64,000 bases of DNA, taken from contig NZ_BJXA01000010.1 in the NCBI RefSeq assembly GCF_007990755.1, positions 101,066 to 165,065 on the forward strand, given 5' to 3'. Under the pieces are notes generated by a model, which had not been told where the DNA came from, made no database searches, and worked only from the letters and a program-made list of their open reading frames with translations. Below are positions 1 through 64,000 of the stretch, one piece after another. The position numbers and the translations under genes are program-made. Position 1 is the first letter of the stretch; each line of letters begins with the position of its first letter. Origin of the DNA: Nocardia ninae NBRC 108245. GTDB lineage: Bacteria > Actinomycetota > Actinomycetes > Mycobacteriales > Mycobacteriaceae.

Positions 1-1337
1 CCCATTGACCGTCTGCAACAGCTGCCGATTAGGCTCGTCGGCACCGCGCAACCGGAAGCACACCAGTGAAAGCGGATGCGGGGCCATCAGTTCGAAGCGG
101 TCATCAGCAGCCACCCATGTGGCGAACTGTTGCGCCAGCGCGACACTGTGCCGAATATGCGCCCGCAGCCCTTCGACGCCGTAGCAGCGGATCACGGCCC
201 ACAGTTTGAGCGCGCGGAACCGCCGTCCCAGTGGTACCTGCCAGTCGCGATAGTCCACCACCGCGTCCGCCGCACTCACGTTGCTGCGCAGGTACTCTCG
301 CACCACCGAGAGGGCACCGACCAGTGCCGCGCGGTCGCGGACATAGCAGGCGTCGCAGTCGAAGGCGGTGAGCAGCCACTTGTGCGGATTCGTCGCGTAG
401 GAATCGGCGTAGTCGGCCACGCCGTGCTGGATCCAGCGCAGCTCCGGGCACACTGCGGCGACTCCCGCATAGGCGGCGTCGACGTGCAGCCAAGCGCCGA
501 ACTCGGCGCAGATCGGACCGATCCGGTCCACCGGGTCGATGGCGCTGGTCGAGGTCGTTCCGACGGTTGCCATCACCATCACCGAGGGAGGCCCGCCCGA
601 ACATCATCCGCGATCGCGGTCCGCAACGCCTCTGGGCACATCGATGAGTCCGCGCGAGTACCGATGAACCGGACCGCCGCTGTGCCGAGACCGGTGATGC
701 GCGCGGCTTTTTCCAGCGCCGAGTGCGCGTCGGTCGAGGTGTAGACGCGATAGCGCGCGCGGTCCACGCCCTCGGTCTGCACGCGACCCTCCGATGCCCG
801 GTGCAGCGCGGCGAGCAAGGCGACGAGGATCGCGCTGGACGCCGAGTCCTGGATGACGCCGCCGCCGCTGCCCGCGAAGGTGAAGCAGTCGGGCAGCCCG
901 AGCAGGCCGGCGAGCCAATCGAGCACGTGCTGTTCGAGTTCGGTGCAGGCGGGACTGGTCTGCCACATCATGCCCTGCACGCCGAGGCCGGCGGACAGTA
1001 GTTCCGCGAGCACCGCCGGGCCCGACGTGCTGGACGGGTAGTACGCGAAGAACCCAGGATGCTGCCAGTGCGTCAGCCCGGGAACCAGGATCGAGTCGAG
1101 ATCCGCCAGTACCGCGGTGAAGGGTTCGCCGGTCTCGGGTGGTGTGGCCGGCAGCCCGGCTCGCACCTGTCCGGGCGTTACCTGGGACAACACCGGCAGC
1201 GACGCCACCCGATCCCAGTAGTCGGCGACCCAGTCCACGACCGCGCGGCCGTGTCGGCGAAATTCCTCGGTGCTCATGTGGTCGGGCGCAGGCTGCATTC
1301 CTGGTATTCGATCCGGTGACCCGCGCGGATAGGCCAC
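1..1337 (-). pseudogene. PLP-dependent aromatic amino acid decarboxylase, frameshifted and cut by window edge
   Basis: Group II pyridoxal-phosphate decarboxylase (aromatic-L-amino-acid/DOPA decarboxylase type). The N-terminal part, 1337 down to about 579, reads as family sequence (WQHPGFFAYYPSS, then TSPACTELEQHVLDWL) but stops at 579-581. The continuation (VMVMATVGTTSTSAIDPVD, then LHVDAAYAG, SYATNPHKW with the PLP lysine codon at 379-381) lies in another minus frame that is open to base 1. Adding one base in the C/T-rich run at about 583-592 would rejoin the two parts, so this is a -1 frameshift, either a real pseudogene or a sequence error. Starts are possible at 1337, 1298 or 1277; the last gives the usual MSTEEFRR beginning. 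The 3' end lies outside the window. Confidence 0.85.
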
Positions 1338-1430
1338 GAACTGCGGAAAGTGCTGTCGGGCACCAAAGCTTCACGGATCGGAAACCTGCGGAAACCTGGA
1401 GTTCGGATCGGTCACGTAGGTTCACGCCTT

Positions 1431-1859
1431 ATGACTGGGGCGGGATCGACCTCGAAGCGGTTCGTGCACATCGTCGTTGTGGTGACCGCCGCGTTGGCGC
1501 TGATATTCGGGCTGTCCACGGGCGCGCCGGAGCAGGCGCGGCCGGTGCGGACGGATGAGTCGATCATGCTGGTCAGTGCCGCTGTCCCGCAGCGGGCCTG
1601 GGACACGCTGGCGCGGATCGACGCGGGCACGTGGCCGCCGAACGACGGTTCGGGCACCAAAGGTGGTGGGGTCTGGTCGAACCGGGAGGGGCGGCTGCCC
1701 GCTACCGACTCGGCGGGGAGCCGGATCGCTTACCAGGAGTGGGACGTCAATATAAAGAAGCCGGGGCAGACGCGCGACGCCGAACGCATTGTCACCGGCA
1801 GCGACCGATCCGCTTGGTACACCGGCGATCACTACGCCAGCTTCACTCGGATGCGCTGA
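1431..1859 (+). CDS. Secreted guanyl-preferring ribonuclease (RNase Sa/barnase family)
   Basis: Small extracellular microbial RNase that would cleave RNA after guanine through a 2',3'-cyclic phosphate. Residues 11-30 form a signal or anchor segment (FVHIVVVVTAALALIFGL). The RNase domain occupies about residues 55-142. Catalytic residues align with RNase Sa: Glu103 (YQEWDV), Arg119 (AERIV) and His134 (YTGDHYASF), with spacing 16 and 31 against 15 and 31 in RNase Sa. The Asn-Arg-Glu of GVWSNREGRLP matches the guanine-binding segment. ATG at 1431 is preferred over the upstream in-frame ATG at 1350 because the signal segment follows it. No barstar-like inhibitor gene is seen next to it, which fits an exported enzyme. 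Confidence 0.85.
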   Translation: MTGAGSTSKRFVHIVVVVTAALALIFGLSTGAPEQARPVRTDESIMLVSAAVPQRAWDTLARIDAGTWPPNDGSGTKGGGVWSNREGRLPATDSAGSRIAYQEWDVNIKKPGQTRDAERIVTGSDRSAWYTGDHYASFTRMR

Positions 1860-2304
1860 ATGGACTGGACCGGACCGCGGCTCGATTGGTAACCCGCCTT
1901 GACATGATGGGCTGGCTGATTTCGGGGTCTGCGGTGTGTCCGGCAACTGATCGGCATCCACTCGAATGGTGGGAAAGTAGCGTCGATTCGCCCCCCGCGC
2001 GGTAGCCCCGCACCTACGCTGGCGTGCAGTGAAAGCCGGCTCTCGTATCGTCTCGTAATCCGCGGCGACGCCCTCGGCTCAGATGGCGCTGGAGGCGTTG
2101 TCAGCCTGCGGAAGCGGGCGCTTGATCCCCCGCGTAGCGGCCGGTTGCAGCAATGCGGACGCACTCTTGCGTTCTTGCATCTGTAAGAGCATGATCCAGC
2201 TAGCCTAGTTGTGAACAACCGATCCGATGACCGGGATTACGGAATCGAGAGCCAATTATGTTGGTACAAAGCGTGTTGGTATCGGGCGCACTCGGGGTGA
2301 CACG
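1860..2304. other. Intergenic stretch without recognisable gene
   Basis: I see no conserved protein in either direction. A 128-codon minus ORF across it is Arg/Pro/Ser-rich with no family resemblance and is probably spurious. No clear terminator or RNA gene was found. Confidence 0.5.
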
Positions 2305-2748
2305 ATGAGTGCACCTACTGTGGGGGTACTGCCGACAGCTCCGCAATTATTGTGTGCCTTTCAAGGACGTCGTTTCCAAGATCGGGAAATGCTGCGTTCC
2401 GCGCATGCGCTCGCCGAACTGCATGCGCGCAGGCAGCAGGTGCGCGACACCGCATTGATCATCGAAATAGACTACCGCCGGGGTGAACTCGTCGACGAGA
2501 TCAATGACTGGATCGGCAAGGAAATGCCGCAGCATCGCAACGGCGCGTCGCTGCACACGGAAAGCCTCGGTGCGGTGGTGGACCGGATGGCACGCAGCTG
2601 GGTGGATGCGAACCAAGCCATTGACGTCTCGGGCGCGCGTAGCGACAATACCCATAAACATTGGTATCACCTGGCCGAACTTGTTGATGGGTACACTGAT
2701 CTGGTAACCGACGTGGCCGGTGGCCGGCGTCGATTGCCTGAGCAGTGA
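2305..2748 (+). CDS. DUF4254 domain protein
   Basis: Protein of 147 residues with the actinobacterial DUF4254 pattern: LPTAPQLL near the N-terminus, a central LAELHARR and IEIDYRRGELVDEIN, and HWYHLAELVDGYTDLV near the C-terminus. It looks all-helical, with no signal peptide or membrane segment. Function is unknown. ATG 2305 is chosen because a GGGG-type ribosome binding site lies just upstream and the extension to 2227 does not look like protein. It stands alone, convergent with the large gene that follows. Confidence 0.7.
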   Translation: MSAPTVGVLPTAPQLLCAFQGRRFQDREMLRSAHALAELHARRQQVRDTALIIEIDYRRGELVDEINDWIGKEMPQHRNGASLHTESLGAVVDRMARSWVDANQAIDVSGARSDNTHKHWYHLAELVDGYTDLVTDVAGGRRRLPEQ

Positions 2749-2902
2749 TCTTCTCGACCGATGTTCTCACCGCGATAGTGACACTGCCCCGACAGCGTCG
2801 CTTGCCAAAAAGGGCGACGTTCAGCGTAGTCATCCGACCAGTGACTTTCTCTGAATGATCACGTCGTCACAGTGACGGCGGGCGCAACGGGGCGCCCCGC
2901 CC

Positions 2903-2935
2903 GGCGTGCCGCGTGGTCGACTGGCGCGGCACGCC
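2903..2935. terminator. Stem-loop between convergent genes
   Basis: Perfect 11-bp inverted repeat (GGCGTGCCGCG / CGCGGCACGCC) with an 11-nt loop between the DUF4254 gene and the HEAT-repeat gene, which converge here. There is no T-tract. It could serve both strands. Confidence 0.55.
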
Positions 2936-2958
2936 CGCTGGAATCTCATTCGCCGCAA

Positions 2959-5900
2959 TCATTCGGCAATAGTGAAGATTTCGTGCGCCGCCACCCGGAC
3001 GCTGCTCTGTCCATGCGTCCGCATCCGGGTGAGTAGCTCCGCCCAGGCGGGCGTCCAGCCGAAGTGACTGCCGCACTGCGCGATCAACGCCAACGCGGCC
3101 AGCGCGACCGCGCTGTCCACGTCCACGGACAACTCGCGCGCCACCCGCGTCATGGTGTCGGCATCGACCATCTGCCCGCTGCGGGACAGCCGCGTGCGCA
3201 ACTGTTCGGCCGGATAGACCACCAGAGCGCCGCGGGCGAATCCGCACGCCTGCCGGATCGACCGCACGCTCGAATCGACGTCGGCCCAACGGATTTGGGT
3301 CACCAGCAGATCGATCGCGAACCGGCGCCACTGCGGTTCGACCGCCAGCCGTTCGGCCACGGCGACCGCCGTCTCGCGCGCCGCATCGGACACACCGGCC
3401 GAGCTACCCAGATTCCCCAGCAGCGTCGAGAGTCGTTGCCGGGCAGGGAGATCCCGGCCCGCGATGACGACATCCTCGGCGGCGAGCAGCCGATCCACCG
3501 CCGCGGGCACCGCCGCCCGGAAGTCGCTGGCGACGAGCACGCGCGCGGCATGCCGCCAGAGTCCCGTCTCGCTGAGGTCGGCGAGCCGGTGCACCAGCAT
3601 GTCGCCGGTATCGGCGGGTGCCCAGCGCTGCCAGCCGCCGAGGACCCGCATCGCCTCGGTGGCGAGCTGGACGTCGGCGCCGCCCGCCATCTCGCGCACC
3701 AGCCCGGCCATCCTGCGCCGCTGCGGGATCGGTAGCAGGGCGGGGACGAGATTCAATGCCTCACCCGCCACCGCCGGGTCGCGGGACGCCGCATCGAGGA
3801 TCTGCCAGGCGTCCTCGTGGTCGAGCAGCCAGCGGCACGCGAAGACGACCGCGCGCCGGACATCCCGGTGCTGGTCCGGGCGGTCCCAGATCGCCCGGAG
3901 GACGGCCATCACCTCCGGCGCGTGCAGCGCGGCGAGCAGCCGCACGCCCTCCTTCCGGGAGGTGATCTTCGGGGAATCGAGCAGCGGTGTGAGCGCGGCC
4001 GCGAGCCGATCCGGGGCGATGCTCCTGGCCCGGGAAGCGATGCCGCTCACCGCGACTCGCGCTCGATCGGAGTCCACGTACCTGCTGAGCACGCCGATCG
4101 CGGCCTCGGCCTCGGTGCTGCGGCCGAGCGCGGTGAGCGCCGCCTCGGCCACCGTGAGCTCCGGGTGATCGGTGTAGCCGACGAGGCGAGCGAAGCTGCC
4201 GGGCAGCCGGCCCAATCGGCGCACCGCCCAGGCCTTCTCCCACGGCGAGGACTCCTTGGCGCGCACCAGCGCGATGAGCGCTCGCGCGTACAACTCGACC
4301 TGTCGTGCGGTCCAGCCGCCGAAGCCTTCCGAAAAGTCGGGCACCAGGCGCACTTTCGGCGCGATGAAGCGCCCCGGTGTGGCGCCGTTGAGCACCGTGT
4401 CGAGCAGGTCGGTGCGGCGCGTGGCGATCAAGTGCTGCACTCGGGGGAGCGAGATGAGCGAGCGGTCCCGGTTCAGCAGCGTGGTGAGCTGCTCGTCGCG
4501 GGTGGCCGGGTCGGCCAGTACCAGGTCGACCGCGCGGTGGATGACGGAGTCGTTGCGAGCGCTGCACGCCCGGAGCAGCAACTGCTGTAGCGGCACAACG
4601 TTCCAGGCGCGCTTGTTCAGGCCCTGGGCCAAGTCGAGGGCCAGCCCCCATTCGTCGCGCACCGCATCGCCGTCCAGTCGCCGGCGCAGTGCGGTGCAGA
4701 GCCGCTGTTCCGCGCCGCGCGGCAGATCGCGGTCCAGATCCCATAGCGGTAGTGAGACAGCCTGTGCCGCGAGGGTTTCGATCAATCGCAGTGCCGCCTC
4801 GGTGTAGGCCGGATCGGCGGCTCTGGCGCCGTGCACCAGCAGCGTGCGGGCCATGGTGCCCACCGCGCCGGTGGTCATGGCGGATCGATCGCGGGCTTGC
4901 AGCGCGTCCGTACCGAGTCCCTCCAGCGCGGGTAGGTGTTCGGTGCGCAACAGGGTGGGTGGGATCTGGTTGATCGCTTGTAAAGCTGTGCGCCGCACCG
5001 GGTCCTGTTCGTTGCGTAGCCGACGCATTGCCTCGAACAATGCACCGACCACCGCGGGGTCGCGACTGCCGATCGCCGCGGCCACCAGCAGCGGATAGGC
5101 TTGCGCGCGCTCGTCGGCGGTCGGGCGGCGGATGCTCTCGCGCAGCACGGGTTCGGCTTCCGCCCACGGGAGCCGGGCGATCAGCCGCTCGCGAACCGGC
5201 CGATCATCGGATCCGCCTCGGCGCGAGAGCAATTCGCGGGCCAGCGTGGCGCGGTCGTGCCGGGGCAGGCTGTCGAGGGCGTCGAGATCCACCTGCGCGG
5301 CGTCGACGCCGGGCCGGATGAAGACCCGCCGCACCGGTTCGAGGCGCCGGCTCGGCGGCAGGACATGCAGGAAATGCCGTTGGTGATAACCCGAATACGC
5401 GGCGCACACGGCGATCAGGCGCTCGTCGGGGAGCTCGCGCAACGCCGTGAACAGCGCACGCCCGGCCAGGCAGGTGCCGCGCCCGCTCGGATGCAGGATC
5501 AGTTCGACGACGGCATCGGTGTTGTGCCGAGCCAGCTTCCCCGCGACGGCATGCAATCCGTAGGGCTGCACGTACCGAACCGCTTGTGCGGCGAGGGCGA
5601 GCAGGCGGTCCGGGTCCCGCAGCGCGAAGCTGCTCGCACCGGCGGCAATGCGCGGCCACAGCTCGGGCCAGTCGGATTCGCCCGCCTGCGCCGCGAGGTC
5701 CGATAGGTAGGTGAGCACCACTTCGGTGTGCCTGCGGCCCAACGTCTGCCAGTTGGGCGCCGCGTACGCGAACTCTGGCAGGTGCTCGGTGACGAGCGGC
5801 GTCGAGCAATACGACAGGACGCGCACCGCCTCCGCGTCACCGAAGCGGCGTCGGATCTCCGGCAGCAGAGCGTCGGCGAGAGCCGCACTGTGTTTACGGC

Positions 5901-6252
5901 GCCCGATCGCGCGATACAGCATTGTTCGCGTCCGGTGCGCCATCCGTGGCAATCGGTCGACCAGGACCGGTGGCTCGACGCCGATCCGGACCAGCGCGAC
6001 GATGGCCCGGGACACGAACTCCTGCTCGGCCGAGTCCATTTGGCCGACAAGGTGATCACGGTCGACGGCGATCGCGGCGAGGTGAATCGAGAGGACCCGC
6101 TCGTAATGACCGCGCCCGGCCAGATCGGTCAGCAGTGCGCGGAGCTCCGCGGTGCCCGCCAACCGCAATGCCACCGTCGCGAGGGCCCGGCGCCGCTGCG
6201 GCGCGGACAACGGTTCGAGGTCCTTCACTAGCTTCGTCGCCGGTGCTGCCAT
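2959..6252 (-). CDS. Large HEAT-repeat-like protein of unknown function
   Basis: Protein of 1,097 residues built almost wholly of paired amphipathic helices with the Ala/Leu/Arg spacing of HEAT/ARM repeats, for example AEAALTALGRSTEAEAAIGVLSR and RKEGVRLLAALHAPEVMAVL. No catalytic domain, signal peptide or membrane segment was recognised. Such solenoids usually serve as protein-binding scaffolds, but no partner is evident. GGAAAGG about 11 bases upstream supports the ATG at 6252. It is monocistronic, convergent with DUF4254 and codirectional with the DUF4126 gene 144 bases upstream. Confidence 0.65.
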   Translation of the reverse strand: MAAPATKLVKDLEPLSAPQRRRALATVALRLAGTAELRALLTDLAGRGHYERVLSIHLAAIAVDRDHLVGQMDSAEQEFVSRAIVALVRIGVEPPVLVDRLPRMAHRTRTMLYRAIGRRKHSAALADALLPEIRRRFGDAEAVRVLSYCSTPLVTEHLPEFAYAAPNWQTLGRRHTEVVLTYLSDLAAQAGESDWPELWPRIAAGASSFALRDPDRLLALAAQAVRYVQPYGLHAVAGKLARHNTDAVVELILHPSGRGTCLAGRALFTALRELPDERLIAVCAAYSGYHQRHFLHVLPPSRRLEPVRRVFIRPGVDAAQVDLDALDSLPRHDRATLARELLSRRGGSDDRPVRERLIARLPWAEAEPVLRESIRRPTADERAQAYPLLVAAAIGSRDPAVVGALFEAMRRLRNEQDPVRRTALQAINQIPPTLLRTEHLPALEGLGTDALQARDRSAMTTGAVGTMARTLLVHGARAADPAYTEAALRLIETLAAQAVSLPLWDLDRDLPRGAEQRLCTALRRRLDGDAVRDEWGLALDLAQGLNKRAWNVVPLQQLLLRACSARNDSVIHRAVDLVLADPATRDEQLTTLLNRDRSLISLPRVQHLIATRRTDLLDTVLNGATPGRFIAPKVRLVPDFSEGFGGWTARQVELYARALIALVRAKESSPWEKAWAVRRLGRLPGSFARLVGYTDHPELTVAEAALTALGRSTEAEAAIGVLSRYVDSDRARVAVSGIASRARSIAPDRLAAALTPLLDSPKITSRKEGVRLLAALHAPEVMAVLRAIWDRPDQHRDVRRAVVFACRWLLDHEDAWQILDAASRDPAVAGEALNLVPALLPIPQRRRMAGLVREMAGGADVQLATEAMRVLGGWQRWAPADTGDMLVHRLADLSETGLWRHAARVLVASDFRAAVPAAVDRLLAAEDVVIAGRDLPARQRLSTLLGNLGSSAGVSDAARETAVAVAERLAVEPQWRRFAIDLLVTQIRWADVDSSVRSIRQACGFARGALVVYPAEQLRTRLSRSGQMVDADTMTRVARELSVDVDSAVALAALALIAQCGSHFGWTPAWAELLTRMRTHGQSSVRVAAHEIFTIAE

Positions 6253-6396
6253 TCGTCGACCGCCAACCTTTCCTCGGGTGTCGCGGGATCACCCCGTGGT
6301 CGTTGTGAGGATATGTCGCGCACACCGGGTTTCGCGGAACGAGCTCGAATCGACGGCCGGCACCGGGTTTTTCGCCGGCGATGCGCCGTCCGGGGT

Positions 6397-6993
6397 TCAG
6401 GTCGCGGCGGCGGTCCGCGCCGCCCTGCGCTGTCGGCGGCGGCGCAGATAGCGGCGGATGCGGGTGGCGAGGAAGGTCACCAGGATCAAGCCGATCAGCA
6501 GCAGAATGCCCGCGATGATGGCCGCGGGCAGCGGGTGGAAGATGGCCAGGGTGATGATGCCCGCGACGGAGATGTCCTCCGCGGTGCTCGTCACGATGTT
6601 GCTCGCCGGTTCGGGCGAGGTGTTGATCGCCATTCGAGTCCCGGCCTTCACCAGATGACTCGCCAAAGCGGTGACGCCGCCGACCGCGCCCGCGGCCAGC
6701 TCGGACAGCGAACCGTCCTGTCCCGCAAGCAATGCCGCGACGACGGCGCCCGAGGCGGGCCGGACCACGGTGTGTAGCGCATCCCAGAAGGAATCGAAGT
6801 ACGGGATCTTGTCGGCGACCGCCTCGATCGCGAACAGCACTGCGGCGGCGATCAGCACGTCGGTGCGTTGCAGTGCCTCGGGCACCGAATCGGTCAGGCC
6901 GGTGCGACCGAACAGGCCGAGCAGCAACACGACGGCGTAAGCGTTGACGCCGCTCGCCCAGCTCGCGGTGAAGATCAGGGGAAGTGCTGACAC
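6397..6993 (-). CDS. DUF4126 family membrane protein
   Basis: Protein of 198 residues with four or five hydrophobic segments. It has the DUF4126 signatures: ASGVNAYAVVLLLGL at the N-terminus, ADKIPYFDSFWDALHTVVRPASGA in the middle and a C-terminal membrane span followed by a basic Arg-rich tail. Function unknown; presumably in the cytoplasmic membrane. GTG start at 6993, with AGGATGG about eight bases upstream. The neighbours give no pathway clue. Confidence 0.75.
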   Translation of the reverse strand: MSALPLIFTASWASGVNAYAVVLLLGLFGRTGLTDSVPEALQRTDVLIAAAVLFAIEAVADKIPYFDSFWDALHTVVRPASGAVVAALLAGQDGSLSELAAGAVGGVTALASHLVKAGTRMAINTSPEPASNIVTSTAEDISVAGIITLAIFHPLPAAIIAGILLLIGLILVTFLATRIRRYLRRRRQRRAARTAAAT

Positions 6994-7051
6994 GTCGCCA
7001 TCCTAGGTCGAGACCCGGCCACCCGCCCTGACCACCGCAAACCCGCGCGCC

Positions 7052-7111
7052 GCCGCACACCTCCCGGTCACGCATGCCGTTGCGAGTGCGAGAAATCAGG
7101 AGATGTGCGGC
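7052..7111. repeat. Degenerate copy of dispersed palindromic repeat
   Basis: Third and most diverged member of the family at 8845 and 18563. The right arm (GAGAAATCAGGAGATGTGCGGC) keeps the GAAATCAG..GTGTGCGGC pattern. The left arm keeps GCCGCACAC and then diverges. It starts right after the stop of the permease gene at 7115. Confidence 0.6.
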
Positions 7112-7114
7112 CGG

Positions 7115-7912
7115 TCAGCGCAGGGCGGCGCGGCTGCGCAGGCGGCCGAGCAGGACCAGCGCCAGCAGGGTGACCAGCACGAGCAGCGTGGTGCTCGCGG
7201 CCGCGTCGAACACCTCGCCGCGGTCGGTCTGGGCGAAGATGCCCACCGGCAGGGTCTTCCAGGTGGCCGGGTAGACCATGATGGTGGCGCCGAGCTCGCC
7301 CATGGACAGCGCGACGGCGAGTCCGGCTGCCGCGCCGAGCGCCGGGAGCAGCAGCGGCAGCGTGACCTGGCAGAGCACCCGGATCGGGCCGGCACCGAGG
7401 GATTCGGCGGCCTGGCGGTAGCCGGGGTCGATGCGGTCCAGCGCGGCGGCGACCGCGCTGAAGGCGTAGGCCAGCACGAGCACCGAATGTGCCAGGATGA
7501 CAATCCATTTGGTGCCGCCGAGCAGCACCGGTCGCTCGTTGAACGCGATCAGCACTCCGAGGCCGATGGCCACCGACGGGACCGCGACCGGCAGATGGAA
7601 CACCGCGTCGGTACAGCGCCGCCACCAGCTCGGTGCCTCGCGCGCCGCCAAGGCCGCCCAGGTGCCGAGGACCAGTGAGACGGCGCCGGCCAGCAGCGCG
7701 GTCTGCAAACTGACCGAGAGGCTGGCGGCCTGCTCGCCGGACAATGCGCGCTCGAAGTTGGCGAAGCCCAGGTCCGATGGCAGCGGGCCGGTCCAGTGCC
7801 CGGCGAGGGCGGCCGCGATCACGGTGGCGATCGGCGCGACGAACACCACGAACACCACGAGGGCGAACACGGCGAGCACCGCGACCCGGCCGCGTCTGGT
7901 CCACATCAGCAT
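7115..7912 (-). CDS. Phosphonate-type ABC transporter permease (PhnV-like)
   Basis: Inner-membrane permease of 265 residues with six predicted membrane segments. The EAA loop (ESLGAGPIRVLCQVTLPLLLPAL) contacts the ATPase. It resembles the second permease of the 2-aminoethylphosphonate PhnSTUV importer, a branch of the iron/spermidine permeases. It is the last gene of the operon, with only a few bases to the first permease gene. Substrate is inferred from the phosphonate-degrading enzymes in the same operon; a polyamine or Fe(III) importer is the alternative. Confidence 0.75.
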   Translation of the reverse strand: MLMWTRRGRVAVLAVFALVVFVVFVAPIATVIAAALAGHWTGPLPSDLGFANFERALSGEQAASLSVSLQTALLAGAVSLVLGTWAALAAREAPSWWRRCTDAVFHLPVAVPSVAIGLGVLIAFNERPVLLGGTKWIVILAHSVLVLAYAFSAVAAALDRIDPGYRQAAESLGAGPIRVLCQVTLPLLLPALGAAAGLAVALSMGELGATIMVYPATWKTLPVGIFAQTDRGEVFDAAASTTLLVLVTLLALVLLGRLRSRAALR

Positions 7913-7916
7913 CGGT

Positions 7917-8810
7917 TCAGTTCTCCTTCTGGGCCGTGAACCGGGCGAAAACCAGCCGGTACCCGACGTACAGCGTGAGCGAGAGCAGCACCTGCACCGA
8001 GGCGAGCACCGCGGCGCCGGGCAGATCGAAGGTGACGATGCCGCGGGTGTAGATCAGCGCGGGCAGCGTGATCACGCCCTTGGCTCCGGTGAAGAGCACG
8101 ATGCCGAACTCGTTGAGCGTCAACAGCAATACCAGGCTGCCGCCCGCCGCGAGCGCGGGCCACGCCTCGGGCAGCACCACCTGGCGCAGCACCCGCCACG
8201 GTGATGCGCCGAGACTCGCCGCCACGTCGAGCTGTTCGCGCGGTAGTTGGGCGAACGCGGCGAGCAGCGGGCGCACGACGAAGGGCGTGAAGAAGGTGAT
8301 CTCGGCCAGGATCACGCCGAGCGGGGTGCTCAGGAAGTTCAGTGCGGGTTCGTTTTTCCCGGTGATGTTCGTGATCAGCGCGTTGACCGCGCCTGCCGTG
8401 CCGTAGAGGAACGTGAAGGCCAGGGTGATGAGAAACGACGGCAGCGTCAGCACGGTGTCGATGAGCCTGCCCACCACCTGCGACCCGGGAAACGGCACAA
8501 ACGCCAGCACGATCGCCAGAAACGCGCCGAGTATCAGGCAGCCCGCGGTCGAGCTGACCGCGATGAACACCGTGCGCCACAACGCATTACGGAACGATTC
8601 GGAACCCAGCACCTGCGACCAGACCGAGGTGCCGCGCCCGGTCGGGGTCACCGTGGATTCGGCGAGGACCCGCACGATCGGGTACACGGCGATGAACAGC
8701 ACCACCAGCAATGGGGGCAGGCTCCACAGCACCGGCTTCCAGTTACGTTGCCGCGGAGGTTTCGGCCGCTCAGGCGCGGCGACCGGCGCGAGTACCGCAG
8801 GCGTGCTCAT
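7917..8810 (-). CDS. Phosphonate-type ABC transporter permease (PhnU-like)
   Basis: First permease, 297 residues from the ATG at 8810 (MSTPAVLAP). The upstream extension to 8873 is rejected because it is encoded by the palindromic repeat. The N-terminus is proline-rich and cytoplasmic, then six membrane segments, with the EAA loop near ASLGASPWRVLRQVVLPEAW. It pairs with the downstream permease as the membrane channel of the importer. Confidence 0.75.
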   Translation of the reverse strand: MSTPAVLAPVAAPERPKPPRQRNWKPVLWSLPPLLVVLFIAVYPIVRVLAESTVTPTGRGTSVWSQVLGSESFRNALWRTVFIAVSSTAGCLILGAFLAIVLAFVPFPGSQVVGRLIDTVLTLPSFLITLAFTFLYGTAGAVNALITNITGKNEPALNFLSTPLGVILAEITFFTPFVVRPLLAAFAQLPREQLDVAASLGASPWRVLRQVVLPEAWPALAAGGSLVLLLTLNEFGIVLFTGAKGVITLPALIYTRGIVTFDLPGAAVLASVQVLLSLTLYVGYRLVFARFTAQKEN

Positions 8811-8844
8811 GCTCGGCCGCCTCTGCGCGGTTGTCTCGCCGACA

Positions 8845-8920
8845 TGCCGCACACTCCTTGATTTCCCGCACATGGAATCGCATGCGATTGCGTATGCGGG
8901 AAATCAGAAAGTGTGCGGCA
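8845..8920. repeat. Dispersed palindromic repeat, copy 1
   Basis: A 76-bp near-perfect palindrome. The outer 26-base arms (TGCCGCACACT..GATTTCCCGCA and its complement) match at 23 of 26 positions. The centre holds the perfect palindrome AATCGCATGCGATT. It lies between the ATPase and permease genes, both on the minus strand. It matches the copy at 18563-18637 at about 67 of 75 positions. Confidence 0.85.
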
Positions 8921-8934
8921 ACTCTGACTGCGCC

Positions 8935-10125
8935 TCATCGCGGCACCTCGGTGCGGGTCGTGCGGCCGACCGCGCGGGGGATCAGCACGCCGGCGGGGTC
9001 GGGGAAGAGCACGCCGACGACCGAGCCTACGGCGGTGTCGACATGCCCGGAGACGTCGGCGGTGATCTGGTCGGCCACACCGTCGATCGCCAGGTGCAGG
9101 CGGGTGGACGCGCCGCGCCAGACGGCGGAGACCACCGTGCCGCGCAGCGCGTCTCGTTCGGAGGTGGCGCCGATCCGCACGGTGTGCGGGCGTACGCACA
9201 GCAGGGCAGGGGAGTCGAGGGCCCAGTTCTCCTGTCCGACACCGGGTGCGGGTGCCTCGGCCCGCAGTGTCCGGTTGCCGACGGTGACCAGCGCCGACCC
9301 GCCCGACAGCCGGTTCACCGTGCAGGACAGCAGGTTCGCGCCGCCGAGGAAGGCCGCGGTGAAGTCGCTGGGTGGCCGCCGCCAGAGGTTCTCGGCGGTG
9401 TCGATATCCACCAGGTGGGCATCGCGCATGACCGCGATCCGGTCGGCGAGCGCGAGCGCCTCGGACTGGTCATGGGTCACGTACAGCATCGCCGTGTCCG
9501 GCAACGCCTTTCGCAGCTGCTGGAGCTCGCCGAGCATGGACTGGCGCAGCTGCGCGTCGAGTGCGGCCAGCGGCTCGTCCAGCAGCAGCACCTTGGGCCG
9601 GATGGCCAGCGCCCTGGCGATAGCGACTCGCTGCTGCTGGCCGCCGGACAGTTCCCTGGGCAGGCGCTGGGCGTAGGCGCCCATGCCGACCATGGCCAGT
9701 GCTTCGGTAACTCGTGCGCCGATCTCGTTGCGCGGCACCCGATGCGACTTCAGTCCGAAAGCGACATTGTCGTGCACACTCATGTGCGGGAACAGCGCAT
9801 ACGACTGCACGACAACGCCGATCCCGCGTTTGGCGGGTGACAGGTCGGTGACGTCGCGCCCGGCCAGCCGGACCGCGCCCGAGGTCGGCCGGACGAATCC
9901 GGCCAGGGCCTTGAGCGCGGTCGACTTGCCGGAACCGCTCGGTCCGAGCAGGGCGACGGTCTCGCCCGCGGCGACGCGCAGCGTGAAATCGGCCAGTGCG
10001 ACAGTGGTTTTGCGGCCGCTGCGGTAGCTGACGCCGACCCGGTCGAACACGATCGCCGGTTCGGCAGCGGCCGGTCGGGACAGGGCGGTGGTGGATGACT
10101 TCGTGAGTGCGTCACCGGTGGACAT
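8935..10125 (-). CDS. Phosphonate-type ABC transporter ATPase (PhnT-like)
   Basis: Cytoplasmic ATPase of 396 residues. It shows Walker A (GPSGSGKST), the Q-loop (VVQSYALFPHMSV), signature LSGGQQQRVAIARAL, Walker B (VLLLDEPLAALD) and the switch His (VTHDQSEALALADR). A C-terminal TOBE-type regulatory domain (VRPHTVRIG, then GTVVSAVWRG) is typical of the iron/polyamine/phosphonate group. ATG 10125 is chosen because AGAGGAG lies seven bases upstream and the ABC domain begins soon after. It energises the two permeases. Confidence 0.85.
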   Translation of the reverse strand: MSTGDALTKSSTTALSRPAAAEPAIVFDRVGVSYRSGRKTTVALADFTLRVAAGETVALLGPSGSGKSTALKALAGFVRPTSGAVRLAGRDVTDLSPAKRGIGVVVQSYALFPHMSVHDNVAFGLKSHRVPRNEIGARVTEALAMVGMGAYAQRLPRELSGGQQQRVAIARALAIRPKVLLLDEPLAALDAQLRQSMLGELQQLRKALPDTAMLYVTHDQSEALALADRIAVMRDAHLVDIDTAENLWRRPPSDFTAAFLGGANLLSCTVNRLSGGSALVTVGNRTLRAEAPAPGVGQENWALDSPALLCVRPHTVRIGATSERDALRGTVVSAVWRGASTRLHLAIDGVADQITADVSGHVDTAVGSVVGVLFPDPAGVLIPRAVGRTTRTEVPR

Positions 10126-10153
10126 GGTCGACTCCTCTGGGGTTGACGGCGTT

Positions 10154-11224
10154 TCAGCTACCGGTGGCCTTCTGGTAGGCCGCCAGATCGCCGTCGAGGT
10201 CGGTGAGCACCGTGTTCCAGTCGACCGGCAGCAGTTCGACGCCCTGCAGCAGCGAGCTCGGCGACGGTCCCGATCCGGCCGGGGCATCACGCAGTTCCGC
10301 GCGGGCGGGCACCGCGAAAGCGTCCGAGCCCAGCGACTTCTGCGCCTCGGCCGAGAGCAGGAACTCCATCAGTTTCTTGGCGTCGTCCTTATGCGGGGCG
10401 CCCTTGGCCAGACCCATCACGTAGGGGACGGCGACGGTCGACTTCTTGCCGTCGGCGGCGGCCGGGAAGAAGACGCTGAACTTCGCGCCCTTCTCCTTGA
10501 TGGTGGTCAGGTTCATCTGCACGTCACCGTTGGCGATGCTCAGCTCACCCTTGTCGACCTTGGCCTGCAGCTTGCCCGTCGACGAGGACGGCCCGACATT
10601 GTTGGCCTGCAGCTTGTTCAGGTAGTCCAGCGCGCCCTGCTTACCGAGCAGCTTCTGCAACAGGATCAGCACGGCGGTGCCGTCACCGGCCTGGCCCGGC
10701 GTCGAATACTGCAGCTTGCCTTTGAAGTCCGGCTTCAGCAGGTCGTCCCAGGTGATCGCGGTGGTGTCGACCGAAGGGTTGGCGATGAAGCACAGGTAGT
10801 TGTTGGCCAGGGTGACGTATTTGCCCTCGGCATCCTTGTCGGCGGCCGGGACCGCGCTGGTGTCGACGCCGCTATCCTGAAGCAGGCCACTGGCTTTGGC
10901 CTTCTGGATGAACGGCGGCAGCGTGACGACCACGTCGGCCTGCGGGTTGGCCTGCTCCTTGTCGACCCGGTTGACCACCTCGCCGGAGCCCGCCTCGACC
11001 AGGTTGACCGCGATGCCGGTCTGCTGCTGGAACGCCGCGAACTGGGTCTGGTACCAGCTGCCGACACCGTCGGCGGAGTAGACCGTGACGGTCTTGCCGC
11101 TCGTGCTCTCGGTGCCGGTGCCACCACAGGCGGCGGTGGCGGCGACCGCAGTGGCGGTGGCGAAGAGCAACGCGGTGCGGGCGAGGGTGCGCGCCAGGCG
11201 AGCCGGCGGGTACGAAGTACGCAC
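10154..11224 (-). CDS. Phosphonate ABC transporter substrate-binding lipoprotein (PhnS-like)
   Basis: Extracytoplasmic binding lipoprotein of 356 residues. A type II signal with lipobox AATAAC places the lipidated cysteine at residue 33. The mature part is a periplasmic-binding-protein type 2 fold (VTVYSADGVGSWYQTQFAAFQQQTG, then ADVVVTLPPFIQKAK), as in aminoethylphosphonate and Fe(III) binding proteins. The operon position between the degradative enzymes and the ATPase supports phosphonate as ligand. The exact ligand cannot be told from sequence. Confidence 0.8.
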   Translation of the reverse strand: MRTSYPPARLARTLARTALLFATATAVAATAACGGTGTESTSGKTVTVYSADGVGSWYQTQFAAFQQQTGIAVNLVEAGSGEVVNRVDKEQANPQADVVVTLPPFIQKAKASGLLQDSGVDTSAVPAADKDAEGKYVTLANNYLCFIANPSVDTTAITWDDLLKPDFKGKLQYSTPGQAGDGTAVLILLQKLLGKQGALDYLNKLQANNVGPSSSTGKLQAKVDKGELSIANGDVQMNLTTIKEKGAKFSVFFPAAADGKKSTVAVPYVMGLAKGAPHKDDAKKLMEFLLSAEAQKSLGSDAFAVPARAELRDAPAGSGPSPSSLLQGVELLPVDWNTVLTDLDGDLAAYQKATGS

Positions 11225-11295
11225 GATGACTACAACTTTCGGTTCGTGAGGAGTGTCGGAGTCGAAGGGGTTTATCCGGCGGCTGCCGGAACGGT

Positions 11296-11985
11296 TCAGC
11301 GGTGCTCGGCGAGCACCAGTTCGGCGAACTCGACGACCGACGGCACGACGTGGGTCGCGCCTGCCGCGCGCAGCTGCGCTTCGTTGTGGGCACCGGTGAG
11401 CGTGCCCGCGACGATGCGGGCGCCCGCGGCGAGGCCGGTGGCGATGTCGCTGGTCGTATCGCCCAGCACCGCAACACGATCCACGGCGTCGGCGTGCAAG
11501 CGGAGCAGCGCGGTGAGGACCATGTCGGGGTAGGGGCGGCCACGCCCGGCGTCCGAGGGGGCCAGGGTCAGGTCGGCGATGTCGGTCCAGCCCAGCGCGT
11601 TCAGCAGCCGGTCCTGGGTGGTCCGGCTGAATCCGGTGGTCAGTGCGACCCGCACACCGGCGCCACGCAACTTGTTGATCGCTTCGGCGGCACCAGGAAT
11701 CGGCGTGATCTCGACTTCTTCGATCAGCGCATCGTAAGCGGACTCGAAGGCCCGGTTGGCTTCCTGCGCGCGCTCTTCGTCGCCGAGCAGGGCACGGAAT
11801 ACCGCGATCTTGGACTGGCCCATCGTGTCCAGCACGTACTGCCGGGCCTCCTCGCGTTCCGGTCCGTCCGCCGCGATGCCCGCTGCGGTGGCGGCGGCCT
11901 CGAAGGCGCGCAGGACCAGCCCGCCGTCGGCGACGGTGGTGCCCGCCATGTCCAGGACGACTAGTTGAATGGTGTTGTCGGACAC
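11296..11985 (-). CDS. Phosphonatase-like HAD hydrolase (PhnX-related)
   Basis: HAD-superfamily enzyme of 229 residues closest to phosphonoacetaldehyde hydrolase, which breaks the C-P bond. The nucleophile motif LDMAGTT (Asp12) has the Ala typical of this clade. MGQSK carries a lysine (Lys59) at the Schiff-base position of phosphonatase. The C-terminal motif is GDTTSDIATGLAAG. The family recalled as TIGR03351 lies next to FAD oxidases rather than PhnW, as here. GTG 11985 has GAGG six bases upstream; GTG 11997 overlaps the preceding stop and is the alternative start. Confidence 0.8.
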   Translation of the reverse strand: MSDNTIQLVVLDMAGTTVADGGLVLRAFEAAATAAGIAADGPEREEARQYVLDTMGQSKIAVFRALLGDEERAQEANRAFESAYDALIEEVEITPIPGAAEAINKLRGAGVRVALTTGFSRTTQDRLLNALGWTDIADLTLAPSDAGRGRPYPDMVLTALLRLHADAVDRVAVLGDTTSDIATGLAAGARIVAGTLTGAHNEAQLRAAGATHVVPSVVEFAELVLAEHR

Positions 11986-11993
11986 TGCAATCC

Positions 11994-13121
11994 TCACAAG
12001 TTCAGCAGGTCGGCGGTGTGCTCGCCGAGTGCGGGGCCGAGGGTCATGCCGCGGCCGCCGGGGCCGGTGATCACCCAGATGTGCGCGCCCGCCGCGGCGC
12101 GAGTGACGATCGCGGCCGGGTCGATGCTCTGGCTGTACACGCCGGCCCAGCGCCGAACCACCTGCGGCAGTTTGCGTCCGAGCAGTTCCTCGGTGACCGC
12201 GGTGAGGTGCTCGTAGGGCGCCTCGTCCACGTCGAAGGCGAACGGCTCGTCGTATTCGTGGGTGTCGCCGATGGTGAGCCCGCCGTGCAACCGCTGCACG
12301 CAGAGCAACTGCATCTTGTGCTCGGCGGCGGTGGCCGACTGGGACTGCTCTCGGTTCAGCGTGTCCACCTCGTCACCCGCGAAGCCCGGGTAGTAGCGGA
12401 AGCTGTCGCCGTCGGCGATGGCGGTGGTGAGCGGTTCGCCGAGCGGCGCGGTCTGCATCATCTGCAATCGGACTCGGCGCACCGGCAGATCCTCGACCAG
12501 CTCGCGGGTCAACCCGCTGTGTGCCGCGCCGGGGCAGACCAGCGCCAGATCGGCCTCGAAGCGGCGGCCCTGGTCGTCGAGCACGGTGGCGCCGGTGGCG
12601 GTGTCGAGGACCGACCTGGCCTCGGTGGCCGCGTGGAAGGTGTATCGGCCGGTGGCGGCCAGGTAGGCGCGCAGCGCGGGCAGCGCCTGGCGCGACTCGA
12701 CCGCGGCGTCGGTCGAACAGTGCAGTCCGGCAAGGAATTTCCCGCGCAGTGCGGGGTTGACCGCGCGCACCCGGTCGGGATCGAGCAGCTCGAAGCCGCG
12801 GGTCTCGGCGGTCGGTCCGGCCGCGGCTTTCTCGGCGACGGCGAGTTCGGCGGGGGTACGCACCAGGGTGATCGATCCGGCGGGACGGAATCCGACGGCG
12901 GGGACCTTGCCGCCGATCTCCTCCCACAGTTCCCGCGAGCGCATCGTCAGCTCCAGTTCGGCGGCGGAGCGCCCGGAAACCCAGACCAGGCCGAAGTTGC
13001 GGACCGTGGCGCCGCGGGCCTCGGTCTCCCGCTCCAACTGCACCACTTCGTGACCGCGGCGGACGGCGGCCAAGGCGTGTGCGGTGCCGAGGATTCCACC
13101 TCCGATGATGACCAATCGCAT
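11994..13121 (-). CDS. FAD-dependent oxidoreductase of phosphonate catabolism (TIGR03364-like)
   Basis: DAO/glycine-oxidase-fold flavoenzyme. It has an N-terminal dinucleotide motif (VIIGGGILGTAHALAAVRRGH) and a C-terminal GPGGRGMTLGPALGEHTA loop typical of D-amino-acid-oxidase relatives. This subgroup is found beside phosphonatase-like HAD enzymes. It is thought to oxidise an aminoethylphosphonate-type amine to the aldehyde that the HAD enzyme cleaves; the substrate here is inferred. First gene of the operon, about 20 bases from operator 1. Starts at 13121, 13130 or 13139 are all possible. Confidence 0.8.
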   Translation of the reverse strand: MRLVIIGGGILGTAHALAAVRRGHEVVQLERETEARGATVRNFGLVWVSGRSAAELELTMRSRELWEEIGGKVPAVGFRPAGSITLVRTPAELAVAEKAAAGPTAETRGFELLDPDRVRAVNPALRGKFLAGLHCSTDAAVESRQALPALRAYLAATGRYTFHAATEARSVLDTATGATVLDDQGRRFEADLALVCPGAAHSGLTRELVEDLPVRRVRLQMMQTAPLGEPLTTAIADGDSFRYYPGFAGDEVDTLNREQSQSATAAEHKMQLLCVQRLHGGLTIGDTHEYDEPFAFDVDEAPYEHLTAVTEELLGRKLPQVVRRWAGVYSQSIDPAAIVTRAAAGAHIWVITGPGGRGMTLGPALGEHTADLLNL

Positions 13122-13138
13122 GGACCTCATGGTGCACA

Positions 13139-13152
13139 TTGGTCTAGACCAA
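13139..13152. promoter_or_regulatory. PhnF-type operator 1
   Basis: Perfect 14-bp palindrome TTGGTCTAGACCAA at the start of the phosphonate operon. It matches the TGGTATAGACCA-type box that I recall for mycobacterial PhnF. Centre-to-centre distance to operator 2 is 47 bp. Confidence 0.85.
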
Positions 13153-13183
13153 GCGGTGTTGCCTGTGCGAACGCCAGGTTAAT

Positions 13184-13201
13184 AATTGGTATAGACCAAT
13201 T
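13184..13201. promoter_or_regulatory. PhnF-type operator 2
   Basis: Palindrome AATTGGTATAGACCAATT, 19 bases upstream of the regulator start. It is the same box as operator 1 with A for C in the centre, and implies autoregulation. Confidence 0.85.
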
Positions 13202-13219
13202 GCGGGTAGGCTGTGCCGC

Positions 13220-13990
13220 ATGGAAGCAACGGAGGTCGGTGCCGACGTGGCGCCCGGCGACACGCGTGGCGGGCGAGCCGAATTCACGCTGCCCGACCGG
13301 CTGCCGAAGTCGTACCGCGTGCGCACCGAACTCGAGACGATCCTGCGTGATCTGAACGAGGGCGATCCGGTTCCGTCCGAACGTGACCTGGCGGTCCGCT
13401 TCGAGGTCGCGCGGGAGACCGTTCGCCAAGCATTGCGAGATCTTTTGGTGGAAGGCCGGATTCGCAGGCAGGGCCGAGGAACCGTGGTCTCCCGGCCCAA
13501 AATGGTGCAGCCGCTGTCGCTTCGCTCCTACACCGAAGGCGCCATCAGCTACGGCCGCGTCCCCGGTCGCCTGCTCGTCAGCTGGGACGACGTCCCGGCC
13601 GACCCCGACACCGCCCGCGATCTCGCTGTGCCCGTGGGCACTTCGGTCATGCACCTGGAGCGCGTCCTGCTCGCCGACGGCGAACGCATCGGCCTGGAGA
13701 GCACCTTCCTGCCGCTGCACCGCTTCGCCGACCTGCGCACCACCTACGACCCGAGCACCTCGCTGTACGCGGCGGTGCGCGGGTCCGGCGTGATCTTCGG
13801 CCAGGCCACGGAACGCATCGAAACGGTCCTCGCCTCCCCCCGCGAGGCCGCACTCCTCGAATGCACTACGGCCCTACCGCTTTTGCTGCTGCACCGCCGT
13901 AGCCTCGACGCCGCAGGCGACCCGATCGAGCGCGTCCGCGGCCTCTACCGCGGCGACCGCATCGCCTTCGAGGCGCACCTCACCCAGTAG
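13220..13990 (+). CDS. GntR/HutC-family repressor of phosphonate uptake (PhnF-like)
   Basis: Regulator of 256 residues. The N-terminal winged helix (VPSERDLAVRFEVARETVRQALRDLL, residues about 52-77, then GRIRRQGRGTVV) binds DNA. The C-terminal UTRA effector domain is of HutC type (LRSYTEGAISYGR to the end). It is divergent from the phosphonate operon, with two matching palindromic operators in the shared 98-bp region, so it very likely represses both its own gene and the operon. The last 85 bp of the gene region are duplicated at 16413-16497. Confidence 0.88.
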   Translation: MEATEVGADVAPGDTRGGRAEFTLPDRLPKSYRVRTELETILRDLNEGDPVPSERDLAVRFEVARETVRQALRDLLVEGRIRRQGRGTVVSRPKMVQPLSLRSYTEGAISYGRVPGRLLVSWDDVPADPDTARDLAVPVGTSVMHLERVLLADGERIGLESTFLPLHRFADLRTTYDPSTSLYAAVRGSGVIFGQATERIETVLASPREAALLECTTALPLLLLHRRSLDAAGDPIERVRGLYRGDRIAFEAHLTQ

Positions 13991-13994
13991 CTCA
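13910..13994. repeat. Direct repeat, left copy (3' end of GntR gene)
   Basis: 85 bp covering the last 27 codons of the regulator gene, its stop and four bases beyond. The same 85 bp recur at 16413-16497 with three mismatches. Confidence 0.9.
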
Positions 13995-14009
13995 CGCCGA
14001 TGGCCGCCG

Positions 14010-14873
14010 TCAGACGGGAAGCAATCGGCCCATCGAGTGGATTTCGTTCACATCGGCGCCGGTGATGAAGGACCAAGGAGCTGTGAAGAAACCGTTCTTG
14101 CCCCAGTTCGGGCCCCATGAATTCTCGACTGTCACGCCTTTCGCGTCGTAGGCGACGATGGTGACCTCGTGGCCGCCGAGGATTTTCTCGCGGGCCGATG
14201 GGTTGTAGTTGTCATTGGTGCTGTCCAGGGCTTCGAAGCTTTCCCTGGCGTCGAAGCCGAAGGGGACCGGCAGGCCGGATGCGATCGCCTTCTTGATGTT
14301 GGTGACGATATCGCCCTTGGTGAGATCCTGTGCTCCGGACAGTTTGTAGTGGGTGGCGTTCGCGCGTTCCGCGGCGTCGGGCTGGGTCGTGTAGTCGAAA
14401 TCGCCCTGCCAGTAGTCGGATTTGGTGTCGATGCCCTGCTGCTGTTCCAGCGGCAACGCGACTCCGGCGTAGGTGCCCTGATCGTTGCCTTGCGCGATCT
14501 GCGCGTAGATGAACATCGGGGCCATCGGATCGCCTGCGATCTGCTGCTCGTTCATCAGCACCCCGTACCCGGTATATCCGGTCGCCCAGGTGACGCACGA
14601 TCCGACCGGCCCCTGATCGCCTGCGGGTAAAGCGTACTGGCGCAGCGAATATGCGGCCGGTGGTGCACCGGCCGCGCCCAGTTGAACCGGCAGCGCCGAA
14701 CCGACGGTGGTGTCTCGGCCGAGGCTGTCGTGCGCGGCCGCGCGGTCGAGTCCGAACGCGTGGTGCTTGATCTGCGGCGAGGGTGCGTCCGGGGCGGCGT
14801 GCGCGGTACCGGTCACCGCGAGGCTGGTTCCAAGGATGGATACGAAAGCGGTGGACAAGCGCGAATAGTGCAA
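14010..14873 (-). CDS. Secreted papain-family (C1) cysteine peptidase
   Basis: Exported peptidase of 287 residues. A signal peptide (residues about 1-27, ending GTAHAA) precedes a C1A-like catalytic domain: oxyanion Gln87 and catalytic Cys93 (DQGPVGSCVTWATGYTGYG), His235 (GGHEVTIVAYD) and Asn251 (VENSWGPNWG). TTG at 14873 is chosen because AGGAGGAA lies just upstream and the signal peptide follows directly; the ATG at 14948 would put 25 unlikely residues in front. There is little sequence for an inhibitory propeptide. It lies inside the segment flanked by the direct repeats and is divergent from the second peptidase gene. Confidence 0.8.
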   Translation of the reverse strand: MHYSRLSTAFVSILGTSLAVTGTAHAAPDAPSPQIKHHAFGLDRAAAHDSLGRDTTVGSALPVQLGAAGAPPAAYSLRQYALPAGDQGPVGSCVTWATGYTGYGVLMNEQQIAGDPMAPMFIYAQIAQGNDQGTYAGVALPLEQQQGIDTKSDYWQGDFDYTTQPDAAERANATHYKLSGAQDLTKGDIVTNIKKAIASGLPVPFGFDARESFEALDSTNDNYNPSAREKILGGHEVTIVAYDAKGVTVENSWGPNWGKNGFFTAPWSFITGADVNEIHSMGRLLPV

Positions 14874-15129
14874 GGTTCCTCCTGCTGAGCCCCATGATCC
14901 ATCACTTCCGGATGGAATGATCGGTGAACTGAACAGGGAGTGTTCCACGGCATTTCGGCGACGACTAGATAAAAGTCATCCTGATTCATTTAAGTCGCGG
15001 TTAACGGCGGTGTCGCACAAGTAAATTCACCCAAGTCGCCCACTTGCACTGTGATTCGATACGGTGGTATTGCGGCCGAGGGCGCGGATATGTACCGTGC
15101 GATGGTATTTCCGCTCGGAAGGATGAGAT

Positions 15130-15780
15130 GTGACGTCGAAATGGAAGCTGTGCTGCCTGGTCTCGATGTTCCTCGCCTTCGCACTGCACGGCTCCGCCGT
15201 CGCCGAGCCGGGACCCGCCGAGTGGGATGCCGCCGGGCATTCCTACGGTTTGGTGGTGACGCCGAACCTGCCTCGGGTTCCGGAACCTCGCGCCGCCGCC
15301 TTCGGTGCGCGAACCCTGCCGTATCTCCAGCAGACCCAGATCGCGGATCAGTGGTGCTGGGCCGCCGACGGCTCGTCGATAGCCACGTATCTGCACCGGC
15401 CGATCAGCCAGAATCAGTACTGCGCACTGGTACACGGCGTCAGCACCGAGGGCGCCTGCCCAGATGAGGAGGCGTCGCTCGAGCAGATCGCGTCCGCTTT
15501 CCGAGGGATCGGTTTCGCCGCGGCCGTCGGTGCGCCGTTGTCGATGGCCAAGGTCATCGATGAGATCTCGGCCGATCGGCCGATCCTCACCGGCATCGCG
15601 TGGACGGCAGGCGGCGGGCACGCGCAGGTGATCTACGGCTTCGACACCGATGCGGGCACCGTCACCTACGGGGATCCCTGGCCCACCTCGCGGCGCAGCG
15701 TCACACAGTCGCTCGACTCCTACACCCGGAATTCGGACTGGACGTGGTTCGGCGAGGATTACGGCATCGCACTCCGATGA
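15130..15780 (+). CDS. Secreted papain-like cysteine protease (AvrRpt2/C39-like)
   Basis: Exported protein of 216 residues with signal peptide (about 1-25). The catalytic domain shows the QWCWAA motif with Cys76, His164 (GGGHAQVIYGFD) and Asp182 (VTYGDPWP), as in C70/C39-type papain-like proteases. GTG 15130 has GGA nine bases upstream. The stop overlaps the ATG of the following lipoprotein gene, so the two are translationally coupled. Substrate unknown. Confidence 0.75.
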   Translation: MTSKWKLCCLVSMFLAFALHGSAVAEPGPAEWDAAGHSYGLVVTPNLPRVPEPRAAAFGARTLPYLQQTQIADQWCWAADGSSIATYLHRPISQNQYCALVHGVSTEGACPDEEASLEQIASAFRGIGFAAAVGAPLSMAKVIDEISADRPILTGIAWTAGGGHAQVIYGFDTDAGTVTYGDPWPTSRRSVTQSLDSYTRNSDWTWFGEDYGIALR

Positions 15781-16364
15781 GTGGATCGGTCCTGCGCATC
15801 GCGATCGGGCTCTTAGTTGTTGGTCTGGGCCTGTCGGGGTGTGCGGATCGCGGTGCACCCGCGACGGTGTGGGAGAGCGAGCCGGACGGCAGTGCCATCG
15901 ACAGCGCGATCGACACTCCGGCGGCGCAGCGTCTCGTCGGATCGTTCCTTCGATCGTCGGGTGCGTCGAATGATGTTGCGGCCATGGCACTTCAGCGAGT
16001 CGGCGCCCCGGTTATGGTGTATGCGACCTACCCGTCGTCCGCTGACGATCCCGGACACTCCCTCGAGCGCGCCGGGATCGAGTCCTACATCGCGGTGCCG
16101 GTTCGGGTGGCCGGGCGCAATGCCGCCGACACGTTGCAGTTGGAACCGTTGCCACCGTATCTGCCACGGGCGATGGCAACGGGGGTAGAGGAGACGAGCC
16201 GGCCACGTGCCGCCGGTGCGCGACTGCTGCTCGATTACCCGACCCATACCTGGTTCGGCTGGACGCGAACCCAAGTTGCCGTGATCTCCTCGGAAAAGAC
16301 CCCCGCGTTGGCAGGCAAAGAACTCAACGCCGAGGCCTTCTATGCCTGGCTCCGAACCCGCTGA
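15777..16364 (+). CDS. Lipoprotein of unknown function, coupled to papain-like protease
   Basis: Protein of 195 residues with type II signal and lipobox GLSGC (Cys22). The rest resembles no family I recognise. It overlaps the preceding protease gene by ATGA, so the products are probably used together at the cell surface, perhaps as a protease with its membrane-anchored partner or inhibitor; this is inference only. Confidence 0.65.
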   Translation: MSGSVLRIAIGLLVVGLGLSGCADRGAPATVWESEPDGSAIDSAIDTPAAQRLVGSFLRSSGASNDVAAMALQRVGAPVMVYATYPSSADDPGHSLERAGIESYIAVPVRVAGRNAADTLQLEPLPPYLPRAMATGVEETSRPRAAGARLLLDYPTHTWFGWTRTQVAVISSEKTPALAGKELNAEAFYAWLRTR

Positions 16365-16412
16365 CCCGCCGAGTCGTTCGCGCGCCGCGCAACCAACTGT
16401 TGGATTTCCAGT

Positions 16413-16497
16413 GCCGCAGGCGATCCGATCGAGCGCGTCCGCGGCCGCTACCGCGGCGACCGGATCGCCTTCGAGGCGCACCTCACCCAGTAGCTCA
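16413..16497. repeat. Direct repeat, right copy (remnant of GntR gene 3' end)
   Basis: 82 of 85 bases match 13910-13994. It encodes GDPIERVRGRYRGDRIAFEAH and the stop but has no gene in front, so it is a gene remnant. Its right end contains the stop codon of the LLM gene on the other strand. Confidence 0.9.
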
Positions 16498-17505
16498 GCG
16501 CACCTGCGGGGCTACCTTCTCGCCCAGCAATTCGATGTTGTGCAGGACCTTTTCGTGCGGGAGGGTGCCGACGCTGGTGTGCAGCATGAAGCGGTCGAGG
16601 CCGAGGGTGTCGCGGATGTCGGCGACCTTTTCGGCGACGTAGTCGGGGGTGCCGACGAACAGCGAACCCTCCTTGGAGCGCAGGGCCTCGAATTGCGGGC
16701 GGGTCATGGGGCCCCAGCCGCGTTCGCGGCCGATGACGCTCATGGCGAGTGCGTAGGGCTCGTAGAAGTCGGCGACGGCTTGTTCGTCGGTGTCGGCGAT
16801 ATAGCCGTGGGCGTGCACCGCCACCGGCTGCTTCTCGTGGCCGCCTTCGGCGAGGGCGCGGTGGTACAGCTCGACCAGCGGCTTGAACCGGGCGGGCTGA
16901 CCACCGATGATCGCGATGGCCAACGGAAGTCCGAGCAGTCCGGCGCGGACCACCGACTCGGGGCTGCCGCCGACCGCGATCCACACCGGCAGCGGCCGGT
17001 TGTCGGTGCGCGGGTAGACGATGGCATCACGCAGCGGTGCACGGAACTTGCCGGACCAGGTGACCGGCTCGTCCTCGCGCAGGTGCAGCAGCAGCGCCAG
17101 CTTCTCCTCGAAGAGCTCGTCGTAGTCGGACAGGTTGTAGCCGAACAGCGGAAAGCTTTCCGTGAAGGACCCGCGCCCGGCCATCAGCTCGGCGCGCCCT
17201 TTGGACAGTCCGTCCAGCGTCGCGAAATCCTGGTACACGCGTACCGGATCATCGGAGCTCAGTACGGTGACCGCGCTGGTCAGCTGGATCTTCTCGGTGC
17301 GCGCCGCGATGGCGGCCAGCACCAGCGCGGGGGAGGAGGCGGCGAAATCCTTGCGGTGGTGTTCGCCGACGCCGTAGACGTCGAGTCCGGCCCGCTCGGC
17401 GGCGACGGCCTCCTCGACCACCTCACGCAACCGCTCGCCCGCGGTAGGTGCGGGGCGGTCGCCGACGGGGTACAGCTCGGCGAAGGTCGTGAGTCCCAAT
17501 TCCAC
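16495..17505 (-). CDS. LLM-class flavin-dependent oxidoreductase
   Basis: Luciferase-like TIM-barrel monooxygenase of 336 residues (FMN or F420 dependent). Family features: [58 protein letters not shown] and [22 protein letters not shown] 17505 is preferred because AGAGG lies about eight bases upstream and the domain starts at once ([11 protein letters not shown]). Substrate unknown. It is convergent with the peptidase segment and divergent from map. Confidence 0.8.
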
Positions 17506-17689
17506 GGTCGAGCCTCTTTCCTCAGTAGTGTCGATGTCAACCAATACCGTAAACGGACCATGGTCCGCAGGTATTCCGCGTGCCCTTCGGCGCCGATCAG
17601 AGTCGGCTGTGCCGTGCGTCGGCCGGGCGCTGCGCCGCCGTGTCGGTCCGGCGCTGCCGCAGCGCGCGCCATCCGATTACTCTGTTCGC

Positions 17690-18553
17690 ATGTCTGTCCG
17701 CACTCGCAAGCCGCTCGTCCCCGGCATCCAGTCACCCACCCGCGAGGTCCCGCGCACCATCGAGCGCCCGGAGTACGCGTGGAAGAAGACTGTCAACGAG
17801 GGGCGCGAGCCCTGGGTGCAGACGGCCGAGACGATCGACAAGATGCGGATCGCGAGCAAGATCGCGGCGCAGGCGCTGGAAGAGGCGGGCAAGGCCGTCG
17901 CCCCGGGCGTCACCACCGACGAACTGGACCGGATCGCGCACGAGTACATGTGCGACCACGGCGCCTACCCGTCGACCCTGGGCTACAAGGGATTTCCGAA
18001 GTCGTGCTGCACCTCGCTCAATGAGGTGATCTGCCACGGCATTCCGGACTCGACGGTGATCGAGGACGGCGACATCGTCAATATCGACGTCACCGCCTAC
18101 ATCCACGGCGTGCACGGCGACACCAACAAGACCTACCTCGCCGGTGACGTGGACGAGGACGTCCGGCTGCTGGTCGAGCGGACCGAAGAGGCCACCATGC
18201 GGGCGATCAAGGCGGTCCGGCCCGGCCGGGCGCTGAACGTCATCGGCCGCGTCATCGAGTCCTACGCCAACCGCTTCGGCTACGGCGTGGTCCGCGACTT
18301 CACCGGGCACGGCGTCGGCCCGACCTTCCACAGCGGCCTGGTGATCCTGCACTACGACCAGCCCGCCATCGAGTCGATCATCGAGCCGGGCATGACCTTC
18401 ACCATCGAGCCGATGATCAACCTGGGTGGAATCGACTACGAGATCTGGGACGACGGCTGGACCGTGGTCACCAAGGATCGCAAGTGGACCGCGCAGTTCG
18501 AGCACACCCTCGTCGTCACCGACACCGGCGCAGAAATCCTCACCCTGCCGTGA
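17690..18553 (+). CDS. map: Methionine aminopeptidase, type I with N-terminal extension
   Basis: Removes the initiator methionine from new proteins in the cytoplasm; 287 residues. Five metal ligands can be seen: Asp in VNIDVTAY, Asp in [10 protein letters not shown], His in [11 protein letters not shown], Glu in FTIEPMINL and Glu in AQFEHTLVV. The Pro-rich 40-residue N-terminal extension ([18 protein letters not shown]) is the feature of mycobacterial MapB. ATG 17690 begins the conserved N-terminus. It is followed by a dispersed palindrome and cobyric acid synthase. Confidence 0.92.
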
Positions 18554-18562
18554 GGCGCCACA

Positions 18563-18637
18563 GCCGCACACTTCTTGATTTCCCGCACGAGGAATCGCAT
18601 GCGAATTCGTATGCGGCGCATCAGAAAGTGTGCGGCA
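18563..18637. repeat. Dispersed palindromic repeat, copy 2
   Basis: 75-bp palindrome with arms GCCGCACACTT..TTGATTT and AGAAAGTGTGCGGC and centre GAATCGCATGCGAATTCG. It fills the gap between the map stop and the cobyric acid synthase start and could end the map transcript. Confidence 0.85.
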
Positions 18638-18650
18638 AGTGGTTAGTGAC

Positions 18651-20207
18651 GTGAAAGGTGCCCTGCTGGTCGCGGGGACTACCTCGGACGCGGGGAAAAG
18701 CGTTGTGGTGGCGGGCATCTGCCGGATGCTGGCGCGGCGTGGCGTGCGGGTCGCGCCGTTCAAGGCGCAGAACATGTCGAACAATTCCGTGGTCACCCTC
18801 GACGGCGGCGAGATCGGGCGGGCGCAGGCGTTGCAGGCGCAGGCGTGCGGGCTCGCGCCGAGCGTGCGGTTCAACCCGGTGCTGCTGAAGCCGGGCAGCG
18901 ATCGGCGCTCGCAGTTGGTGGTGCGGGGTAAAGCGGTCGGCACGGTCGGTGCGCGGGATTACTTCCAGCACCGGCAGGAGCTGCGTGAGGTGGTCGCCGC
19001 CGAACTCGCCTCGCTGCGTGCCGAATTCGACGTGGTGATCTGTGAGGGCGCCGGATCACCCGCCGAGATCAATCTGCGGGCCACGGATCTGGCGAACATG
19101 GGACTCGCCCAGCCCGCACGGCTGCCGGTGCTGCTGGTCGGCGATATCGATCGCGGCGGCGTGCTGGCCCACCTGTTCGGCACCGTCGCCATCCTGGAAC
19201 CCGAAGACCAGCAACTGATTTCCGGTTTCGTGATCAACAAGTTCCGCGGCGACGTCGAGCTGCTGCGCCCCGGCTTGGACCGCCTTACCGAGCTGACCGG
19301 CCGCCCCACGCTTGGCGTGCTCCCGTATGCCGAGGACCTGTGGATCGACGCCGAGGACTCCCTCGGCACGGTCGCGGACGCACCGGTCGGTCGTCCGCGC
19401 CTGCCGGTCGGTACCGAGTGGCTGACCGTCGCCGCCATCCGCCTGCCGCGCATCTCCAACTCCACCGATATCGAGGCCTTGGCCTGTGAGCCAGGGGTTT
19501 CCGTGCGCTGGGCGAGCGATCCGTCCCGGCTGGCCGGGGCCGACCTCGTGGTGCTGCCCGGCAGCAAGGCCACCGTGTCGGACCTGGAGTGGTTGCGGCG
19601 CAGCGGAATCGCCGAGGCCTTGCGCGCCCGCGCGGCGGCGGGTGGCCCGATTCTGGGCATCTGTGGCGGTTATCAGATGCTGGGCAAGCGAATCGTCGAC
19701 CCGGTGGAGTCCGGCCGGGGGGAGGTCGACGGGTTGGGCTTGTTGGACCTGGCGATCGAATTCGCCGATCCGAAGGTGTTGCGCCACAGCACCGGCCATG
19801 GGGCGACCGCCGACACCGCAGGAATCCCGGTGCACGGCTATGAGATTCACCACGGGCGAGTGGCAGGCAGTGGCGATCCGGCCTGGCTGGACGTCGAGGG
19901 AAGCCCGGAAGGCAGTGTGCGCGGCGCGCTCTGGGGTACCCATCTGCACGGCCTGCTGGAATCGGACGACTTCCGCCGCGCCTGGCTGCGCTCGGTCGCC
20001 ACAGCCGCCGGACGCACCGGTTTCGTTGTCGCCGAAGACGTTTCCGTCGCCGCCGTCCGCACGGCGCAACTCGATCTACTCGCCGATCTGATCGAGCAAC
20101 ACCTCGATCTCGACCAGCTCGACCGCCTGCTCACCGACGGTGCACCCGCCGGCTTGCCGACGCTGGCGACCCAGCCGCTCCCCAGCACAGCAACCCTGGG
20201 TAGCTGA
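18651..20207 (+). CDS. cobQ: Cobyric acid synthase
   Basis: ATP- and glutamine-dependent amidation of adenosylcobyrinate a,c-diamide to cobyric acid, in late cobalamin synthesis; 518 residues. N-terminal dethiobiotin-synthetase-like domain with P-loop ([11 protein letters not shown], residues about 8-18) and AQNMSNN. C-terminal class I glutamine amidotransferase with Cys at about 336 ([12 protein letters not shown]) and His near 430 ([10 protein letters not shown]). GTG 18651 is preferred; an in-frame GTG at 18630 lies inside the palindromic repeat. Other cobalamin genes follow about 7 kb later. Confidence 0.92.
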
Positions 20208-20211
20208 ACTG

Positions 20212-20249
20212 TTGACGTGACGAACGTCGCCCCTTACCTTTCAGTAAGG
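20212..20249 (+). promoter_or_regulatory. Promoter with overlapping inverted repeat, toxin-antitoxin operon
   Basis: A -35 TTGACG (20212-20217) and -10 TACCTT (20235-20240) are separated by 17 bp. An inverted repeat CCTTAC-N6-GTAAGG (20232-20249) covers the -10, as expected for an operator bound by the AbrB-type antitoxin. The start codon follows 28 bases later. Confidence 0.65.
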
Positions 20250-20277
20250 AATTCGGCTCCGGGTAAGGCGCGGGTCG

Positions 20278-20598
20278 ATGGGCGCGGGAGAAGCACGGTC
20301 GGTGATCGAAGTGGCAGCAGACAAGAAGTCCACCGGTAGGGCGGGAAATGTGGTGTCCGCGACGGTGACCAGCAAGGGGCAGATCACCATCCCGATCGAC
20401 GTCAGAGTCGCCATGGGTTTGCGGGCCGGCGTCCGGGTCGCCTTCGTTCCCACCGACAACGGCACCTATGAACTGGTGCCGGAGACCCGAACCATCAAGT
20501 CGCTCAAGGGGATAGTCGGCTGGTCCGGCTCGCCCATCGGCCTCGCGCAGATGAACGAGGCGATCACCGGCAATGTCGTGGAAGGCAAGCAGAAATGA
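20278..20598 (+). CDS. AbrB/MazE-type antitoxin
   Basis: DNA-binding antitoxin of 106 residues. The swapped-hairpin AbrB domain is at about residues 27-70 (VSATVTSKGQITIPIDVRVAMGLRAGVRVAF). The C-terminal tail (TIKSLKGIVGWSGSPI) would wrap the toxin. The first 25 residues are poorly conserved in character, so a GTG start further in is possible. It overlaps the PIN toxin gene by ATGA. Confidence 0.8.
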   Translation: MGAGEARSVIEVAADKKSTGRAGNVVSATVTSKGQITIPIDVRVAMGLRAGVRVAFVPTDNGTYELVPETRTIKSLKGIVGWSGSPIGLAQMNEAITGNVVEGKQK

Positions 20599-20987
20599 TC
20601 GGTCTGGACGCCAATGTGCTGATCCGCTACCTCACCCAGGACGATCCGGAGCAGTCCGCGCGCGCCAATCAGGTGATCGACGGCCTCAGCGAGAGTCGCC
20701 CTGGATACGTGACGATGATCGTGCTCGCCGAGATCCACTGGGTGCTGCGCCGCGGCTACAAGCAGGACCCGGAGGCGGTCACCGACGTGTTGCTGGGCCT
20801 GCTCGACTCGACCGAGATCGTGGTCGAGCGCGCCGACACCGTGCGCCAGGCGCTGCGCCAGGCTGCCGAGGGCGCGGATTTCGCCGACGCGCTGATCCAG
20901 CAACTCGGCCAGGAGGCGGGCTGCGACCTCACCGTCACCTTCGACCACAACGCCGGTGAACGCGCGGGCATGCGTCTACTGGCCTGA
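20595..20987 (+). CDS. PIN-domain ribonuclease toxin (VapC-like)
   Basis: PIN nuclease of 130 residues. The Mg-binding acidic residues are in place: Asp5 (MIGLDANVLIRYL), Glu46 (IVLAEIHWVL), Asp95/Asp98 (GADFADALI) and Asp117 (VTFDHNA). It would cleave RNA when free of its antitoxin. The start overlaps the antitoxin stop, the usual arrangement. The RNA target is unknown. Confidence 0.85.
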   Translation: MIGLDANVLIRYLTQDDPEQSARANQVIDGLSESRPGYVTMIVLAEIHWVLRRGYKQDPEAVTDVLLGLLDSTEIVVERADTVRQALRQAAEGADFADALIQQLGQEAGCDLTVTFDHNAGERAGMRLLA

Positions 20988-21034
20988 CGCGAAGATAGGG
21001 CTTCGTTCAGCAGACCCGTGTAGCGTCATTCGGC

Positions 21035-21598
21035 ATGAAATCTCGGCAGATCACGGTAGGTGACGGGACCTGGACCGTGCGGGTCGACGGCCCGGAATCT
21101 CGGCACAGCGTGCTGCTGCTGCCTGATCTCGGCGACCCGGCGGACGTCTACGACCAGGTGTGTGTCCGACTGCACAATTCGGATCTGCGCACGGTGGTGC
21201 TGGAGTCGATCGATGGCCTCGATGCCGCGGGCGTCACCGCGATCCTGGACCAGATCGGCGTGCCCTGGGCCAACGTCGCCGCGCGTGGCGCGGGCGCCGA
21301 CCTGGCATGGCGGGCGTGCGCGGCCGGATTCGGCCGCTTCATCAGCCTCGTGGTGGCCGATCGCGGCCATCCGGCTGCTCCGGGCCCGGACGGGACCGTC
21401 GCCGACGCCACGGTCCGTCCGGTCGAGTTGCCGACCACGGTGCTGGTCACCAAGAACCTGCCGCGCTCGGTCGCCGACGCCTCGGGGCGGTTCGTCTACG
21501 GCGAGTTCCGCGTGGTCGACGTCGACGTCGCCAACGTGGCGACCGAGGCCGACCACGAACTGGCCACCGAGATCGTGCTACGCACCAGCACCTGGTGA
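21035..21598 (+). CDS. Alpha/beta-hydrolase-like protein without obvious nucleophile
   Basis: 187 residues. The N-terminal half follows an alpha/beta-hydrolase plan (strand TVRVDG, then SVLLLPDLGDPADVYDQV). At the nucleophile elbow it has VAARGAGADLAW, so the GxSxG serine is missing, and no clear catalytic His is seen near the end. Probably a non-catalytic or divergent member. The 3' end overlaps the convergent hydrolase gene by 21 bp. Confidence 0.55.
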   Translation: MKSRQITVGDGTWTVRVDGPESRHSVLLLPDLGDPADVYDQVCVRLHNSDLRTVVLESIDGLDAAGVTAILDQIGVPWANVAARGAGADLAWRACAAGFGRFISLVVADRGHPAAPGPDGTVADATVRPVELPTTVLVTKNLPRSVADASGRFVYGEFRVVDVDVANVATEADHELATEIVLRTSTW

Positions 21599-22654
21599 GC
21601 CGTTGCCGGACTTGGCTTGATACACGGCCAACCACTCCAGCCAGCTGTCGAGCTCGGCGAAGGCGTGGGCCAGCGGTTCGGCCGCGGACAGGAACACATC
21701 GTGCTTGGCGCCGTCGATCGGCACGATGTTGGTGCGGTCGCCGAGGCACCCCGACCAACGCTGAATCTGCTTGACGTCCAACACCGCATCGGCCACGTCG
21801 ACGGCGGGACCGTACCGGCGGGCGAACTTCGTCATCCGGGAACGCAGGATCAGCGACGGCACCCCGATGTCGAGCCCGGCGTGCAGTTGCGCGTGGCCGT
21901 TGCGGATGGCGCGCAGCCAACCGAACCGAACGGGGAAGCCGTGCAACGGTTTCCAGTCCAGGTTGTAATCCCATTCGCCGGCGACGCTGTGGTGCAGGCT
22001 GTCACCGTAGGTGCTGATCTTGCTGCCCGGCAGTTCGATCATCTTCCGAAAACGGCCGAGCGCCTTGATGATCGGCGTCCCGACGGTCCGGTAGTACGAC
22101 GGTCCCTGCAGATCGAACCAAGGGCTGTTGAGCACCAGACCAGACACCCCGGCCGCGGCCGTCCCCGTGGTCCGATTGAGCCGATCCAGCCACAGCGGCA
22201 AGATCAGGCCACCGGTCGAGTGCGCGTTCAGGACGACCGGCGCGCCGGTCTCCTCCCGCACGATTCGCAATGCCTCGTTCAACTCGTCGTCATACAGTGC
22301 GAGATCGGTCACATAATGCGGCGTCTGCCCGTCGCGCAGTGATCGGCCGCACTTGCGTAGGTCCAGCGCGTAGAAGTGGTATCCGAGCGTCGCGAAATGT
22401 TCCGCGAGATGCTCTTGAAAGAAGTAGTCGGTAAAGCCGTGCACATACAGCACGGCCCCGGCGGTGAGTTCGACATCGTCGCCGGGCAGATAGCGGACGA
22501 GCGTGGCCACGGCCTCGCCTTCGCCATCGGGATCAGGCCCGAAAGAAAGCGTGCGCTGCTGGTACTTCTCACCTAGGACATCGGCTTTCCACTCCGCCCC
22601 GTGGTGGGTGTCGGTTTTCGTAGCGGCAAGTGAAGTTTCCTTTGTCACATACAC
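21578..22654 (-). CDS. Alpha/beta hydrolase (monoacylglycerol lipase-like)
   Basis: Serine hydrolase of 358 residues: oxyanion strand AVLYVHGFTDYFFQEHLAEHF, nucleophile in LNAHSTGGLILPLWL, and a likely catalytic His in IDGAKHDVFLSAAEPL near the C-terminus. It belongs to the lysophospholipase group, with no signal peptide. Substrate unknown. It is divergent from mqo, with an 8-bp inverted repeat in the shared region. Confidence 0.75.
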   Translation of the reverse strand: MYVTKETSLAATKTDTHHGAEWKADVLGEKYQQRTLSFGPDPDGEGEAVATLVRYLPGDDVELTAGAVLYVHGFTDYFFQEHLAEHFATLGYHFYALDLRKCGRSLRDGQTPHYVTDLALYDDELNEALRIVREETGAPVVLNAHSTGGLILPLWLDRLNRTTGTAAAGVSGLVLNSPWFDLQGPSYYRTVGTPIIKALGRFRKMIELPGSKISTYGDSLHHSVAGEWDYNLDWKPLHGFPVRFGWLRAIRNGHAQLHAGLDIGVPSLILRSRMTKFARRYGPAVDVADAVLDVKQIQRWSGCLGDRTNIVPIDGAKHDVFLSAAEPLAHAFAELDSWLEWLAVYQAKSGNGSPGAGA

Positions 22655-22715
22655 AATCTAAGTCACATTCCGCGGTTTCGGCGCAGAGGATCGACGTGGT
22701 GAGGTGCACAATTGA

Positions 22716-22743
22716 AGCTAGGTGAACGGCGGGTAACCTAGCT
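22716..22743. promoter_or_regulatory. Inverted repeat upstream of mqo
   Basis: AGCTAGGT-N12-ACCTAGCT, perfect 8-bp arms, in the region shared by the hydrolase gene and mqo. A possible operator or transcript hairpin; no regulator is identified. Confidence 0.4.
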
Positions 22744-22847
22744 CCCGCCATGGTTCACGGACCAGAGGCAAGAACCGCAAGCACCGTGCCCAGGCAGGTC
22801 CACCCGCCCGGTGGGCCCGCGAGAAGGACAAGGAAGTCGATCTAGCC

Positions 22848-24377
22848 GTGCCGAACGCTGCCATGACTGAAAAGACCGATGTTGTACTCATCGGCGCCGG
22901 CATCATGAGTGCCACCCTCGGTGCGCTGCTGCGCCAACTGCAGCCCGACTGGTCGATCTCCCTGTTCGAGCGGCTCGACGCCGCGGCGGCGGAGAGCAGC
23001 GACCCGTGGAACAACGCGGGCACCGGCCACTCGGCCCTGTGCGAACTGAACTACAGCCCGCAGAACGCCGACGGCTCGGTGGACATCACCAAGGCCATCG
23101 ACATCAACGAGCGGTTCCAGGTGTCGCGCCAGTTCTGGTCCTACGCCGTGGAGAACAACATCCTCGGTGACCCGTCCCGGTTCATCAACCCGATCCCGCA
23201 CGTGAGCTTCGTGCACGGCGCGGACAACGTCGACTACCTGCGCAAGCGCTACGAGGCGCTGTCGCGGCATCCGTTGTTCGAGGGCATGGAGTACATCGAC
23301 AGCCCGGACGAATTCGCGCGCAGGCTGCCGCTGATGGCGCGCGGCCGCGACTTCTCCGACCCGGTCGCGCTGAACTGGACCGACGGCGGCACCGACATCG
23401 ACTTCGGCGCGCTCACCCAGGAACTGCTCGCCTACCTCGGCGCCAGCGGTGCCGACCTGGCCTTCGGCCACGAGGTGCGCGACCTGTCCAAGCAGTCCGA
23501 CGGCTCTTGGCTGGTCAAGGTGCGCAACCTGCGCACCCGCGAAACCCGCACGCTCATCAGCAAATTCGTCTTCGTCGGCGCGGGCGGCGGCGCGCTGCCG
23601 CTGCTGCAGAAGTCCGGCATCAAAGAGATCGACGGCTTCGGCGGCTTCCCGGTCAGCGGGCAGTTCTTCCGCTGCACCAACCCCGAGCTCATCCAGCAGC
23701 ACGAGGCCAAGGTGTACGGCAAGGCCGCCGTCGGCGCGCCGCCGATGTCGGTGCCGCACTTGGACACTCGCGTCATCAAGGGCACGCCGGGCCTGCTGTT
23801 CGGCCCCTACGCGGGCTGGACGCCGAAGTTCCTCAAGGACGGCAAGCTCACCGACCTGTTCAAGTCGGTGAAGCCGAACAACCTGTTCTCGCTGCTCGGC
23901 GTCGGCGTCACCGAACTCGGCCTGACCAAGTACCTGGTCAGCGAGCTGCTCAAGTCGCAGGCGGGCAAGGTCGACACGCTCTCGGAGTTCATCCCGCGCG
24001 CCGACGGCCGGGACTGGGAGCTGATCACCGCCGGCCAGCGCGTGCAGGTGATCCGGCGCAAGGGCGCGGGCGGCGTGCTCGAGTTCGGCACCGCCGTGGT
24101 CGCCGCGGCCGACGGCACCATCGCCGGCCTGCTCGGCGCCTCCCCGGGTGCCTCGACGGGCGTCACCGCGATGCTCGACGTCATGCAGCGCTGCTTCCCC
24201 ACCGAGTACGCGCAGTGGACGCCGAAACTCAAGGAGATGATTCCCTCACTGGGCGTCAAGCTGTCCGAGGATCAGGCGTTGTTCCACGAAGTATGGGACT
24301 GGACCTCCAAGACGCTGAACCTGACGGGTGGCACAGATAACACGCCGAGGCATGCGGGGGTCGCGGCGAGCCGCTAG
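22848..24377 (+). CDS. mqo: Malate:quinone oxidoreductase
   Basis: Membrane-associated FAD enzyme that oxidises malate to oxaloacetate and passes electrons to quinone; 509 residues, the family length. FAD motif [20 protein letters not shown] at the N-terminus, [22 protein letters not shown], and C-terminal [16 protein letters not shown] 22848 has AAGGAAG twelve bases upstream; ATG 22863 is the alternative. The following GNAT gene is 18 bases away, as in mycobacteria. Confidence 0.93.
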
Positions 24378-24395
24378 GTGTGATAGCAACAGGCG

Positions 24396-24845
24396 ATGAT
24401 GTCAACGGTTGTTCTCAAACGGTCATGGGCGTTGGATCTCGACACCGCCACCCTCTATCAGCTGTTGAAACTTCGCGTCGAAGTCTTTGTCGTCGAGCAG
24501 AAGTGCGCGTACCCCGAGTTGGACGGGCTGGACCTGCTGCCGGAGACCCGGCACTTCTGGCTCGATGACGAGGGCGAGGTGATCGCCACCCTGCGGCTGC
24601 TCGAGGAGCACCACGACGGCGTGAAGTCCTTCCGCATCGGACGTCTGTGCACTGTCGTCCCGGCCCGCGGCCACGGCTACACCACGCGCCTGCTGCAGGC
24701 CGCGCTCGCCGAGGTCGGCGAGGCGACCGTGCGGCTGAACGCGCAGTCCTACCTCGTCGACATGTACGCCAAGCACGGGTTCAAGCCCGACGGCGAGGAA
24801 TTCGACGAGGACGGGGTCCTGCACATTCCGATGCGCAAGGGGTGA
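24396..24845 (+). CDS. GNAT acetyltransferase (ElaA-like)
   Basis: Acetyl-CoA-dependent N-acetyltransferase of 149 residues with the ElaA pattern: LYQLLKLRVEVFVVEQKCAYPELDG at the N-terminus, cofactor-binding RIGRLCTVVPARGHGYTTRLLQAAL and YAKHGFKPDGEEFDEDGVLHIPM at the C-terminus. Acceptor unknown. It sits between mqo and the chelatase-like gene, as I recall for Rv2851c. Confidence 0.85.
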   Translation: MMSTVVLKRSWALDLDTATLYQLLKLRVEVFVVEQKCAYPELDGLDLLPETRHFWLDDEGEVIATLRLLEEHHDGVKSFRIGRLCTVVPARGHGYTTRLLQAALAEVGEATVRLNAQSYLVDMYAKHGFKPDGEEFDEDGVLHIPMRKG

Positions 24846-24865
24846 CCGTCCCGCTTGCCTGCCTT

Positions 24866-24896
24866 CCGCCCTCGTCGCCCACCGCGACGAGGGCGG
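24866..24896 (+). terminator. Hairpin after the GNAT gene
   Basis: Perfect 12-bp stem (CCGCCCTCGTCG / CGACGAGGGCGG) with a 7-nt loop, 20 bases after the stop. There is no T-tract, as is common for actinobacterial terminators. Confidence 0.65.
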
Positions 24897-24905
24897 TCCG
24901 GTATG

Positions 24906-24960
24906 CCCTAGGCCCTGTGTCGAAGTCCCATCCGGCCGGACTTCGACACAGGGCCTAGGG
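24906..24960. repeat. Perfect 23-bp inverted repeat
   Basis: Arms 24906-24928 and 24938-24960 are perfectly complementary over 23 bp (beginning CCCTAGGCCCTGTGTC) with a 9-nt loop, CATCCGGCC. It lies just after the first hairpin and 40 bases before the chelatase-like start. It may be a second terminator, an attenuator or a recombination relic. Confidence 0.85.
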
Positions 24961-25000
24961 CCGCGTCGGCGGGTGCGTGTCGCGCGCATAGAGTTGGGGC

Positions 25001-27157
25001 GTGTCCTTGTCCCATGCCGAAACTGTGTCCCCTCACTCGTTGACCGGATCGCGGACGCGTCCGGCCGCCGACGGTGAGGCGGGTTTTCCGTTCTCCGCCG
25101 TGGTCGGGCAGGAGCAGCTGCAACTGGCGCTGATCCTGTGCGCGGTGCACCCCGGCATCGGCGGTGTGCTAGTACGCGGCGAGAAGGGCACCGCGAAGTC
25201 GACCGTGGTGCGCGCGCTGGCACAGCTGCTGCCGCCCGTGGTGGACGAGACCGGTGCGCGGCCCGCGCGGCTGGTGGAGCTGCCCGTCGGCGCCACCGAG
25301 GACCGCGTGGTCGGCTCGCTGGACCTGGAGCGGGTGCTGCGCGACGGGGAGCAGGCGTTCCGGCCCGGACTGCTGGCCGCCGCCCACCACGGCGTGCTCT
25401 ACGTCGACGAGGTCAACCTGCTGCACGACCATCTGGTCGACGTCCTGCTCGACGCCGCGGCGATGGGCCGGGTGCACATCGAACGCGACGGCGTCTCGCA
25501 TTCGCATCCGGCGCGGTTCGTGCTCGTCGGCACCATGAATCCGGAAGAGGGCGAGCTGCGCCCGCAGCTGCTCGACCGGTTCGGGCTCACCGTCGACGTG
25601 GCGGCCTCGCGGAACGTGGACGTGCGGATGGCGGTGGTGCGGCGGCGACTGGACTACGAGGCCGATCCGGCCGGGTTCGCCGAGAGCTACGCCGCCGCCG
25701 ACCGGGCGGTGGCCGAGCGCATCCTCGGCGCGCGGGACCGGGTCGCCCAGGTGCGGCTCGACGATGGGGAGCTGCGTCGAATTGCCGCGCTGTGCGCCGC
25801 ATTCGACGTCGACGGCATGCGGGCCGACCTGGTGGTCGCGCGGACCGCGACGGCGCACGCCGCGTGGCGTGGTGCGGAGGCGGTCACCGAGGACGATGTG
25901 CGGATCGCGGCGGAACTCGCACTGCCGCATCGGCGTCGGCGCGATCCGTTCGATGAGCCGGGCATCAGCGAGGATCAGCTCGACGACGCGATGCGGGATG
26001 CCGCTGCGGAAGTGGATCGCTCGGCCCGGTCCGACGGGGACGCAGCGGAATTCGATGAGAGTCAGGCACCCGAGGACGCGAACGATGCGGACCCGTCGAA
26101 CCAACGGCAGGCGGAGGACTCGGACTCGAACCAGTCGGCAGCGAACGACCGAGCGGACGACGAGCATAACCAGCGCGGCGACGATCCCCAGTCGCGGAAA
26201 GACGACGAGCCGAACCCCGGAGATCCTCAGTCGCGGACGGACGAACCGACTCCGAGCAGTGACGATCCCGACGACGATCCCGACGGCCCCGGTGGTGGGC
26301 AGCGGCCCGGCACCCGTGAAGGCCGCAGTGGCGCACCGGTTTCCGCCGCCGCGACACCGCCGCGTTGGGAAGTACCGGGCATCGGTGAAGGCGCTCCCGG
26401 CCGTCGCTCCAGGGCCGAGTCCCGCCATGGTCGCGTCGTACGGCCCAGCAGCGATACCGGCACCGGCCTGCATCTGCTCGGCACCATCTTCGCCGCCGCG
26501 CCGCATCAGCGGTCCCGTGGCCGCGGCGACGGTCCGCTGAAGCTGGCCGCCGAGGACCTCCGAGGCGCGTATCGCGAAGGGCGCGAAGGCAATCTGGTCG
26601 TGTTCGTGGTCGACGCGTCCGGTTCGATGGCGGCCAGGGATCGGCTCTCCGCCGTCACCGGCGCCGTTGTCGCTCTGCTGCGCGACGCCTACCAGCGCCG
26701 GGACAAGGTCGCCGTCATCACCGTGCGCGGGCAGGATGCCGAACTGGTACTGCCGCCGACGTCTTCGGTCGATATCGCGGTGCGCCGCCTGTCCGGGATG
26801 CGCACCGGCGGCAAGACTCCGCTCGCCGCAGGTCTGTTGAAGGCGCGCGAGATCGTGCGGCGGGAACGCGTCCGTGACCCGCGTCGGCGCCCGATGCTGG
26901 TGCTGCTCACCGACGGTCGCGCCACCGGTGGCGTCGATCCGGTGCCGCGCGCTCGCGCCGCCGCCGCGCTGTTGGCGAACGACGCGGTCACCTCCATCGT
27001 GGTCGACTGCGAGCGCGGCATGATCCGGCTCGGCCTGGCCGCCGAGCTGGCTCGGGAACTGCGTGGCGGATATCTGAGACTGGCTGAGCTGACCGGTGAT
27101 TCGGTCGCCGATGTGGTGCGTGCGGGGTCCGGACGCCCGGGTGCCCGCGCCGCTTGA
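25001..27157 (+). CDS. Mg-chelatase-like AAA ATPase/VWA protein (ChlI-ChlD fusion)
   Basis: 718 residues. AAA domain with Walker [10 protein letters not shown] (about 60-68), Walker [11 protein letters not shown] and [20 protein letters not shown]. Then an acidic, low-complexity linker (about 325-485) rich in Asp, Pro, Ser and Gln. A VWA domain follows with MIDAS motif [11 protein letters not shown] (about 536) and [10 protein letters not shown]. Such fusions resemble the ChlI and ChlD subunits of magnesium or cobalt chelatase. Next to cobO and cobB it may help cobalt insertion, but no large catalytic chelatase subunit is in the window. GTG 25001 start. Confidence 0.85.
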
Positions 27158-27189
27158 GCCGCAGGGGATCGAACTAGCAAGGAGAGTGC

Positions 27190-27804
27190 ATGCCCAAGGG
27201 TGTTCCGGAGACCGTGCCCGATGACGGGCTCACCACACGGCAGCGGCGGAATCAGCCGGTGCTCGCGGTGCATACGGGGCCGGGCAAAGGAAAGTCGACG
27301 GCCGCGTTCGGGATGGCGCTGCGAGCCTGGAACCAAGGTTTCGACGTCGCGGTGTTCCAGTTCGTGAAGAGCGCCAAGTGGAAGGTGGGGGAGGAGGCCG
27401 CTTTTCGCACCCTCGGCACGTTGCACGAGGAGACCGGTGCCGGTGGCGCGGTCGAGTGGCACAAGATGGGTGAAGGCTGGTCCTGGACGCGCAAGCAGGG
27501 CAGCGACGAGGACCACGCCGCCGCCGCGCTCGCCGGTTGGCAGGAGATCGCCCGCCGTCTGAAGGCCGAGCAGCACCGCTTCTACGTGCTCGACGAATTC
27601 ACCTACCCGCTCAAATGGGGTTGGGTCGACATCGACGAGGTCGTCGACACCCTGAGCACCCGTCCCGGCAATCAGCACGTGGTCATCACCGGCCGGGACG
27701 CTCCGCAGGCGCTCATCGACGCCGCCGATCTCGTCACCGAGATGACCAAGCTCAAGCACCCCATGGACGCGGGCCGTAAAGGCCAGCGCGGCATCGAATG
27801 GTGA
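27190..27804 (+). CDS. cobO: Cob(I)yrinic acid a,c-diamide adenosyltransferase
   Basis: Transfers the adenosyl group from ATP to cob(I)yrinate diamide; 204 residues, the family length. P-loop HTGPGKGKSTAAFG (residues 28-41), VAVFQFVKSAKW, LDEFTYPLKWGWVD and the C-terminal KLKHPMDAGRKGQRGIEW are all diagnostic. Start ATG follows AAGGAGAG. It lies 32 bases after the chelatase-like gene, so likely one operon. Confidence 0.95.
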   Translation: MPKGVPETVPDDGLTTRQRRNQPVLAVHTGPGKGKSTAAFGMALRAWNQGFDVAVFQFVKSAKWKVGEEAAFRTLGTLHEETGAGGAVEWHKMGEGWSWTRKQGSDEDHAAAALAGWQEIARRLKAEQHRFYVLDEFTYPLKWGWVDIDEVVDTLSTRPGNQHVVITGRDAPQALIDAADLVTEMTKLKHPMDAGRKGQRGIEW

Positions 27805-27925
27805 GCTCCCGCACCGAGTCTCGGGACTTGCATTCTCTCCGGGCTCCCGGAGTGGGTGCGGATCCCGAGAGGTGGTGCGGCTGCTGCGTCCCGTCGGCTC
27901 GCGCGGTCGTGCGGCGGTGGTGTCG

Positions 27926-29434
27926 ATGAGCGGGGGTGTGCCTGCGGTGGTGATCGCCGCGCCCGCATCGGGGAGCGGCAAGACCACGGTGGCAACGGGG
28001 TTGATCGGTGCGCTGCGGCGGGTCGGTCATCGGGTTGCGCCTTTCAAGGTAGGGCCGGATTACATCGATCCCGGGTATCACGGCCTGGCGGCCGGGCGGC
28101 CTGGCCGCAATCTGGATCCGGTGCTCGTCGGCGCGGAACGTGTTGTGCCGCTGTATCAGCACGGTGCGCGGGAGTGTGATCTCGCGGTGGTCGAGGGCGT
28201 GATGGGGCTGTTCGATGGCCGCATCGATGCGAACCATGCCGGGCCGGTCGCCGAAGGGTCCACCGCGCAGGTCGCCGGGTTACTCGGTGCGCCCGTGGTG
28301 CTGGTGGTGGATGCCAGGGGCCACAGTCAGAGTCTGGCCGCGTTGCTGCACGGCTTCGCGACTTTCGACAGCAGTATTCGGCTCGGTGGGGTGATTCTCA
28401 ACCGGGTTGGTAGTGAACGGCACGATCAGGTGCTGCGGGCAGCCTGTGATCGGGTCGGGCTGCCGGTGCTCGGCTCGCTCCCGCGGATGACCGAATTGGA
28501 GGTGCCATCCCGGCATCTCGGCCTGATCCCCGCGGTGGAGCATGGTGCTGCCGCCACCGCCGCGGTATCGGCGATGACGGATTTGGTTGCGGCACATGTG
28601 GATCTGCAAGCCATTGCTGCGCTGGCGCGTTCGACCGCTGCTGGTCCGGCCTGGGATCCAGCGGAAGCTCTAGCTGAAGTGGTCTCCGGCGTAGCACCCG
28701 GTTCAAATCGGCCGGAGCACGATGGAGCAGTCGCCGCAGCGGAGTCCGGTGTATCGCTCGGATCGGGCCGGCCGGAGCACGATGGAGCAGTCGCCGGGGT
28801 GGGCTCCGGTCCATTGATCGCCATGGCAGGCGGCCCTGCATTCACCTTCGGCTATGCCGAACACCGCGAGTTACTGCTGGCCGCTGGGGCGCGGGTGGTG
28901 GTGTTCGACCCGCTGCGCGACGAATTGCCAATCGGCACAGCAGGTTTGGTGTTGCCGGGTGGATTCCCGGAGGAGCATGCGGCCGCACTGGCAGCCAACA
29001 CCCCACTGCTGACCGTGGTGGCGGCGCAGGCCCGTCGCGGCATGCCCGTGCACGCGGAATGCGCGGGCTTGCTCTACCTGACCCGCTCCCTCGACGGACA
29101 TCCGATGGCCGGAGTCATCGACGCCGACGCCGAGTTCGGCCCGCGCTTGACCCTCGGCTACCGCGACGCGGTCGCGCTGGTGGATTCCCCGCTGTGGCGG
29201 GCCGGGGAACGCGTCCGCGGCCACGAATTCCACCGGACCCGCCTGCTCGCGGCAGGCTCGGACACCCCGGCCTGGGGCTGGCACGGCAGCGACGGCGCGC
29301 GCGTCAAGGAAGGCGTGCTGGTCCAACAGGTCCACGCCTCCTACCTGCACACGCATCCAGCCGGAAACCCCAGAGCTACAAGCAGTTTCGTCGCCGCGGT
29401 CGCCGAGTACGCAGGTGCTCGTGCGGGCCGTTGA
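27926..29434 (+). CDS. cobB: Cobyrinate a,c-diamide synthase
   Basis: Amidates the a and c side chains of (hydrogeno)byrinate/cobyrinate with glutamine and ATP. N-terminal P-loop (APASGSGKTTVATG), FKVGPDYIDPGYH and EGVMGLFDG; C-terminal glutaminase with Cys near residue 376 (HAECAGLLYLT) and GHEFHRTR. ATG 27926 begins close to the P-loop; in-frame GTGs at 27872 and 27920 are alternatives. About 40 extra residues (253-292) between the domains come from a 60-bp tandem duplication. Confidence 0.92.
   Translation: MSGGVPAVVIAAPASGSGKTTVATGLIGALRRVGHRVAPFKVGPDYIDPGYHGLAAGRPGRNLDPVLVGAERVVPLYQHGARECDLAVVEGVMGLFDGRIDANHAGPVAEGSTAQVAGLLGAPVVLVVDARGHSQSLAALLHGFATFDSSIRLGGVILNRVGSERHDQVLRAACDRVGLPVLGSLPRMTELEVPSRHLGLIPAVEHGAAATAAVSAMTDLVAAHVDLQAIAALARSTAAGPAWDPAEALAEVVSGVAPGSNRPEHDGAVAAAESGVSLGSGRPEHDGAVAGVGSGPLIAMAGGPAFTFGYAEHRELLLAAGARVVVFDPLRDELPIGTAGLVLPGGFPEEHAAALAANTPLLTVVAAQARRGMPVHAECAGLLYLTRSLDGHPMAGVIDADAEFGPRLTLGYRDAVALVDSPLWRAGERVRGHEFHRTRLLAAGSDTPAWGWHGSDGARVKEGVLVQQVHASYLHTHPAGNPRATSSFVAAVAEYAGARAGR
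28681..28800 (+). repeat. 60-bp tandem duplication inside cobB
   Basis: Two units of exactly 60 bp, about 77% alike. They share an identical 28-base core at 28709-28736 and 28769-28796, giving the repeated peptide RPEHDGAVA. In frame, in the linker between the synthetase and amidotransferase domains. Confidence 0.85.
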
Positions 29435-29463
29435 GCGAAGGCGTGCGCTGGTGCAGGTGTCAG

Positions 29464-29829
29464 GTGGCTGAGCTCGCCGTTGGGCTAGGCCTGCGGTCCG
29501 GGACGCCCGCTGACCCGATAGTCGCAGCCGTGCGGGAGATGCTGGGCGACAACGAGATCAGTTGTTTGGCGACCATCGATCGCCGGATGGGCGAACCAGG
29601 TCTGCGTGACGCGGCTGCTGAGCTCGGGGTGGCGGTGCAGGGGTACGCCGCCGCCGAGCTGGCCGAGGTTCCTGTGCCGAACCCGGACGCGCGCACGTCG
29701 GCTGCCGTCGGTACGGGCAGTGTTGCCGAGGCTGCCGCCATCCTCGCGGCTGGGCACGGCACGCTGGTGATCACCAAACGCATTGTCGCCGGGGTGACTA
29801 TCGCTGCGGCGCAACGCACAACGGGCTGA
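29464..29829 (+). CDS. CobE/CbiG C-terminal-domain-like cobalamin protein
   Basis: About 121 residues with the CbiG C-terminal/CobE pattern: ELAVGLGLRSGTPADPIVAAVREML, ISCLATIDRRMGEPGLRDAAAELG, VQGYAAAELAEVPVPNPD and AAILAAGHGTLVITKR. In anaerobic-type pathways this domain helps open or extrude the ring; the role of stand-alone CobE is less clear. Start uncertain: GTG 29464 matches the domain start, GTG 29443 is nearer to cobB. It lies 29 bases after cobB and is probably in the same operon. Confidence 0.75.
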   Translation: MAELAVGLGLRSGTPADPIVAAVREMLGDNEISCLATIDRRMGEPGLRDAAAELGVAVQGYAAAELAEVPVPNPDARTSAAVGTGSVAEAAAILAAGHGTLVITKRIVAGVTIAAAQRTTG

Positions 29830-29896
29830 TTGTCTGGCGCGCAACTGGGTGATCGAACCAGATGACCTTGGGTCTCCCGCGTGGTTTCATGGCGGG

Positions 29897-30289
29897 GTGG
29901 ATATCCGAGGGATCGACAATGTGCTGGTTCCGGTAGGGAATCTGGCTGCGGCGCTGGAGTTCTACGCGAACGGGCTCGGGCTTTCCGTGCGGTTCACGGT
30001 GCCGGAGCGGGGGATCGCGTTGTTCGGGGTCGCGGCGGAGACGCCGGGGATCATGGCGATGGTGGATCCCGCTGCGGGGCAGGGGTCGCCGCCGGCCATC
30101 CGCATCTGGCTGGAAGTGCCGGATGCCAGGGCCGCCGCGGCGGAACTCGAAGGACGCGGTGTCGACATACTCACCGCGCCCTTCGAAGTCGCGACCGGCT
30201 GGAGTGTGGAGGTGGCCGATCCGTGGGGCAATGTGATCGGATTGACCGACTACCTCAAGCGCCCCGATCTGGCACGACCGGCGTTCTGA
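29897..30289 (+). CDS. VOC (glyoxalase-fold) family protein
   Basis: Single-chain VOC protein of 130 residues: DIRGIDNVLVPVGNLAAALEFYANGLGL, GIALFGVAAETPGIM and a C-terminal VEVADPWGNVIGLTDYL with the metal-binding-type Asp/Glu strand. Could be a lyase, dioxygenase or resistance protein; no substrate is suggested. GTG 29897 starts the domain. Convergent with the next gene. Confidence 0.75.
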   Translation: MDIRGIDNVLVPVGNLAAALEFYANGLGLSVRFTVPERGIALFGVAAETPGIMAMVDPAAGQGSPPAIRIWLEVPDARAAAAELEGRGVDILTAPFEVATGWSVEVADPWGNVIGLTDYLKRPDLARPAF

Positions 30290-30290
30290 C

Positions 30291-31388
30291 CTACGGAGCC
30301 ACCGCACCCCAGTCGGCGAAACCGCTGGGATCGTGGCGGCCGAAGGTGGCGTGTTCGAACAAACCCCAGCCCTCGGCGTCGCCGCAGCGGGCATGGGCCA
30401 CATGGTCGATCACGCCGTACGGTGCGCGGGCGACGATGGCCGGGTCGGTGAGGTCGTACCGGCTGGCCAACGACCAGTCCCGGCCCTTCCACTGCCCGTG
30501 CTGCCAGTCGGGATCGCCACCGTAGCCGCAACCCACGTGCAGCGGTACATGGGTGCCCGTGGTTACCTCGATCTCCAGCGGCTTGCCGTCCGGCGTGCTC
30601 ATTTCGAGCCGGGCGCCGACGGGAAGCCTTGTGCCGGAACGGTAGTCGATCGAGATGCGCGGCCAGCCGAGCTGTTCGGTGCGCCCGTCCGGCCAGATCC
30701 GCACGGCGTCGTTCAAGGTGCGCTTGCCGTCGGGTTCCTCCTGCACGATGATCACGATCGCGAAATCGTCGAACCGCAGCGGCACATACATCCACCAGAA
30801 ACCGCCGGACGGCTCGGCGGCCGCCCGGCCCGCAGGCTCGCTCTCGCCGACCGGCCGGATGCCCCAGGACCGGTCCCTGGTGCCGGTCCACACCGCCGGG
30901 TCGACGGTGATGTCGTCCCCGTCGACGTGCAGCGTGCCCGCCCACGAGCCCACCTGGGCGAAGCGGCTCGCGTCGATGATCGGCCGGTTGCCCGACAGGA
31001 TCAGGTGCGGCTGCTCCTGCACGGTGGGGAAGGCGCCCTCCCAGGTGAGGTCGAAGGACAGGTCGTCGTGCTCGCAGATCACCCGGATCCGGTGCAGCGG
31101 CTCGAGCACCTCGATGCGATACCCACCGACCCGCTGTTCCAGGCTGCGATCGCCGAGCGCGTCGGAGAAGCGGACAGTCCGCTGGATATCGCCGCGCCGG
31201 ACGGCGGCGTAGGCGTCGGTCACTCCGAGGTTCGGGTACACGCCGAACCCGGTGATCAAGAAGGTGCCGCCGTCGCGGTTGTGACCGTTGAAATAACTGC
31301 GGTCGTAGAAGTTTCGGTCGCTGCTGGCGACCCTGGCCAGGGACAGTCCGGTCTGATGAATCGGGTACTCGTCCAAAGGAACTGGCAT
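30291..31388 (-). CDS. Conserved hypothetical protein (DUF7064/DUF7065-like)
   Basis: 365 residues, mostly beta strand: DRNFYDRSYFNGHNRDGGTFLITGFGVYPNLGVTDAY near the N-terminus, then GTRDRSWGIRPVGE and GGFWWMYVPLRFDDFAIVIIVQEE. As I recall these are hallmarks of actinobacterial DUF7064/DUF7065 proteins, which resemble lipocalin- or hydroxyneurosporene-type beta barrels and stand beside phosphotransferase-like genes, as here. ATG 31388 is chosen because the extension to 31406 adds nothing. It follows the kinase-like gene by eight bases; both probably act on one unknown substrate. Confidence 0.6.
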   Translation of the reverse strand: MPVPLDEYPIHQTGLSLARVASSDRNFYDRSYFNGHNRDGGTFLITGFGVYPNLGVTDAYAAVRRGDIQRTVRFSDALGDRSLEQRVGGYRIEVLEPLHRIRVICEHDDLSFDLTWEGAFPTVQEQPHLILSGNRPIIDASRFAQVGSWAGTLHVDGDDITVDPAVWTGTRDRSWGIRPVGESEPAGRAAAEPSGGFWWMYVPLRFDDFAIVIIVQEEPDGKRTLNDAVRIWPDGRTEQLGWPRISIDYRSGTRLPVGARLEMSTPDGKPLEIEVTTGTHVPLHVGCGYGGDPDWQHGQWKGRDWSLASRYDLTDPAIVARAPYGVIDHVAHARCGDAEGWGLFEHATFGRHDPSGFADWGAVAP

Positions 31389-31396
31389 GGCTGCCC

Positions 31397-32527
31397 TCAA
31401 TCCCACTCGTAGGTTCCGTCGAGCAGCCGTTCCAGGCTCGCTCGGTGCATCACGTAGTCGTCGCGGTCCGGGGTGTCGGTGTCCTCGCCGAAATGGATCA
31501 TCCTGCGCTTCACCCTGGCCATCACGATGCCGTGCCGCAGTGCGGCGTAGACGAGGTACCAGTCGAGGTCGCGCACCGTATGCCCGGTCAGCTCTTCGTA
31601 TTTCGCGACGACGTCGGCGCGGCGCAGGAAGTCCGGCAGGCCCGGCTGATCGAATCGGGTGGCGATGTCCTGGAAGAACCGGTGGATGAAGATCACCCAG
31701 GCGACATCGAGTTCACGCGGTCCCAATGCGGCCATCTCCCAGTCCAACACCGCCGCGGGCTCGAAGCCCTGGTAGATGATGTTGCCGGGCCGGGCGTCAC
31801 CCCAGCTGAGGACGTCGGGCCCAGGGTCGGCGGGCCAGTGTTCGTCGAGCCACGCGAAGGCTCGTTCGAGCAGCGGAATCTCGAAGCCGTCGTCGGCCAA
31901 AGCCCAGCGGTACCAAGCCTTCTGGGCCTCGACATGCCTGCGCAGCGACTGGCCGGCCCCGCGCAGAGCCGGGAATCGCTGGGCCGGATCCGCAATGGCG
32001 TGCACCTTGGCGATCACCGCGACGGTGTTCGCAGTGAGCTGCGCACGCTCTTCCGGGGTCGCGTCGAAGAGCCAGCCGACGAACACGTACGGCGGGTTGT
32101 CGGTCGGCACTCGCCCGTCGACCCGCTTCATCACGAAAAATGTTGTGCCGAGCGGTGTCTCGTCTTCCTCCAGCCAGCACAAGGCAGGCACCGGCACGTC
32201 GGTGTTTTCGGCGACGCCGGCCATCACCTGGTACTGGGTGGCCAGATCGTAGGTCTCGAACACCGGGAACGACCCGCTCTCCGGCGCCATCCTGGCGACG
32301 AACGACCCGCTCTCGTGCCGTCCGTCCACGCTCCATTCCGCATCGAAAAGAATGGTGGTGCTCGACATTCCGCCCGACTGCGGCCGTGACAGGTTGGCCA
32401 CCTTCGGCGGGTGATCGGCGGAGACCTGCGAATCCAGCCAGCGCGCCAGGTCCTCGGCGAGCACGTCGAGATCGCGCTCGCTCACGGTCAGCTGCTGCCG
32501 CTCGGCGGGATCCGGATCTTCGGCCAT
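31397..32527 (-). CDS. Aminoglycoside phosphotransferase/ACAD10-type kinase-like protein
   Basis: 376 residues with a kinase fold: QSGGMSSTTILF (nucleotide loop), GSFVARMAPESG with hydrophobic context in place of the usual Lys strand, VLSWGDARPGNIIY (catalytic Asp, usually HGD) and VLDWEMAALGPRELDVAW (metal-binding Asp). This subgroup is common beside lipid and steroid degradation genes. ATG 32527 has GGAGGAC just upstream, so the 98-codon extension to 32821 is rejected. Paired with the DUF7064-like gene. Confidence 0.78.
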   Translation of the reverse strand: MAEDPDPAERQQLTVSERDLDVLAEDLARWLDSQVSADHPPKVANLSRPQSGGMSSTTILFDAEWSVDGRHESGSFVARMAPESGSFPVFETYDLATQYQVMAGVAENTDVPVPALCWLEEDETPLGTTFFVMKRVDGRVPTDNPPYVFVGWLFDATPEERAQLTANTVAVIAKVHAIADPAQRFPALRGAGQSLRRHVEAQKAWYRWALADDGFEIPLLERAFAWLDEHWPADPGPDVLSWGDARPGNIIYQGFEPAAVLDWEMAALGPRELDVAWVIFIHRFFQDIATRFDQPGLPDFLRRADVVAKYEELTGHTVRDLDWYLVYAALRHGIVMARVKRRMIHFGEDTDTPDRDDYVMHRASLERLLDGTYEWD

Positions 32528-32849
32528 CGTTTGTCCTCCTGACGCCATGACGCGCGGGCGTGCCGCGGCACAGCCCACCTCGGCGGCGGTCCGCCGCGAT
32601 ACGCGACAGTAACGCGTTCCAGTCGGCCCGCGGGGCGAAAACGAGCGAGGCCACCGAACCCGCTCACTGGCTGGAACCGGGCCTTGACATGCGACGATCG
32701 GTCGGTGGTCGGGCCGGCCCGACCGGCTTGGTGTGGCTGGCACGTACGACTCATTACCGAGGGAAAGACCAGGGATTTCCTGGATGCTCGCATCCTGCGC
32801 GCCTCGATACCGTTCGCTCACGCAGAGCGTTCGGAGTGAGGGGTTCGTT

Positions 32850-34232
32850 GTGAGTGCTGTCAGTGCGGAGCCGGCAGATGGGGCAGATACGAAAGAAGCG
32901 GCGGAAGCGCGGGCGCACGACTCGAGATGGAATCCGTTGACCCGCTTTGCCTTCCGTTTCTGCTTCAGCTATTTCAGCCTGTTCTGCCTGATGTTTCCGC
33001 AATTCCTTTGGGTGTACAGCGGGGTGCTCAAAGACAAGCTGCCCGAGTTGGCGATCCTCGGATTTCTCTATCCGTTGCGTCCGATCTGGGAATGGGTCGG
33101 CCGCCATGTCTTCGGTGCCGACGTCGAGCTGCGCCTGGATTCGGGCAGCGGCGACCAGGCCATCATCTGGGTCTTCCTGTTCTGTGTCCTGGTCGTCGCC
33201 CTCGTCACCGCCGTGATGTGGAGCGTGCTGGACCGCCGCCGGCCGAACTACCACCGGCTCAATGCCTGGTTCCTGCTCGCCATGCGGTTGTGCCTCGGCG
33301 GCCAGATGCTGTGGTACGGAATGGCAAAGGTGATTCCGACCCAGATGGCGGAGCCACCACTGACGGCGCTGATCTCCCGGTACGGCGATTTCACGCCGAT
33401 GTCGGTGCTCTGGTTCCAGGTCGGCAGTTCTCAGCCGTACGAGATTCTGCTCGGCGCGGCGGAGGTACTCGGCGGGCTTCTGCTCTTCGTGCCGAGAACC
33501 GCGACGTTGGGCGCGCTGGTGAGCCTGGTGAGCATGCTTCAGGTGTTCATCCTGAACATGAGCTTCGACGTGCCGGTGAAGATCCTGTCGGGTCACCTCT
33601 TGCTGATCTCGCTGGTGTTGCTGGCGCCACAGGCGCGTCGATTGGCGAATGTCCTTGTGTTGCAGCGATGGTCCGAGCCTGCTCGGCAGCCGGAACCGTT
33701 CCGCTCGCGGCGCGCTCGGTGGTTCGCAGTCGGTCTACAGGCGGTACTCGGCCTGTGGGTGTTGGCCGGCGGTATCCAGGAGGGCCTGCGGTTCTGGAAC
33801 GAAGGTGGCGGCGGTACCCCGAAACCCGAGCTGTACGGGATCTGGACGGTGTCGGAATTCAGCAGGGACGGGCAAGTCGTCCCGCCGCTGACGACGGACC
33901 AGAACCGTTGGCGGCGGCTGGTTGTCGACGTTACCGGAATGGCGTATCAGAAGATGGACGACAGCTTGGTCCCCGTCGTCGGCGCGGTGGACACCGCAGC
34001 GCGCACCCTCACCCTCTCGGCGTCGCCCGGTGCGAATCCAGGGGTCATGGCAAAGGCCACTCCGGCCCAGATCGCCTCTTTTACCTTCACCCAGGAGGCG
34101 CCGGACCGGCTGCGACTCGATGGCCAGCTCGACGGCCACCCGGTGACGTTGTCGCTGGAGCAGGTCGACCTCGAGTCATTCCCGTTGCGCAGCACCGGTT
34201 TCAAATGGATCCAGGACTATCCCGCCTTCTGA
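32850..34232 (+). CDS. DoxX-like multi-pass membrane protein
   Basis: 460 residues. A cytoplasmic N-terminus, then about seven hydrophobic segments (FSYFSLFCLMFPQFLWVY; AIIWVFLFCVLVVALVTAVMW; LLAMRLCLGGQMLWYGMAKV; LLGAAEVLGGLLLFVPRTATLGALVSL; LLLISLVLLA; AVLGLWVLAGG). The C-terminal 130 residues form a soluble beta-rich domain. The central MLWYGMAKVIPTQM..EVLGGLLLF resembles DoxX-type proteins. GTG 32850 has GAGGGG about six bases upstream. Function unknown. Confidence 0.65.
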   Translation: MSAVSAEPADGADTKEAAEARAHDSRWNPLTRFAFRFCFSYFSLFCLMFPQFLWVYSGVLKDKLPELAILGFLYPLRPIWEWVGRHVFGADVELRLDSGSGDQAIIWVFLFCVLVVALVTAVMWSVLDRRRPNYHRLNAWFLLAMRLCLGGQMLWYGMAKVIPTQMAEPPLTALISRYGDFTPMSVLWFQVGSSQPYEILLGAAEVLGGLLLFVPRTATLGALVSLVSMLQVFILNMSFDVPVKILSGHLLLISLVLLAPQARRLANVLVLQRWSEPARQPEPFRSRRARWFAVGLQAVLGLWVLAGGIQEGLRFWNEGGGGTPKPELYGIWTVSEFSRDGQVVPPLTTDQNRWRRLVVDVTGMAYQKMDDSLVPVVGAVDTAARTLTLSASPGANPGVMAKATPAQIASFTFTQEAPDRLRLDGQLDGHPVTLSLEQVDLESFPLRSTGFKWIQDYPAF

Positions 34233-34244
34233 CCGGGACTCGGC

Positions 34245-35204
34245 TCAGCCGATGGTGATGGCGTCGAGGCGGACGCGCAGGAACTCCGCCGAGACGACGG
34301 GCGGCAGGCCGCCGACCCGTCCGATCGGCGGCGTCAGCGGAGTGACGACAGCGTCGTGGTCGAGTTCGTAGAAGTAGATCAGGGACACCAGGTCCTCCTC
34401 GGGTGCTGAGGCCTGCGGCGGCAGCACCCGGTGCCGTCCGGACGGCCAGCGCTGACCGCTCCAATAGGCAAGCAGGTCACCGATGTTCACCGTCAGGGCG
34501 GCGGGGTCGTAGGGCGCGTCGGCCCAGCCTTCCGCCTCGGTGTACACCTGGAGCCCGCCCGCGCCCGGCTCTCGATCCAGCACAGTGACGGTGCCGAAGT
34601 CGGTGTGCGGGCCGATCCGGAACTGACCGGGCTCGGGGGCGCCGACCGCGGTCAACGGCGGGTAGTGGTTGATGTTGCAGGTCCAGGTCGGCCGGCCGGC
34701 CAGGTTCTGAAATGGGTTGGCGGGCAGGTGAAGTGCCGCCGCGAACAGGGCGAGCAGTTCGTCGGACAGCGTGCGTACGGCAGCGGTGTACGCGGTCACC
34801 AATTCGCGCAACTCGCGCACTTCGTCCGGCCACACATTGGGCAGGAACCAGACGTCGTCGACGGCTCGTTCGCCGGTCGCGGTGTCGGCGCCCACGGCGA
34901 AGGTCTCCTTCAGATCCGGTGGCGTCCGGGTGCCCTCGGCATAACCGTTGGCCTCCTTGCCCGGCCCGATCCAGCCCCGCCCGCCGACGGTGACGGCATA
35001 CTTCTCCTTCACCGCCGCCGGCAGCGCGAAGAAGCGCCGCGCGGCGCCGCGCACGTCACCGGCCAGCCCCTCGGGCACGCCGTGGCCGTAGACCAGCAGA
35101 AACCCGGCACGCCGCAGGCCCTCGTCCACCTCGTGCTCGATCTCGGCCGCCGCCGGACCGCCGGCGCGCCATCGGGACAGGTCGATCGATGCGATCGCGT
35201 TCAT
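34245..35204 (-). CDS. Isopenicillin-N-synthase-like 2OG/Fe(II) oxygenase
   Basis: Non-heme iron oxygenase of 319 residues. N-terminal DIOX_N-like part (IDLSRWRAGGPAAAEIEHEVDEGLRRAGFLLVYGHGVP). The iron triad is visible: His200 and Asp202 (GPHTDFGTVTVL) and His258 (SGRHRV). The position of the 2-oxoglutarate-binding Arg (RxS) holds Leu272 in LVSLIYFYE, so cosubstrate use is uncertain. It lies next to a cytosine-deaminase-like gene, so a nucleobase substrate is possible; this is inference. Confidence 0.75.
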   Translation of the reverse strand: MNAIASIDLSRWRAGGPAAAEIEHEVDEGLRRAGFLLVYGHGVPEGLAGDVRGAARRFFALPAAVKEKYAVTVGGRGWIGPGKEANGYAEGTRTPPDLKETFAVGADTATGERAVDDVWFLPNVWPDEVRELRELVTAYTAAVRTLSDELLALFAAALHLPANPFQNLAGRPTWTCNINHYPPLTAVGAPEPGQFRIGPHTDFGTVTVLDREPGAGGLQVYTEAEGWADAPYDPAALTVNIGDLLAYWSGQRWPSGRHRVLPPQASAPEEDLVSLIYFYELDHDAVVTPLTPPIGRVGGLPPVVSAEFLRVRLDAITIG

Positions 35205-35250
35205 GTCGTCTCACTTCTGCTGGAGTGCCGCGCAGCCGTGCGCCCGAGGC

Positions 35251-35724
35251 TCACTGTGCCTCGACTTCCGTTGCGACACCGATGTCTTCGTGCCAGAGGG
35301 CCGGATTGTCGACGATGAAGTCGGTCATCATCTGGACGCACCGCTCGTCCTCGAGCACGGTCACCGCGACGCCGTGCTCGGCCAGCCAGTCGTGGCCGCC
35401 GTGGAAGGTCTGGGATTCGCCGATGATGACCGCGCCGATGCCGAACTGGCGGACGAGTCCGCTGCAATACCAGCACGGCGACAGGGTGGTCACCATGATG
35501 GTCGAACCGTAGTCGCGGCGGCGGCCCGCGGCGCGGAAGGCGTCGGTCTCGGCATGCATGCTGGGGTCGCCGGACTGGACGCGGCGATTGTGGCCGCGGC
35601 CGAGCAGCGTGCCGTTGGCCGCGAACAGTGCCGCGCCGATCGGGATGCCACCCTCGGCGAGCCCGCGCTGCGCCTCGTCGTATGCCACCTCGAGCAGTTG
35701 TCGTGCCGGTGTCGCCTGCGTCAT
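35251..35724 (-). CDS. Nucleoside/cytosine deaminase (yeast Fcy1-like)
   Basis: Zinc deaminase of 157 residues: HAETDAFRAAG gives the His ligand and catalytic Glu, and LSPCWYCSGLV the two Cys ligands (PCxxC). The C-terminus (DERCVQMMTDFIVDNPALWHEDIG) matches the small cytosine deaminases. ATG 35724 has GAGG nine bases upstream. It is divergent from a PucR regulator and near an NCS1 cytosine/uracil-type permease, which supports a role in pyrimidine salvage or breakdown. Confidence 0.8.
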   Translation of the reverse strand: MTQATPARQLLEVAYDEAQRGLAEGGIPIGAALFAANGTLLGRGHNRRVQSGDPSMHAETDAFRAAGRRRDYGSTIMVTTLSPCWYCSGLVRQFGIGAVIIGESQTFHGGHDWLAEHGVAVTVLEDERCVQMMTDFIVDNPALWHEDIGVATEVEAQ

Positions 35725-35808
35725 GGGTCCAGCCTCCAAGGGAAGGCCGCCGACCGCAACGTACAGATCGTCCGCACAGGTCGTCGCCACGGATGACAGG
35801 ATGACCAT

Positions 35809-37335
35809 ATGTTGCCCACCGTGCGCGAATTGCTCGACGACCAGTTCGCTGCCGCTGAACCACTCGTTTTAGCGGGTCACAGCGCCCTCGGGCGGACGGT
35901 GCGCTGGGTGCATTCGAGCGAGATCTACGAGATCAGCCCGCTGCTGTCCGGGGGAGAGCTCCTGCTCACCACCGGGCTCGGTCTGTCCGGGGTGGATGCG
36001 GGAACGCGGCGGCACTACCTGGGCGAAATCGCCGGGCGTGCGGTAGCCGGGGTGGCCGTCGAACTCGGCCGGACCTTCGACGCCATTCCGCAGGACATGG
36101 TGGCGGAGGCGTCGCGCCACAGCCTGCCGTTGATCGCGCTGCGCGCCGTGGTGCCGTTCATCGATCTGTGCCGCACCGCGAATACCGAGATCGTGTCCCG
36201 GGAGGTGCGATCCTTGCGGCTGCTCAACGAGCTGGGGCGGGACCTGGTCGGCGAGTTGGCTGCGGGCAATGGTCTCGCGCAGCTGCTCGGGCGGATCGGG
36301 GAGGTCACCGGTTGCGCGCTGATCGTGACGAGCGGCAACGGTGCGCTGATTGCCGCGCACGGCGTCGATGACGACCGATCCGCCTGGGCGGCAGTTGAAT
36401 CCGCGACGGCCACTGCTTCCATCCGGGCCAGGGAGAACACCTGGGGAACGCTCACCGCGGGACCCGGCTCGGCACTGGACGCTGCCACCCTCGCCACGGT
36501 GCTCGGGCAATCCGCGCCGAGCCTCGGCCTCGCGCTGGCGAATTCGGGCACCCCGACCGGGCGTCCGCAGCTGGCGGCCGCGACGTTGCTCGCGGATCTG
36601 CTGGACGGTAAGACGATTCGTCAAGCCGATCTGAAGGTACGAGCCGCGGCGGCGGGGGTGCCCGCGTTGGCCGGGCGCACGCTCGTTCCGGTTGCGGCCG
36701 ACGCACCTGAAACCCGCATCGCTACGCGCCTGATCGACACCGCCGCAAAGGAACTCGGCAGGACTGGACTGGTGGCCGAGGTACATGCCACGAGCTACGG
36801 CGTGTTCGCCATGGACCAGGCGACGGCCGACCCGGTCGGCGAAGCGGTTCGGTTGCTCCGCAATGCCTTCACTACCAACGCCGTCGAGGGCGTGACGTTG
36901 GTGGTCGGTGATCCCTGCGAGTTCACCTCCGCCGCACTCACCGGTTCGTTGGAGGCCGCCCGGTCCGCGCTGCGTTTGGCGACCCGTCATCGGCGGGACT
37001 GGTTGGCGGGCAGCCCCATCTCCACCTGCCGCGAACTGGCCACCGAGCTCGTCGTCGAATCTCTCCCTGCGGCGGAACGAAGCCGCCTGATCGCCACCAC
37101 GATCGCTCCGCTGATCGCTTGGGACACAACGCATCACAGCAACCTGACGCGCACCCTGGAGGTCTATCTGCGCCACGGCGGCAGCCCGACCCGCTGCGCC
37201 ACCGCCCTGCACATCGGCCGCCAATCCCTCTACCAGCGCCTGGACCGCATCCGCGACCTCCTCGGCTACGACCCGGCCGCCCCCGCCCTCACCGGCACTC
37301 TTCTGCTCGCCCTCTGCGCCCACCGCCTCTCTTGA
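35809..37335 (+). CDS. PucR-family transcriptional regulator
   Basis: 508 residues. N-terminal PucR domain (LPTVRELLDDQF, VRWVHSSEIYEISPLLSGGELLLTTG), a central GGDEF-like region, and C-terminal PucR helix-turn-helix (YLRHGGSPTRCATALHIGRQSLYQRLDRIRDLLG). PucR proteins sense purine or pyrimidine breakdown intermediates. Divergent from the deaminase gene and beside the permease gene, so it probably controls both. Confidence 0.85.
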   Translation: MLPTVRELLDDQFAAAEPLVLAGHSALGRTVRWVHSSEIYEISPLLSGGELLLTTGLGLSGVDAGTRRHYLGEIAGRAVAGVAVELGRTFDAIPQDMVAEASRHSLPLIALRAVVPFIDLCRTANTEIVSREVRSLRLLNELGRDLVGELAAGNGLAQLLGRIGEVTGCALIVTSGNGALIAAHGVDDDRSAWAAVESATATASIRARENTWGTLTAGPGSALDAATLATVLGQSAPSLGLALANSGTPTGRPQLAAATLLADLLDGKTIRQADLKVRAAAAGVPALAGRTLVPVAADAPETRIATRLIDTAAKELGRTGLVAEVHATSYGVFAMDQATADPVGEAVRLLRNAFTTNAVEGVTLVVGDPCEFTSAALTGSLEAARSALRLATRHRRDWLAGSPISTCRELATELVVESLPAAERSRLIATTIAPLIAWDTTHHSNLTRTLEVYLRHGGSPTRCATALHIGRQSLYQRLDRIRDLLGYDPAAPALTGTLLLALCAHRLS

Positions 37336-37360
37336 TGCCCGCGGACAAACAGCGGGTCGC

Positions 37361-38746
37361 TCAGGCGGGAGTAGTGCGCCGCTGGGCCAGCAGGAAGTAG
37401 GCGGTGGCGGAGACAAGGAAGCCGACGAAGAAAGTGATGTCGCCCAGCTCGGGGACTCGGCGGACGAGGTAACCGGTGAATTTCGCCTGGTGCGAGAACA
37501 GCAGCACCGACAGCACCAAGCCGAACAGAAACGCCGCTACGCCAGGCCAATTCGTGAACGCGCGGTTGTAGAGCAGGTCATCGATCTTGCGTCCACGCCG
37601 CAGGTACTGATCGACGAACATCACGCCCAGCCACGGCCCGATCCAGTACGCGACGATCAGCAGAAACGCCTCATAGCTCGCAGCGGCATCGGGCAGCGCC
37701 CACCACGCGACGAGGAACCCGATGGCGCCGAAGCAGATCGAGACAACGGCCCGCTGCGTACGGACCGGCAGTTCGATGCCGATCGTCACGAATGCCATTG
37801 CGCCCGAATACACATTCAGCGCGTTCGCCGCGACGGCGCCGAGCGCGATGGCGAGCAGCGTCAGCTTCGCCAGCACGTCGGGCAGATTCGCGGTGAACAC
37901 ATCCGTCGGGCTGCCCTGCGCCGCACCGACGATGGTTGCCGACGCCGCCCCGAGCGTCGACAGCCACAGGCACGAGACGAACAACCCGGCCGCCGCGTAT
38001 CCGCCGGTGGCGACCCGCGACACGGTCTTGGGTAGGTAGCGGGAGTAGTCCGCCGCATACGGATTCCAGCCGCCCGCATAACCGAACGCGGTACCGACCG
38101 TCAGCAGGAAACCGCCGATCCCGCCGACCCCACTCGACGGTGCGCCACCGCCGAGCTCGGCCTTGCTGAAGATCGCGATGGTCACCACGACGAACACCAC
38201 CGCGAGGATCGGGAACACGAACCGCTCGAACGCGTGCACAAGGTTGTGCCCGAACACCGCGAATCCGGTCTGCGCCACCACGATCAGGATCAGCGCCGTG
38301 AGCTTCGGCATCCCGGTCAGCGTGCTCAACGCCCACGCACCGCTCACACTGTTGGTGGCGAACCAGCCGACCCCGCACATGATCGACATGAACGCCGCGG
38401 GCAGTGCGTTGCCGCGATACCCGAATGCCAAGCGTCCCAGCACCATCTGCGGCACGCCGTGCGCGGGACCGCGGCCGGACAGCACGAAATGCGCCGCCGC
38501 ACCCAGCCCGACACCCACCGCGAGACCCAGCGTCGCCTGCCAGAAGTTCATGCCGAACGCGGTGACCGACAGCACGCCGATGAAGATGGTGGCGAACTCC
38601 AGGTTCGGCGACATCCAGGTCCAGAACAGCTGCCGCGGCTTGCCGTGCCGGGCGTCATCGGGGATGTACTCGTTGCCGCCCGGCTCCACCGCGATGACGC
38701 GGTCAGCGTACCCGGAGGCCAGCGGCGGGTCATCGGTCAAAGCCAT
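37361..38746 (-). CDS. NCS1 nucleobase:cation symporter
   Basis: Cytosine/purine/hydantoin-type importer of 461 residues with about twelve membrane segments. Family features: WTWMSPNLEFATIFIGVL near TM1, GGWNPYAADYSRYLP after TM6 and IGPWLGVMFVDQYLRRGR in the C-terminal half. ATG 38746 gives the normal cytoplasmic N-terminus. It likely imports cytosine or a related base for the neighbouring deaminase. Confidence 0.85.
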   Translation of the reverse strand: MALTDDPPLASGYADRVIAVEPGGNEYIPDDARHGKPRQLFWTWMSPNLEFATIFIGVLSVTAFGMNFWQATLGLAVGVGLGAAAHFVLSGRGPAHGVPQMVLGRLAFGYRGNALPAAFMSIMCGVGWFATNSVSGAWALSTLTGMPKLTALILIVVAQTGFAVFGHNLVHAFERFVFPILAVVFVVVTIAIFSKAELGGGAPSSGVGGIGGFLLTVGTAFGYAGGWNPYAADYSRYLPKTVSRVATGGYAAAGLFVSCLWLSTLGAASATIVGAAQGSPTDVFTANLPDVLAKLTLLAIALGAVAANALNVYSGAMAFVTIGIELPVRTQRAVVSICFGAIGFLVAWWALPDAAASYEAFLLIVAYWIGPWLGVMFVDQYLRRGRKIDDLLYNRAFTNWPGVAAFLFGLVLSVLLFSHQAKFTGYLVRRVPELGDITFFVGFLVSATAYFLLAQRRTTPA

Positions 38747-38835
38747 GCCTGAACACTCGTCGGTGCGGGCCGGGTCGGCAACCGACGATCCGTACGTCAG
38801 TCGGCGCAGCGGGGTGGACAGTTCGCCCGTCCGGC

Positions 38836-39813
38836 TCAGCCGGTGACGGTGCCGACCTGATGGCGCCAATTCGGCGAGGGGGCGAAGAACTCACCGCTCC
38901 CCGTGCGGAACGCGTCGCGGGCGGCGGCATCTCCGCGCAGCTGCGCCATCAGCCATGCCGTCGGATAGCCGAGGTAGCCGTACGCCCCGTTCGTGCACGG
39001 ATCCGACGCGGACGCACAGTCCGGCTGCCCCTGCACGTCGTTGTGATTCGGCCCATTCAGCGTGCCCCACACCTTCGGCAGGTTCGCCGGAGTCGCCTCG
39101 TAGTACGCCTGATTCGACTGCAACCCCTCGACCTGCCACGGCACCAGTTGATGTGACGGGGAGACGAGAGCGTCGGACGACCCGTTCACCAGGAACACCG
39201 AACCCGCTGTCAGCGAACGAGTGTCGGCACAGGTTTCCGACGTGGAGCAGAAGTGCTGCGCCGGAATTTCCATCGGCACCGCGGTCTTGATCGCCCCGCC
39301 CGAATCACGCAGGGCGTTCAGCACTCCGGAGGCACCCTGCGAATGTCCTATCGCGCCAACGGCAGTCGCATCCAGTTTCCCGAAGAACACACTCGCTGGA
39401 TCATCGGCCTGCGCCAGCAGGTAATCCAACGACTTCCGAATATCGACCCCGGACCCCGTGTTCTGGTTCTCGGTGGCGATCACGACGAAGCCCCACGACG
39501 CCAGATGCCTGAGCAGATAGGCGTATTGGCTCGGCACCGCCTTGGTCCCGTTGCCCCACATGACAATCGGATGTCGGCCCTGACCCAGATCGGTCGGGTA
39601 CCACACATCGAACTTCGCCCCGGTGGTGTCGCAGCAACCGAAGCCGATCCGCTCGGTCACCGCAGCGGGACCCGGCTGGAAGTACTTCGACTCGACTCCC
39701 TGCGTCGGCACATAGGGCGCCGGATCGGCGTGCGCTGCACCAGCCGCGGCGGGCACCCAGGCCAGGGCCACCGACGCCACCACCACGTGCACTGCCCGAC
39801 TCCAGCGGTTCAT
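38836..39813 (-). CDS. Secreted alpha/beta hydrolase (lipase/cutinase-like)
   Basis: Exported serine hydrolase of 325 residues. Signal peptide to about residue 33 (VASVALAWVPAAAGAAHADP). Nucleophile in VGAIGHSQGASGVLNAL, Asp in VNGSSDALVSP and His in LNGPNHNDVQG. Four or more cysteines after residue 180 could form disulfides, as in secreted polyester-type hydrolases. ATG 39813 is chosen; ATG 39837 also keeps the signal peptide. Divergent from cysG. Confidence 0.75.
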   Translation of the reverse strand: MNRWSRAVHVVVASVALAWVPAAAGAAHADPAPYVPTQGVESKYFQPGPAAVTERIGFGCCDTTGAKFDVWYPTDLGQGRHPIVMWGNGTKAVPSQYAYLLRHLASWGFVVIATENQNTGSGVDIRKSLDYLLAQADDPASVFFGKLDATAVGAIGHSQGASGVLNALRDSGGAIKTAVPMEIPAQHFCSTSETCADTRSLTAGSVFLVNGSSDALVSPSHQLVPWQVEGLQSNQAYYEATPANLPKVWGTLNGPNHNDVQGQPDCASASDPCTNGAYGYLGYPTAWLMAQLRGDAAARDAFRTGSGEFFAPSPNWRHQVGTVTG

Positions 39814-39959
39814 GCGGCCGAGTATAGGAATGATCATGGTGCGCGGCCGACCCGGTTTCGGCCATTTCCCCCTGGTCGCCCGGCGCTTGCGCAGCCCGTT
39901 ATCGGCGGTGACCGAGTCGATTGCCGTCACTTCGGACACAGGCCGTAGGCTCGAAAACT

Positions 39960-41243
39960 GTGCCGAACACGTCAGACCACACCGCCGACCAGGCGGTATC
40001 CGAGACCGCCTCGCCCAATGAGGGCGATCCGAACTACCTGGTCGGGCTCGATCTCGACGGCCGCCGCGTCGTCGTGGTCGGCGGCGGCACGGTGGCCCAG
40101 CGCAGGCTCGGCCTGCTGATCGCCTCCGGTGCGGACGTGCACGTGATCAGCCGCGAGGTCACCCCGGCGGTCGAGGGCATGGCGACCTCCGGGCAACTCA
40201 CCGTCACGCTGCGGCCCTACGCCGACGGCGACCTGGACGGCGCCTGGTACGCGATCGCCTGCACCGACGAGCCCGCGACCAACGCCGCGGTCGTCGAGGA
40301 GGCCACTCGGCGGCGGATCTTCTGTGTGCGCGCCGACAACGCGCGCCTCGGCACCGCGGTCACCCCGGCGACCGCCCGCTACGACGGCATGACCCTCGGC
40401 GTGCTGGCCGGCGGCCAGCACCGGCGCTCGGCCGCGGTGCGCAACGCGCTGCTCGAGGCGCTGCAATCCGGTGTGGTGACCGATGATTCGACACCGATCA
40501 CCCCCGGCGTCGCGCTGGTCGGCGGCGGGCCGGGCGATCCGGACCTGATCACGGTGCGCGGGCGCCGGCTGCTCGGCCGCGCGAACCTGGTGGTCGCCGA
40601 CCGGCTGGCTCCGCCGGAACTGCTGGCCGAACTCGGCCCCGACGTCGAGGTGATCGACGCGGCCAAGATCCCCTACGGCCGCGCGATGGCCCAGGACGCG
40701 ATCAATGCCGCGCTGATCGAGGGCGCCAAGGCGGGCAAGTTCGTGGTCCGGCTCAAGGGTGGCGACCCGTATGTTTTCGGTCGCGGCTTCGAGGAGCTGG
40801 AGGCCTGCGTCGACGCGGGCATCCCGGTGACCGTCGTCCCCGGCATCACCAGCCCGATCTCGGTCCCCGCGGCCGCCGGTATCCCGGTGACGCATCGCGG
40901 GGTCACCCACGAATTCGTGGTGGTCAGCGGCCATGTCGCCCCGGACCACCCGGACTCGCTGGTCGACTGGCCTGCCCTGGCCCGGCTGCGCGGCACCATC
41001 GTGCTGATGATGGCCGTCGAACGCATCGAGCAGTTCGCGACGGTGCTCATCGCGGGCGGCCGTCCCGAGACCACCCCGGCGACCGTCATCCAGGAGGGCA
41101 CGATGCGCAATCAGCGCGTGCTGCGCGCGGACCTCGGCACCGTCGCCGCACGGGTGCGCGAGGAGGGCATCCGCCCGCCCGCGATCGTGGTGATCGGCCC
41201 CACGGCGGGATTTTCGGCGGACGACGCGACCGGAAGCCGATAG
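39960..41243 (+). CDS. cysG: Siroheme synthase/uroporphyrinogen-III C-methyltransferase
   Basis: Two-domain tetrapyrrole enzyme of 427 residues. The N-terminal part is precorrin-2 dehydrogenase/ferrochelatase-like (VVVVGGGTVAQRRLGLLIASGADVHVIS). The C-terminal part is SAM-dependent uroporphyrinogen-III methyltransferase (VALVGGGPGDPDLITVRGRRLL, VRLKGGDPYVFGRGFEE, GITSPISVPAAAGIPVTHRG). It supplies precorrin-2 for cobalamin and siroheme. GTG 39960 start. Followed by an efpA-like gene as in mycobacteria. Confidence 0.9.
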   Translation: MPNTSDHTADQAVSETASPNEGDPNYLVGLDLDGRRVVVVGGGTVAQRRLGLLIASGADVHVISREVTPAVEGMATSGQLTVTLRPYADGDLDGAWYAIACTDEPATNAAVVEEATRRRIFCVRADNARLGTAVTPATARYDGMTLGVLAGGQHRRSAAVRNALLEALQSGVVTDDSTPITPGVALVGGGPGDPDLITVRGRRLLGRANLVVADRLAPPELLAELGPDVEVIDAAKIPYGRAMAQDAINAALIEGAKAGKFVVRLKGGDPYVFGRGFEELEACVDAGIPVTVVPGITSPISVPAAAGIPVTHRGVTHEFVVVSGHVAPDHPDSLVDWPALARLRGTIVLMMAVERIEQFATVLIAGGRPETTPATVIQEGTMRNQRVLRADLGTVAARVREEGIRPPAIVVIGPTAGFSADDATGSR

Positions 41244-41266
41244 ACCATCAATTACAGTGGCTCACT

Positions 41267-42751
41267 GTGCTCCAGAATCCCGCTGCGAAAACGCAGTATC
41301 CGATGACGCAGCGGGCCTTCGGACTCGCCATTCTCGTGCTGAGCGGGCTGCAGCTCATGGTGGTGCTCGACGGCACCGTGGTGATCTTCGCCCTGCCCCG
41401 GCTGCAGGAGGAGATGGGCCTGTCCAGCGCGGGCAGCGCGTGGACGGTCACCTCCTACGGCCTCACCTTCGCCGGGCTGATGCTGCTCGGCGGCCGGCTC
41501 GGCGACGCGTTCGGGCGCAAACGGATGCTGATCATCGGCGTCGGGCTGTTCACCTTCGCCTCGCTGCTGTGCGGATTGGCGCAGAACGAGGGCATGCTGC
41601 TGGCCGCCCGGGCGATCCAGGGCGCGGGCGCGGCGATCGCGGCGCCGACCGCATTTGCCCTGGTGGCAACGACTTTCGCGCCGGGCAAGGCGCGTAACCA
41701 GGCGATCGCGATCGTCGGCTCGATGGTCGGCATCGGCTCGGTGGGCGGCCTGGTCGTCGGCGGTGCGCTGACCCAGGTGTCGTGGCGCTGGATCTTCCTG
41801 ATCAACGTGCCGATCGGTGCGCTCATCATTCTCGGCGCGGTGTACAAGCTCGCCGACACCGCCCATCACCGGTCGCCGCTGGACGTGCGCGGCGCGGTGC
41901 TCGGCACGCTCGCCTGCGCCGCCATCGTGTTCGGCGCGACCGAGGGGCCCGAAATGGGCTGGGACCACCCGGCCATCATCGGTGCGCTGATCGGCGGCGC
42001 GGTGCTGCTCGTGGTGTTCGTGCTCATGGAGCGTCGGATCGCCGACCCGCTGCTGCCGTGGTCGCTGTTCGACAGTCGCGATCGGGTGGCGACCTTCCTG
42101 CTGATCTTCCTGGCCGGTGGCGTCCTCGGCGCGATGACCTTCTTCGTCGCGCAATTCCTGCAGAACGTGATCGGTTACAGCCCGCTGCAAGCCGGTGTCG
42201 CGGCCATCCCGTTCACCATCGGCATCGGCATCGGCGGCGCGCTGGCCTCCAAGGCCGCGATGTTCGTCGCGCCACGCTGGCTGCTGGCCGGGGCGGCGAC
42301 GGTGCTCGGGATCGGCCTGCTGTTCGGCGCGACGCTCGACGGCGACGTGCAATACCTGACCACCCTGCTGCCGCTGCTGATCGTGATCGGCTTCGGCGTC
42401 GGCATGGCGATGGTGCTCGCGCCGCTGTGTGTGCTGGTCGGAGTGTCCGCCGAGAACATCGGGCCGCTGTCCGCGGTCGGGCAGATGTTCATGAACCTGG
42501 CGACGCCGGTGGCGATCGGGCTGCTCAGCCCGATCGCGGCCTCGCGCACGCTGTCGCTGGGCGGCCGCACCGGCAAGGTGACCGACATGAACGCGACCGA
42601 GGTCGCCGCGCTGGGCAGCGGCTACACGCTGGTGCTTTTCGTGTGCGCGATCGTCGCGTTCGTGGCCGGGCTCATCGCGCTGACGCTGCGGTTCACGCCG
42701 CAGCAGCTCGCGCAGGCGCAGCATGCGCAGGAAGAGGCCCAGCAGGCGTGA
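41267..42751 (+). CDS. efpA: MFS drug:H+ antiporter (DHA2, EfpA-like)
   Basis: 14-TM exporter of 494 residues. Motif A GGRLGDAFGRKRMLI, motif C-like GSVGGLVVGGALTQVSWRWIFLINVP and the C-terminal EVAALGSGYTLVLF..FTPQQLAQAQ are closest to mycobacterial EfpA, which also follows cysG. GTG 41267 or ATG 41303 could be the start. Exports drugs or lipids by inference from family. Confidence 0.82.
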   Translation: MLQNPAAKTQYPMTQRAFGLAILVLSGLQLMVVLDGTVVIFALPRLQEEMGLSSAGSAWTVTSYGLTFAGLMLLGGRLGDAFGRKRMLIIGVGLFTFASLLCGLAQNEGMLLAARAIQGAGAAIAAPTAFALVATTFAPGKARNQAIAIVGSMVGIGSVGGLVVGGALTQVSWRWIFLINVPIGALIILGAVYKLADTAHHRSPLDVRGAVLGTLACAAIVFGATEGPEMGWDHPAIIGALIGGAVLLVVFVLMERRIADPLLPWSLFDSRDRVATFLLIFLAGGVLGAMTFFVAQFLQNVIGYSPLQAGVAAIPFTIGIGIGGALASKAAMFVAPRWLLAGAATVLGIGLLFGATLDGDVQYLTTLLPLLIVIGFGVGMAMVLAPLCVLVGVSAENIGPLSAVGQMFMNLATPVAIGLLSPIAASRTLSLGGRTGKVTDMNATEVAALGSGYTLVLFVCAIVAFVAGLIALTLRFTPQQLAQAQHAQEEAQQA

Positions 42752-42770
42752 GCCTGCCGGGCCGCGGCGG

Positions 42771-43184
42771 TCAGAGGCGGCCTGCGACCTTGCGCGGCGT
42801 CACGCGGACGATCACGCGCGGGCCGTCGTTGACCGAGGCGGGATTGAAGTCCAGGTACTTCTGACCGGTGTACTTCAGTGACAGCTCGTCCGGCAGCGTC
42901 TTGTCCGGGTCCGGGGTGAGCCTCGCCGTGCCGCGCACCTCCGCGTAGGTGTACGGATTCTCCGGCGGGTTGATCATCACGGTGACCCGCGGATCGCGTG
43001 CCAGGTTCTTGCCCTGCTGGCGATCGGTGGTGGTGGAGAACAGCAGGTCGTCGCCGTCGCGCTTCAGCCAGATGACGGTCAGGTGCGGTTGCCCGTTGGG
43101 CCCGACCGTCGCCACGGTCGCGAACACCTTCGACTCGTCCAGATGCTTCTTCAGATCTTCGGAAAGCTCAGCCGTATCGGTCAC
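42771..43184 (-). CDS. PPOX-class F420-dependent oxidoreductase
   Basis: Split-barrel flavin/F420 protein of 137 residues: ESKVFATVATVGPNGQPHLTVIWLKRDGDDLLFSTTTDRQQGKNLARDP and AEVRGTARL are typical. The reaction is unknown; relatives reduce F420-type substrates or biliverdin. GTG 43184 starts the domain. Convergent with the efpA-like gene. Confidence 0.8.
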   Translation of the reverse strand: MTDTAELSEDLKKHLDESKVFATVATVGPNGQPHLTVIWLKRDGDDLLFSTTTDRQQGKNLARDPRVTVMINPPENPYTYAEVRGTARLTPDPDKTLPDELSLKYTGQKYLDFNPASVNDGPRVIVRVTPRKVAGRL

Positions 43185-43268
43185 GCACAGCTGAAACGCT
43201 CGGTGCGCCACAGACATTCCGGCCCGGCGGAATCCGGGACCCGGCAGCGCGGGCCCCGGCCGTCGTCG

Positions 43269-44636
43269 TCAGGAAGTGTGCTGGTCGGCGACGGTCAGCG
43301 CACGGTCGAGGATGGCCAAACCCTCCTTGGCCTCGGCCTCGCCCACAATGCACGGCGGCACCACGTGCAGCCGGTTGAAATTGACGAACATCAGCAGTCC
43401 GGCGGCCCGGCACGCGGCGACGACCTCGGTCATCGCCGGACTGGTTCCGCCGTAGGGCGCGAGCGGCTCGCGGGTGGCCCGGTCACGGACGAGTTCCAGC
43501 GCCCAGAACACCCCGGTGCCGCGCACCTCGCCGATGCTCGGGTGGTGCTCGGCGAGCTCACGCAGGCCGGGGCCGAGCACCCGGTCGCCGATCTCGGCGG
43601 CGTTCTCGATGAGGTGTTCGTCGGCCATCGCGTTGATCGTGGCGACCGCGGCGGCGGTGGCCAGCGGATGACCCGAGTAGGTGAGCCCGCCGGGATACGG
43701 CCGGTCGTCGAAGGTCGCGGCGACGGCCGGACTGATCGCCACCCCGCCGAGCGGTACGTACCCGGAGTTCACGCCTTTGGCGAAGGTCAGCAGGTCGGGG
43801 ACGACGCCCTCGAAATGCTCTATGGCGAACCACTTTCCAGTGCGGCCGAACCCCGACATCACCTCGTCGGCGATGAAGAGAATGCCGTACTTGTCGCACA
43901 GTGCCCGGACCCCGGCCATATATCCGGGCGGCGGAATCATGATTCCCGCTGTGCCGGGGATGGATTCGAGCACGATGGCGGCGATGGTGCTCGGGCCCTC
44001 GAACACGATGGTCTGTTCGAGATGCGCCAGCGCGCGCTCGGCTTCCTCGGCTTCGTTCGTGGCGTGGAACTGCGTGCGATACAGGAACGGGCCGAAAAAG
44101 TGCACCACCCCGCTGTTTCCGTGATCGTTGGGCCAGCGCCGCGGGTCACCGGTCAGGTTGATCGCGGTCTCGGTGCCGCCGTGGTACGAGCGGTAGCGCG
44201 TCAGCACCTTGTAGCGGCCGGTGTGCAGCCTGGCCATCCGCACCGCGTGCTCGACGGCCTCGGCGCCGCCATTGGTGAAGAAGATCTTGTTCAGCTCGCC
44301 GGGGGTCCGCTCGGCGATCAGCCTGGCCGCCTCCGAGCGCGCGTCGTTGACGTGCGGCGGTGCGACGGTGCACAGTTTGGCCGCCTGCTCCTGCACCGCC
44401 GCAACGACTTTCGGGTGTTGATGGCCGATATTGGTGTTCACCATCTGGGAAGAGAAGTCGAGCAGCCGGTTACCCTCGCCGTCCCAGACATAGCAGCCCT
44501 GGGCGGCACTGATCGTCATCGGGTCGAGGTGCGCCTGGGCGGACCAGGAGTGGAAGACGTGGCGGCGATCGAGCTCGTACGCGCGTTCGGCCGCCGCACG
44601 GGCGGTCTCCGGTGTCAGGCCGTTCGGGAGGGTCAT
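43269..44636 (-). CDS. Class III aminotransferase (omega-amino acid:pyruvate type)
   Basis: PLP enzyme of 455 residues. FFTNGGAEAVEHAVRMAR, RYRSYHGGTETAINLTGD, FIADEVMSGFGRTGKWFA and catalytic Lys in LLTFAKGVNSGYVPLGG. Members transaminate beta-alanine, beta-aminoisobutyrate or similar amines to semialdehydes. ATG 44636 has AGGAG about ten bases upstream. It lies 70 bases downstream of methylmalonate-semialdehyde dehydrogenase, which would take the product. Confidence 0.85.
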   Translation of the reverse strand: MTLPNGLTPETARAAAERAYELDRRHVFHSWSAQAHLDPMTISAAQGCYVWDGEGNRLLDFSSQMVNTNIGHQHPKVVAAVQEQAAKLCTVAPPHVNDARSEAARLIAERTPGELNKIFFTNGGAEAVEHAVRMARLHTGRYKVLTRYRSYHGGTETAINLTGDPRRWPNDHGNSGVVHFFGPFLYRTQFHATNEAEEAERALAHLEQTIVFEGPSTIAAIVLESIPGTAGIMIPPPGYMAGVRALCDKYGILFIADEVMSGFGRTGKWFAIEHFEGVVPDLLTFAKGVNSGYVPLGGVAISPAVAATFDDRPYPGGLTYSGHPLATAAAVATINAMADEHLIENAAEIGDRVLGPGLRELAEHHPSIGEVRGTGVFWALELVRDRATREPLAPYGGTSPAMTEVVAACRAAGLLMFVNFNRLHVVPPCIVGEAEAKEGLAILDRALTVADQHTS

Positions 44637-44706
44637 CGGCGAGTTCTCCTGCGTCGCTGGTGTTGTCGGCAAGGGGGTAGGCGGCTACTTGTTCTCGGGG
44701 CTGTAT

Positions 44707-46197
44707 CTACTTGTTCTCGGGGAACCCGAGATTCAGCCCGCCGTGGCTCGGGTCGAGCCAGCGCGTGGTGACCGCCTTGCCGCGGGTGAAGAAGTGCACG
44801 CCGTCGGCGCCGTGCGCGTGCGAGTCGCCGAACAGCGAGTTCTTCCAGCCGCCGAAGCTGTAGTAGGACATGGGAACCGGGATCGGCACGTTGATGCCGA
44901 CCATGCCGACCTCCACCTCGTTGTGGAAGCGGCGGGCCGCGCCGCCGTCGTTGGTGAAGATGGCGGTGCCGTTGCCGTAGGGGTTGGCGTTGATCAGCGC
45001 GAGCGCGTCGTCGTAGGTGTCCACCCGCACCACCGAGAGGACGGGACCGAAGATCTCGTCGGTGTAGACGCTCATGTCGGTGCCGACGTGATCGAGAATC
45101 GTCGGGCCGAGCCAGAACCCGTCCGATTCGCCGTCGGCGTCGATCCCGCGGCCGTCGAGAACGACGGTGGCACCGGCGGATTCGCCGGCCGCGATGTACT
45201 CGGCGACCCGATCGCGGTGCGCGCGGGTGACCAGCGGGCCCATGTCGGCGTCGCGGGTGCCGTCGCCGGTCTTGATGGTGGTGGCCCGCTCGGTGATCTT
45301 GCCGACCAACTCGTCGCCCGCGCCGGCGACCGCGACGACCACGCTGATCGCCATGCATCGCTCACCGGCGGAACCGAATCCGGCGTTCACCGCGGCGTCG
45401 GCGGCCAGGTCCAGATCGGCGTCCGGCAGCACCACCATGTGGTTCTTCGCGCCGCCCAGCGCCTGCACCCGCTTGCCCGCCGCCGTGCCGCGCTGGTAGA
45501 CGTACTGCGCGATCGGGGTGGAGCCGACGAACGACACCGCCTTGATGGCGGGGTTGTCCAGCAGCTCGTCGACCGCGACCTTGTCGCCCTGCACCACATT
45601 GAAAACGCCTGCGGGCAAGCCCGCTTCGTCCCACAGCCGGGCCAGCCACAGCGACGCCGACGGGTCCTTCTCGCTCGGCTTGAGCACCACGGTGTTGCCC
45701 GCGGCGATGGCCAGCGGGAAGAACCACATCGGCACCATCGCCGGGAAGTTGAACGGCGAGATGACGGCCACCGGACCCAGCGGCTGCCGGATGGAGAAGA
45801 TGTCCACCTTCGTGGACGCGTTCTCGGTGTAGCCACCCTTCAGCAGATGCGGGACGCCACAAGCGAATTCGACGACCTCCAGGCCGCGGCTCACCTCGCC
45901 CATGGCGTCGGCGAGCACCTTGCCGTGCTCGGCGGTGATCAGTTGCGCCAGCTCTTCCTTGCGCTCGTTCAACAGCTCGCGGAACCGGAACAGGATCTGG
46001 GTGCGCCGGGCCAGCGAGGTGTCCCGCCAGGCCGGGAAGGCGTCCGCCGCGGCGTCGATCGCCGCGCGGGTGTCCGCGACATTCGCGAGCGCGACCTGTC
46101 CGGTCACCACCCCGGTCGCCGGATTGGTCACCGGCGCGGTCGCCTCGCTGGTGCCTGCGAAAGCCTTGCCGTCGAGCCAGTGCGCGATTGTCTGCAT
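44707..46197 (-). CDS. mmsA: CoA-acylating methylmalonate-semialdehyde dehydrogenase
   Basis: Oxidises methylmalonate or malonate semialdehyde to propionyl- or acetyl-CoA with NAD and CoA; 496 residues. Family marks: PLGPVAVISPFNFPAMVPMWFFPLAIAAGNTVVLKPSEKDP, VSFVGSTPIAQYVYQRGTAAGKRVQALGGAKNHMVVLPDAD and active-site Cys in GSAGERCMAIS. Operon with the aminotransferase and divergent from a PucR regulator. Serves valine and/or pyrimidine breakdown. Confidence 0.93.
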   Translation of the reverse strand: MQTIAHWLDGKAFAGTSEATAPVTNPATGVVTGQVALANVADTRAAIDAAADAFPAWRDTSLARRTQILFRFRELLNERKEELAQLITAEHGKVLADAMGEVSRGLEVVEFACGVPHLLKGGYTENASTKVDIFSIRQPLGPVAVISPFNFPAMVPMWFFPLAIAAGNTVVLKPSEKDPSASLWLARLWDEAGLPAGVFNVVQGDKVAVDELLDNPAIKAVSFVGSTPIAQYVYQRGTAAGKRVQALGGAKNHMVVLPDADLDLAADAAVNAGFGSAGERCMAISVVVAVAGAGDELVGKITERATTIKTGDGTRDADMGPLVTRAHRDRVAEYIAAGESAGATVVLDGRGIDADGESDGFWLGPTILDHVGTDMSVYTDEIFGPVLSVVRVDTYDDALALINANPYGNGTAIFTNDGGAARRFHNEVEVGMVGINVPIPVPMSYYSFGGWKNSLFGDSHAHGADGVHFFTRGKAVTTRWLDPSHGGLNLGFPENK

Positions 46198-46333
46198 TTC
46201 TCCTCGATTCGATCCGTGAGCGTCGCGGTGCGTCGGCGGGTGGACGCCTCCTGGGTACTACTCTGCGGCATCAACGATCCTCGGTGCCCCGACGATCTGT
46301 ACGTGATTTCCGATTTCGTATTACGATTCGTCG

Positions 46334-47926
46334 GTGCTTCCCTCCGTGGCCGATGTGCTGGCGATGCCGGCCGTGCGCGCCGGGGATCCCCAGGTCGTGG
46401 CCGGTGGATCGCTGGACCGGCCGGTGCGCTGGGTGCACGTGAGCGACGTGGCCGACGTGGCGCAGCTGCTCGTCGGCGGCGAACTGATCCTCACCACCGG
46501 GCAGGCCATGCGCCACGGCGACATCGCGACGGTCGGCTACCTGACCGCGCTGGCCGCCGCCGGGGTCGCGGGACTGGTCATCGAGCTGGGCGGCTACGTG
46601 CCCGAACTCGCGCCGGTCGTCGCCGCGACCGCCGACGCGCTGGGCCTGCCGTTGATCGTGCTGCACAAGGTCACCCGGTTCGTCGAGATCACCGAGGCGG
46701 TGCACCGGGTCATCGTGGCCGAGCAGTACGCCGAGCTCGAGTTCGCGCGCACCGTGCACGAGACCTTCACCGACCTCAGCGTGCGCCGCGCCTCGCTGGC
46801 CGAGATCGTGAAAACCGCTGCGGAGATGCTCGATTCGTCGGTGGTGCTGGAGGACCTGGCGCATCGGGTGCTCACCCTCACCGCCAGGCACGCGTCCACC
46901 TCGACGCTGCTGGACAACTGGGAGACCACCTCGCGGCTGCTGCCCGACGGCTGGGACGCGGTGGCCGTCGGCCCGCACACCGAGCGCTGGGGACGGCTGA
47001 TCCTGCCGTCCGGCGACGTGCCGACCGCCCGCGCCAGGATGGTGCTGGAGCGGGCCGCGCAGACGCTCACCCTGCACCGGATGATCGAGAAGGACCGCTT
47101 CGGCCTGCACCGTCAGGCACAAACCGGCCTCATCGACGACATGGCCAACGGCCGGGTGCTCGACGAGCGGGACGCGATAGCCCGGGCCGCAGCGCTGGGC
47201 CTGGCCCGGCGCGCGGCCTATGTGCCGCTGGCCATCGATATCGCCGCCGTCGCGGAGACCGACCCGGTGGCCAGGCAACGCCGTGCCGCAGGCATCCTGG
47301 ACGCGGTCACCCACGGTCTCGGGTTGGCGAAGCTGACCGCGCTCGCCGCCGCCGACCAGGGCGATCGGGTCGGCATGATTCTGGCGCTGCCGCGCACCGG
47401 CGCGCTCGACGACAGCCTCACGGCTGCCTGCACCGCGATCATCGGCGAGGTGCGCCGGGTCGACGGCGTCGAGCGGGTGGTCATCGGCGTCGGCGCGGAA
47501 TCGGATTCGCTGCTCGATACCGCGCACGAGCTGCCGCACGCCGCCCACGTCGCGGAAGTGGCACTGTCGCTGGAGACTTCGCGGCCGTTCTACCGCAGCG
47601 GCGATGTGCGGCTGCGCGGCCTGCTCTCGCTGATCCGCAACGAACCCGGCGTCCAGCGTTTCGCCGAAACGGAGCTGAGTGCGTTGCTGCGCTACGACAT
47701 TCGGCACACCGCCGACCTGACCCGCACGCTGCGTCAGTTCCTCGATCTCGCGGGCAACAAGACCGAGCTCGCGCGCAGGCTCAATATCAGCAGGCCCACC
47801 CTGTACGACCGGCTGGCCCGGATCGAGCGGATCCTCGCCGTCGATCTCGAGGACGGGGAGTCGCGCACGTCGCTGCATGCCGCGCTGCTCATCCGCGACC
47901 TCACCGCCAACATCGACGTGCCATGA
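46334..47926 (+). CDS. PucR-family regulator of the mmsA operon
   Basis: 530 residues. N-terminal PucR domain (LPSVADVLAMPAVRAGDPQVVAGGSLDRPVRWVHVSDVADVAQLLVGGELILTTG), central GGDEF-like region, C-terminal HTH (FLDLAGNKTELARRLNISRPTLYDRLARIERIL). Divergent from mmsA with 136 bp between them, so probably controls the aminotransferase/mmsA pair. A paralogue of the regulator at 35809. Confidence 0.85.
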   Translation: MLPSVADVLAMPAVRAGDPQVVAGGSLDRPVRWVHVSDVADVAQLLVGGELILTTGQAMRHGDIATVGYLTALAAAGVAGLVIELGGYVPELAPVVAATADALGLPLIVLHKVTRFVEITEAVHRVIVAEQYAELEFARTVHETFTDLSVRRASLAEIVKTAAEMLDSSVVLEDLAHRVLTLTARHASTSTLLDNWETTSRLLPDGWDAVAVGPHTERWGRLILPSGDVPTARARMVLERAAQTLTLHRMIEKDRFGLHRQAQTGLIDDMANGRVLDERDAIARAAALGLARRAAYVPLAIDIAAVAETDPVARQRRAAGILDAVTHGLGLAKLTALAAADQGDRVGMILALPRTGALDDSLTAACTAIIGEVRRVDGVERVVIGVGAESDSLLDTAHELPHAAHVAEVALSLETSRPFYRSGDVRLRGLLSLIRNEPGVQRFAETELSALLRYDIRHTADLTRTLRQFLDLAGNKTELARRLNISRPTLYDRLARIERILAVDLEDGESRTSLHAALLIRDLTANIDVP

Positions 47927-48012
47927 GCACTGCGCGTGACATCGCTCACGCTCCGCCGCCGTAATCGGCATGCGGCGGGAACATCGCAGGTCGAGGCGGT
48001 GTTCCAGGCGCT

Positions 48013-48690
48013 ATGACCACCCTTGGATTGATCGGCAGCGGGAACATCGGTAGCACGGTCGCGCGGCTCGCGATCGCCGCGGGGTTGGACGTGGTACTCA
48101 GCAACTCGCGTGGTCCGCAGACCCTGGCCGAGCTCGTCGCGGAACTCGGCCCGCGGGCGCGGGCGGCGACCGCCGAAGAGGCGGGCGCGGCGGGGGACAT
48201 CGTGGTGGTGGCCGTGCCACTGCGCAATTACCAGCAGATACCGGTGGCGCCGTTGGCGGGCAAGGTCGTGATCGACGCCAATAATTACTACCCGGACCGG
48301 GATGGCACCTTCGCCGAGCTGGCGGACGGGGCCATGACGACGAGCGAGCTGCTGCAGAAGCAGCTGCCGACCTCGAAGGTCGTCAAGGCGTTCAACAACA
48401 TCTACTTCCTGCACCTCGCTTCGCTGGCTCGCCCCGTCGGCTCGCCGGATCGCACGGCCTTGCCGATCGCGGGCGACGACGCGGACGCGAAAGCCGCTGC
48501 GGCCCAACTGCTCGACGTGCTCGGGTACGACACGGTCGATGCCGGCTCGCTGAGTGAGAGCTGGCGCTTCCAGCCGAATACCCCGGTTTACACCGACGCG
48601 TACGCGACGGGAGTTCCGTTCTGGGAGAAGGCCGCCGCGCCCGCCGATGCCGCGAAGATTCGCGCGCTGCTGGCCGCCGCCCAGCATTGA
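48013..48690 (+). CDS. NADPH:F420 reductase-like oxidoreductase
   Basis: Rossmann-fold protein of 225 residues of the F420-reducing-oxidoreductase group: TLGLIGSGNIGSTVARLAIAAGLDVVLSNSRGP, DIVVVAVPLRNYQQIP, VVIDANNYYPDRDG and VVKAFNNIYFLHL. True F420:NADP reductase needs biochemical proof; many relatives act on other substrates. A terminator follows 25 bases after the stop. Confidence 0.75.
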   Translation: MTTLGLIGSGNIGSTVARLAIAAGLDVVLSNSRGPQTLAELVAELGPRARAATAEEAGAAGDIVVVAVPLRNYQQIPVAPLAGKVVIDANNYYPDRDGTFAELADGAMTTSELLQKQLPTSKVVKAFNNIYFLHLASLARPVGSPDRTALPIAGDDADAKAAAAQLLDVLGYDTVDAGSLSESWRFQPNTPVYTDAYATGVPFWEKAAAPADAAKIRALLAAAQH

Positions 48691-48715
48691 CGTCAGGTAA
48701 CTGAACCTATTACCT

Positions 48716-48748
48716 CGAACCCGGGAGTGCATCGCGCTCCCGGGTTCG
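48716..48748 (+). terminator. Intrinsic terminator
   Basis: Perfect 12-bp stem CGAACCCGGGAG / CTCCCGGGTTCG with a 9-nt loop. The stem is nearly the same as that of the terminator at 52273-52305. Confidence 0.75.
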
Positions 48749-48980
48749 GTATGTCGGTCTCCTGCTGATCGATGTCATGTCTTCTTTTGGATATGTTGCG
48801 CCGCATGGGAACTCGTTTCCGTGAAGTAAGTGATCGCTCAATTACCTCGGTGGCTTCTGCTATGCCGATTGCACACTCCACGGGGCCGCAGCGGCGGTGA
48901 ACTTACGTAACTGACACTTTGCAAGTTGTCATCCCCCCAGAAAGGGGGTTAAACGCTAATTATCAAGTGTGCCAATAGAA

Positions 48981-49073
48981 TTGACTTCCAAACCGGACCG
49001 GTCCTGTTATTCTTGGCTCGTCCGATCATCGGACAATTCAGCAACCGCTCGGCGTCAGCCCACCCAGCGGTTG
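48981..49073 (+). promoter_or_regulatory. Promoter, operator-like palindrome and structured leader of the peptide operon
   Basis: -35 TTGACT (48981-48986), 18-bp spacer, -10 TGTTAT (49005-49010). A palindrome GTCCGAT-C-ATCGGAC (49020-49034) falls at the expected transcription start. A second inverted repeat, CAACCGCT (49042-49049) with AGCGGTTG (49066-49073), would fold in the leader RNA. Upstream (48749-48980) is AT-richer DNA with a C6/G5 hairpin at 48933-48948 and no convincing gene. Confidence 0.6.
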
Positions 49074-49109
49074 GCACCGGGCGCAGGATTCCCGAGGGGA
49101 GGTTTGGTC

Positions 49110-49163
49110 ATGAAAATTCGTCGCACTTCGAAGGTTGTTGCTCTGACTGCTGTTCACCTCTGA
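49110..49163 (+). CDS. 17-residue peptide gene, candidate RiPP precursor
   Basis: Encodes MKIRRTSKVVALTAVHL. GAGGGGAGG (49094-49102) lies seven bases before the ATG, the strongest ribosome binding site in this part of the window. It follows a promoter and leader and precedes a hairpin, then two heme-oxygenase-like enzymes with RRE-like N-termini and an exporter. The basic N-terminal half could be leader and the C-terminal half core. An in-frame extension to 48969 is rejected because it would start upstream of the promoter -35. The alternative is a regulatory leader peptide controlling the downstream genes. Confidence 0.6.
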   Translation: MKIRRTSKVVALTAVHL

Positions 49164-49182
49164 GTTCGCAGCAGAGTAAGGA

Positions 49183-49208
49183 TGGGGCGGCCCGAACGGG
49201 GCGCCCCA
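49183..49208 (+). promoter_or_regulatory. Hairpin between peptide gene and enzymes (attenuator-like)
   Basis: Stem TGGGGCG / CGCCCCA with an inner CCC/GGG pair block closed by GAAC, 20 bases after the peptide stop. There is no long T-run. Such weak terminators often keep precursor transcript above enzyme transcript in RiPP operons. Confidence 0.55.
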
Positions 49209-49248
49209 CCCGACCCTTTAATTCCTGGCACGAAAGGTCGACGGCGCG

Positions 49249-50298
49249 GTGACTCGAACAATCCCGGGCAAGCCCCAGCTCTTGGCAGAGGTGTCGGACA
49301 CCTCTGCCAACACTCTCGAATTGCGCAGCGGGGAGGTGACATTCGAGGTCGAGCCGGAAGACGACATCACCGCCGCGCAGCTCGGCGCGGTATTGCGCTC
49401 GACCGACGGCACCGCTTCGCTGTCGGAGATCTCGGCGAAGACCGGCGTCGCGCCGGACAAGCTCACGACGATCCTGCTACCCGCGCAGATCGCGGGCCTG
49501 CTCGCCGACCGCTCGACACCCGAGGCCGAATCGCCGATGGCGGTGCTCAGCAGTGTCGAGCACGTGGTGAACAAGCTGCTCGAAGAACTGATCTTCGACG
49601 GCCCGTTCTGGCGCGCCATACTCGATCGCCCGGAGCAGGTCGAACCGAATGTGTATTACGGATTCGGCCTGGAGAACTGGTATTTCCTCTCGCGGGAAAG
49701 CGAATTCGACTCCGCGATCCTGTCCTATCCGAGCAGTGACGCGATCCGCACCATGGCCAACGACTTCTATCACGAGGAGCACCGCCACGACGACATCGTG
49801 GTGCGCGCCTTCGAGGGCTTGGGGATCAGTCGCCAGGACCTGGTGTCCGCCCGGCCGTTGTCCACCACCTCGGCCCTGATCAAACTGCTGTCCTGGTGGG
49901 CGCGCACCGATCCGCTGTTCTTCATCGCCACCATCGGCATCCTCGAGGGACGCCTGGAGAAGGCCGAAAGCGAAGGGGCGTACTACGACTCGTTCCTGCG
50001 CGCCGCGGCCGCCGCGGGCATCGCCACGCACTTCGTGGAACCGCTGCGCCAGCACGCGAAGGTGAACGCCGGCCACGATCACGGCAGCGTGAGCCGCGAG
50101 TTCTTCGCGGCGCTGCCGCCGCTTCCGGTCGGCACCGAAGCCCGCCTGGTCGGCAAGGCGCACTTGTTCGTCGAGGCCTATGCCGAGTTCTTCAACGGAA
50201 TTCTCGAATATTACGGCGATCCCGATCGGCCACTGGTGCGCACGATCGGCTCGTCACCCGTCACTACCACCGCAGGAGTCGAAAATGGCCGGTCATGA
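49249..50298 (+). CDS. Heme-oxygenase-like iron-containing redox enzyme with RRE-like N-terminus, copy 1
   Basis: 349 residues. Residues about 20-95 read as a small winged-helix domain (ITAAQLGAVLRSTDGTASLSEISAKTG..LAD), like RRE/PqqD. The rest is an all-helical TenA/PqqC/heme-oxygenase-like domain: WYFLSRESEFDSAILSYPS, FYHEEHRHDDIV with Glu177-x-x-His180, PLSTTSALIKLLSWWARTDPLFF, and His269-x3-Asn273-x2-His276 (HAKVNAGHDHG). Such Glu/His sets bind two irons in HDO oxidases. GTG 49249; GAAAGG twelve bases upstream. The last 14 bases overlap the next gene. Confidence 0.75.
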   Translation: MTRTIPGKPQLLAEVSDTSANTLELRSGEVTFEVEPEDDITAAQLGAVLRSTDGTASLSEISAKTGVAPDKLTTILLPAQIAGLLADRSTPEAESPMAVLSSVEHVVNKLLEELIFDGPFWRAILDRPEQVEPNVYYGFGLENWYFLSRESEFDSAILSYPSSDAIRTMANDFYHEEHRHDDIVVRAFEGLGISRQDLVSARPLSTTSALIKLLSWWARTDPLFFIATIGILEGRLEKAESEGAYYDSFLRAAAAAGIATHFVEPLRQHAKVNAGHDHGSVSREFFAALPPLPVGTEARLVGKAHLFVEAYAEFFNGILEYYGDPDRPLVRTIGSSPVTTTAGVENGRS

Positions 50299-51334
50299 AA
50301 TGCTGCGGCGGCCGACCTTGCGCCGCGAGGTCGAGCGGACCGAGACCGCCGATGGCATCCGCCTGTCCTACCTGGACGACAAGCATTGGATCGAGCTCGA
50401 ATATCTGGAAGGTCGCGCCGACGAATCGCGAAAGTTCTTCCTGGCCTTGGCATCCGGTGCCCGGTCGGCCGACGATCTGGCCGGCGAATTCCCCGGCAGC
50501 AGGGAAGAGTTCGACGCGGTGCTCGAAGCGCTCGACGAACAGGGCATGCTGGCCGACTCCGACGTGGTCGATCCGTCCACCGGAACCACCGGTGTCGGCG
50601 CTTACGCGCATCTGAAGCGGGCGGCCGATGCGGCGCGGGCGACCATCAACAGCCCGTTCAGCGATGCGCTCGTTTCCGGGAAGCTGTCCAGGGAGCAGAT
50701 CATCGGTTATGCCATCGAATACTGGCATGTCACGCATTTGTGCCCGCGTGCCCTCGCCCCGCTGCTGGCGCGCGACGATATCAACATCGAGGTCTGGCAG
50801 CAGTTCATGGCCTTCTATCAAGCCGAACGCAACCACGACCGCATGCTGGAACGGTCATTGAAAGCGGTGGGCATCACCCGCGACCAGTTGCTGCGGATGC
50901 AGCCGCTGCCCGCGACCATGGCCATCATGGCGACCATGGGCGTGCACGCCTACCAGTTCCCGCTCGGCATCATCAGCACGCTGTTCCCGATGGAAGAGCC
51001 GGAACCGGACTTCCTCGAACTGTTCCTCGAACGCTGCCGGGAACACGATCTGTCGGAGGAATTCTCCAAGCCGATCGCCGCGCACTCCGGCGTGAACGAG
51101 GACGAGGAGCACGAGGCCGTCACCCTCGATCTGCTCGCCGAATTCTCCTTCGTCGGCAACGAGGAACTCAACGAATGCGCCAAGGCGGTCGTCGACATCA
51201 TCGAGCTGCGCGCCCGGCTGGATAGCCAGATCATGACCTGGTACGCCGACGGCGGGCTGCGAATTTTCACCGACACGTATCCAGTGGCGACGGGAAGGGC
51301 GATGACGTGCTCGCCGCTAGCCGCCTTGCACTGA
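50285..51334 (+). CDS. Heme-oxygenase-like iron-containing redox enzyme with RRE-like N-terminus, copy 2
   Basis: Also exactly 349 residues and same architecture. Residues about 10-100 form a winged-helix/PqqD-like part (LEYLEGRADESRKFFLALASGARSADDLAGEFPGSREEFDAVLEALDEQGML). The helical domain has Glu145 and His148 (EYWHVTHLCP), Glu181-x-x-His184 (FYQAERNHDRM) and His267-x3-Asn271-x4-His276. Clearly a diverged paralogue of copy 1, suggesting a heterodimer or two successive oxidations. ATG 50285 has GGAG upstream. Overlaps copy 1 by 14 bp and the exporter gene by 28 bp. Confidence 0.75.
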   Translation: MAGHEMLRRPTLRREVERTETADGIRLSYLDDKHWIELEYLEGRADESRKFFLALASGARSADDLAGEFPGSREEFDAVLEALDEQGMLADSDVVDPSTGTTGVGAYAHLKRAADAARATINSPFSDALVSGKLSREQIIGYAIEYWHVTHLCPRALAPLLARDDINIEVWQQFMAFYQAERNHDRMLERSLKAVGITRDQLLRMQPLPATMAIMATMGVHAYQFPLGIISTLFPMEEPEPDFLELFLERCREHDLSEEFSKPIAAHSGVNEDEEHEAVTLDLLAEFSFVGNEELNECAKAVVDIIELRARLDSQIMTWYADGGLRIFTDTYPVATGRAMTCSPLAALH

Positions 51335-52251
51335 TCGCACTGGCGGCTATCTGGGGTTCCAACTTCCTGTTGGTCGATGTGGCGTTGGGTGGCTCCAACC
51401 CGGCACAGATCGTGGCGGCACGACTGTGGCTGGGTGGGGCCATCCTGCTCGGGGTGTGTGTGGCGATGCGGCGGCACCTGCCGCGCGGCTGGAGTATCTG
51501 GGCGCGGCTGCTGCTGATGGGGATTCTGGGGCAGGCCCTGCCCTGGATGCTGTTCGCCTGGGGTCAGCAGAACGTGTCGGTGAGCATGGCGGGCATCTAC
51601 AACAGCGTGACACCCTTGGCGTCACTGCCGGTGGTCTGGCTCCTGTTGCGGCAGAAGGGAAGTCGCGGTGAGGTGGTCGCCTCGGTGCTCGGCTTCGGTG
51701 GGATCATCGTGCTGATGGCGCCGTGGGGCGAGGAGTCGCGCTCGTCGTTGAGCGGGCAGCTCGCGTGCCTGGGCGGTGCCGTCTGCTACGCCATCGCCTA
51801 TGCGTACGCGAAGCATCTGATCAGTACGCTCGGCTATTCGAAGGTCGCGCTCGCGGCGAGTCAGGCGATCGTCGCCGGTGTGCTGATGCTGGTGGTCACC
51901 GCGCCGCAGCTGCTCGAACCGATGGATCCCGGTGCGGCGGTGCTGGGTTCACTGATCGCCATGGGTGTCGGGACGGCGGTGGCGTTTCTGCTCAACTACT
52001 GGCTGATCGGCGCGGTGGGGCCGTTGCAGGCCGGGCTCGCCTTCTATCTGATGCCGCTGGTGGCGGTGGCGCTCGGTATCGGGGTGCGCGGCGATGTGCT
52101 CTACCTGCACCAGATCCTCGGCGCCGCAGTGGTATTCGGTGCGCTGGCGTTGCAGTACGCCATCGATCGACGGGAGTCGCTCGACGTGCCGGTACCCGAA
52201 ATGGCGCCGGACAACGTGGTCGAGCTCGCGAAACGCAGGCCGGCCGGGTGA
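51307..52251 (+). CDS. EamA-family (DMT) transporter
   Basis: 314 residues with ten membrane segments in two EamA repeats (ALIALAAIWGSNFLLVDVAL and LACLGGAVCYAIAYAYAKHLI). Starts inside the preceding gene (GTG 51307 with GGAAGGG eight bases upstream), so it is made together with both enzymes and probably exports their product. The cytoplasmic C-terminus is short. Followed by a strong terminator. Confidence 0.85.
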   Translation: MLAASRLALIALAAIWGSNFLLVDVALGGSNPAQIVAARLWLGGAILLGVCVAMRRHLPRGWSIWARLLLMGILGQALPWMLFAWGQQNVSVSMAGIYNSVTPLASLPVVWLLLRQKGSRGEVVASVLGFGGIIVLMAPWGEESRSSLSGQLACLGGAVCYAIAYAYAKHLISTLGYSKVALAASQAIVAGVLMLVVTAPQLLEPMDPGAAVLGSLIAMGVGTAVAFLLNYWLIGAVGPLQAGLAFYLMPLVAVALGIGVRGDVLYLHQILGAAVVFGALALQYAIDRRESLDVPVPEMAPDNVVELAKRRPAG

Positions 52252-52272
52252 GCAGCAAGCGCCGGACATTGG

Positions 52273-52305
52273 GGAACCCGGGAGCGTAGCCTGCTCCCGG
52301 GTTCC
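52273..52305. terminator. Intrinsic terminator, bidirectional
   Basis: Perfect 13-bp stem GGAACCCGGGAGC / GCTCCCGGGTTCC with a 7-nt loop, 21 bases after the EamA stop. It also faces the end of the RNA genes on the other strand. Confidence 0.85.
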
Positions 52306-52323
52306 ATTCAATGCCGCCCAATT

Positions 52324-52465
52324 CGCACACCGCGGTAATGGGATCGGATGAGACTGAGATTCACGACGTGTCCTACGGTTGGACCACCTCCGCATGGGCG
52401 CGGAAGGCCGGAGTTGAACCGGCACCTCGTCGCGTACGTGTCCTTTCCTCGTCTCGCGGTGTTCG
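52324..52465 (-). ncRNA. Circularly permuted tRNA-like RNA, unit 2 (bacterial Y RNA-like)
   Basis: On the minus strand the order is anticodon-stem 3' strand CGACG (52428-52432), variable AGGT, T-arm with loop TTCAACT (52412-52418), acceptor CTTCCGC (52400-52406), a six-base linker, acceptor GCGGAGG (52387-52393), D-arm GTCC/GGAC and anticodon-stem 5' strand CGTCG (52364-52368). Acceptor halves pair over 7 bp with one G-T; anticodon halves pair perfectly. Flanks continue a stem: GAGAC/GTCTC and CGAACACCGCG/CGCGGTGTGCG (10 of 11). The linker holds CCCA. No decoding loop can be assigned, which fits a tRNA mimic. Confidence 0.75.
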
Positions 52466-52483
52466 GCAGCGAATACTCGTGCT

Positions 52484-52616
52484 GGAGCGAGAGTCTGAGA
52501 TTGAGCACGGTTGCCTCTACCAATTGGGCTACCCGGACCTGGATGCCCGGGAGGGGACTCGAACCCCCACTGACGCCGTGTCATTCAGCTTTAGCTTCAG
52601 ATTGAGTTTGCGCTCC
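52484..52616 (-). ncRNA. Circularly permuted tRNA-like RNA, unit 1 (bacterial Y RNA-like)
   Basis: Minus-strand order: leader GGAGCG, CTGA, anticodon-stem 3' strand CACGG (52576-52580), variable CGTCAGT, T-arm with loop TTCGAGT (52557-52563), acceptor CCCGGGC (52545-52551), linker ATCCAG, acceptor GTCCGGG (52532-52538), TA, D-arm (GCCCAATTGGTAGAGGC), anticodon-stem 5' strand CCGTG (52506-52510), TCAG, CGCTCC. Acceptor pairs over 7 bp with one T-G; anticodon stem perfect; flanks pair CTGA/TCAG and GGAGCG/CGCTCC. Same layout as unit 2, and both trailers share AATCTCAG. Ordinary, intron-split or split-tRNA readings fail because the other half combinations do not pair. Confidence 0.75.
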
Positions 52617-52623
52617 TTGCGCT

Positions 52624-52677
52624 TCCCCCGCACGCGGCGGGGGAGTCTGTGGGCTCGGGGCCGTAGCGGCCCCGAGC
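52624..52677 (-). terminator. Two hairpins downstream of the DUF7873-type gene
   Basis: A 10-bp stem GCTCGGGGCC / GGCCCCGAGC with a 5-nt loop (52653-52677) lies four bases after the stop. A second 8-bp stem (CCCCCGC / GCGGGGG core, 52624-52644) follows, just before RNA unit 1. They may end the mRNA or act as processing points between mRNA and the RNAs. Confidence 0.65.
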
Positions 52678-52681
52678 GGGT

Positions 52682-53413
52682 TCAGTGGAAGAGGTAGCCG
52701 AAGATCGCGTCACCGGTCTTGCGATCGGTGACCTCGGTCCCGTTGGCCGCCTCGCGGGCGAACTGCACTGCCCGCTGGAGCTTTTCGACTCGCACGGCCA
52801 GTTCGTTGACTCGGCGGGCCGGGAGGGCGCCGGAGAAGCGCACCATCGTCCAGTAGCCGACGGTGATGTCCTCGTAGTACACCTCCACCTGGGCCGGGTG
52901 CTTCTCGGTCGCCTCGGCCTTCACGTGGTTACGCGGCACCTTCTTGGTGCGCATGGTGCGCACCGGGTCGGTGCGCCAGGTGTCGGAGGAGTCGTCAAAC
53001 GACCACACCTCGGCCGCGTCGAGCACCGGCAGCTTGCGCACGAAGGTGTGCAGCTCGGCCAGCTGCTTCTCCAGGAACAGCAGGTAGGAGACCGGCACGT
53101 CGCGCAGCAGCACCTCGCCCTCGACCGTCACATCGGCCTTGGCCTCGGTGTTCGCCCAGTCCTTGGTCGCGGTGACGTCGAACAGGCGGGTCAGCGTGGC
53201 CGCGGTCTGGCGCAGCACCTCCTCGGACTTCACCTGCACCCGGGTGGACTCCGACGGGATCTGCTCGCCCTCTTCGTCTTTCGGCTGATAGGTGCGCGCG
53301 ATACCGGCCAGCAGCGGTGCCTTCTGCAACGACCCGTGCGCCTCGGCCAGCTCGCGCAGCGCGCCGCTCTTGATGCCCTTCTCGACCGCAATGATCTGAT
53401 TCAGCTTCGTCAT
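52682..53413 (-). CDS. DUF7873-type conserved protein
   Basis: Soluble protein of 243 residues (MTKLNQIIAVEKGIKSGALRE; middle TRLFDVTATKDWANTEAKADV; end REAANGTEVTDRKTGDAIFGYLFH). I recall similar actinobacterial proteins under DUF7873; function unknown. Many Lys/Arg and an alternating helix/strand pattern, no signal peptide. ATG 53413 has GGGGAGG seven bases upstream. It lies directly upstream of the two permuted tRNA-like RNAs on the same strand, so RNA binding is a reasonable but untested idea. Confidence 0.65.
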   Translation of the reverse strand: MTKLNQIIAVEKGIKSGALRELAEAHGSLQKAPLLAGIARTYQPKDEEGEQIPSESTRVQVKSEEVLRQTAATLTRLFDVTATKDWANTEAKADVTVEGEVLLRDVPVSYLLFLEKQLAELHTFVRKLPVLDAAEVWSFDDSSDTWRTDPVRTMRTKKVPRNHVKAEATEKHPAQVEVYYEDITVGYWTMVRFSGALPARRVNELAVRVEKLQRAVQFAREAANGTEVTDRKTGDAIFGYLFH

Positions 53414-53638
53414 CTCTACCTCCCCGCCGCGCAATCCCGCGCGGTGCACCGACATTCGGCCCGGGATAACCGAATCCTCCCGTTTCGGAAACCCCGAGCT
53501 CCTGTGCCACGGTACGGACACGTGTCGGGTCGGCGCATCTCTTTTTCCGCGGTCGATGCGGGACGTGCCGTAAAGCACAGGGGTCGAGGCATTGTCGGCG
53601 GCTGCCCGGTTCGTAAGACTGTGCGGATGGGGACATCG

Positions 53639-54262
53639 ATGGAGACGGACCTGCTCGCGCGGTGGGTAGAGCTGGCGGGACCGGGGGCCGAGGCGGTGGG
53701 GGTCGAGCTGATCCGCCGCTATCAGGAAGCTCATCGGCAGTATCACACCGTTGATCACCTGGCCGCGATGCTCGGTGTCATCGATGAGCTGGCCGGCGAT
53801 GCCGAGGACGCCGACGCGGTCCGGTACGCGGCGTTCTTTCACGACGCGATCTACGCGGTCGATCGTTCGGACAATGAAGAGCAGAGTGCGGTGCTGGCCG
53901 AGGAAGTCCTTGAATCACTCGGTGCCGCACTGGAACTGGTCCGCGAGGTGGCCAGATTGGTGCGGCTTACCGCGACGCACGACCCGGCCGATGACGACCG
54001 GAACGGTGGTGTGCTCTGCGACGCCGACCTCGCGGTGCTGGCGGCCGACGAACAGGGGTATGCCGCGTACACGGCCGCGGTGCGGGCGGAATACCGGCAC
54101 GTGCCCGACGAACTGTTCCGGGCCGGGCGCGCGGCGGTGCTCCAGGGGCTCGCCGGGCAGCCTAGGTTGTTCCGAACACCTACGGCGCGAGCGCGATTCG
54201 AGGCTGCCGCGCGGGACAACCTCGACCGCGAGCTGGTCGCGTTGACAACGTCGACGGGCTGA
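53639..54262 (+). CDS. HD-domain protein (predicted metal-dependent phosphohydrolase)
   Basis: About 207 residues. His in YHTVDHLAAML, the HD pair in YAAFFHDAIYAV, and a later Asp in VLCDADLAVL give the HD metal site. Similar small actinobacterial HD proteins have no assigned substrate. Start 53639 follows GGGG by seven bases; ATG 53627 and GTG 53621 are in frame. Convergent with yaaA. Confidence 0.75.
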   Translation: METDLLARWVELAGPGAEAVGVELIRRYQEAHRQYHTVDHLAAMLGVIDELAGDAEDADAVRYAAFFHDAIYAVDRSDNEEQSAVLAEEVLESLGAALELVREVARLVRLTATHDPADDDRNGGVLCDADLAVLAADEQGYAAYTAAVRAEYRHVPDELFRAGRAAVLQGLAGQPRLFRTPTARARFEAAARDNLDRELVALTTSTG

Positions 54263-54277
54263 GCAGCGCAGGGCTTC

Positions 54278-55021
54278 TCAGGTGATGATCAAAAGCTCTG
54301 TCGGCGAGGCAATTTCGGTGCGCAACCCCGCTTTGCTCGCCACGCAGGCGAGTCCGCGCACGTCGGTGGGCTCGGCGCGGGTCAGCACGAGGGCGCGGGC
54401 GAGCAGGCCCTTGTGATGCTTGTTGAAGTGGCTCACCACGGTGCGGCTGCCGTCGGGGTGCTCGGTCAGCACGTTGGCCGTGACGGCGCCGGGGACGCGG
54501 CCGAGCTGCTGGTAGGTGCCGGAGCGCAGGTCGACGACCAGGTCGCCGTTGGCCTCGGCGAGCAGGGCGTCGGCGAGGGAGTCGCGCCACACCGCCGAAA
54601 GGGTCGGCAGGCCGGGCAGTTTCGAGCCGCCGGAGAGCCGGTAGGCGGGGATCGGGTCGCTCGCGCGCACCGCGCCGAACAGCGCCGAGCCGATGCCGAG
54701 TCGCACGTACGCCTTGGCCCGCTGCGATTTGCTGAACGAGCGCGCGTCGAGCGCGTCGTAGAGCACGCCGGTGTAGCGCTCCAGCGCGGGACGGGTGGGG
54801 GAGGTGCGCAATGCCGCGTTGCGGGCGATCTCGCTGTCAGCCCCCTTGCCGAGACCGAGCACGGTGCGCGCGGCGTCCGGGTCGGTGGCCAGCTTCGTCA
54901 CCGCGTCGACGAGCCGCTCGCGCACCGCTGTGAGCTGCGGCATCGACAGCGCGGCCAGGTCGAGGGGCACGTCGGTACCACCGTCGGACTTGGTTTCGGA
55001 GGGAGGCAGCAGCACCAGCAC
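54278..55021 (-). CDS. yaaA: Peroxide stress protein YaaA
   Basis: UPF0246/YaaA family, 247 residues: [15 protein letters not shown] at the start, [37 protein letters not shown] and [15 protein letters not shown]. In E. coli YaaA limits free iron and DNA damage under peroxide stress and binds DNA. Monocistronic and divergent from proS. Confidence 0.88.
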
Positions 55022-55079
55022 GAGCGATTACGGTAATGCGTTGCGAGCAGCGTCGCGCCAGCGACTACCCTGTGCATCC

Positions 55080-56837
55080 GTGATCACCCGCCTCTCTCGC
55101 CTTTTCCTGCGTACCCTGCGCGACGATCCCGCCGACGCCGAGGTGCCCAGCCACAAACTGCTCGTCCGCGCCGGATACGTGCGACGCGTCGCGCCGGGCG
55201 TCTACTCCTGGCTGCCGCTGGGCCTGCGAGTGCTGCGCCGGGTCGAGAACGTGGTGCGCGAGGAGATGGACGCGATGGGCGCCCAGGAGATCTCGCTGCC
55301 CGCGCTGCTGCCGCGCGACCCGTACGAGACCACCAACCGGTGGACCGAGTACGGCGACAGCCTGTTCCGTCTGCAGGACCGCAAGGGCGCGGACTACCTG
55401 CTCGGCCCGACGCACGAGGAACTGTTCGCACTCACCGTGAAGGGCGAATACAACTCGTACAAGGACCTGCCGGTCACCCTGTACCAGATCCAGAACAAGT
55501 ACCGCGACGAGGAGCGGCCGCGCGCAGGCATCCTGCGCGGGCGCGAGTTCATCATGAAGGACTCGTACTCGTTCGACCTGGACGAGGACGGCCTGAAGGC
55601 GAGCTACGACGCGCATCGCGAAACGTACCAGCGGATCTTCGACCGGTTGCAGGTGAAGTACGTCATCGTGGCGGCCACCTCCGGCGCGATGGGCGGCAGC
55701 GCGTCCGAGGAGTTCCTGGCCGACAGCCCGGTCGGCGAGGACACGTATGTGCGCTGTGTCGAATCCGGTTACGCGGCGAACGTGGAGGCTGTGATCACGC
55801 CCGCGCCCGAGCCGCTGCCGATCGAGGGACAGCCCGAAGCGGTCGTGCACGACACCCCGAATACTCCCACCATCGCGACGCTCGTCGACTGGGCCAACGG
55901 CGCCGGGATCGCCGAGCAGTTCGGTCGCCCGGTCACCGCGGCCGACACCCTGAAGAACATCATGGTCAAGCTGCGCCACCCGGACGGCAAGGCCGAGATC
56001 GTCGGCGTCGGCATCCCCGGCGACCGCGAGGTCGACGACAAGCGCCTCGGTGCCTCCGTCGAGCCCGCCGAGGTCGAGTTGCTCACCGAGGCCGACTTCA
56101 CCGCGAACCCGTTCCTGGTGAAGGGCTACATCGGGCCGAAGGCATTGCAGGCCAATGGTGTTCGCTACCTGGTCGATCCCCGCGTGGTCACCGGCACCGC
56201 GTGGATCACCGGTGCGGACGCGCCGGGCAAGCACGTCGTCGGCCTCGTCGCAGGCCGGGACTTCACCCCGGACGGCACCATCGAGGCCGCCGAGGTCCGC
56301 GACGGCGACCCGTCGCCCGACGGCCGCGGCCCGTTGGTCGCGTCGCGCGGCATCGAGATCGGCCACATCTTCCAGCTCGGCCAGAAGTACACCAACGCCT
56401 TCGACGTCGACGTGCTCGGCGAGAACGGCAAGCCGGTGCGCCTGACCATGGGCTCCTACGGCGTCGGCGTCTCCCGCATGGTCGCGGTGATCGCCGAGCA
56501 GCAGCACGACGAGAAGGGCCTGCGCTGGCCCGCCGAGATCGCGCCCTACGACGTGCACGTCGTCATCGCGAACAAGGACGAGGCGGCCCGCGCCGGCGCC
56601 GAAGAAGTCGTGGCCGGCCTCAACGCCCAAGGCCTCGACGTCCTCTTCGACGACCGCACCGCTTCCCCCGGCGTCAAGTTCAAGGACGCCGAACTGCTCG
56701 GCATGCCCCTGGTCCTCGTCGTCGGCCGCGGCTGGGCCGAAGGCAAGGTCGAACTCCGCGACCGCTTCACCGGCGAAGCCGAGGATCTCCCCGCCGACTC
56801 CGCCGTCGCTGCGGTAGTCGCCAGGGTCCGCGGCTGA
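55080..56837 (+). CDS. proS: Prolyl-tRNA synthetase
   Basis: Class II synthetase of 585 residues, bacterial type with the YbaK-like editing insertion (about residues 230-400). Motif 2 region [25 protein letters not shown], motif 3 [18 protein letters not shown]-terminal anticodon-binding domain ([12 protein letters not shown] to the end). GTG 55080 starts the conserved N-terminus ([21 protein letters not shown]). A very strong terminator follows. Confidence 0.95.
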
Positions 56838-56852
56838 CCCACCACCTCGACC

Positions 56853-56888
56853 AGCGCGGCCCCGATGGATACCCATCGGGGCCGCGCT
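56853..56888 (+). terminator. Terminator of proS
   Basis: Perfect 16-bp stem (AGCGCGGCCCCGATGG and complement) with a 4-nt loop ATAC, followed by a T-rich stretch. Confidence 0.92.
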
Positions 56889-57542
56889 GTTTACTTTCAC
56901 CCCAACCCACAGAGCGTCCCTACCTGTCACAGGGCGTCCAGCCACTGTAAGAGGGTGAGACCCCTGCCGACCAAGAGGTTTCACCTCGCCTGGAGAGTTT
57001 GGAACGCAACCACAGCCAGATGACCACGCTGGAACTTCACGTCGCGTGACTGACTGCGGAGGTAGGCCGGGTACGGCAGGCGGCGTGCTCAGCACTACTC
57101 ACGGGAAAACCTGGGTGGGTCTTCAGCTCACTGGACTGCTCACTCGGGGAGTTTTGGTTGTGCCTGGGGAGGTGCGCCTTTGCCAGGGTTTGTTGGTGTA
57201 CCTGTTCAGTGGTGTCTGCTCAGGACTTCTCGGGTGTGCTTGCTCGGGGTTGATGACTGTTTGTGGGATGCCCGGATAGTGCTGGGCGCGTGGGTTGGGG
57301 TTCCCGGCTTTCTCTTCCGCGGCTTGGGATGGGCAGGGTGAAGGTCCCGGCGTGAGGACTGGCTGTGGTGCTGTTTTCGGGATTCTTCGAGGAGCGGGAC
57401 CGGTCCGCGGGAAGTGGGCGTTCCAAGCGGAGTGGGCGGTAAACAGGAAGTGGGCGGTCCAAAGGGCGTGGCCGCAGCGGTCGGTCGGGACAACCGCGGT
57501 TAGGCCGGGCTGGGTCCGATGGAGTGCGAGTGGCCCGCGGTC
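56889..57542. other. Non-coding stretch before the 72-bp repeats
   Basis: No recognisable gene in any frame. G/T-rich on the plus strand, with short direct repeats such as AGTGGGCG three times at 57411-57460. A 77-codon plus ORF at 57046 is Gly/Val/Leu-rich without family features and is not supported. Confidence 0.5.
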
Positions 57543-58120
57543 ATGTCCCGCTGGACAGGGTGGGTGGTAGCCGGTGGGACATGAGGGCGGAGAAGCGTGA
57601 GTAGGGCCGCCGTTATGTCCCGCCGGGTGGTGTTGGGCATGGCCGATGGGACATAGCGGCGGGGAAGTGTGACTGGGGCCGTCGTCATGTCCCGCCCTGT
57701 GGTGCTGGGTATGGCCGATGGGACATGGGGCGGGGTGTTTGCCGGGGCGCGGTCATGTCCCGTGATTTTGGGGTGGTGGTCGGCATGGGACATGGGCGGG
57801 GAAGCCGGCGTCGTGTCTCGTTGATCATGAGTGAGGTGTTAATTGCTGGTCGGTGGTTCCGTTGGCGAGGGATTGGCACCTGCACTGGGGCGTAGACGCG
57901 GGTTGAGGGTGCCGGTGCGAGATCCGCGGGACACGGGGCCGTCAAGGTGTGAGTGGGGCCGCCGTGATGTCCCGCCGGGTGGTGCTGGGTATGGCCAATG
58001 GGACATGGCGGCGGGGAAGTGTGAGTGGGGCCGTCGTTATGTCCCGTTGGGTGGTTTTGGGCATGGCCGATGGGACATGGGAGCGTGCGGGTGTGAGTGG
58101 GGGCGCCGTTGTGTCCCGTT
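57543..58120. repeat. 72-bp tandem repeat array with internal palindromes
   Basis: Six clear units plus degenerate ones. Each carries ATGTCCC and, 33 bases on (32 in one), GGGACAT. ATGTCCC starts at 57543, 57615, 57687, 57755, 57967 and 58039, with a GTGTCCC unit at 58111; spacing is 72 bp (once 68). Between arms, GGTGGTGCTGGGTATGGCC recurs; between units, GGCGGGGAAGTGTGAGTGGG. The stretch 57800-57960 is a decayed section. No coding sense and no spacers of CRISPR kind. Confidence 0.9.
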
Positions 58121-58311
58121 GATCACGCACCGTGGGCTGCGGTGGGCTGATGTGCGCCCTCCCCCGGGATCCGTGCGCATTCGGGTATCCGTAGGGGTGC
58201 AGGCCACGAGAGAGGGTGCGGATCTTGATGGGATGGGGCGGGGGAGGCGACCTACGGGAGCGTAGGCGAGATTTGCTGTGTGACGTTGGGCAGACCTGCT
58301 CCGGCGTGCTG

Positions 58312-58325
58312 TTACCCGCTGGTAA
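58312..58325. promoter_or_regulatory. Palindromic operator candidate upstream of acyl-CoA dehydrogenase
   Basis: TTACC-CGCT-GGTAA, perfect arms, nine bases before the start codon. The form is typical of TetR-type sites upstream of lipid genes, though no TetR gene is in the window. Confidence 0.45.
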
Positions 58326-58334
58326 GTTAACGGC

Positions 58335-60086
58335 ATGACGAGCACCGATCCGTTGTTGTTCAACCCGGCCACTTACGACCCGAAGCAGTTCGATGCCGAG
58401 ACCCGGCGGCTGTTGCGGGCGACGATCGAGTGGTTCGAGGGGCGGGGCAAGCGCCAGCTGCTCGCCGACGACGCGGACGCGGTGTGGACGGCGGAGTTCC
58501 TGGACTTCGTCGCGAAGGAGAAGCTGTTCGCCACCTTCCTGACGCCGGCCGCCTATGCCGATGGTGACGAGAACCGGCGCTGGGATGCGGCGCGCAACGC
58601 GGCGCTGTCGGAGATCTTCGGCTTCTACGGTCTGGCGTACTGGTACGCCGAGCAGGTGACCATCCTCGGACTCGGCCCGATCTGGCAGAGCGACAACGAG
58701 GAAGCCAAGAAGCGGGCGGCCGCCGACCTGGCCGAGGGCCAGGTGATGGCGTTCGGGCTCTCCGAGCGCGAGCACGGCGCCGACATCTACAACACCGACC
58801 TGGTGCTGACCCCGAGCGCACCGGGCAGCGACGACGCCGAGGCGGGCATCCTGTTCCGCGCCAACGGTGAGAAGTACTACATCGGCAACGGCAATGTGGC
58901 GAGCATGGTTTCGGTGTTCTCGCGGCGCGCGGACGTCGAGGGCGCGGACGGCTACGTGTGGTTCGCCGCGGACAGTCGGCACGAGAACTACCGGCTGCTC
59001 GGCAATGTCGTGCACCAGCAGATGTACGTCAGCACGTTCCGTCTGGAGAACTACCCGGTGCGCGCGCAGGACATCCTGCACACCGGACCCGAGGCGTTCT
59101 CGGCGGCGCTGAACACCGTCAACGTGGGCAAGTTCAACCTCTGTCACGGCGGCATCGGCATGGTCGAGCACTCCTTCTACGAGGCGATCACGCACGCGAA
59201 CAACCGCATCCTCTACGGCAACCCGGTCACCGAGTTCCCGCATGTGCGAACGAATTTCGTCGACGCCTACGCCCGCATCGTGGCGATGAAGCTGTTCAGC
59301 GACCGCGCCGTCGACTACTTCCGCAGCGCGAGCCTGGAGGACCGGCGCTACCTGCTGTTCAACCCGATGACGAAGTCCAAGGTGACCTCCGAGGGCGAGA
59401 CCGTGATGACGCTGCTGCTGGATGTGCTCGCGGCCAAGGGCTTCGAGAAGAACACCTACTTCGCTGAGGTGGCGCGGCTGATCAACACGCTGCCCCGGCT
59501 CGAGGGCACCGTGCACGTGAACGTCGGGCAGATCCTGAAGTTCATGCCGAACTACCTGTTCAACCCGAAGGAGTACCCGGAGATCGGCACCCGCCGGGAC
59601 GCCGCCGACGACGAGTTCTTCTGGCGTCAGGGCCCGGCCCGCGGCGCGGGCAAGGTGCAGTTCGCCGACTGGACGCCCGCGTACGCGAAGCACGCGGACA
59701 TCCCCAACGTCGGCCGCTTCTTCGAGCAGGCCCAAGCACTGCGCACGCTGCTGACCACCGCGGCACCGAGCGGCGACCAGCAGAAGGACCTGGACTTCAT
59801 GCTGACCATCGGCCACCTGTTCTCCCTGGTGGTCTACGGCCAGCTGATCCTGGAGCAGGCCGCCATCACCGGCCTGGACCGCGATCTGCTCGACCAGATC
59901 TTCGACTTCCAGATCCGTGACTTCAACACTTACGCCACCACCCTCTACGGCAAGCCGTCCGCCACCCCCGACCAACAGGGTTGGGCCGCTTCGGCGTTGC
60001 GTCCGCCGGTCGCCGACCGGGCCCGCTTCGACCGCGTCTGGGCCGAGGTGGCGTCGTACGACGGTGCGTACGAGATGCGCCCGTAG
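58335..60086 (+). CDS. Acyl-CoA dehydrogenase family protein
   Basis: 583 residues, longer than classical members. GQVMAFGLSEREHGADIYNTDLVL is the flavin-binding strand, KYYIGNGNVASM follows, and the helical C-terminal domain includes GGIGMVEHSFYEAITHANNRILYG. Likely FAD-dependent dehydrogenation of an unknown acyl-CoA; the catalytic Glu was not placed with certainty. It is isolated between the repeat array and a convergent DUF4439 gene. Confidence 0.78.
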   Translation: MTSTDPLLFNPATYDPKQFDAETRRLLRATIEWFEGRGKRQLLADDADAVWTAEFLDFVAKEKLFATFLTPAAYADGDENRRWDAARNAALSEIFGFYGLAYWYAEQVTILGLGPIWQSDNEEAKKRAAADLAEGQVMAFGLSEREHGADIYNTDLVLTPSAPGSDDAEAGILFRANGEKYYIGNGNVASMVSVFSRRADVEGADGYVWFAADSRHENYRLLGNVVHQQMYVSTFRLENYPVRAQDILHTGPEAFSAALNTVNVGKFNLCHGGIGMVEHSFYEAITHANNRILYGNPVTEFPHVRTNFVDAYARIVAMKLFSDRAVDYFRSASLEDRRYLLFNPMTKSKVTSEGETVMTLLLDVLAAKGFEKNTYFAEVARLINTLPRLEGTVHVNVGQILKFMPNYLFNPKEYPEIGTRRDAADDEFFWRQGPARGAGKVQFADWTPAYAKHADIPNVGRFFEQAQALRTLLTTAAPSGDQQKDLDFMLTIGHLFSLVVYGQLILEQAAITGLDRDLLDQIFDFQIRDFNTYATTLYGKPSATPDQQGWAASALRPPVADRARFDRVWAEVASYDGAYEMRP

Positions 60087-60100
60087 GCTGAGAATTCCGC

Positions 60101-60137
60101 AAAGGCCGGTCCCGCGAACACTGCGGGACCGGCCTTT
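60101..60137. terminator. Bidirectional terminator
   Basis: 15-bp perfect stem AAAGGCCGGTCCCGC / GCGGGACCGGCCTTT, 7-nt loop. A and T runs at the two ends suit both converging genes. Confidence 0.92.
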
Positions 60138-60144
60138 TGCCGAG

Positions 60145-60579
60145 TCAGACTTTGCCGGGGAAGGCCACCGTCGGCGGATTGGTACCCAGGATCGCCTGCC
60201 AAGTGGCAAGGCGCACCGCGCATTCGGTGAGCGCATCAATGCCCAACCGGCGCACGGGCTCGGTGTCGGCGCGCTCGACCACCGAGCGCCAGGCGACGGC
60301 GGTGTCGTTCTCGACCGTCGCCGCCAGCCGGGCGGCCGGAATCGGGTCGTTGACGGCGAACGGAACGGTGTAGGCGGCGCTCGGCGGGGGCGCGGTGGCA
60401 CCGCCCGCCTTCAGGGCGTCGATGGTGCTGTCCCGACGCGCACGATGGGCGGCGGTGGTCTCGGCGACCAGTCGGCCGCGTTCGGCGGAGGCGTACGCGG
60501 CGATCACCCCGTAGGCGTACACGGCGCCGTACTCGGCGTTCAGCGCATCGAGCAGAGCTCGACGTTCGGCTTCGGTCAT
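60145..60579 (-). CDS. Ferritin-like DUF4439 protein
   Basis: 144 residues, all-helical: LLDALNAEYGAVYAYGVIAAYASAERGRLVAETTAAHRARRD, then AARLAATVENDTAVAWRSVVERAD and TECAVRLATWQAILG. This is the DUF4439 ferritin-like bundle found beside rimP in mycobacteria. Metal ligands are only partly kept. The start overlaps the upstream lipoprotein gene's stop by ATGA. Function unknown. Confidence 0.8.
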   Translation of the reverse strand: MTEAERRALLDALNAEYGAVYAYGVIAAYASAERGRLVAETTAAHRARRDSTIDALKAGGATAPPPSAAYTVPFAVNDPIPAARLAATVENDTAVAWRSVVERADTEPVRRLGIDALTECAVRLATWQAILGTNPPTVAFPGKV

Positions 60580-61181
60580 GCGAGCAACACCCCCGCCTGA
60601 GCCGCGCAGGCCGCGCTGATCGACGCGAGCAGCCCGGCCCGGTACCCCGACTGGGTGCGCGCCAGTTCGGCGGCCGACTGCCGTGACTTGGCGAGCTGAG
60701 CGCGTAGCGCGTCCACGGTCGGCGGCGTGGTCGGCGGCACGGCCGTACCGGAGCCCACCGCGGCCGGGTCCGCGGGCTGGCCGGGACCGTTCGCGCGGGT
60801 GCGGTGGACCGGCTTGGTGCCGTCGCCGTAGACGCCGATCACCCGATCGATCTCGGCCTTCAAAGCGTCTGCGTGCGCGGTCCTTTCGGCCGCGATCGCG
60901 GTCAGCGCACCGTGCCGCTGCGGCGCCAGCGCGATGGCCGCGGTCGCCGCCGCGGCATCGGCTCGGGCCAGAACCTCTTGGGCGGCAAGCGGATCCGGCT
61001 CGTACACCTTGTCCTCGGTGCCGCAGCCCGCGGCCGCGCCGAGCGCGAACAGGCCGGCCGTGCCGCCACCGGCAAGCCGTAACATGCTGCGGCGGCCCAT
61101 GGTGAACCGGGAATCGTGCCGGTCGGACGGGATGCCGGAGGTGCGCGCAGCGCTCGGCTGCGCGGGAAGGCGGATAGGCAC
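60576..61181 (-). CDS. Tat-type lipoprotein coupled to the DUF4439 gene
   Basis: 201 residues. Twin-arginine motif ([12 protein letters not shown], Arg30-Arg31) and lipobox AAAGC (Cys53), so exported folded and lipidated. The mature part is Ala-rich and helical ([45 protein letters not shown]) and looks like a second ferritin-like bundle. Translationally coupled to the DUF4439 gene; the pair may work together on the membrane surface. Confidence 0.75.
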
Positions 61182-61409
61182 GGCACCATCGTGCCAGATT
61201 CGCGAGGGGCCACCGGACCAGGCATCGGTGTTCGATCTTGGGCTGCCGCGGGTCGGTGCGGTTACGCTTCGCTGCCGCCGTCGCGCACCCGCGTCGTGGC
61301 GCGCGTAGTGCCTGCCCGATGGTCCTTTACACTCTCTGGGCGCGTTACGCTAGACCCTCGGTAGAAGAAATTCCGACCGCCGTCACAACTGAACCAGGAG
61401 CCGCCCCAT

Positions 61410-62084
61410 ATGCCGATGCCGACCGAGGAAAGGCTGAGCCAGCTGATAGCTGGACTCGTCGAACGCCGAGGATTCGACCTCGAGGGCGTCGATATTTCGA
61501 CGACCGGCAAGCATGCGGACGCGCAGGCTCGACTGAAGGTGATCGTCGACAGCGACGGCCCTTCCGATCTGGACACCATCGCCGCTCTCAGCACCGAGCT
61601 TTCGGAGTTGCTGGACGAGGCAGGCGATTTCGGGGAAACCCCATACCTGTTGGAAGTCACCACACCGGGCGTGGACCGCCCGCTCACCGCCGACCGGCAC
61701 TGGCGTCGCGCGCGCGGGCGGAAGGTGCGCGTCCACCTGCGCGAGGGCGCGCAGGCCCCCGAGCCGGATGGCTCGGCGAAGTTCGAGGCCAGGGTCGGCG
61801 AGCTCAGCGGCGATACAGTGGCCCTGGTACTCGGCGGCAAACACAAGCCGCACCGGGTGCGGATTCCGGTAGCCGATATCGCCGAGGCGGTGGTGCAGGT
61901 CGAGTTCGCCAAGCCGGGCGCCAGGGAATTGGAGCTGGCCGGCGGCGTGGTCCCCGGCCGCCCGGTCCCTGGTCAAGAAGACGACGTGCCGGCGGTCGAC
62001 GCCGCGGATGTTCGAGGATCAACACCATTACTACCCGAATCAATACCAGCGTCCGATTCGCCGACCGAAGGGATCGTGGAATGA
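61410..62084 (+). CDS. rimP: Ribosome maturation factor RimP
   Basis: 30S subunit maturation factor, 224 residues. N-terminal domain [29 protein letters not shown] and [28 protein letters not shown]-terminal SH3-like domain ([21 protein letters not shown]). A 50-residue acidic tail is longer than in many homologues. First gene of the rimP-nusA-ylxR-infB operon; overlaps nusA by ATGA. Confidence 0.93.
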
Positions 62085-63112
62085 ACATCGAAATCGAAGC
62101 CCTGCGTGCGATCGTCGCCGACAAGGGAATCTCGATCGAGACCGTGATCTCCGCGATCGAGTCGGCGCTGCTCACCGCTTACCGGCACACCGAGGGCCAC
62201 CAGCCCAACGCGCGCATCGACATCAACCAGAAGACCGGAACGGTCCGGGTGATGGCGCGCGAGCTGGACGCCGACGGCAACATGGTCTCCGAATGGGACG
62301 ACACCCCAGAGGGTTTCGGCCGGATCGCGGCGACCACCGCGCGCCAGGTGGTGCTGCAGCGGCTGCGGGACGCCGAGAACGAGAAGTCCTTCGGCGAGTT
62401 CTCCACGCACGAGGGCGACATCGTCGGCGGCGTGGTGCAGCGCGACGCGAGAGCCAACGCCCGCGGCACCATCGTGGTGCGCATCGGCAGCGAGTTGCAC
62501 GGCACGGAGGGTCTGATCCCGCCCGCCGAGCAGGTGCCGGGGGAGACCTACGAGCACGGCGACCGGATCAAGTGTTACGTCGTCGGTGTCTCGCGTGGTC
62601 CGCGCGGCCCGCAGATCACGCTGTCGCGCACGCATCCGAATCTGGTGCGGCGGCTGTTCGCGCTCGAGGTGCCCGAGATCGCCGACGGCTCCGTCGAAAT
62701 CGTCGCGGTGGCGCGCGAGGCCGGGCACCGCTCCAAGATCGCGGTGCGCAGCACCGTGTCCGGGGTGAACGCCAAGGGCGCCTGCATCGGGCCGATGGGC
62801 CAGCGCGTGCGCAATGTGATGAGCGAGCTGGCCGGCGAGAAGATCGACATCATCGATTACGCCGAGGATCCGGCGACGTTTGTCGGCAATGCGCTCTCGC
62901 CATCGAAAGTGGTGTCGGTCACCATTGTCGATCCGGAGGCGCGCGCCGCGCGAGTCGTGGTGCCCGATTTCCAGCTCTCGCTGGCCATCGGCAAGGAGGG
63001 GCAGAACGCCCGTCTGGCCGCCCGGCTGACCGGCTGGCGGATCGATATCCGCAGCGATGCCGCCCCTGACATGGGCGGCGGCTCGGTGCGGACCGAGGCC
63101 CACCGCAGTTGA
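62081..63112 (+). CDS. nusA: Transcription factor NusA
   Basis: 343 residues, the short actinobacterial form. N-terminal RNA-polymerase-binding domain, S1 domain ([33 protein letters not shown]), then KH domains ([31 protein letters not shown] and [25 protein letters not shown]). Controls pausing, termination and antitermination. ATG overlaps the rimP stop. Confidence 0.96.
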
Positions 63113-63177
63113 CCGGAACCGACGCGGCGCACCGTCCGTTGGACGGGACGGGTCGGGAATCGGACCGTCGGGATGAC

Positions 63178-63540
63178 ATGTTGGTAACTTCCGCGGGGGA
63201 GCGGTTCGTTGATCCGACCGGGTCGGCGGTAGAGTGGACACAGGTTCAGCACGCGCAACCGATTCGGACCTGTATCGGATGCCGGAAGCGCGAGTTGGCC
63301 GCCGATCTGTTGCGGATCGTGGCACGGGAATCGGATACCGGAAACGGTGCCCACTCCGTCGCGATTGTTCCTGATCCGCGGCGCAGACTTCCCGGACGGG
63401 GTGCCTGGTTGCACCCCGTCTCGGCTTGTCTGACCGCGGCAGAACGGCGCCGAGCATTCGGCAGAGCACTAAGAGTGTCCGGAAATCTGGATATCTCAGC
63501 CCTGGAGCAGTACCTCGAGAACAGGCACGAGCACTCATGA
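63178..63540 (+). CDS. ylxR: YlxR-family nucleic-acid-binding protein
   Basis: About 120 residues. Core PIRTCIGCRKRELAADLLRIV, then RRLPGRGAWLHPVSACLTAAERRRAFGRALRV, is the YlxR/DUF448 fold. ATG 63178 with GGGA upstream is preferred; the TTG at 63109 overlapping the nusA stop is possible. Usual place between nusA and infB. Confidence 0.88.
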   Translation: MLVTSAGERFVDPTGSAVEWTQVQHAQPIRTCIGCRKRELAADLLRIVARESDTGNGAHSVAIVPDPRRRLPGRGAWLHPVSACLTAAERRRAFGRALRVSGNLDISALEQYLENRHEHS

Positions 63541-63650
63541 GCACACCGTGAAGCACCAACGATGAACGTCCATCGGAGATAACCCGAGGTCGTGCGGGCC
63601 CCGTCCCTGAACAACGGGAGCACCTGCTCGACCTCTCAGTGAGGAGAGCA

Positions 63651-64000
63651 GTGGCAGGCAAGGCCCGCGTGCACGAGTTGGCTAAAGAGCTCGGTGTCAC
63701 AAGCAAGGAACTACTCGCAACGCTCAAGGAGCAGGGCGAGTTTGTGAAGTCGGCGTCCTCGACGGTGGAAGCTCCCGTCGCGCGTCGACTGCGTGAGTCG
63801 TTCGCAACGAAATCAGCCCCCGCGAACGGCAACAAGTCGGGATCACGCCCCGGCCCGTCCTCGTCGGCCCGTCCGGCCGCGAAGCCCGCAGGAGGCGGCC
63901 CGCGTCCGGGTCCCCGTCCGCCGGCTCCCGCGCCCGCCCCGGCCGCAGCGGCTCAGGAAACCGTCCGTGAGGCCAGCGCCCCGCGGACCAGCGAGGGACC
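63651..64000 (+). CDS. infB: Translation initiation factor IF-2, N-terminal part
   Basis: Starts GTG 63651, six or so bases after GAGGAGAG. The first residues ([46 protein letters not shown]) are the IF2_N domain. An Ala/Pro/Gly-rich linker follows. The gene runs off the window end. Upstream, 63541-63650 holds no gene. Confidence 0.95.

Follow-up and report, generated by a model that had tools for sequence, protein, structure and literature searches.

Bacterial RNAs that mimic tRNA in the manner of Y RNAs have been described together with the Ro60 protein, and one account describes Ro60 as held by the basal stem of YrlA, with PNPase bound by the tRNA-like domain (PMC8394870). Permuted tRNA genes are known too, 34 of them in six algae and one archaeon according to a 2014 review (PMC3978253). 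No description of the RNA treated here was found in the literature searched, a search that covered the core Y RNA papers only in part.

The window considered here is a 64-kb stretch of the Nocardia ninae genome. Its minus strand carries two permuted tRNA-like modules 3' of a DUF7873 gene (Table 1). A preliminary description placed them in an unannotated gap. The gap is real (52252-52681), but it is bordered by the DUF7873 gene on the minus strand, which that description did not name, and by the gene of an EamA transporter, which lies on the plus strand. The modules themselves can be read directly on the minus strand as described. Each runs from T-arm to acceptor 3' strand, 6-nt linker, acceptor 5' strand and D-arm, forms a 7-bp acceptor helix with one G-U pair, and is closed by a perfect 5-bp stem of the anticodon type. 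The D-arm of module 1 agrees with that of the N. ninae tRNA-Leu(UAG) at 19 of 20 positions.

Table 1. Features of the locus in window coordinates. R1 and R2 are the covariance models of modules 1 and 2.
Feature	Position	Strand	Basis
DUF7873 (PF25283) gene, codes for 243 aa counted from the ATG; precedes the RNA, same strand; proposed partner protein	52682..53413	-	Pfam 385.7 bits, cut-off 27
GCGC-AAGGA-GCGC hairpin, 5' side of RNA	52610..52622	-	sequence; RNAalifold consensus of 42 actinobacterial RNAs
Leader strand, contains CTGA/CTNAAN repeats; forms the 5' strand in domain 1	52585..52609	-	5-bp helix with middle strand
Module 1, tRNA-Leu-type D-arm	52506..52580	-	R1 76.9 bits, E 8.2e-19 (own sequence in R1 training set); covariation in 59 relatives
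Module 1 lower stem	CACGG 52580-52576 with CCGTG 52510-52506	-	sequence
Module 1 T-stem GGGGG/CCCCT, loop TTCGAGT	52563-52557 (loop)	-	sequence
Module 1 acceptor 3' strand CCCGGGC	52551-52545	-	sequence
Module 1 linker ATCCAG, caps acceptor stem 1	52539..52544	-	sequence; linker statistics
Module 1 acceptor 5' strand GTCCGGG	52538-52532	-	sequence
Module 1 D-arm	52529-52513	-	sequence
Middle element CTCAGACTCTCGCTCCAG, conserved; forms the 3' strand in domain 1; candidate site of protein binding	52482..52499	-	conservation
5' strand of helix around module 2	52455..52470	-	covariation with tail strand
Module 2, kept where module 1 is missing	52364..52432	-	R2 68.1 bits, E 2e-17 (own sequence in R2 training set); covariation in 63 relatives
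Module 2 lower stem	CGACG 52432-52428 with CGTCG 52368-52364	-	sequence
Module 2 T-stem GCCGG/CCGGC, loop TTCAACT	52418-52412 (loop)	-	sequence
Module 2 acceptor 3' strand CTTCCGC	52406-52400	-	sequence
Module 2 linker GCCCAT, caps acceptor stem 2	52394..52399	-	sequence
Module 2 acceptor 5' strand GCGGAGG	52393-52387	-	sequence
Module 2 D-arm	52384-52370	-	sequence
3' (tail) strand of helix around module 2	52313..52334	-	covariation with middle strand
GC-rich terminator-like hairpin without T run, ends unit	52273..52305	-	sequence; covarying hairpin in 50 distinct actinobacterial loci

A module scanner run over both strands of the window returned the two modules besides a weak site at 6213. 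No tRNA is detected in the window by ARAGORN, and no Rfam family matches there at its curated cut-off. The best match below cut-off is YrlA, at 26.1 bits (E 0.0024) against a gathering cut-off of 69. A DNA pattern for permuted tRNA has three sites in the whole 9.7-Mb genome. One is module 1; the other two are ordinary tandem tRNAs. The folding energy of a 331-nt stretch is not lower than that of shuffles (z -0.22). The structural evidence for an RNA is comparative, not energetic.

For both modules, the compensatory changes predicted for related genomes are there, far above shuffles. In module 1 (59 sequences) 13 of 15 pairs have changed on both sides, giving 166 double-change cells against a shuffle mean of 46, and in module 2 (63 sequences) 15 of 16 pairs have done so, with 253 cells against 67.5. 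Moving the partner by one column abolishes most of the signal in each. The alignments had been reduced from 64 sequences by dropping five mis-sorted module-2 sequences and from 67 by dropping four that resembled module 1. Modules entered them partly by virtue of pairing, which inflates the 99% of positions that are paired. A control free of this selection anchors the strands by sequence only and takes the first anchored match per locus; anchors were found in 23 of 29 Nocardia, 49 of 79 genome and 29 of 77 viral loci for module 1, and in 28 of 29, 61 of 79 and 45 of 77 for module 2. Among distinct sequences, all seven acceptor pairs of module 1 form within their own locus in 12/12 Nocardia, 15/16 genome and 19/22 viral cases, against 57/132, 55/240 and 12/462 when strands are swapped between loci. 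The corresponding figures for module 2 are 14/14, 25/26 and 30/34, against 58/182, 71/650 and 24/1122.

Are these two RNAs or one? The preliminary description proposed separate RNAs of 130-140 nt, with leaders and trailers that pair to extend the stem of each unit. The flanks do form longer helices. However, these do not merely lengthen each unit; they unite the modules. RNAalifold on 42 actinobacterial sequences and pairwise covariation in 50 distinct loci give a leader/middle helix on which module 1 sits, two middle/tail helices around module 2 and the closing hairpin. In the 5-bp leader/middle helix two of the five pairs show double changes, which none of 300 shuffles reach, and double changes in each domain helix and in the closing hairpin exceed all 300 shuffles, for pairs picked after inspection of the pairwise covariation scan. 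Some positions inside the longer helices are unpaired, so these contain internal loops. Since the 5' strand of the covarying helices that enclose module 2 lies between the modules, the modules look like domains of one RNA. The separate short RNAs thus give way to what looks like a single predicted RNA of about 350 nt with two Y-RNA-like domains. In both, a stem carries a permuted tRNA mimic whose acceptor stem is capped and whose anticodon arm is replaced by the stem.

The two domains are not equally constant. The middle element CTCAGACTCTCGCTCCAG is strongly conserved in actinobacteria and recognisable in phages. Seven Nocardia loci chosen because module 1 is missing (L243, L248-L253) all keep the leader, the middle element and module 2. 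In six of them a short hairpin-forming insert takes the place of module 1, and in L253 there is almost nothing there. The repeated CTN AAR units of leader and middle could in principle encode a KLKL peptide, a candidate that 1-nt indels between relatives rule out.

The RNA is tied to DUF7873. The scanner (T-arm, acceptor strands, D-arm, lower stem) was applied to 201 loci with at least 400 nt downstream of the gene. At least one module was found in all 29 Nocardia loci and all 79 genome loci, in 15 of 17 loci from annotated phages and plasmids and in 64 of 76 viral contigs; the numbers with at least two are 16, 43, 9 and 34, respectively. The sets overlap, with 13 loci common to the Nocardia and genome sets and six duplicate pairs within the viral set. 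Distinct over 300 nt are 182 of the 201 loci; 169 of them have at least one module, 92 at least two and 13 none by the scanner, among which L038 and L039 were looked at individually. Controls are nearly empty: the opposite strands give 0/201 and mononucleotide shuffles 1/201, and under stricter settings 0/603 shuffles and 2/205 upstream regions. Where two modules lie 125-175 nt apart (99 loci, 89 distinct), their T-loops are mostly spaced by 143-151 nt.

The linkage is also apparent from the models. DUF7873 matches occur in 62 of 148 sampled Nocardia genomes, in a few as a fragment only. Of the R1 matches in the 148 genomes, 38 reach 62 bits, all beside a DUF7873 gene or remnant: 37 lie within 250 bp and one (G141) at 2.5 kb. 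The next-best match has 60.6 bits. An R2 match, read by eye, adjoins DUF7873 in 60 of the 62 genomes, the exceptions being G141 (2.5 kb away) and G065, where DUF7873 stands at a contig end. Both models were trained on some of the sequences scored, R1 on eight from Nocardia. Lower scores say little. R1 matches at E<=0.01 occur in 148/148 genomes and R2 matches at 1e-6 in 112/148 because ordinary tandem tRNAs and Ro60-linked and orphan modules also score, and only high R1 scores are specific.

RNA and protein can nevertheless separate, since in Nocardia the RNA outlives a truncated or lost DUF7873 gene. Both modules still match R1 and R2 where DUF7873 is truncated in G009 and G126, and three loci (L260, L261, L264) hold remnants of the RNA, module 2 plus tail, without DUF7873. 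The last three are apparent loss events and, together with G009 and G126, look like decaying copies. At one further locus (G083:C9:272663-289677) the DUF7873 matches fall into two pieces about 16 kb apart on the same strand, with the RNA adjoining the 3' piece; the distance suggests a large insertion into the gene. In a phage contig (L108:2501-3223) the DUF7873 frame has one stop codon near its start, which may be an error, a pseudogene or a case of recoding.

What is DUF7873? The N. ninae protein matches one from Nocardia suismassiliense with 100% identity over 246 aa. The literature search found no paper that mentions the family. The best AlphaFold2 model (pLDDT 91.7, pTM 0.76; the other four range in pLDDT from 87.7 to 72.9) predicts long helices and long beta ribbons. 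Foldseek finds no structural relative of the model at E<=0.001 in the PDB or among viral models, and it is for this reason that RNA binding by DUF7873 is put forward from linkage alone.

The protein is widely distributed. With tblastn it was found in four plasmid-collection records and in 73 phage records, from phages of Vibrio (29), Gordonia (12), Rhizobium (12), Klebsiella (7), Serratia (6), Arthrobacter (3), Pseudanabaena (2), Rhodococcus (1) and Microcoleus (1). Collection scans gave relatives in 279 stretches of viral origin and in no fewer than 575 from genomes, 80 of each being fetched for analysis; a viral scan with the Vibrio protein found no relative. In a phylum-level sample it occurs in 6 of 296 genomes and 2 of 198 genera. 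The protein-RNA pair spans Actinomycetota and phages of Actinomycetota, Cyanobacteria, Alphaproteobacteria and Gammaproteobacteria. In each of the 15 phage records examined R2 matches downstream of DUF7873, with scores of at least 40 bits in 13 and weakly in two Vibrio phages (26.0 and 23.2 bits), although the model was trained on the Phendrix and Pam2 sequences among others and also scores ordinary tRNAs in phage records. The Microcoleus phage match (40 bits) lies 2.1 kb from DUF7873 and pairs at about five of seven acceptor positions; the scanner misses it. Between the two stands a gene (L039:5184-6461) whose start, we presume, resembles IscB-like proteins.

Several phages carry the gene inside tRNA arrays, namely those of Arthrobacter, Gordonia (Phendrix) and Rhodococcus and Rhizobium phage RHph_TM21B. 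The stretches examined from PA-SR01, Pam2 and the Microcoleus phage have no annotated tRNA near it. Phendrix also has an Rfam tmRNA match at L035:2072-2600 (89 bits, cut-off 47), where its feature table lists no tmRNA. An ordinary tRNA gene stands directly downstream of the RNA in four of five related Nocardia loci. These belong to one lineage (L249-L252), and the ARAGORN assignment is Asn or Glu, the anticodon varying.

How does the pair relate to Ro60? The preliminary description saw no Ro60/TROVE gene nearby, and the TROVE profile indeed has no match in the whole N. ninae genome. Across 148 Nocardia genomes TROVE occurs in 65 and DUF7873 in 62, with both in 25 where 27.2 are expected; the two occur independently. 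Nine Nocardia TROVE loci (L234-L242) have one or two permuted modules of the same kind each, loci picked because R1 matched there, from which the share of Ro60 loci with a module is not derivable. The same modules at Ro60 loci mean that Nocardia has two parallel systems on one tRNA mimic. A single phage can have both as well. In RHph_TM21B DUF7873 comes with a module at 108456-108548 and TROVE (113363-114106) with another at 112424-112503, each protein with its own module and the modules 4 kb apart. TROVE is absent from the other 14 of 15 DUF7873 phage records. Ro60-linked modules at five Nocardia loci score 31-49 bits with YrlA, and DUF7873-linked ones from three phages and Nonomuraea 28-38 bits; the Pam2 module has no YrlA match at E 0.1. 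The RF02553 gathering score is thus a weak criterion, because the Ro60-linked Nocardia modules also miss 69 bits.

Some further observations belong here. Two loci beside Nocardia TROVE genes (L236:1146-1251 and L240:925-1028) match the nematode family ceN72-3_ceN74-2, which we take to be Y-RNA-like stem-bulge RNAs, at 38.9 and 32.1 bits (cut-off 38). Five Nocardia genomes have a third type of permuted tRNA-like RNA with a single module, at L254 (5060), L256 (5068), L262 (3035), L263 (2696) and L245 (759). The sequence CTGCGAAGGT precedes the module in four, and L256 belongs by similarity only. Their contigs have no DUF7873 or TROVE match; two of the five RNAs lie a few kb from what is presumably a DNA methyltransferase-like gene. 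Deinobacterium chartae is the sole carrier of TROVE and also of DUF7873 among 14 control genomes.

From sequence comparison, the RNA is conserved, widespread and structurally well supported, and it looks like one that works as a Y RNA does, with another protein partner. The probable explanation is a DUF7873 ribonucleoprotein, a two-part system in which an RNA of about 350 nt with two modules uses its tRNA mimics to capture a tRNA-handling enzyme. By analogy with Ro60 and YrlA, we propose that DUF7873 would hold the leader/middle stem of domain 1, a predicted contact suggested by the survival of leader and middle where module 1 is missing. We infer that leader and middle (CTCAGACTCTCGCTCCAG and its phage forms) are the putative protein-binding core and module 2 the main effector. 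The modules would mimic the tRNA elbow and the stack of acceptor and T-arm, since the acceptor helix is kept although its sequence drifts freely; such drift under strict pairing is what one would expect if tRNA shape is recognised and identity elements are not. Once presented, the mimics would tether or block an enzyme of tRNA modification, processing, decay or cleavage. The target is most likely in tRNA metabolism, because the pair sits in phage tRNA arrays and, in some Nocardia, beside a tRNA gene. A broader idea is more tentative: a second, Ro60-independent tRNA-mimic ribonucleoprotein of DUF7873 and a two-module RNA, carried by tRNA-bearing phages whose hosts belong to several bacterial phyla and domesticated in actinobacterial chromosomes, might capture a tRNA-targeting enzyme and in this way protect or reshape the tRNA pool during phage infection.

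What if the mimics are decoys? A tRNA body without an anticodon loop could occupy anticodon nucleases or other tRNA-targeting effectors with DUF7873 as its chaperone, used by phages against host defence or by bacteria against phages or toxins. The location in phage tRNA arrays and the stem in place of the anticodon arm suit this scenario. However, no conserved defence neighbour is seen in the window, where the EamA gene and two others that we take to be HD-type and YaaA-type are common to 5, 20 and 17 compared loci, respectively. PADLOC has nothing for the N. ninae protein and only one weak KwaB match, for a Vibrio phage member. We consider a dedicated decoy unlikely. Others have suggested YrlA as a competitive inhibitor of anticodon nucleases (PMC7790460), and such inhibition is the leading variant of the mechanism proposed above.

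Another possibility is that the modules are true permuted tRNA genes whose linker is cut out to leave real CCA ends, perhaps charged, as for algal tRNAs or two-piece tmRNA. A discriminator base plus CCA does start the linker in 40 of 99 cases for module 1 and again in 40 of 99 for module 2 (39 and 32 of 89 distinct linkers). The seven scanned loci of Klebsiella, Vibrio and Rhizobium phages each have NCCA in one module or more (the Klebsiella phage module 2 linker carries ACCT), the module-1 discriminator is A in 77 of 89, and there is the near-identity of the module-1 D-arm to tRNA-Leu(UAG). Against this, the modules show no anticodon loop and are flanked by conserved strands that form helices. 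CCA is missing from over half of the linkers, among them every one of the 16 module-1 linkers in the Nocardia set, many are only 4-7 nt long, and Ro60-linked Nocardia modules have varied caps. True tRNA genes are improbable.

One might instead regard the structure as a cis-acting 3' element of the DUF7873 mRNA, for stability or tRNA-responsive control, and not as a separate RNA. It follows the gene immediately, shares its strand and apparently belongs to the same transcription unit, which ends in a closing hairpin, and the pair could be a matter of cis-regulation or plain co-transcription. What makes a cis element a poor candidate is that both modules still match their models beside the truncated genes of G009 and G126, and that the two-domain fold is elaborate. 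Finally, an ordinary Ro60 Y RNA locus with its Ro60 gene elsewhere or lost is very hard to credit: the module is the same, YrlA matches weakly, TROVE is not rare in Nocardia and the 33-38 YrlA bits of the phage DUF7873-linked modules come near those of Ro60-linked ones, but N. ninae and nearly all the DUF7873 phage records are without TROVE, the two genes occur independently and the modules of Ro60 loci reach at most 60.6 R1 bits against at least 63.9 for DUF7873-linked module 1.

It remains to set the DUF7873-linked RNA beside the known systems. GOLLD and ROOL are structured RNAs that occur beside tRNA arrays and in phages, GOLLD in mycobacterial tRNA arrays, but their size and elements differ from those of the module RNA, which has no Rfam match of any kind at cut-off. 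The tmRNA is not known to have a D-stem, whereas the modules have one of 3-4 bp. No tmRNA match is found in the window at the gathering cut-off, and single-base indels in the leader between relatives argue against a tag reading frame. The likeness lies in the gene, which for two-piece tmRNA is permuted and processed into two pieces (PMC10085705). Permuted tRNA genes of algae and Thermofilum share the order of 3' half, intervening sequence and 5' half, and can encode CCA, but neither an anticodon loop nor a BHB junction that could be rejoined was recognised in the Nocardia modules.

The closest known system is YrlA (RF02553) with its partner Ro60/Rsr. There, too, a stem of 5' and 3' strands carries a module of D-, T- and acceptor arms (PMC8394870). 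The modules at Nocardia Ro60 loci are permuted and capped in the same way, and phage occurrence is common to both. The RNA has the permuted, capped module of a Y RNA and a stem made from module-flanking strands (0/300 shuffles for each helix); it falls short of the RF02553 gathering score and has no TROVE gene, adjacent or genomic. The preliminary choice between a Y RNA and a new permuted class can thus be narrowed to Y-RNA-type architecture, possibly a new class, but not a Y RNA partnered by Ro60, given the DUF7873 linkage and the independence from TROVE. Unlike YrlA, the Nocardia RNA has DUF7873 and not TROVE as its partner gene, carries two modules, differs in its conserved stem elements, and shows frequent NCCA linkers and, in module 1, a D-arm of the tRNA-Leu type. 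DUF7873 thereby gains a first testable role, that of an RNA partner. Here the mimic known with Ro60, in most cases doubled, goes with another protein. Two ribonucleoproteins with one mimic and different proteins, even within one phage, offer a natural comparison, which makes testable both the identity of the enzyme that the mimic recruits and the reason for its presence in phages with tRNA arrays.
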